A DNA stretch of 20,812 nucleotides from a virus, in IMG/VR virus record IMGVR_UViG_3300032883_000209, positions 1 through 20,812 of that record. The stretch is one strand, 5' to 3'. The translations under genes and the position numbers were made by a program. Positions 1 to 20,812 of the stretch are shown piece by piece; the stretch's first letter is position 1, and every line of letters begins with the position of its first letter. The notes beneath the pieces are model-generated. The model made no database searches, was not told the origin of the DNA, and worked only from the letters and a program-made list of their open reading frames with translations.

Positions 1-54
1 ATACAAAAGCTTGAGCGCCTTCCTTACTTCCGGCGTGTATTCGTTATCGTTCAT
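1..54 (-). CDS. 5' part of a small leftward gene, cut by the window edge
   Basis: Reading leftward from an ATG at 54-52 the frame stays open for 18 codons to the edge and begins MNDNEYTPEVRKALKLLY. A purine-rich stretch with GGGAGG and AGGA lies upstream at about 62-74. It would be the third gene of the leftward operon, after the genes at 669-487 and 482-177. The visible part is a charged, probably helical N-terminus and no family can be assigned. A pair of competing hairpins lies just upstream and could affect its translation. Confidence 0.5.
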   Translation of the reverse strand, partial: MNDNEYTPEVRKALKLLY

Positions 55-69
55 TCTCGTTTTCCTTTT

Positions 70-108
70 CCTCCCAGCAAGGGCTGGTAAAAAATCGAAA
101 CCCAGCCC
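70..108 (-). promoter_or_regulatory. Two mutually exclusive hairpins over a ribosome site
   Basis: On the minus strand GGGCTGG (108-102) pairs perfectly with CCAGCCC (87-81) across a 14-nt loop. The CCAGC of that 3' arm can instead pair with GCTGG next to it (about 78-74) around a CCTT loop. The second hairpin abuts the GGGAGG of the gene starting at 54. The two folds cannot coexist, which is the geometry of a translational switch. No ligand or protein is suggested, and chance is possible in so short a stretch. Confidence 0.3.
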
Positions 109-140
109 CGCCGTGGAGGGTTAACTCACACAAAATTGTG

Positions 141-165
141 CAGGCGGTGAACCTTAACCCGCCTG
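141..165 (-). terminator. Hairpin after a leftward gene, weak terminator candidate
   Basis: CAGGCGG and CCGCCTG form a perfect 7-bp stem with an 11-nt loop, 12 nt beyond the stop codon at 177. On the minus strand it is followed by only a short T run (ATTTTG) inside a second small palindrome, so termination would be partial. It may instead stabilise the 3' end of the upstream message. Confidence 0.3.
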
Positions 166-176
166 GCTTGGTGAAA

Positions 177-482
177 CTATTTGGCCTCCGCCTGAGCGAT
201 GGCTTGCACCAGCGGATCGACATGAGATTTTTTATATTCTGCTTTTTGGGACTCCACCGTCCCACCGAAAAACTCAATCGGCACGTTTTCAGGGTGCGCG
301 TCGTATTCTGCCAGTCGTCCCAATTCCGTCGACAAAGCTGATTTGCAAGCCGCCAAAAGCGCCTCATGGGAATTGACGATCTTTTTTGCCGCGTCATGGT
401 TGATCCAATTTCCGTTTTTGTCCTTGAGCCGATACCATGTCGGCGTATGCTTTGCTTCCTGTGTCATTTTTTTGTTTTCCAT
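177..482 (-). CDS. Small phage protein with NSHEALLAACK motif, unknown function
   Basis: 101 residues, starting at the ATG 482-480 behind a clear GGAGG about 10 nt upstream. The N-terminal half holds a WYRLKDKNGNW segment and then IVNSHEALLAACKSAL. Segments of the form 'vNsHeaLlaAc' recur in small early-region phage proteins, from general recollection, but their function is unknown. The rest is soluble and mixed in charge, ending in an Ala/Gln/Glu helix, with no membrane segment. It follows the 669-487 gene by 4 nt, so the two are probably translationally coupled from the promoter at 706-734. A second in-frame ATG six codons in (MTQEAKHTP) is a possible alternative start. Confidence 0.75.
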   Translation of the reverse strand: MENKKMTQEAKHTPTWYRLKDKNGNWINHDAAKKIVNSHEALLAACKSALSTELGRLAEYDAHPENVPIEFFGGTVESQKAEYKKSHVDPLVQAIAQAEAK

Positions 483-486
483 TTTT

Positions 487-669
487 TTAACCCTCCATTT
501 GTTTATTTGATTTTTTTAGGTTTATTAATTCAGTCCAGGTGAAACATGTTCCCTCTTGAATGCAGGCCATTACTCTCGGCCCCCACGTTTCCACTTTATG
601 AAGTTTTCCTGTTTTTTCTCTATACATAATTTTTTTGTCTTTTCTTTCTACTGTGTCGCCTAATTTCAT
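487..669 (-). CDS. Small SH3-like basic protein, unknown function
   Basis: 60 residues with the ATG at 669-667 behind GGAGG (about 675-683). It begins MKLGDTVERKDKKIMY and continues with alternating short hydrophobic and charged stretches (GKLHKVETWGPRVMACI, then TCFTWTELINLKK). That rhythm resembles a small SH3/KOW-like beta barrel. This is a fold-level impression, not a family assignment. It is the first gene behind the leftward promoter at 706-734. Its ribosome site shares the string ATGGAGGGTT with that of the next gene. The final codons and stop overlap the next gene's ribosome site, which favours coupled translation. Confidence 0.7.
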   Translation of the reverse strand: MKLGDTVERKDKKIMYREKTGKLHKVETWGPRVMACIQEGTCFTWTELINLKKSNKQMEG

Positions 670-705
670 GGTATCAACCCTCCATTAATTATTTACTGCC
701 CTCAT

Positions 706-734
706 ATTGTACCCTACCGAGCTGGGTTTGTCAA
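706..734 (-). promoter_or_regulatory. Consensus sigma-70 promoter for the leftward operon
   Basis: On the minus strand TTGACA (734-729) and TACAAT (711-706) are separated by 17 bp, the optimal spacing. The -35 box matches consensus fully and the -10 box at five of six positions. The predicted start lies near 699, about 30 nt before the ATG at 669. Confidence 0.8.
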
Positions 735-761
735 TAAGGTAAATAAATATATTTTTAGACA

Positions 762-797
762 GGTTTCTCGACGGAAAACCACAAACGACGGGAAAAC
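762..797. repeat. Pair of short direct repeats, possible operator
   Basis: CGACGGAAAAC (769-779) and CGACGGGAAAAC (786-797) repeat with a 17-bp offset. The first lies inside an imperfect 19-bp palindrome (762-780, GGTTT...AAACC). They sit between the divergent promoters at 706-734 and 905-932, where an operator would be expected. No regulator gene is visible in the window. Confidence 0.3.
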
Positions 798-904
798 AAG
801 GGAAACCGAAAGAAGCAAAATAACGTATTTATACGAGCTCAGGGAAGGTACTGGGACATGGTCAAAACCAGCCTTGCCCAAATTTGGAAGCCAAAAAATA
901 ACTG

Positions 905-932
905 TTGACAAGAAATCCTGTTGTGGTAGAAT
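905..932 (+). promoter_or_regulatory. Consensus rightward promoter with extended -10
   Basis: TTGACA (905-910), a 16-bp spacer and TAGAAT (927-932), with TGG directly before the -10 box (an extended -10). Predicted start is near 939. It is the only strong rightward promoter seen upstream of the packaging genes, so it is the best candidate for the late-operon promoter. Confidence 0.75.
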
Positions 933-938
933 TTTAAC

Positions 939-1041
939 CAAGATGCGAAAAGACATTCATTATAATTTTAGGCACCGGTTGAATGAGCCGGCGCATCTTA
1001 CAGAAGCCTCAGGGTCTCAGGATCTTGGGGCTTTTTGTTTT
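939..1041 (+). ncRNA. Short leader RNA between promoter and terminator
   Basis: Transcription from the 905-932 promoter would give an RNA of about 100 nt ending at the intrinsic terminator 1004-1041. It contains a compact hairpin at 975-991 (CCGGTT pairing with AGCCGG, one G-U, 5-nt loop) before the terminator stem. No convincing ORF with a ribosome site lies inside. The layout resembles the lambda 6S RNA between pR' and tR', where an antiterminator allows read-through into late genes. It could instead be an independent small RNA. The 3' end is well supported and the 5' end is inferred from the promoter. Confidence 0.5.
1004..1041 (+). terminator. Strong intrinsic terminator of the leader RNA
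   Basis: AAGCCTCAGGGTC (1004-1016) pairs with GATCTTGGGGCTT (1021-1033) around a TCAG loop. This gives a 13-bp stem with a few G-U pairs, running into TTTTTGTTTT. It lies about 100 nt after the 905-932 promoter and ahead of all late genes, so it must be read through, or another promoter used, for their expression. Confidence 0.8.
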
Positions 1042-1362
1042 ATGGGCTTCGTTCAAACGATCTTTGCTTGACCCGATCAAAGCGAAAGAAAAGTGTTCGA
1101 CAAATCTTAGGGATAGCCATGACCTAAGTCCATCACGGGACAATAAGCTTTGCCCTGCTGAAGGCTAAAGATTGATGATGGGAGGTTGGCTAGGGTGAAA
1201 TCTGTTCAAGCGGTTGAATGAATTGATTAAAACAACAAAATATTTATTTTCCGCCCATCTTCACACGGAAATTTACCCCTTGATTTTCTACCCAAAAATC
1301 TGTACTTTTTGAATTATTAAAAAGTCTTAAACGTCAAATGTCTAAAAGGGCCACGGTTAATA
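1042..1362 (+). other. Noncoding leader ahead of the packaging genes
   Basis: I see no supportable gene here. It holds a 6-bp inverted repeat (CTTAGG 1106-1111, CCTAAG 1123-1128). It also repeats, at 1211-1221, the string CGGTTGAATGA found in the leader RNA hairpin at 976-986. An A/T-rich weak hairpin lies near 1310-1330 (ACTTTTT/AAAAAGT). No second convincing promoter was found in it. Confidence 0.4.
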
Positions 1363-1476
1363 ATGAGCAAAAAGATCGTTAAAAAAAATTTGAGCCCCTC
1401 CCTTTGGTACTGGAAACAAGTGTCCCAGGAAATCTACTGGCCGCTTAAAGTTGACTGGATATTTCGGTGGAAGTAA
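1363..1476 (+). CDS. Possible 37-residue protein before the small terminase
   Basis: ATG at 1363 opens a 37-codon frame rich in Lys and Trp (five Trp) and ending FRWK. It overlaps the GTG of the next gene by 10 nt, which would explain how that weakly preceded GTG is translated. The only ribosome-site candidate, AAGGG, lies about 12 nt upstream, which is far. No family is recognised and it may be spurious. Confidence 0.25.
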   Translation: MSKKIVKKNLSPSLWYWKQVSQEIYWPLKVDWIFRWK

Positions 1477-1952
1477 ATCGGGAAACTGGATACTTGGAAG
1501 CTTCTGGAAATTGGGCTCAAAGAGGGTTTAATTCTGAGAAGAAAAAAAAATTTCTTGAGCTTGCCCAGGACTACGTCGATAAACATCATAATTTCCCACC
1601 AATCCACGACATAACTAAAGCCGTTGGAATAAACTCAAGAACTTTTTATGAGCATCTCTCAATGGATTCGACCTTTAAACAGGCATGGAGAGAAGTTCAG
1701 GTGAATCTTCAATCCCACTTCACCCAGGCCATAGGACTTAAGGCCAACACAAAGCAAGGTACTCTTGCTAATCTTGCGGCCCTCAGATTTTTGGAGTCCG
1801 GCTCTTGGGTTCCTAGTGGATTAAACCCAATATCTCAAGCCGCCCCTTCAAAACAGTTAATTAACCAGTTTTCAGGGGCAATTGACGCAGAAATAGTACC
1901 TGATTTACCGCAATTACCAGATAAAGTTGTAACAGAAAAGCCAGTTGAATGA
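1467..1952 (+). CDS. HTH protein, probable terminase small subunit
   Basis: 161 residues from GTG. Residues roughly 25-85 are helical and contain an HTH-like core, with DITKAVGINSRTFYEHLSMD reading as turn plus recognition helix, followed by an amphipathic segment to about residue 115. The C-terminus is Pro/Gln-rich and probably flexible. Small terminase subunits usually have an N-terminal HTH that binds the packaging site, an oligomerisation core and a tail that contacts the large subunit. Size, layout and position about 250 bp before the large terminase fit. A transcriptional regulator is the alternative, since no family-specific signature is seen. The start is uncertain because GTG 1467 lacks a good ribosome site. 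Confidence 0.6.
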   Translation: MEVNRETGYLEASGNWAQRGFNSEKKKKFLELAQDYVDKHHNFPPIHDITKAVGINSRTFYEHLSMDSTFKQAWREVQVNLQSHFTQAIGLKANTKQGTLANLAALRFLESGSWVPSGLNPISQAAPSKQLINQFSGAIDAEIVPDLPQLPDKVVTEKPVE

Positions 1953-1970
1953 GTAAATAGGTTGACACTC

Positions 1971-2001
1971 ATGGTTATTGGGTGTTTGTTGAATAAACCA
2001 T
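1971..2001. repeat. Inverted repeat between terminase genes
   Basis: ATGGTTATT (1971-1979) and AATAAACCAT (about 1992-2001) pair over nine bases with one bulge, across a 12-nt loop. No T run follows, so it is not a terminator. It could be part of a packaging (pac or cos) site, given its place beside the terminase genes. Confidence 0.3.
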
Positions 2002-2035
2002 AATTATTATTATCGGAAGTTCAGGAGGAAAAACC

Positions 2036-2209
2036 TTGAGAAAAGAATTGAAGGCCGGTTCAAAAACCCCCACCCCCCCTCCCCTACTCATGACTAAACC
2101 CCCCGCCCGACCGCACAACACAAAAAGGGAATCCAGTAAGGAACGTATTGTATTCAATGCACGATTAGACTATTCGAGGAGAGGATGGAGGAGGTGTTTA
2201 AGTGGATGA
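2036..2209 (+). CDS. Small basic protein, TTG start, overlaps terminase
   Basis: A TTG at 2036 sits 7 nt behind a perfect AGGAGG (2023-2028). The frame stays open for 57 codons and stops at 2207-2209, overlapping the terminase GTG (2202) by 8 nt, which suggests translational coupling. The product begins with a basic stretch and passes through a Pro/Thr-rich part that is encoded by the C-rich tract. It ends in an Arg-rich segment (RIVFNARLDYSRRGWRR). No family is recognised. The ribosome site is better than those of several certain genes here, which is the main argument for it. The low-complexity coding sequence argues against. Confidence 0.4.
   Translation: MRKELKAGSKTPTPPPLLMTKPPARPHNTKRESSKERIVFNARLDYSRRGWRRCLSG
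2067..2108 (-). other. G-rich tract able to form a G-quadruplex
   Basis: The + strand carries C runs of 5, 7, 4, 6 and 3 (2067-2071, 2073-2079, 2081-2084, 2099-2104, 2106-2108). The minus strand therefore has five G runs of at least three, with very short loops among the first three. This fits the G-quadruplex pattern. It is the most biased stretch in the window and lies about 100 bp before the large terminase start. Confidence 0.55.
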
Positions 2210-3689
2210 GCGCGGTAACGTAACTAAGTCGGATGTTGATTTGATACGGTGGCGGTGCCAGAAGGATTTGAAGTTTTTGTGCAAGGCTATATTTGGGTAC
2301 AAGGACTGGAGTGAGAACCAGCGGTTACATTATGATATAGCGAGGAAGTTGAGGGCGGCGAGCAAGTTCAAGTTATTTTTGATACCGAGGGATCATTTAA
2401 AGAGTTCGATTATTACGAAGGCTGGGGCGGTGCAGCGGGTGCTGAACAATCCCGACATCAGGGTTTTGATAGCGAACAACACATGGGACAATGCGAGGAA
2501 GTTTTTAGGGAGCATTCAGAAGCATTTAAAGAGGGGTGCGTATCTGAGTTATTATTTCGGCGCCTTTGAAAGCGAGAAATGGAACCAGGACGAGATAGTG
2601 ATTAAGCAGAGGACGCAGGTTCTGGATGCTCCCACGATAGCGACGACGGGGTTGGAGAAGGAGCAGACAAGCCAGCATTATGATTTGATCATTGCGGACG
2701 ACTTGGTGGCGCGGGAGAATGTTCAAACGAAAGAACAAAGGGAAAAGGTCAAGGATTATATCAATAGTTTGATGGCTCTTCTTGAGCCTCAAGGAGAATT
2801 ATGGGTAGTGGGAACAAGATGGAGCCAGGACGACGCCTACGGAGATCTCCTGGAAGAAGGGATATGGGACACGATGATAAGAGGGTGCTACGACACGGAA
2901 AGCGCGGAGAAAAGGCCAATCTTTCCCGAAAAATTCAGTTTAGAGAAATTAGACTTTCTAAGAGCGAAGCTGGGCCCCGTCTTATTTTCATGTTGGTATC
3001 TGAACAATCCAATTGCAGAGGAGGCCGCCGATTTCAAGTGCGAGCAGATAAGATATTACGAGGCCGGTACCCCTCATCCGTCCGCGTTATATTTGGCGGT
3101 CGATCCGGCGATGAGCTTGGGGGCAGACGCGGACTATTCCGCTGGTATTGTTGGGGGTATGTTCGCCGATCGGAGGATCAGGATTGTTGATTATTTTAGG
3201 AAAAAGGTAATCCCGTCGAATCTGATTGACGAAATTTTCAAGATGGTGAAGAAGTGGAACCTTCGGCGAGTGGGAGTGGAGACGTTCATGTTCCAGAAGA
3301 CGTTGAGATACGAGATCGAACGTAAGCAGCGTGAGGAGAATCTTTATTTTTCGATTGACGATTTAGGGAAGCGGCATTCGGGGCGGGGTGAGCCCCTTCT
3401 CTCCAAAGAGGCGCGGATCAGAATGATGCAACCTCTCTTTGAGCAGGGGCTTATTGAGATCAGGCGGGACATGACGGACTTTGTGGATGAGCTTCTTTCT
3501 TTTCCGCGGGGTCGCAATGACGATCTGATTGACGCGACGGCCTGGCTGATCGAGAAGCTGATCCCGAGCGCGGGCCTTTACAAATCGGGTGACGACGAGA
3601 AATATGGGACGATGGATTGGTGGCTCAAGAACCATATGCCGAAGGCGGAGAGCACGATCTACGAACGGTTCATGGCGGATTTAAAATGA
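2202..3689 (+). CDS. terL: Terminase large subunit (packaging ATPase-nuclease)
   Basis: 495 residues. Motor of head filling: it pumps DNA through the portal and cuts the concatemer. The N-terminal ATPase shows a Walker A-like PRDHLKSS (about 62-69), a Walker B DLIIADD (161-167) and the terminase motif VVGTRW (202-207). The C-terminal RNase H-like nuclease shows AVDPAMS with Asp301, then VGVETF with Glu360, and NDDLIDA (439-445) as the last acidic cluster. The domain order and length are typical. GTG 2202 follows GGAGGTG at a 5-nt spacing and overlaps the small ORF at 2036-2209. Its TGA is shared with the next gene's ATG (ATGA). It should pair with the candidate small subunit at 1467-1952. Confidence 0.95.
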   Translation: MDERGNVTKSDVDLIRWRCQKDLKFLCKAIFGYKDWSENQRLHYDIARKLRAASKFKLFLIPRDHLKSSIITKAGAVQRVLNNPDIRVLIANNTWDNARKFLGSIQKHLKRGAYLSYYFGAFESEKWNQDEIVIKQRTQVLDAPTIATTGLEKEQTSQHYDLIIADDLVARENVQTKEQREKVKDYINSLMALLEPQGELWVVGTRWSQDDAYGDLLEEGIWDTMIRGCYDTESAEKRPIFPEKFSLEKLDFLRAKLGPVLFSCWYLNNPIAEEAADFKCEQIRYYEAGTPHPSALYLAVDPAMSLGADADYSAGIVGGMFADRRIRIVDYFRKKVIPSNLIDEIFKMVKKWNLRRVGVETFMFQKTLRYEIERKQREENLYFSIDDLGKRHSGRGEPLLSKEARIRMMQPLFEQGLIEIRRDMTDFVDELLSFPRGRNDDLIDATAWLIEKLIPSAGLYKSGDDEKYGTMDWWLKNHMPKAESTIYERFMADLK

Positions 3690-3838
3690 GGCACGTATGG
3701 GTGTGCGGATGCGGAGCAAAGTTGAATTTATATTTTGCCTGCGGAAGCAGGAAAAAGCAGGAATGGAATAAAAGAAAATTTGTTTTATGGAGAAAAGAAC
3801 ATAAATTTCATTACGCTTATTTATCGGATTTAAAATAG
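3686..3838 (+). CDS. Small cysteine-rich protein, possible zinc binding
   Basis: 50 residues starting at the ATG that overlaps the terminase stop (ATGA). A longer upstream start at 3617 would lie wholly inside the terminase and is less likely. The sequence begins MRHVWVCGCGAKL, has a further Cys in YFACGS, then a Lys/Trp-rich middle and HKFHYAYL. The Cys and His residues could hold one metal ion, but the spacing matches no family I know. Its place in the packaging block suggests a DNA- or terminase-associated accessory, which is inference only. Confidence 0.55.
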   Translation: MRHVWVCGCGAKLNLYFACGSRKKQEWNKRKFVLWRKEHKFHYAYLSDLK

Positions 3839-3849
3839 GGGGTGTAGTT

Positions 3850-4065
3850 ATGGGATGCAAAATTAATAAAAGTTTCTGGGGTCTTAACGTTTATGTTGTT
3901 TGGTCTTGTGACGTTTGTGGGGCGAGCAGTGAAAATAATCTGATAAACAGGTTTATGCTGGGGCCTTACGCGAACACTTTTAAAGAACAAAAATGGGAAT
4001 GCTATTGTGACCTATGCCTTATTAAAATGATAAAGCATCAATATCCGGCTAATAAGTTAAGATGA
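3850..4065 (+). CDS. Small zinc-ribbon-like protein
   Basis: 71 residues behind GGGGGTG at a good distance. Two cysteine pairs, CDVCG (about residues 20-24) and CYCDLC (about 51-56), lie about 28 residues apart, a usual zinc-ribbon layout of two CxxC knuckles. The stretch between them is mixed polar. The stop overlaps the next ATG (ATGA at 4062), so the two genes are probably coupled. No catalytic motif is present. Nucleic-acid or protein binding is the usual role of such ribbons, and the exact role is unknown. Confidence 0.7.
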   Translation: MGCKINKSFWGLNVYVVWSCDVCGASSENNLINRFMLGPYANTFKEQKWECYCDLCLIKMIKHQYPANKLR

Positions 4066-4280
4066 TTGAATTCTCGATGCACTCGGTCAGGACGCAGAAT
4101 ATTTTAAAGGGCCACGAGACGGCGGACATCGGCCAAATCTTCTCCAGGCTGAGTGAAGTTCTTGACAAAGAAAAATTCTATGGTACAATTAACATGAAGT
4201 TTGAAGCGGGTAAACTGACTTACGTGAACGTAAATCAGGGGTTTACCGTCGTGGATTTGGCAAAGACTTTAAACATATAG
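4062..4280 (+). CDS. Small DUF2292-like protein
   Basis: 72 residues. The second half reads FYGTINMKFEAGKLTYVNVN. It resembles the short beta-hairpin proteins of the DUF2292 type ('yGsv.i.i.dGkv..i'), which occur in bacteria and phages without known function. That resemblance is from memory and moderate. It overlaps the previous gene by 4 nt. Codons for its Leu-Asp-Lys and Tyr-Gly-Thr-Ile segments coincide with a promoter-like sequence (4162-4189). It is the last gene before the strong terminator at 4304-4344. Confidence 0.65.
   Translation: MIEFSMHSVRTQNILKGHETADIGQIFSRLSEVLDKEKFYGTINMKFEAGKLTYVNVNQGFTVVDLAKTLNI
4162..4189 (+). promoter_or_regulatory. Promoter-like sequence inside a small gene
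   Basis: TTGACA (4162-4167), a 16-bp spacer and TACAAT (4184-4189), with TGG just before the -10 box. Box strength, spacing and extended -10 match the promoter at 905-932. It lies in codons of the 4062-4280 gene, so protein constraint could have produced it by chance. If active it would start near 4196 and meet the terminator about 110 nt later. Confidence 0.5.
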
Positions 4281-4303
4281 TTTTCTAGGGGCACTTAGTT
4301 AAT

Positions 4304-4344
4304 AAGGCTCTGTCTCTTCGTAAGAGGAGATGGGGCCTTTTTTT
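4304..4344 (+). terminator. Strong intrinsic terminator just before the portal
   Basis: AGGCTCTGTCTCTTC (4305-4319) pairs with GAGGAGATGGGGCCT (4324-4338) around a GTAA tetraloop. This gives about 15 bp with a few G-U pairs, followed by seven T. It ends 14 nt before the portal ATG, so portal and capsid transcription must read through it. Confidence 0.85.
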
Positions 4345-4358
4345 ATTTAGGGAGAGAA

Positions 4359-6425
4359 ATGGATTCAAAAGATAAACAGCCGGTCGGTGTTTCAGAAAGC
4401 CCGCACTCGGGGCCGGAGAAAGAGGAAGTTGAATCCTGGCTCCGCACCATTGAGAACACCGTCCGGTGGAGAGATTCCATCGGCGACAAGATGGGGTGGA
4501 AAAGATTTATAAACGAGTTCAAGAACAAATGGGATTTTCTCCAGGCTTCCGTATCGATTCCCATCGTTCCCATCAACCTCGTTTTCGCCTACGTCAAGAC
4601 TGAAATCGCCCGCCTTTATTTTAAAGACCCGTGGATCACCGTCAACCCCAAGCGCCACGAGGACATCGGCGCCGCCCAGATCGGCGAGCAGGTGATCAAT
4701 TATATGTGGACTGATTTGAAACTCAAATCGCAGATCAAGCAGGTCATTCTCGAAGCTTTGCTTGTCGGCCATTCCTGGATCAAGGTCGGGTACGCCGCCG
4801 AATTTGGAACAGTTGAATCCCAACCCAAGGAGGAACCGAAACGTGGCCCAGGCCGACCCCCGATCAAGAAATACAAGGAAGTCGAAACCAACGAATACAT
4901 CAAGTCTGAATCCGTCTTCGCTTATCACGTACCCTACAAAGACATTATCTTCGACCCGTCCGCCACATACCCTTGCACTCACAATGCGCGTTGGATGGCT
5001 CACAAAGTGGTCAAGCCGTACCGTGCCGTGGTTCAGTCCGGCATTTACGAACACACCGACGAACTGAAACCCAGCGTTTATATCGACGATCCGAACGTTG
5101 TTTTCGACACGCCGGATTCTCTTCAGGAAAGCTTCGGCAAGAACGTCCGGGCGGTCGCCATGTGGGAAATCTACGATCTCGATCATCAGGTGATCACGAC
5201 CGTTTCCGCCGGCTGTAAATTCAAGTTAAGAGAAATCCCTCTTCCCGACTATTTGAACGGCGGGTTCCCGTTTATCCAGTTCGCTTTCAATCCCGTTCCT
5301 GGCGACGTTTACCCATTGTCCGATATTGCCCCCCATGAAGGCCAGATTATCGAACTCATCAAACTTGTTTCAATCGAGTTGAATCACTTAAAACGCTGGA
5401 ACCGGCAGATGATTATCCCCGCTGGACTATTTACTGCTGACGAGAAAGCGAAATTCAAGGACGCAAATGACGGGGCTTTAATCGAATCCCAGGATCAGAA
5501 CGTCAAAGACAAAATTTTCGTTCCGCCCTACGCCCCTGTCCAATCCGATATATACGGTGTTTTCAATCAGATATTTCAACTCTGGCAGATGATCTCGGGA
5601 CAGACTTCGACCGATCAAGGGGGACAGGCCAAGACCCAGACCCGCACTCTCGGCGAACTCAGGATGGCGCTTCAGGGATCGCGGGCCAGGCCGGAAGAGA
5701 AAGTGGATGTTCTCGAAGATTCTATCGCCGAAGTGGCGAGGAAGATCATGGTTATCATTCAGAAGAAATACGATCTGCCGAAGCTCGCCCGAATCGTCGG
5801 GCCGAAGTCAATCCAGGAGAAGGTGTTGAAGAATTTACAAAACCGTCCGTCTGCCCAACCCATGATGCCTCAGCAACCAGGAATTCAGGGCCAGCCCCAA
5901 CAGCCTCCCCAGCCCAATCCTCTTGCCAGTCAATCGTTTCAATCAGACTTCGGATTTTCCTGGAACCGAACCGACATCATGGGCGAGATGGACGTGGACG
6001 TTCTGGCGGGATCAACGGTACCGATGGACAGGGAATCTCAACTACAAATAATGGAAAAAATGGTTCCGCTCCTCGGAGCCGCAGGCGTGACTCCTGGATC
6101 ACCGCCCGCCAAAGCTTTCGCCCGCGAGTTCTTAAGGCTGGTCGGGATCATGAGTCTGGAAACGGTGATGGACTTAATCGAAGCGCAACCTCAGACGCCG
6201 CCTCCGAAGCTGATGGAAGTACAGGCCAAGGTTCAGGCGAAAATGGCTGAGACCCAGATGAAATTAAAAGGAAAGCAGGAGGAAGAAAAGCTGAAGCTTC
6301 AGGGGATGAGAGAGAAGTTGAACATCGACCGCGAGAAAGGGCAGATGGGTATCCAGAAAGACATCGTTCACTCGATTTTAGAGCAATTCAGGGGAAACGG
6401 AGAAAAAAACAATGAGCAGATATAA
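4359..6425 (+). CDS. Portal protein (head-tail connector)
   Basis: 688 residues behind GGGAGAG. Portal proteins form the dodecameric ring at one capsid vertex through which terminase pumps DNA and to which the tail attaches. The N-terminal third has the usual helical opening with a PINLVFAYVKTEIARLYF segment and VILEALLVGHSWIKVGY. The middle has the helical core, with QTSTDQGGQAKTQTRTLGEL near residues 415-434. Residues about 494-524 are Pro/Gln-rich, probably a flexible linker. Residues about 614-680 are a Lys/Glu/Gln-rich coiled coil that may form a barrel-like extension. The length is close to P22-type portals (about 725) and longer than most siphovirus portals. The terminator at 4304-4344 lies just ahead. 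Confidence 0.9.
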   Translation: MDSKDKQPVGVSESPHSGPEKEEVESWLRTIENTVRWRDSIGDKMGWKRFINEFKNKWDFLQASVSIPIVPINLVFAYVKTEIARLYFKDPWITVNPKRHEDIGAAQIGEQVINYMWTDLKLKSQIKQVILEALLVGHSWIKVGYAAEFGTVESQPKEEPKRGPGRPPIKKYKEVETNEYIKSESVFAYHVPYKDIIFDPSATYPCTHNARWMAHKVVKPYRAVVQSGIYEHTDELKPSVYIDDPNVVFDTPDSLQESFGKNVRAVAMWEIYDLDHQVITTVSAGCKFKLREIPLPDYLNGGFPFIQFAFNPVPGDVYPLSDIAPHEGQIIELIKLVSIELNHLKRWNRQMIIPAGLFTADEKAKFKDANDGALIESQDQNVKDKIFVPPYAPVQSDIYGVFNQIFQLWQMISGQTSTDQGGQAKTQTRTLGELRMALQGSRARPEEKVDVLEDSIAEVARKIMVIIQKKYDLPKLARIVGPKSIQEKVLKNLQNRPSAQPMMPQQPGIQGQPQQPPQPNPLASQSFQSDFGFSWNRTDIMGEMDVDVLAGSTVPMDRESQLQIMEKMVPLLGAAGVTPGSPPAKAFAREFLRLVGIMSLETVMDLIEAQPQTPPPKLMEVQAKVQAKMAETQMKLKGKQEEEKLKLQGMREKLNIDREKGQMGIQKDIVHSILEQFRGNGEKNNEQI

Positions 6426-6528
6426 AAAATTGGCTTCGCAGTTTGGAAAGAAGATCAAAGACCCAGGCGCCCATATATCTCATGCGGCGGTTGGTCTTTT
6501 AAGAAAGAACCGAAAGAAAAAATCTTGA
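6412..6528 (+). CDS. Small very basic protein after portal
   Basis: 38 residues from the ATG at 6412, which overlaps the portal's end by 14 nt and is preceded by GGAGA. The product is Lys/Arg-rich (about a third of residues), with a short hydrophobic middle (HISHAAVGLL) and the end RKNRKKKS. Its TGA abuts the next ATG at 6529 directly, so it fits the tight packing of the operon. A charge pattern like this suits contact with DNA or the acidic portal tail. No family is recognised. Confidence 0.55.
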   Translation: MSRYKKLASQFGKKIKDPGAHISHAAVGLLRKNRKKKS

Positions 6529-6834
6529 ATGAACTGCGGAAACTGCGGAAATCAAAACGCCAGAATTTGGAAAACGAACGGACTATTGGAGATGTGCGAT
6601 GGGTGCGGGGCGTCCCCCAGGGGGTTGCCTGATGTTTACTTCAAAGAGCCTTACTGGGATCACCATCTGTCAAGTGAGGATCACCCGGGGCCGAAGTTCA
6701 TAACGAGCAGGGGAGAGAAGAAGATGTGGCTGGAAAAATGCAATTTAAGGGAGGCGGGTGATCGGGTTCACGGAGCTTCGAGTTTCGATCCGATTTCTCA
6801 CCGACACGCGATGGAATCTTTAAGGAGGAAATAA
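6529..6834 (+). CDS. Small protein with N-terminal zinc ribbon
   Basis: 101 residues. The N-terminus has the paired knuckles CGNCG (3-7) and CDGCG (23-27), a compact zinc ribbon. The rest is polar with SSEDHPGPKF and ISHRHAMESLRRK and several His. The start directly follows the previous stop. Proteins of this shape (an amino-terminal ribbon on a short polar body) occur between portal and scaffold genes of environmental phages, to my recollection without assigned function. It may bind metal for assembly or regulation. This is inference. Confidence 0.7.
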   Translation: MNCGNCGNQNARIWKTNGLLEMCDGCGASPRGLPDVYFKEPYWDHHLSSEDHPGPKFITSRGEKKMWLEKCNLREAGDRVHGASSFDPISHRHAMESLRRK

Positions 6835-6835
6835 A

Positions 6836-6967
6836 ATGGCAAAAGACAAAATGATTAATTCGACGGAATCAGTGAAGGGCGGATCTGTTTTGGGATCGAC
6901 CCTCAAAGACATGGAAGAACACGACATGAACGTTCTGAACGACTCGGGACGAAAGTCGGGTAAATAA
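6836..6967 (+). CDS. Small polar protein, unknown
   Basis: 43 residues from the ATG at 6836, behind a strong AAGGAGG at good spacing and two bases past the previous stop. It is Lys/Asp/Ser-rich with no Cys, no membrane segment and the end SGRKSGK. The ribosome site and packing make it a likely gene. No function can be suggested beyond membership of the portal-scaffold interval. Confidence 0.6.
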   Translation: MAKDKMINSTESVKGGSVLGSTLKDMEEHDMNVLNDSGRKSGK

Positions 6968-6969
6968 AA

Positions 6970-7281
6970 ATGGCCGTTATAGACGAACTGAAGAATCTGA
7001 GAGCCAAAGGCTACGACTCCAAAGATCAGGGGATGGATTCAGGGGAGAAGAATGAAACTCCTCGGATCATCGCTCTGACTGATGATGAGAAGAAAGCCTT
7101 TGCGAACTCGAAGCCAGGCGAGGATCTCGCTTGTGAAATGCATGGCAGCCTTGAATCCGACGGCCATTTTCACGTGATGAGCGTGGGGCCGATGGGTGGA
7201 CAGGGGGGCATGGGCGAGCAGGAGATGGCTGGACAGGTGGCTCAGCGGGTGCAGCCGAATATAGCGCCCAGTCCGAGTTGA
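6970..7281 (+). CDS. Small acidic, Gly/Met-rich-tailed protein
   Basis: 103 residues. The first two thirds are charged and helical (MAVIDELKNLRAKGYDSKD; LTDDEKKAFANSKPGEDL). The C-terminal third is low complexity in Gly, Met and Gln (GPMGGQGGMGEQEM), likely disordered. It starts two bases after the previous stop with only a weak ribosome site, so coupling is likely. The position just before the scaffold gene suggests a head-assembly accessory. No family is recognised. Confidence 0.65.
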   Translation: MAVIDELKNLRAKGYDSKDQGMDSGEKNETPRIIALTDDEKKAFANSKPGEDLACEMHGSLESDGHFHVMSVGPMGGQGGMGEQEMAGQVAQRVQPNIAPSPS

Positions 7282-7306
7282 CGAAAAATTAAATTAAGGG
7301 GTGATT

Positions 7307-8176
7307 ATGACTGAACAAGCGACGACACAAGACGTTAATCCGGCAGCGGCGGCTCCGGTAGCAGCCGATCCGTTTTCTTTGGATGAGAATTCTTTGGTTT
7401 CTCTCACTCCCGAGCAGCGGGCGGGGCTTGATCCGATTATAGACGGCTGGAAGAAGAAAGCGACCGCGGAGATCACAAGACGTGAAACCGAGACGACGGG
7501 TAAGTATAAGCCTTACGAAGACAAGGCCACCGCCCTTGACAAATTAACTCAGTATCAGCCGTTTGTCCAATGGTGGAACGCGGAGCAACTCAAGGCTCAG
7601 GCGCAGACGAATCCGCTTCAAGCTCAGGCTATCGGTCAGACCAAACCGACGGATGTTGCCACTCCCCAAGAATGGCAGGACGCGATTGTAGAAGCTTCTC
7701 AGGGTGACGGGACGAAGCTTCAGACTCTCCAGGCCAGGATGATGGCGACGTGGGCCACGCCGTTCGTTAAAGAGTTGAAGGATAAACAGCAGACTCTTGA
7801 CACCAAGCTTGGGATGCGGGATCTGTTTGAAAGCCATCCTGACGCAAAAGAGTTGGACTTGATCGGGCTCGATCCCAAAACCAAGGAAGGGATCAGCTTG
7901 TTAGAGACGGGACTTGACTGGGCGGAGAACAACAATAAGTCTATAGAAGAGGGATATGAGCTTGCCAAGCGATGGGCGGATTCGATGAAAGTCACTGAGC
8001 AACAGCGGGTGATGGGGATGATCAACGACAAGAAGCAAACGACCACGGCGGGGCCGTCAACATCGACCGCGAACGTCAATATCGTTGAGGTTGGGACGGT
8101 GGACGAACTCTTGAAACAGAGCATGGAAGCCCAGCTTTCAGGAAACAAGGACGCAAAATTTGTTTTGAAGAAATAG
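7307..8176 (+). CDS. Scaffold-like head assembly protein
   Basis: 289 residues from the ATG at 7307. AAGGGGTG lies at the right distance for it, which makes the nearby GTG 7301 less likely. An Ala/Pro-rich start leads into LTPEQRAGLDPIIDGWKKKA and a long region rich in Gln, Ala and Lys (AEQLKAQAQTNPLQAQAIGQ), followed by amphipathic helices and a Lys-rich end (DAKFVLKK). This composition and the position directly before the capsid gene are typical of scaffolds, which template procapsid assembly and then leave, often through a basic C-terminus that binds the shell. No protease domain is seen. Confidence 0.75.
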   Translation: MTEQATTQDVNPAAAAPVAADPFSLDENSLVSLTPEQRAGLDPIIDGWKKKATAEITRRETETTGKYKPYEDKATALDKLTQYQPFVQWWNAEQLKAQAQTNPLQAQAIGQTKPTDVATPQEWQDAIVEASQGDGTKLQTLQARMMATWATPFVKELKDKQQTLDTKLGMRDLFESHPDAKELDLIGLDPKTKEGISLLETGLDWAENNNKSIEEGYELAKRWADSMKVTEQQRVMGMINDKKQTTTAGPSTSTANVNIVEVGTVDELLKQSMEAQLSGNKDAKFVLKK

Positions 8177-8180
8177 ATTT

Positions 8181-8242
8181 CCGCCTGGTTTATGGCGGTA
8201 AAAATTGTGAAGGGGTCACAATAGTATGGGCTGACAAGCCCA
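8181..8242 (+). promoter_or_regulatory. Three consecutive hairpins upstream of the capsid gene
   Basis: CCGCC/GGCGG (8181-8198), ATTGTGA/TCACAAT around AGGGG (8204-8222), and TGGGCT/AGCCCA around GACA (8227-8242) fill almost the whole 79-nt gap. None is followed by a T run, so they are not terminators. The last ends against the capsid ribosome site (AAAGGAG). Stacked 5' hairpins of this sort commonly protect highly expressed messages or direct processing. Confidence 0.5.
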
Positions 8243-8255
8243 AAGGAGAAGATAT

Positions 8256-9218
8256 ATGGCTGTAGCAGATACCATACTATCGTATGGGCCAGCTAATGTC
8301 ACATCATTGATAGCGACAACCCTATCAACTTATGGCAAGACGTTGGCTGATAATATTCATAAAGCAATTCCTCTTCTGGCATGGCTCACCATTAAAAAAA
8401 GGGTCACTGAAGAAGGCGGGGCCACGATTATCCGATCCGTGGTTTACGGGTCGAATAGCACGGCGATGTTCTATTCGTCTGATGATGTCTTGGATACGTC
8501 TATTCAGGACAATTTCACTGCCGCTCAGTGGCAGTGGAGACAGGCTGCGGCTTCAATCGCAGTCACGGGCAGGATCGAACTCCAGAACGCGGGAAAGGCT
8601 CAGGTAATCGATTACGCGAAAGCGCAGATCGACAACGCCCTGGCTTCGCTGAAAGAGGTCATCGATCAGAAGCTATACGCTTCGGCTCAGTCTGGAGCGA
8701 ACATCACGCCGTTGACCGACATCGTTAAGGCGTCGGGAACCGTTGGCGAAATCAACGGAACTACCAACGCGTGGTGGGATTCGACTGTCACGGCTTCCGG
8801 ATCGTTTGCGGCCAGGGGTCTTTCCGACCTTCGGACGGCATGGGACACGGTGTCGGTGAAAATGCCTGCGGGCGGGCCGGACATCATCATCTCCGATCAA
8901 ACTGCTTACGAGGCGTATGAGGCAGTTCTAGTGCCGACAATAAGGTACTCGGACGTGAGCATGGGCGATCTCGGCTTCTCGAACTTGAAATACAAGGAAG
9001 CGGTGTGGACTTGGGATCCGAACGCGACTTCGGGAGTTGTTTACCTCTTGAATTCCAAGGCGTTGGAACTCGTTCAGCATTCAAGTCGATTGTTCACGAT
9101 CAGTGAGTGGGTCAAACCGGCTGCTCAGGACTTGAAAGTAGCTCAGGTCTTTTGGGCGGGCGAACTCACGACCAACAACCGGAGAAAACTGGCGTCGCTG
9201 ACCGGAGTCACGGCATAA
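8256..9218 (+). CDS. Major capsid protein, HK97-type
   Basis: 320 residues behind AAAGGAG. It forms the icosahedral shell. The sequence shows an N-terminal arm (first about 45 residues), a central region with TEEGGATIIRSVVYG and long helices (IDYAKAQIDNALASLKEVID) like the HK97 spine helix. A P-domain/A-domain part follows, with PDIIISDQTAYEAYEAVLVP and TIRYSDVSMGDLGFSNLKYK. The end (FWAGELTTNNRRKLASLTGV) is the usual beta-strand close of this fold. No N-terminal delta domain is fused, in line with a separate scaffold. The length is in the family range. It is Ser/Thr/Asn-rich and is a candidate acceptor for the sugar cassette downstream. Confidence 0.9.
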   Translation: MAVADTILSYGPANVTSLIATTLSTYGKTLADNIHKAIPLLAWLTIKKRVTEEGGATIIRSVVYGSNSTAMFYSSDDVLDTSIQDNFTAAQWQWRQAAASIAVTGRIELQNAGKAQVIDYAKAQIDNALASLKEVIDQKLYASAQSGANITPLTDIVKASGTVGEINGTTNAWWDSTVTASGSFAARGLSDLRTAWDTVSVKMPAGGPDIIISDQTAYEAYEAVLVPTIRYSDVSMGDLGFSNLKYKEAVWTWDPNATSGVVYLLNSKALELVQHSSRLFTISEWVKPAAQDLKVAQVFWAGELTTNNRRKLASLTGVTA

Positions 9219-9230
9219 TAAGGAGGATCT

Positions 9231-9512
9231 ATGGCATTCAGCGCAACTGTTAGGGGTCAGACTTATAACGGCCCGTTCCACCGCACCATATGGGGGGAAT
9301 GGACTGGAAGTGCCGGTGACGCAGCAGGATCGTTTGTTGTTGCGGGTAATGTGTTCAGGGCGGATTTCGTCAAATACGATCCGCTCGATCAGACTACCCA
9401 GATCCACGCAAGGGTCGGGATCAGTCAAACTGGAGCTATCTCAACGCTAACAATTGAGAACCAGGACACCGTTACAGCAGGGCATTTCTTTATTGATGTT
9501 TTAGGATGTTGA
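9231..9512 (+). CDS. Small beta-rich protein after capsid
   Basis: 93 residues behind AAGGAGG. It alternates short strands with Gly and Asn turns (ATVRGQTYNG; GNVFRADFVKYD; STLTIENQDTVTAGHFFIDV) and has no long helix. The size, composition and place directly after the capsid gene suggest a head decoration or stabilisation protein. No family is recognised. Confidence 0.65.
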   Translation: MAFSATVRGQTYNGPFHRTIWGEWTGSAGDAAGSFVVAGNVFRADFVKYDPLDQTTQIHARVGISQTGAISTLTIENQDTVTAGHFFIDVLGC

Positions 9513-9623
9513 AGTAATTGGGTGACGGCACTCGGGGTTACTCGGGGAGCTTTCCAACGAGGGGTCAGGAGACGCGCCGGATGGCGCCGCACCCAAGGTT
9601 TAAGGGGTAAAGGCAGGTTTATT

Positions 9624-10088
9624 ATGTTGTTTAAACAAGCAGCGCTCGGCGACGAGCGGGCTTTTATGACGATCAAAAACATGGAAGCGTCGAGCATAAC
9701 GCTGGGATATGCTGTTAATCTTATGGTAGGGGCGGCCAGTGCGGCTTCATTTGATGGAACACAGGCGCTTATGACGGCGACGGGAGTGGCCGGTAATCTT
9801 CCTGGTTTTATCGGGATTGCGGTCAAGGATATTCCGACGACTCAATATGGGCTTGTGCAGTGTTTTGGGAATTGCGCTTCCGTGTTGATTTCAAACAGGG
9901 CGACTTCGGTCACAATCGCAACAGGAGATCCGCTGATTCCGTCGGCGGTGCCAGGGGCGCTTTCAAGCGGAGTGCCGACATACGCGGCCTCGGGGTTCAA
10001 TTGGGTGATCTGTTCCAACGCGACCTCGAACACGTTGTCGTTGGCGGCTCCGGCGTATGTGTCGGGATTCATTCGTTGTCTTAAATAA
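9624..10088 (+). CDS. Beta-rich virion protein, probable decoration-like
   Basis: 154 residues from ATG 9624, with AGGCAGG and AAGGGGT upstream. A GTG at 9522 would add 34 in-frame residues, but they are Arg-rich, lack a ribosome site and are encoded by a structured stretch, so the short form is preferred. The body is Ala/Gly/Ser/Thr-rich with a LPGFIGIAVKDIPTTQYGLV core, and then TSVTIATGDPLIPS. That pattern resembles small capsid-coat proteins ('giav.di....g.v...G.....GD.l'). It is a virion component by inference from position and composition. Confidence 0.65.
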   Translation: MLFKQAALGDERAFMTIKNMEASSITLGYAVNLMVGAASAASFDGTQALMTATGVAGNLPGFIGIAVKDIPTTQYGLVQCFGNCASVLISNRATSVTIATGDPLIPSAVPGALSSGVPTYAASGFNWVICSNATSNTLSLAAPAYVSGFIRCLK

Positions 10089-10304
10089 ATGACAAAAAAG
10101 GGGAAAGGCGAAAGTCTTTTAGATAAGTGGCTGGATCGGAGGTTGGGGAACTATCAAACCCCCAACCTCCGCAGCCGCATATTCTGGTGTGAATCATGCA
10201 GTCATTACAGGAATGCGAAACAGTTGGAAGCGGGAGTTTGCTTAACCCACCGGATGTGGGAGAAAAGCGAGACGATTCTGAACTATCTGAAAAGCCTCAT
10301 CTAG
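10089..10304 (+). CDS. Small CCCH zinc-ribbon-like protein
   Basis: 71 residues. The ATG follows the previous stop directly. A basic N-terminal helix (about 1-25) is followed by CESC (about 34-37) and CLTH (about 51-54), giving C-x2-C-x13-C-x2-H, a plausible single zinc site. The end is a short helix. It overlaps the possible early start of the next gene by 109 nt, so one of the two starts may be wrong. It sits exactly at the boundary between head genes and the sugar cassette. Confidence 0.55.
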   Translation: MTKKGKGESLLDKWLDRRLGNYQTPNLRSRIFWCESCSHYRNAKQLEAGVCLTHRMWEKSETILNYLKSLI

Positions 10305-11041
10305 AGAAAGTTCATAAGGTCGTCTTAGGTGTGATCCTAAAGGGACACACCCCTCCCCAGTCCTATCACGACCGGATGTTGATGTGGAAATATCTGGGCG
10401 GTCAGGAAGCCGTTGATTTTTACACAAGGAAAGATCCGCGATACGTATTCGCCATCGGAGCGGTCGGGGAAGTTCTCGCTCCGTTTGCCAGGGAAGTTCT
10501 GGCCGATGCGGCACTCACTTCCGGTAGTGATTATTTGTTTATGGTTGATGACGACATGATGGCTCCCCCCGATTTGTTTTACAAACTCGCGGCCCATGAT
10601 AAGGACATAGTTGCGGCGCTGGCGTTCACAAGAAACCCCGATCATAGGCCGGTGATCTATGAAACGATTGAAGGTTACGATTCGGTGACAAAAAGCCGAT
10701 ACGGGATGACGAGGTTCGTCATGAACTACCCCAAGAATAAGCTTGTCGAGTGCGATGCCGTGGGGTTCGGCGCGGTGCTGATCAAGACCGAGGTTTTTAA
10801 GAAAGTTCCGAAACCGTGGTTTTTCGGGATGGCGCAAACCGGCGAAGACATCACGATCTGCATGAAAGCGAGGAAAGTGGGGTTCAGGGTGTGGATGGAC
10901 ACCTCGTTAAAGCTGGGTCATTTGGGGGCGCCGACGATTGTCACTGAGGAATATTCTGAAGTCTGGAACAAGTTGACGCCGGAGGAAAAGGACAAAACAT
11001 ACGGAAAATATCAGAAATATGAGACGGAGAACATGAAATGA
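10196..11041 (+). CDS. GT-A glycosyltransferase, cassette gene 1
   Basis: Up to 281 residues. The GT-A Rossmann-like fold transfers a sugar from a nucleotide donor. Visible are the first strand KVVLGVIL (41-48), the metal-binding acidic triad in FMVDDDMM (DDD at 118-120), the acceptor-side ECDAVGFGAVLIK, and GED (216-218) with a later His (242) in LKLGHLG. No membrane segment is seen, so it acts in the cytoplasm. The ATG at 10196 has no ribosome site and the first about 38 residues look noncoding. TTG 10238, GTG 10256 or GTG 10331 are alternatives. The stop is certain and overlaps the next ATG (ATGA). Donor and acceptor are unknown. Confidence 0.8.
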   Translation: MQSLQECETVGSGSLLNPPDVGEKRDDSELSEKPHLEKVHKVVLGVILKGHTPPQSYHDRMLMWKYLGGQEAVDFYTRKDPRYVFAIGAVGEVLAPFAREVLADAALTSGSDYLFMVDDDMMAPPDLFYKLAAHDKDIVAALAFTRNPDHRPVIYETIEGYDSVTKSRYGMTRFVMNYPKNKLVECDAVGFGAVLIKTEVFKKVPKPWFFGMAQTGEDITICMKARKVGFRVWMDTSLKLGHLGAPTIVTEEYSEVWNKLTPEEKDKTYGKYQKYETENMK

Positions 11042-11763
11042 ACGCCGACATAATCATTCCCACGTGGAATAATTTGACATATCTCATTCCGTGTGTTGGC
11101 TCCATTCTCCAGAATACCGTGAGCGACCCTTTTCGGATCATCGTTGTCAACAACGGCGAACCCGAGCATTCAAAATGTTTCAAGGAAGATCCGAGGCTTA
11201 AGATCCTCCAGCAAACTGAAAACGTCGGCTGGGAAAGAGGGTTGGTTGCGGGGTTAAAAGTATCGGACGCTCCCTTCGTTTTGTTCATGAATGACGACAC
11301 TTTCATACCGGCTTCAAGTTCGGATTGGCTGACAAGATTGTTGAGTCATTTCGACGAGCCTGATTGTGCGGCGGTGGGGCCGAGTTCAAATGTTGTCATG
11401 GGCAAGCAAAATATTTTTGCTCCTGTTCCTGAAAACCTGATTCGAGCCAAGTTCCTGATCGGGTTCTGCGAAGCGGTGAGAAGGGCTGATCTGGATGCGG
11501 TGGGAGGAATCGATGAATCCCTGCCTGGCGGAGACGATTTGGATTTATCCATTAGGCTTCGGGATTTGGGGAAACGGCTATTGATTGATCGTAACGTCTT
11601 TGTCTATCACCACGGGTTTAAAACAGGGGAAAGGGTCGAAGGCGGGCCAAACCAGACAGGCGGTTGGAATTCAATCGACAAAATCGAGCGGACGAACCAC
11701 GCGTTGATCAGAAAACACGGACTGTTCAAATTCCTTGATCTATGGAACGACTATGGACTTTAA
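11038..11763 (+). CDS. GT2-family glycosyltransferase, cassette gene 2
   Basis: 241 residues. This is a classic family 2 GT-A transferase. It opens MNADIIIPTWNN, a typical first strand, with IIVVNNG (34-40) and ENVGWERG (61-68). The metal-binding NDD lies in FMNDDT (85-87), and GGDDLDLSIRL (164-174) is the acidic/acceptor segment seen in rhamnosyl- and related transferases. Late His residues (191-192) fit the family. It is compact and soluble, lacking the C-terminal membrane helices of many GT2 enzymes, so a lipid-linked acceptor is less likely. It overlaps its predecessor by 4 nt. Confidence 0.9.
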   Translation: MNADIIIPTWNNLTYLIPCVGSILQNTVSDPFRIIVVNNGEPEHSKCFKEDPRLKILQQTENVGWERGLVAGLKVSDAPFVLFMNDDTFIPASSSDWLTRLLSHFDEPDCAAVGPSSNVVMGKQNIFAPVPENLIRAKFLIGFCEAVRRADLDAVGGIDESLPGGDDLDLSIRLRDLGKRLLIDRNVFVYHHGFKTGERVEGGPNQTGGWNSIDKIERTNHALIRKHGLFKFLDLWNDYGL

Positions 11764-12706
11764 GAAACCGCGAATCTCTTTGTTTTACAACGTTCTGCCC
11801 CAAACGGGATTTAGAAATGATGGGGCCAACTTGTTCCTTCATTATAATTACAAGAAGTTGTTGGACGGAATGGACGCCTATTTTAACCCCGATCTCATCC
11901 AAAATGACACCGGAAATATCGTCTGCCTGTCTCCGCTAGATCCCCATCATCATATTGGAACATTCGATTTGAACGGACTCGTGGATTACGGCGAGGACGG
12001 GTTGGGGATTCCACTCGATTGGGAGATTCCGCACCCTAATTTTTATTGGATCGCCGACTCTCATCGGGGTTACGAATACCGTCTTAATCGGGCGAAACAG
12101 TTCGACACTGTTTTTGCCAGCCACAAGCCTTCGATTGAGAAGTTCATCAAAGACGGGATTCCCGCTGAGAAGATTCATTATCTTCCGTGGGCGGCGGAAC
12201 CCATGGCTTATAAACCGTTCTCGATCATCGAGAAATGGGACTGGTGTTTCATCGGACATCTGACCCATTACGATAGGATTGCGCTCATGGATCGATTCTG
12301 TAAAGAATGGCCGGTCGGAGAGAAGGGGTATTTGGGTTGGCGACAAGGGGAGTTTGTGGGGCATAACGTTTTTGAAGACGCGGCCAGAAAATATTGCCAA
12401 TCGAGGATCGTTTTGAACGAGAGCATTCAAGATGACGTCAATATGAGGGATTTTGAAGTGCTGGCTTGCGAGCGGTTACTTTTGCGTGAGGACATTCCAG
12501 GGATTCATGATCACTTCGAGGACGGGAAACATTTGGTTTTGTTTAAATCCATCGACGAAGCGGTGGAGAAAGCCAAATATTATCTGGCTCACGAGGATGA
12601 ACGGAACTTGATTGCTGAGGCAGGATACAAGGAATTTTTGGACAAGCATACCTATATGCACCGTGCGAAGGAAATTTTGAAAGTATGTCTGGGGTGGGAA
12701 CCGTGA
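11753..12706 (+). CDS. GT-B glycosyltransferase (CgeB/GT4-like), cassette gene 3
   Basis: 317 residues from the ATG at 11753, overlapping the previous gene by 11 nt. A TTG at 11735 would add six residues. The N-terminal half carries FYWIADSHRGYEYRL and VFASHKPSIEKF. The second half shows LPWAAEP, FIGHLTHYDR and the signature NMRDFEVLACE (N-x-R-x-F-E-x-x-A-C type), seen in the glycosyltransferase group related to spore protein CgeB and family GT4. So a third, structurally different transferase belongs to the set. No membrane segment is present. The sugar and acceptor are unknown. Confidence 0.85.
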   Translation: MDFKKPRISLFYNVLPQTGFRNDGANLFLHYNYKKLLDGMDAYFNPDLIQNDTGNIVCLSPLDPHHHIGTFDLNGLVDYGEDGLGIPLDWEIPHPNFYWIADSHRGYEYRLNRAKQFDTVFASHKPSIEKFIKDGIPAEKIHYLPWAAEPMAYKPFSIIEKWDWCFIGHLTHYDRIALMDRFCKEWPVGEKGYLGWRQGEFVGHNVFEDAARKYCQSRIVLNESIQDDVNMRDFEVLACERLLLREDIPGIHDHFEDGKHLVLFKSIDEAVEKAKYYLAHEDERNLIAEAGYKEFLDKHTYMHRAKEILKVCLGWEP

Positions 12707-13374
12707 ATTATCCTCTTTTCCTATCGAATTATTTAAGGGTGATTTATTCTCAAAACGGAGACGAGACATTCGCTTTCTTGAAGATGGCGACACAGGGGTT
12801 GTCGAGCCCGAGAGTCGGGAAGCTGATCAACATGGCCGTTAGTTGCATGGAAGGAGAAGAGAGATACGTAGAGACGGGTGTTTTCACGGGGTATACATTG
12901 GCTTCGGCTGCTCATGGAAATATGAAAACCGTCTTGGGAATCGACAATTTCGATGTGAGCGGTGAGGACTCAAGTGTTGGGGTGGAGATGAACCCCGATT
13001 CGATCCGAGAGAAGTTGAAGAAGAACATGGAATACTTTTGCGTCGGAGGGCAGGTCATAGAAAGCGATTTCAGGGGCGTGAATTTGGACGGGGTTAAAAC
13101 GGGGGTCTCTTATATTGACGCCCGCCATGATTACGTTACTGTGATCGATAATCTTACATGGCTGGAACCGTCTCTTGCGAAAGACGCGGTTATTATCCTC
13201 GACGATTTGGACTGTCCTGGGGTAGCGGAGGCGCTTTTGGACTGGCTGAAAGGCCACAAGGAATATGAACTTCTGTTTTTCTCGAAGTCTAAAGGGTGCA
13301 TGAGCCGTGACGCGACGTATGACAAGACGTTTACCAATGGGTTGGCGGTCGTTCATTACAAGGGGAAAGAATGA
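12703..13374 (+). CDS. Class I SAM methyltransferase, paralogue A
   Basis: 223 residues from GTG 12703, which overlaps the previous stop by 4 nt (GTGA). ATG 12685 is an alternative, but the shorter form places motif I (ETGVFTG) at 57-63, exactly as in the paralogue at 14018. Other landmarks are VLGIDNF (motif II acidic residue), GVSYIDARHDY, LTWLEPSLA and VIILDDLD, the Methyltransf_24 layout used by sugar O-methyltransferases among others. It follows the glycosyltransferases, so a sugar or glycan hydroxyl is a natural target. The substrate is not shown by the sequence. AAAGT upstream gives no strong ribosome site, so coupling is likely. Confidence 0.85.
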   Translation: MNYPLFLSNYLRVIYSQNGDETFAFLKMATQGLSSPRVGKLINMAVSCMEGEERYVETGVFTGYTLASAAHGNMKTVLGIDNFDVSGEDSSVGVEMNPDSIREKLKKNMEYFCVGGQVIESDFRGVNLDGVKTGVSYIDARHDYVTVIDNLTWLEPSLAKDAVIILDDLDCPGVAEALLDWLKGHKEYELLFFSKSKGCMSRDATYDKTFTNGLAVVHYKGKE

Positions 13375-14021
13375 AAACGCACTTCGATCAGGGAATTAAT
13401 TTAAGAAAGATGATTTTGGAAATGAAGCCCAAGGTTATCCTGGAATGCGGAGCGGGGAACGGCGACTGCACGGTTCTCCTGGCTCAACTGTTTAATGATT
13501 ATCCGTTTGAATTTCATGTGGTTTCGGACAAAATGGTGGACGGTCTCGACCCGAAAATTAAATGGCATATCGGGCTCAGCTACAATGAACTTCATAAGTT
13601 TGAGGATAAGAGCATAGATTTGTGCATCATTGACACCGACCATAATTTTTGGACTTTGACCAAGGAGTTAGAGGCCGTTTCTCCGAAGATAAGCGAGGGC
13701 GGAGTTATCGTCTTCCATGATGTTGATATGTTTTACCACGACACGGGGATGGCGATGAGCTACTGGAACGACGAGCCGTATCCAGAGAAAGAGATTTTAA
13801 GAATGTCTCATTACGGCGGAGTCGGTCTCGCGCTTCTTAAATTTCTTGCGAATAACGGCGACAAATATAAATTGGCGGGCTGGACGAACGAAAACATGGG
13901 CGCGGCGGTGATACAGAAAAAGACGATAGCGACGGTGAGAATTGTCACTCCGGCGAGCAATCCGCCGTTCGCAAAACCCTATGGGGGAAAAGTGGAAGTG
14001 GGGGACACGGTAGAAATATGA
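13371..14021 (+). CDS. Class I SAM methyltransferase, middle gene
   Basis: 216 residues. Motif I is ECGAGNGD (25-32), a good AdoMet-binding loop. Later come LCIIDTDHNFW, LEAVSPKISEGGVIVFHDVDM with a metal-like HD, and a C-terminal part with PASNPPFAKPYGG. The layout is again Methyltransf_24-like, but the protein is clearly not a recent copy of its neighbours. The start overlaps the previous stop (ATGA) and its stop overlaps the next ATG. It could act on the same glycan at a different position. No membrane segment is present. Confidence 0.85.
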   Translation: MKTHFDQGINLRKMILEMKPKVILECGAGNGDCTVLLAQLFNDYPFEFHVVSDKMVDGLDPKIKWHIGLSYNELHKFEDKSIDLCIIDTDHNFWTLTKELEAVSPKISEGGVIVFHDVDMFYHDTGMAMSYWNDEPYPEKEILRMSHYGGVGLALLKFLANNGDKYKLAGWTNENMGAAVIQKKTIATVRIVTPASNPPFAKPYGGKVEVGDTVEI

Positions 14022-14737
14022 ACATGGACTGCTTTTTAAAACGGTTCGCCGACATTTTGTGCAACGATAAGAACGACGATATTTTCAACACGATTAATAT
14101 CATCACCGGAGGAACCACGTCGTCGAGGATTTGTAAGCTTCTTAATTTCGCTGTTTCTCAATTGGACGATTCAGAATGCTATGTGGAGGTGGGGGTGTAT
14201 TTGGGAGCCAGCCTTTGTTCAGCGGGATTGAATAATGAAAAAACGTGCATCGGGATAGACAATTACAAACATGATGCCCCAGAATTTATCAACAAAAAGG
14301 TGGAGGGAGTACGGGATCGGTGTCTTCACAATATTCGTTCTTTTTCTTGGAGGGCAGAACTTATTGAGAAGGATTTTCGGGACGTGAAGGCGGAGGAAAT
14401 CGGAAAACCGGTCGGGGTCTCGTTTATTGACGGTAAGCATGATTTTGAAGATGTGACCAAAAACTTGGAATGGCTGGAACCGCTTTTGGCGGACGACGCT
14501 ATTATCGTTTTTGACGATATCAATTATTACAAAGTGGCGGACGCGCTTGGTAAATGGCTGGATTCACACGCGAAGAACTATGAATTGATTTGTTATTTAA
14601 AGCCGTTTTATAAAGATTGTAATTACATCTCTTCTGTCTACGAACGATTCCTAAACAATGGGGTTGCCATTGTTCGGTACAACAGAAAAGGAACCGTGAA
14701 CTGGGTTTTACCTGGCCCAGTAGAGGTCAAACCGTGA
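14018..14737 (+). CDS. Class I SAM methyltransferase, paralogue C
   Basis: 239 residues, homologous along its length to the gene at 12703. Motif I EVGVYLG is at 57-63, with CIGIDNY, GVSFIDGKHDF, LEWLEPLLADDAIIVFDDI and NNGVAIVRY matching it in order. It is longer at the C-terminus (NWVLPGPVEVKP). The two copies differ at many positions, so the duplication is old and the proteins probably differ in target. It begins at ATGA over the previous stop and ends at GTGA over the radical SAM gene. The second in-frame ATG (14024) is possible. Confidence 0.85.
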   Translation: MNMDCFLKRFADILCNDKNDDIFNTINIITGGTTSSRICKLLNFAVSQLDDSECYVEVGVYLGASLCSAGLNNEKTCIGIDNYKHDAPEFINKKVEGVRDRCLHNIRSFSWRAELIEKDFRDVKAEEIGKPVGVSFIDGKHDFEDVTKNLEWLEPLLADDAIIVFDDINYYKVADALGKWLDSHAKNYELICYLKPFYKDCNYISSVYERFLNNGVAIVRYNRKGTVNWVLPGPVEVKP

Positions 14738-16233
14738 AGCCTATTTGCCTGATTATTCCGCCTTCCCCTTTTCTCTTGGACGAACGGGTATTTATGAGTT
14801 TGGGGATTTTGAGAATCGCCGCCGTTTTGGAAAGAGAGGGGATTCCGGTTGAGGTTCTCGATCTTTCGGGGATTCAGAATTACACAGACGCATTAATGTT
14901 CCACGCGGGACATTCCGAAACCGAGTTCTATGGAATCACCGCCACAACGCCGCAAATGCCCTCCGCTTCTCTTTTGGCCGGTATTATAAGGAGAACCAAA
15001 CCGGAAGCTAGGATCATCCTTGGCGGGCCGCATCCTACCCTTGTTTTGGCCGCTTGTAAGAAAGAGAAGGTGCTAGGAAGGGCGTCAAGGGCCAGGGAAG
15101 AGTTGAATAAAACTTTTGATGTGATTGTGGCCGGTGATGGAGAACAGGCTATTTTCAAGGCGATGGAACCGAACGCCCCTAAATGGATTGACGCCGATGA
15201 TCCGAAGGGGCTCCTTTTTCTCACTAGTGAGGAATTGACCCAGCTTCCTTTTCCTGCCCGTCATTTGGTGGACGTTGAAAGCTACCATTATTATGTGGAC
15301 GGGGAGCGAGCGACATCTTTAATCGCTCAACTCGGATGTCCTTTTGGCTGCGGGTTTTGCGGGGGGCGCAATTCCCCGATGCTTAGGCGGGTTAGGATGA
15401 GAACGACAAAAAGCGTTGTTGATGAGGTTATTTCCCTTTACAGAGATTACGGGGTCAAGGGATTCATGTTCTATGACGATGAACTCAACGTGAATCCGAG
15501 AATGATCGAGATGATGAACGAGATCGAGCGCGCCCAAAAGGAACTGGGTGTTCAATTTAGATTGCGGGGGTTCTTGAAATCTCAATTATTTACCGATGCC
15601 CAAGCCGAGGCGATGGTCAAGGCGGGGTTTAGGTGGGTTCTGGTCGGGTTTGAATCCGGAAGCGAACGTATTTTGACGAATATAAACAAAAGATCAACCC
15701 AGTCGGAGAATACCAGGTGTGTTGAGATCGCCAAAAGACACGGGCTCAAGGTGAAAGCTCTTATGTCTATCGGCCATCCAGGTGAAAGTTTGGAGACTTT
15801 GAAAGAAACGCGGGACTGGCTGATCTTGAACAAGCCCGATGATTTTGACGTGACGATTATCACTCCCTACCCTGGTTCTCCTTATTATGACGATTCGGTT
15901 CAAAACGAGAAAGGAGACTGGGTTTACACTTATCCTAAGACCGGCGACAAACTTTATTCAGAGGAAGTGGATTATTTTAAAACCGCTGATTATTACAAAG
16001 GCGATCCGAACGGTGGGTACCGATCCTACGTTTACACCGACACTCTTTCTAAGATTGATTTGGTAATGGAACGGGACAAGATGGAATTTGGAATAAGGCG
16101 GGAATTAAATATTCCTTTTAATCCTTCAGTGCCAGCCGTTCGGTTTGAGCATTCAATGGGGCAAACGAGCCTCCCGCCGATTATTTTGAAGTCGTCAAAT
16201 AAAATTAAGGGGGTAGTTTATGGCTCTAGTTAG
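14734..16233 (+). CDS. B12-binding radical SAM enzyme
   Basis: 499 residues from GTG, overlapping the previous stop (GTGA). The N-terminal about 150 residues read as a B12-binding Rossmann domain: strand PICLIIPPSP, LGILRIAAVLEREG, IILGGPHPT and a DVIVAGDGEQA end. The usual His of a DxHxxG motif is absent (DLSG instead), as in many cobalamin-radical SAM enzymes. The radical SAM domain has CPFGCGFC (Cys202, 206, 209), the CX3CX2C site for a [4Fe-4S] cluster. FMFYDDELNV and LVGFESGSERIL follow as typical barrel segments. Such enzymes methylate unactivated carbon or phosphorus, or rearrange substrates. Here a sugar or virion residue is plausible but unproved. Confidence 0.9.
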   Translation: MKPICLIIPPSPFLLDERVFMSLGILRIAAVLEREGIPVEVLDLSGIQNYTDALMFHAGHSETEFYGITATTPQMPSASLLAGIIRRTKPEARIILGGPHPTLVLAACKKEKVLGRASRAREELNKTFDVIVAGDGEQAIFKAMEPNAPKWIDADDPKGLLFLTSEELTQLPFPARHLVDVESYHYYVDGERATSLIAQLGCPFGCGFCGGRNSPMLRRVRMRTTKSVVDEVISLYRDYGVKGFMFYDDELNVNPRMIEMMNEIERAQKELGVQFRLRGFLKSQLFTDAQAEAMVKAGFRWVLVGFESGSERILTNINKRSTQSENTRCVEIAKRHGLKVKALMSIGHPGESLETLKETRDWLILNKPDDFDVTIITPYPGSPYYDDSVQNEKGDWVYTYPKTGDKLYSEEVDYFKTADYYKGDPNGGYRSYVYTDTLSKIDLVMERDKMEFGIRRELNIPFNPSVPAVRFEHSMGQTSLPPIILKSSNKIKGVVYGSS

Positions 16234-16879
16234 GTTATGCGGACATTTCGTCGATAATCCGAATCACATTGATAAGTTGATCTGTATCAAAGGTCTGCCT
16301 GAGAATTTCTTCTTCCGGCCCTGTCGTTTAGGGGGGAAAGAACTCGTCCCGCCATGGAAACCGGATGTTGAATCGACCATTCCTCAGAGTATTCGTCATT
16401 TGTGCGAAGAACAGGAAATAAAAATTATTTACTCTCCTATTGAGAAAGGAAAAGAGCCGGTTGTTGATACGGTAAAAATAATCGGATTGAGGTTGGATTT
16501 CGGTACCGAGCCAGGCCAGGAAATGTGGGCGAAGATTGAGCGTTACCTGGAAAAATCGGTGTCGAGAGATCAGGCTGTTCCGAAACCTGTTTTATGCGCG
16601 CCGAATCAAAAATCAGAGTTTAATCCTCATGAAGCGAGACGGACGGTCAGGGGATCGCTGGAATTCCGGCCCGCCGAGATTCCGGTTATTGACTTGAGGC
16701 CGACTTTGGCGCCGGAAGTTCCATTGGTTTCTCAACCCGCTATTCAGACTGCTTCGGTAAATACTTCGGTTCCTGCATGGCATTGTAAAAAATGCCCCAC
16801 TCAATTCACCGACTTGAAGTCGTTGCGGGTTCACAATTTAAGGGGACATCGAAAAGTTAAAGAAAAAGTAGGAGTTTAA
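16220..16879 (+). CDS. Protein with C-terminal C2H2 zinc finger
   Basis: 219 residues behind TTAAGGGGG. It overlaps the radical SAM gene by 14 nt. Residues 1-120 are mixed and not recognised. Residues about 120-180 are Pro/Val/Ala-rich, a likely flexible linker. At the end C189-x2-C192-x12-H205-x4-H210 with Phe196 and Leu202 at the conserved places matches the classical C2H2 finger exactly, followed by a basic tail (RKVKEKVGV). Single fingers of this type are common in eukaryotes but rarer in bacteria and phages. DNA or protein binding is the expected role. It links the sugar cassette to virion genes. Confidence 0.75.
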   Translation: MALVRLCGHFVDNPNHIDKLICIKGLPENFFFRPCRLGGKELVPPWKPDVESTIPQSIRHLCEEQEIKIIYSPIEKGKEPVVDTVKIIGLRLDFGTEPGQEMWAKIERYLEKSVSRDQAVPKPVLCAPNQKSEFNPHEARRTVRGSLEFRPAEIPVIDLRPTLAPEVPLVSQPAIQTASVNTSVPAWHCKKCPTQFTDLKSLRVHNLRGHRKVKEKVGV

Positions 16880-16882
16880 ATT

Positions 16883-17197
16883 ATGCCAATACCTTATTCA
16901 TGCGGAGCGACAAGGCTTGCCGCGTCAGCAGATGTTAGTGACGCTGGAAAGCCTGTTTTAATTTGCGGATATGGGGTCGAATCGGGGGCGACTGCGGCCC
17001 AACCTTATTTCAATAATGGAACGGCGGCTGTTCCAGGAACAACCGTGTTTCGACCCGGCCCAATTACGGCCAGTCAAGGGAATATTAGTCCTCTCGCTGC
17101 GGTACCCGTTATGTTCCCGACGGGTTGTTACGTCAGTTTTGACGCGAACACGACGGCAGTGACTGTTTTTTATGCTCTTCAGTCTGTAACGAGTTAA
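16883..17197 (+). CDS. Small beta-rich virion protein candidate
   Basis: 104 residues starting 3 nt past the previous stop. It is a Ser/Thr/Ala/Asn-rich sequence with short strands (KPVLICGYGVESG; PVMFPTGCYVSFD; AVTVFYALQSV) and no helix-rich part, like small phage head or neck decorations. It lies between the cassette and the adaptor gene. It and the proteins at 9231-9512 and 9624-10088 are the small structural candidates on either side of the cassette. No family is recognised. Confidence 0.6.
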   Translation: MPIPYSCGATRLAASADVSDAGKPVLICGYGVESGATAAQPYFNNGTAAVPGTTVFRPGPITASQGNISPLAAVPVMFPTGCYVSFDANTTAVTVFYALQSVTS

Positions 17198-17228
17198 AAA
17201 TAAATTTAAGGGGTAGGAAGGTGGACAA

Positions 17229-18134
17229 GTGGCAAATTTGGCGTTCTCGGATTTACTTCTGGAGGTTTTTGCCCATACGGGCTTAGATTCAACGGATGCG
17301 ACCAACACAGCGAATGCGACCCGCTGGTGCAATTACGTCCAGCAGGATATTTGCGCTCGGTGGCCGTGGCCGTTCATGCAATCAAGAGAAGCGATTGTCA
17401 CTGTCAAAGATTATTCGACCGGAACGGTCAGCGTAACCTCGGGTTCAACGACCGTCAACGGAACCCTCACCGTCTTTACTACGACGATGGCCGCCGGTCA
17501 ATACTACATTCAATTTCAGGGCTCCAACGACTGGTACAAAATAGCGACCCGTGTTTCCGACGTTCAGATCACCATCGAGCAGGCTTATGCGGGAACCGCC
17601 AATCTCACCAACGGCACTTTTATCGTCAGGAAGTTCTTTTACAGCCTCTCCTCTTCCTGTGACCGGATCGTCGATATACGAAACTGGGCCACACCGCTTA
17701 AGATGTTCGAGGTTGATCCCCGAACACTGGACGATCTCCGTCCCTTGGTTCAATCCACGAACAGTTCCTATGGTTATTTGTGCTGGGGCGTTGACACCGC
17801 GGGAAACATTCAGGTTTCTCCCTATCCGTTTCCGTCGGACGCAAGGGTTTTGGAACTCCGAACGATGACGCGCCCAACCGACGGATCGGTAAGTATCCCG
17901 AACAAATACGCTCATGTCATTGCGTGGGGCGCTGTCGCCGTCGGGTTCGCTTTTATGAGAAAGCTTGAACTCGCTGGAGCGTGGAGCAACAAACTGGAAC
18001 AACGGCTTTCCGAGATGCGGTCTGAATACCGGATGTCGGAGGACGAACAGCCGATCATGAGATCGATAGATTCGGTACAGCGGGCGAAGTGGATACAGAT
18101 GCCCGAAAGTTACCCTGTGATAACGAGCGGATGA
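17229..18134 (+). CDS. Head-tail adaptor (P22 gp4-like role)
   Basis: 301 residues from GTG with AGGAAGG and AAGGGGT upstream. The N-terminal helices (LAFSDLLLEVFAHTGL, then NYVQQDICARWPWPFMQ) have the look of connector adaptors that dock under the portal. A beta-rich insert (about 60-140) follows, then a helical close (WGAVAVGFAFMRKLELAG; LEQRLSEMRSEYRMSEDEQP). The order adaptor then hub is that of short-tailed phages. The family resemblance is moderate and the position is strong. Confidence 0.7.
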   Translation: MANLAFSDLLLEVFAHTGLDSTDATNTANATRWCNYVQQDICARWPWPFMQSREAIVTVKDYSTGTVSVTSGSTTVNGTLTVFTTTMAAGQYYIQFQGSNDWYKIATRVSDVQITIEQAYAGTANLTNGTFIVRKFFYSLSSSCDRIVDIRNWATPLKMFEVDPRTLDDLRPLVQSTNSSYGYLCWGVDTAGNIQVSPYPFPSDARVLELRTMTRPTDGSVSIPNKYAHVIAWGAVAVGFAFMRKLELAGAWSNKLEQRLSEMRSEYRMSEDEQPIMRSIDSVQRAKWIQMPESYPVITSG

Positions 18135-18135
18135 T

Positions 18136-19665
18136 ATGACAACTCTCGGCCCTTTTGGATTTGACGGCGGATGGAACACGAAAGCGTCGGCTATTACTTT
18201 GCCGAAAGGGCAGATGCCCGACGTTCAAGATACTCAGTTGTATTACGGCGATCTCCAAAAAAGACGGGGATCAGTTGTTGTCGGATCGGCTTTAACCGGA
18301 GCGCCCGCTGTTCATGGTCATGGTCAGTGGCAAAGCGCGGCGGGCCAACAGTACGCGATTAGAACGGGCGGAACTTATTTTCAGAAGATGGAAGATTTAG
18401 ACGGAACATGGGACAATATCACGGGTGCCGTTACAATAACTTCCGGCCAGGATAATCAGAGTTCATTCGCTTCATTGAACAACATTCTTGTCCGGTGCGG
18501 AGGAACGACTCCCGACGCTCCAATTAAGTGGACGGGAGCGGGTAACGCGGACTTATTAGGAGGATCTCCGCCTTCGGGCAATCTTTTGACCGTTGCCAAC
18601 AATTTCATGTTTCTTTCCGGAGTGGTGGCTGTTCCTTCCCGTGTTTACTGGTGTAATGTGAGCGATCCTGAAACTTGGACAGCCGCGAACTGGGTTGATT
18701 TCCGTCCTTCCGACGGAGATCGGGTAACGGCGCTTGTTCCACTGCTTCAGAACCTTATTATTTTTAAAAAAAGAACCTTCGGACAGTTGTGGACGATACC
18801 GCCTTCAGGATCGGCCTCAGTGACACTCGGCCCCCTGACTCAAATCAAGCAGGGGTTGGGATGCGTCGGAGGCCAAGCCATAGACGTGCTATCCGACGGA
18901 TCGGTGGCTTTTCTCGGATCGGATGCCCATGTTTATATTTACGACGGGTCAAACCTGACGGACATTTCCGATCCTCAGCCGCCGACTCCATCGATCCAGC
19001 CGACGCTGGACGCGCTCGGTATCCTAAGGCTTCCTTATTCGGTTTTAAGATCATATCCGACGAGGAAACAGATTTGGATCAGCGTGTCTAATGGATCGTC
19101 TCCGACGCATAACCTAATTCTCATTTACGATATTGTGATGAAATCATGGGCAAAATTCTCGAACATCAACGCCAACGCAATGGGGATTGTCAACGACACA
19201 AGGACAACCCCCAACCATCCTTACGTCATGCTGACGGGAAATTATTCGGGGAATTCTTACGAGCAGGACAATGGATTCGTCAACCCAGAAAACGCGACCA
19301 CCGCAATTGACGGGTACGGGACGGTCTCGCTTCAACTTTCGGGTGATGCGACCGATTTCATTCCCCGATCTCTCATGGTTTCCTACGAAAGCCAGACCGG
19401 AGGATCGATTGAGGTCAATTACGGATACAACGATTTCACGAACACCAGCAAGACCAAATCAGTCAGCATGGTTCCCAGCGGAGGAGCGTTGGACGCCTTT
19501 GTTCTAGGAACCGATGTTTTAGGAGGAGTTGGATATTTGAGGAAAGCGGTGATTTTAAATTCACAGCAAAAGACTTCTTCAATTCAGGTTCAATTCAGAA
19601 ACAGGAACGGGGGAGAGGATTTCACGATTCACCCTTTTTATTTGAGCGACGAGGTTCTGACATGA
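18136..19665 (+). CDS. Tail hub / DNA-stabilisation protein (P22 gp10-like)
   Basis: 509 residues, starting 1 nt past the previous stop. It is rich in beta strands with repeated Gly/Asn/Ser turns, as in the hub that plugs and stabilises packaged DNA in P22-like tails. Typical segments are GPFGFDGGWNTKASAITLPKG at the start (a common opening of such hubs), VYWCNVSDPETWTAANWVDF, LIIFKKRTFGQLW and AFLGSDAHVYIYDG, which suggest a propeller-like fold. The end GGEDFTIHPFYLSDEV is also typical. The last ATGA overlaps the next gene. It gives the clearest evidence for a short tail. Confidence 0.8.
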   Translation: MTTLGPFGFDGGWNTKASAITLPKGQMPDVQDTQLYYGDLQKRRGSVVVGSALTGAPAVHGHGQWQSAAGQQYAIRTGGTYFQKMEDLDGTWDNITGAVTITSGQDNQSSFASLNNILVRCGGTTPDAPIKWTGAGNADLLGGSPPSGNLLTVANNFMFLSGVVAVPSRVYWCNVSDPETWTAANWVDFRPSDGDRVTALVPLLQNLIIFKKRTFGQLWTIPPSGSASVTLGPLTQIKQGLGCVGGQAIDVLSDGSVAFLGSDAHVYIYDGSNLTDISDPQPPTPSIQPTLDALGILRLPYSVLRSYPTRKQIWISVSNGSSPTHNLILIYDIVMKSWAKFSNINANAMGIVNDTRTTPNHPYVMLTGNYSGNSYEQDNGFVNPENATTAIDGYGTVSLQLSGDATDFIPRSLMVSYESQTGGSIEVNYGYNDFTNTSKTKSVSMVPSGGALDAFVLGTDVLGGVGYLRKAVILNSQQKTSSIQVQFRNRNGGEDFTIHPFYLSDEVLT

Positions 19666-20123
19666 GCCAAATTGGCCGATTAACCACATGGGCGAGTATG
19701 CAGACCTTTAATATGCCGACGCTAAACGCCGAGTTTGAAAACATTATTAATTCCTGGAACAACCATGATTCAGGGGGAACGCATTGGAATTTTGTCAACA
19801 TAAAAGGCGGGACGACTTTCGACAATAGTGCCGGAATTTTGTTCACCAGTTTAGACGGGCTTAAGTTGTCTCAGATCCGTTATTTGACGAACAATTTTGT
19901 GATTGAGGGAGATTCCACCAATGGAATCAATCTTCATGCGACTAAAATATGCTTAGGAGAAACGGGCGGAAGTTACGGGGGGGGATTGAAAGTCATTTCC
20001 ATCCCGAACGCATCCGCTGAACCGACTTCAGATCCCACTGGCGGCGGGATTTTATGGGTGTATGGAGGGGCTTTGAAATATAGAGGATCTTCGGGGACGG
20101 TAACAACCGTGGCCCCAGCTTAA
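19662..20123 (+). CDS. Tail appendage protein 1, shared N-terminal module
   Basis: 153 residues overlapping the hub's stop by 4 nt. Residues about 5-35 (RLTTWASMQTFNMPTLNAEF, then ENIINSWN) match the same region of the next protein and the known 'tTW.s.q.l....lNaeFdnI' module at the front of many phage tail fibres, presumably for docking to the tail. The middle and end are beta-rich with Gly (GETGGSYGGGLKV; GGGILWVYGG). It is a likely small fibre or fibre adaptor. No enzyme motif is seen. Confidence 0.65.
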   Translation: MSQIGRLTTWASMQTFNMPTLNAEFENIINSWNNHDSGGTHWNFVNIKGGTTFDNSAGILFTSLDGLKLSQIRYLTNNFVIEGDSTNGINLHATKICLGETGGSYGGGLKVISIPNASAEPTSDPTGGGILWVYGGALKYRGSSGTVTTVAPA

Positions 20124-20135
20124 AGGAGAAATTTA

Positions 20136-20708
20136 ATGGCAACAATAGCAAGAGCGACGACATGGTCTTCAGCGCAGGTTTTGACGGCGGCGGCCCTGAA
20201 CGCGGAATTCGACAACATAGTGACCGCTTGGAACGCGGCGGACGGAGCAAGTTCGATATGGGCAAACGTGAATGCCACCACTTTCAAAAAAAGCGGGTTC
20301 ACGGGAATTATTCCCCTTCAACTTATTCTGGCTACATCAACGACTGCTTTTTCAACGACGTCTGCAACCTATGTTAATACCAATCTAACGGCCTCAATCA
20401 CACCTAAATCTACGTCGAGCAAAGTCTTGGTTATGGCGATGGGTTATTTAGGTGATGCCGGAGCAGATACGGCTTACGCGACTTTGGCCCAAGGGGGAGC
20501 CAATATTCTCGCGGCTAGCGGCGGAGCGGTTATCGACGTTGGCGGTGCCAGTATAAGCAGACCCGTGACCCTAATTTACTTGGGCAGTCCGGCCAGCACG
20601 AGTGCGGTGACATATTCCGTCCAAGTTAAAAATTCGGCAGGAGCCGTGACGGTTAGTTTCGGAGCCACGGGGATGACACAGGTAATGATTTTGGCGGAGT
20701 TTTTATGA
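20136..20708 (+). CDS. Tail appendage protein 2, probable fibre tip
   Basis: 190 residues behind AAAGGAG. The N-terminus (IARATTWSSAQVLTAAALNA, then EFDNIVTAWN) repeats the docking module of the previous gene. From about residue 55 it is Ser/Thr/Ala-rich beta structure: LQLILATSTTAFSTTSATYV, SITPKSTSSKVLVMA, and a hydrophobic end (GMTQVMILAEF). This matches the jelly-roll-like tip domains of short fibres, which bind receptors. Role by inference. Confidence 0.7.
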   Translation: MATIARATTWSSAQVLTAAALNAEFDNIVTAWNAADGASSIWANVNATTFKKSGFTGIIPLQLILATSTTAFSTTSATYVNTNLTASITPKSTSSKVLVMAMGYLGDAGADTAYATLAQGGANILAASGGAVIDVGGASISRPVTLIYLGSPASTSAVTYSVQVKNSAGAVTVSFGATGMTQVMILAEFL

Positions 20709-20812
20709 TTGATTTTGAAAAAGAATTGGCTGAGGCAAAATTGAGGACTGAGTATTTGCTGGCTGAATATAATAAGACATTAGGAGCAATCAGTTTCATT
20801 GAATACATGAAA
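20705..20812 (+). CDS. 5' part of a small helical protein, cut by the window edge
   Basis: ATG 20705 overlaps the previous stop (ATGA) and the frame is open to the edge, 36 codons. The product begins MIDFEKELAEAKLRTEYLLA, strongly helical and heptad-like, with a hydrophobic end part (GAISFIEYMK). It could be a short coiled-coil chaperone or lysis-associated protein. Too little is visible to decide. Confidence 0.6.
   Translation, partial: MIDFEKELAEAKLRTEYLLAEYNKTLGAISFIEYMK

Follow-up and report, generated by a model that had tools for sequence, protein, structure and literature searches.

Introduction

Glycosylation of phage-particle proteins has been documented for few phages. It is established for some mycobacteriophages, whose capsid and tail-tube subunits carry sugars according to passages in three papers citing Freeman et al. 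2023 (PMC11600133, PMC12619734, PMC11256854). The locus described here raises the question of what seven enzyme genes do inside the virion gene block of an uncultured phage. It belongs to IMG/VR record IMGVR_UViG_3300032883_000209, positions 1-20,812; this whole 20,812-nt stretch is called the window, and all coordinates refer to it. An earlier, sequence-only reading had seen in these genes a late system that builds and methylates a virion glycan. Our analysis supports that inference, and we consider it very probable that the cassette glycosylates a virion protein.

Results

Seven intact enzyme genes between capsid and adaptor genes

All seven enzyme ORFs (10196-16233) are intact, in frame and on the + strand, which is also that of their neighbours, and they lie between capsid genes and an adaptor gene as originally described. 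The order is GT1 (GT-A glycosyltransferase, 10196-11041), GT2 (GT-A, family 2, 11038-11763), GT3 (GT-B, 11753-12706), the SAM methyltransferases MT1 (12703-13374), MT2 (13371-14021) and MT3 (14018-14737), and a B12-binding radical SAM enzyme, rSAM (14734-16233). The five 4-nt overlaps claimed earlier were all located, with ATGA at GT1/GT2 (11038), MT1/MT2 (13371) and MT2/MT3 (14018), and GTGA at GT3/MT1 (12703) and MT3/rSAM (14734). Longer overlaps occur between GT2 and GT3 (11 nt) and between rSAM and the following gene (14 nt). MT1 may start at GTG 12703 or ATG 12685, and the start of GT1 may lie anywhere from 10196 to 10334, since a start at ATG 10196 makes it overlap the preceding gene by 109 nt, against about 33 nt in most relatives.

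Pfam agrees with the enzyme classes assigned from sequence (two GT-A, one GT-B, three methyltransferases and a B12-radical SAM). GT1 is Anp1-like (35.4 bits; cut-off 28.8) with a DDD motif, D118 and D120 being invariant and D119 nearly invariant across relatives. GT2 matches Glycos_transf_2 (3e-17) and has an NDD motif, and GT3 matches Glyco_trans_1_2 (6e-30), of GT-B fold. MT1, MT2 and MT3 score 30.9, 47.9 and 57 bits against Methyltransf_24 (cut-off 26.3) and contain E-x-G SAM motifs; MT3 is a paralogue of MT1 (37%), and MT2 also matches the RMNT_CmcI rhamnosyl O-methyltransferase family. rSAM combines a Radical_SAM domain (3e-24) and its CxxxCxxC core with a B12-binding domain (36 bits; cut-off 32.1), the class B hallmark of cobalamin-dependent radical SAM methyltransferases. 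It falls below the cut-offs of named subfamilies (best BchE, 109 bits against 481; AprD4 is also among the matches), and we propose from its sequence that it may be a sugar C-methyltransferase or a sugar dehydratase-like enzyme.

Upstream, the major capsid protein gene (MCP, 8256-9218; PHROG 9953 major head protein, 5e-48), with relatives in Mx8 and BUCT555, is followed by a variable gene for a small Ser/Thr-rich beta protein (9231-9512), possibly a second decoration protein, which adjoins MCP in most relatives and is frequently replaced. Next comes the gene for a candidate decoration protein, DEC (9624-10088), whose start had been placed at 9522 and is corrected here to 9624. A 71-aa putative zinc-binding protein with a CxxC...CxxH motif (10089-10304) is kept immediately 5' of GT1 within the window's subclade. 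Downstream lie a conserved gene with a weak Pfam match and a C-terminal zinc-finger-like motif (16220-16879), a gene for a small Ser/Thr-rich, probable virion protein (16883-17197) that has two copies in some relatives, and the head-tail adaptor-like gene that forms the boundary (17229-18134; PHROG tail-protein matches), which is co-inherited with MCP and portal. The conserved neighbourhood also takes in 10089-10304, 16220-16879 and 16883-17197. An Rfam search of the window gave no match.

A conserved glycosyltransferase core with movable tailoring genes

We compared the locus with about 75 related IMG/VR contigs, most of them found through GT1, in which the shared core comprises GT1, GT2 and GT3 only. 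One fixed seven-gene cassette was rejected, because in relatives MT1-MT3 and rSAM are accessories and some of them lie between terL and portal. The cassette is a conserved glycosyltransferase core with movable tailoring genes. In four contigs without GT2 and GT3, GT1 and a methyltransferase are retained, and three of these contigs encode a different GT-B enzyme. GT2 has a long form in 54 of 64 clusters, and the long forms that were examined end in a methyltransferase domain; the window's GT2 is without this domain. Among 50,697 deposited phage records, GT3 and the GT2-methyltransferase fusion are almost without counterpart.

At least one methyltransferase is present in 45 of 47 complete cassettes. 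Contig L038 contains orthologues of all four accessory genes (56.5% for MT1). Relatives of MT2 (50-55%) follow terL in L020 and L025 and GT3 in L054, L062 and L066, and in L021 and L038 those of rSAM are found in the terL-portal interval. The capsid-adaptor slot of L129, L089 and L094 holds aminotransferase (DegT/DnrJ/EryC1), GDP-mannose-dehydratase-like and formyltransferase genes. The description of a system that builds and methylates a glycan fits, because relatives have the GT-methyltransferase fusion and sugar-nucleotide genes in this slot. Could MT1-MT3 and rSAM instead be moron cargo with unrelated roles? This would touch the tailoring sub-claim alone and is compatible with our explanation of the core. 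Their absence from most relatives and the terL-portal positions of MT2 and rSAM speak for it, but in L038 MT1 and MT3 flank GT3 while MT2-rSAM lie between terL and portal, rSAM relatives sit amid glycosyltransferase and methyltransferase genes in L109, L112 and L113, and the fusion lies within the core itself; we regard cargo as unlikely.

DEC is co-inherited with the glycosyltransferases

The AF2 model of DEC has moderate confidence (pLDDT 74), and its recognisable top Foldseek matches in the PDB are all phage capsid decoration or cement proteins (HFTV1, 1e-4; Pam3, 3e-4; E217, T1, phi29 gp8.5 and TW1; E from 1e-4 to 1e-2, TM 0.5-0.6). The gene is close to MCP, and its product is predicted to be a decoration-fold protein. 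DEC showed no profile similarity to Mx8 p49 or to the BUCT555 protein at the same position, and no similarity to a small protein of phage MW202711.

We scored the 68 capsid clusters that have 4 kb or more of downstream sequence. In 60 of them DEC occurs together with GT1, in eight neither gene occurs, and none has one without the other; the 60 are all the capsid lineages of the clade and the eight are outgroup phages. DEC and MCP were scanned for with alignments of closer relatives, very broad alignments having no conserved stretch. DEC accompanies GT1 in 64 of 64 clusters. Contigs fetched by capsid alone had both genes (33/33), and those fetched by DEC alone had GT1 (11/11).

The phylogeny of DEC tracks the glycosyltransferases, not capsid, portal or adaptor. 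Distance matrices fall into two blocks, portal/MCP/adaptor (correlations 0.81-0.89) and DEC/GT1/GT2/GT3 (0.55-0.68), with 0.09-0.32 between them. The partial correlation of DEC with MCP given the glycosyltransferases is 0.03, and that of DEC with GT3 given the backbone is 0.66. GT3 lies farther from DEC than MCP does, so distance alone does not account for the link. On the DEC alignment the glycosyltransferase tree beats the backbone tree by 260 log-likelihood units; DEC nevertheless favours its own topology even over the glycosyltransferase tree (AU 3e-5), and hence the module is not perfectly clonal. Pairs of phages with 28-35% capsid identity share 79-82% identity in DEC and 54-69% in the glycosyltransferases.

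Co-inheritance of neighbours can also stem from flanking recombination hot spots rather than from an enzyme-substrate link. DEC would then only co-travel in a recombination block, and the main acceptor would be MCP, the 9231-9512 protein or a tail protein. The mycobacteriophage glycans, found on capsid and tail-tube subunits in passages of the papers citing Freeman et al. 2023, are in keeping with this, as is the Ser/Thr content of MCP and the 9231 and 16883 proteins, which matches that of DEC (17-19%). GT1 homologues also occur where this DEC family is missing (L031/L032, mycobacteriophages and cyanophages), and GT1's relatives can therefore use other acceptors. However, MCP correlates weakly with GT1-GT3 (0.09-0.29, against 0.55-0.68 for DEC), cassettes are common to phages whose capsids are 28-35% identical, and the outgroup phages have the same capsid family with neither DEC nor GT1. 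We therefore judge another virion acceptor rather improbable, though it is the strongest of the alternatives.

Host glycans and phage DNA as targets

A different target would be a glycan of the host surface, or the precursor of one, remodelled for serotype conversion or superinfection exclusion. GT2 is generic and resembles polysaccharide glycosyltransferases such as EpsD, and some relatives may be temperate, as eight of 20 near-complete ones encode an integrase. Against this, a GtrA-type flippase was found in none of the 20 (the control was positive in seven genomes), and no cassette protein has a TM-grade segment (maximum 19-residue Kyte-Doolittle value 1.47), which bears out the earlier remarks that the proteins are soluble and that the membrane partners are missing. 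O-antigen conversion (gtrABC-like) loci differ in just this respect, the cassette having neither a GtrA-type flippase nor a polytopic glycosyltransferase partner. The core always occupies the capsid-adaptor slot and is tied to the decoration gene. The earlier reading would have given way had the homologues always sat in host polysaccharide loci; the opposite was found, all readable GT1 loci of the clade adjoining virion genes. At the scan's sensitivity, 84,980 bacterial and archaeal species genomes yielded one GT1 relative, and the contig that encodes it is itself from a phage, having capsid and adaptor genes. A host-glycan role is disfavoured and, in our estimate, very unlikely. The contig with the single match was binned with an alphaproteobacterial MAG, an association too weak to name a host.

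Hypermodification of phage DNA is likewise disfavoured and seems to us the least credible reading of all. GT1 matches the Pfam family TAGT, the TET-associated glycosyltransferases, below threshold (14.3 bits; cut-off 27.5), and related methyltransferases are labelled 'DNA methyltransferase' in PHROG. Yet the best matches of the GT1 model are protein glycosyltransferases, and the link to the decoration gene would be left unexplained. Unlike loci with TET-associated or T4-like DNA-modifying glycosyltransferases, the 20 relatives have no member of the thymidylate-synthase/hydroxymethylase family (control positive). A TET/JBP search gave no match, but its control was silent as well, and the search is given no weight.

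A model for glycosylation of the decoration protein

The activities, their order, the acceptor and the sugars can be inferred as follows. GT1 would most likely add the first sugar to DEC, and GT2 and GT3 would lengthen the chain with host nucleotide sugars. MT1-MT3 may then O-methylate sugars of the glycan and rSAM may alter it further by C-methylation or deoxygenation, after which glycosylated DEC would be mounted on the capsid. On our best reading the glycan is usually methylated. The full statement, a late cytoplasmic virion-glycosylation module with DEC as main acceptor, is in our opinion reasonably probable. DEC and GT1-GT3 may also pass between phages as one enzyme-plus-substrate unit, with tailoring enzymes gained and lost around the core. 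We hold it an evenly balanced question whether DEC and its dedicated glycosyltransferases are swapped in this way between phages with 28-35% identical capsids, interchangeable methyltransferase, radical SAM and nucleotide-sugar genes diversifying an exchangeable coat.

Nearly all members of a large podovirus-like lineage, apparently uncultured, carry the three-glycosyltransferase cassette, and co-inheritance names a concrete candidate acceptor, testable by co-expression without phage. If correct, the model describes a soluble, genetically compact system that glycosylates a small protein, gives each phage a sugar coat exchangeable by genetics, and offers a way to ask what capsid sugars naturally do (adsorption, aggregation, stability).

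Relation to known systems

The head module resembles that of Mx8/BUCT555-type podoviruses in capsid family (29-31%) and in the order terL-portal-scaffold-MCP-adaptor; those phages differ in having neither a DEC-family gene nor a glycosyltransferase. The GT1 model matches STIV A197, LH3/COLGALT1, Mnn9, mimivirus R699 and ppGalNAcT; for STIV and mimivirus, from other virus realms and hosts, the likeness is at the level of the GT-A fold only. The mycobacteriophages of Freeman et al., as portrayed in passages of the citing papers, likewise have phage glycosyltransferases beside an O-methyltransferase gene and sugars on virion proteins. The chemistry was demonstrated there, whereas the window is known from its genes, with genetics pointing to DEC.

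The nearest known kind is the glycosyltransferase/methyltransferase block in the capsid-connector interval of cluster J (Omega-like) mycobacteriophages. According to passages of PMC3706429, 8-10 genes (gp11-gp19 in Thibault) separate the major capsid gene from the head-tail connector genes, among them several for glycosyltransferases and others for SAM methyltransferases; in LittleE gp17 a glycosyltransferase is fused to a methyltransferase. Both systems thus place glycosyltransferase genes in the capsid-adaptor interval with SAM methyltransferases alongside, and the fusion recurs in the window's relatives. Cluster J phages differ in being siphoviruses with another capsid and portal and different GT2 and GT3, and in those passages no DEC-family gene is annotated beside the glycosyltransferase and no B12-radical SAM is named; the lineage of the window is uncultured, and in it the core is near-universal. 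GT1 is 28.6% identical to Thibault gp11, which directly follows the capsid gene, and matches other cluster J phages (E about 1e-5). The Manatee Spring phages MW202711 and MW202496 have a single glycosyltransferase, a GT1 homologue (33%), between capsid and tail-tube gene, with no methyltransferase annotated in the slot; by BLASTP the MW202711 capsid protein is unrelated to the window's. The MCP-adaptor slot thus holds a GT1 homologue in phages of other kinds, namely MW202711, MW202496 and Thibault.

Enzyme block of the window

The IMG/VR viral contig (20,812 bases) carries on its + strand, in order, terS-like, terL, portal and scaffold-like genes, the major capsid protein (MCP) gene, small virion-like genes, the enzyme block, the adaptor gene and hub-like genes. 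The block (10196-16233, + strand) comprises seven intact enzyme genes, which the sequence-only reading had assigned to three glycosyltransferases (GT1-GT3), three SAM methyltransferases (MT1-MT3) and a B12-binding radical SAM enzyme (rSAM), all apparently soluble and joined by five 4-nt overlaps. Pfam matched all seven classes, the overlaps were borne out at 11038, 12703 (GTG), 13371, 14018 and 14734 (GTG), and none of the block's proteins has a membrane-grade segment. The catalytic signatures are DDD in GT1, NDD in GT2, SAM motif I in every methyltransferase and CxxxCxxC in rSAM.

Judged from its relatives, the gene preceding the block starts at 9624, not 9522. The start of GT1 is uncertain. 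From ATG 10196 its frame overlaps a small CxxC/CxxH gene (10089-10304) by 109 nt, and since both frames can be aligned with the related locus L002 across 10196-10304, either this stretch would be dual coding or GT1 would begin at a later GTG or TTG. A conserved gene 3' of the cassette (16220-16879) encodes a C-terminal C2H2-like zinc finger (weak Pfam match).

A predicted decoration protein and the glycosyltransferases

The AlphaFold2 model of the 9624-10088 product (pLDDT 74, pTM 0.73) matched decoration or cement proteins of HFTV1, Pam3, E217, T1, phi29, Sf11 and TW1 in the PDB, with lambda gpD lower, and no other kind of protein was among the best matches. Agreement was moderate (TM 0.5-0.6) yet consistent, and by predicted fold the product is a decoration protein. 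The text of a decoration-protein review (PMC7602432) nowhere contains the word 'glycosyl'.

Related loci (L-numbers, mostly IMG/VR contigs) were gathered by IMG/VR scans with GT1, MCP and the decoration gene, and merging of near-identical copies left 95 clusters, a few of them rSAM or deposited-phage loci. The recurrent order is MCP, (small beta proteins), decoration gene, GT1, GT2, GT3, adaptor, hub. The decoration gene and GT1 occurred together in 60 of the 68 capsid clusters whose contigs run on for 4 kb or more downstream, were both missing from 8 (all deposited phages, e.g. Mx8 and BUCT555) and were never found singly. This co-occurrence is not an artefact of fetching with GT1, because both genes were present in 33/33 clusters fetched by capsid only and GT1 in 11/11 fetched via the decoration gene alone. 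With at least 6 kb downstream, GT1 was found in 46/46 clusters and GT2 with GT3 in 42; the exceptions (L150, L158, L159 and L160) all keep GT1 and a methyltransferase, and L150, L159 and L160 additionally encode another kind of GT-B enzyme. In L063 a run of related Ser/Thr-rich structural-like genes (5461-9227), possibly additional glycan acceptors or fibres, separates GT3 from the adaptor.

We then compared distance matrices across 29 phages possessing all genes. Correlations were 0.81-0.89 among portal, MCP and adaptor, 0.55-0.68 among the decoration protein and GT1-GT3, and just 0.09-0.32 between these two sets. The decoration-MCP correlation given the glycosyltransferases was 0.03, that of decoration-GT3 given the backbone (portal, MCP, adaptor) was 0.66, and zero lay outside the bootstrap intervals of the correlation contrasts. 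The decoration alignment favoured the glycosyltransferase tree over the backbone tree by 260 log-likelihood units; GT1 and GT3 each fit the other glycosyltransferases' tree far better than the backbone tree, whereas MCP does the opposite. Among extreme pairs, L084 and L094 share 35% identity in MCP, 82% in the decoration protein and 66% in GT1, and L105 and L080 share 28%, 79% and 62%, respectively. MCP lies closer than GT3 to the decoration gene, so this pattern is not what physical linkage by itself would predict; recombination boundaries that happen to flank the block are a possible source of it. We infer an enzyme-plus-substrate module, in which fold prediction, co-occurrence and phylogeny make the decoration protein the likely acceptor or partner.

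At the head of the GT1 fold matches stood STIV A197, collagen glycosyltransferases, Mnn9 and mimivirus R699, which suits a protein acceptor but does not prove one. The sequence-only reading had offered a host glycan precursor as the alternative target. An integrase in 8/20 near-complete relatives points to a possible temperate lifestyle for some, so that host-glycan change by the enzymes keeps a small probability; against this, a scan of 84,980 cellular species genomes found, within its sensitivity, essentially no GT1 homologues (the sole match being a phage contig), and the GtrA flippase was found in none of the 20 relatives, with a working positive control. As to DNA modification, no thymidylate-synthase-family enzyme was found in the same 20 (positive control working); a TET/JBP search gave no match, which says nothing on absence since its control was silent too.

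Putative methylation and sugar tailoring

GT2 has at least 404 aa in 54/64 clusters, and where examined the C-terminal part of the long form is a class I SAM methyltransferase domain, which is a separate gene in L087. GT2 is short in the window, L002 and L021, and the window has three stand-alone methyltransferases in place of the fused domain. At least one methyltransferase occurs in 45/47 complete cassettes. Orthologues of the window's four accessory genes (MT1-MT3 and rSAM; 54-67% identity) are split in L038, where MT1 and MT3 flank GT3 and MT2-rSAM lies immediately 5' of portal, suggesting one system served by both sites.

In other phages rSAM relatives lie among glycosyltransferases and methyltransferases, in L113 directly 3' of a portal-like gene. 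AprD4, an enzyme annotated in apramycin biosynthesis, is among the closest solved relatives of rSAM, and the cut-off was reached for none of the named functional subfamilies, so rSAM could act in either sugar C-methylation or deoxygenation. The capsid-adaptor slot of relatives also holds a DegT-type nucleotide-sugar aminotransferase (L129:8361-10030), a GDP-mannose-dehydratase-like enzyme (L089:4150-5091) and a formyltransferase (L094:8247-8885), which fits the making of unusual sugars. In L113 (3705-11274) the portal-like gene is followed by the B12-radical SAM gene, two glycosyltransferase-like genes, an MT1-like methyltransferase and a glycosidase-like gene, possibly a separate glycosylation cassette beside structural genes.

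Comparison with mycobacteriophages

Mycobacteriophage virion glycosylation has been reported (Freeman et al. 2023, as given in citing papers). Cluster J mycobacteriophages are described as having 8-10 genes between the capsid and connector genes, with several glycosyltransferases and methyltransferases, including a fusion (PMC3706429), and the window GT1 matches Thibault gp11 of that block. In contrast to the mycobacteriophage kind, the window has a capsid of a different family and an accessory B12-radical SAM enzyme, and its apparently uncultured lineage has a near-universal three-glycosyltransferase core containing a glycosyltransferase-methyltransferase fusion; the likely partner of the enzymes is the decoration protein.

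The MCP gene is split in L087 (3402-5059), L060, L061, L088 and L128. The insert in L087 contains a group I intron (Rfam RF00028, 59 bits), and that in L088 encodes an HNH-like endonuclease, as judged by eye; an intron in the capsid gene is likewise described for cluster J (PMC3706429). In the 5' parts of L057, L156, L158, L159 and L161, terL appears as two ORFs, at times kilobases apart, which suggests introns or inserted genes.
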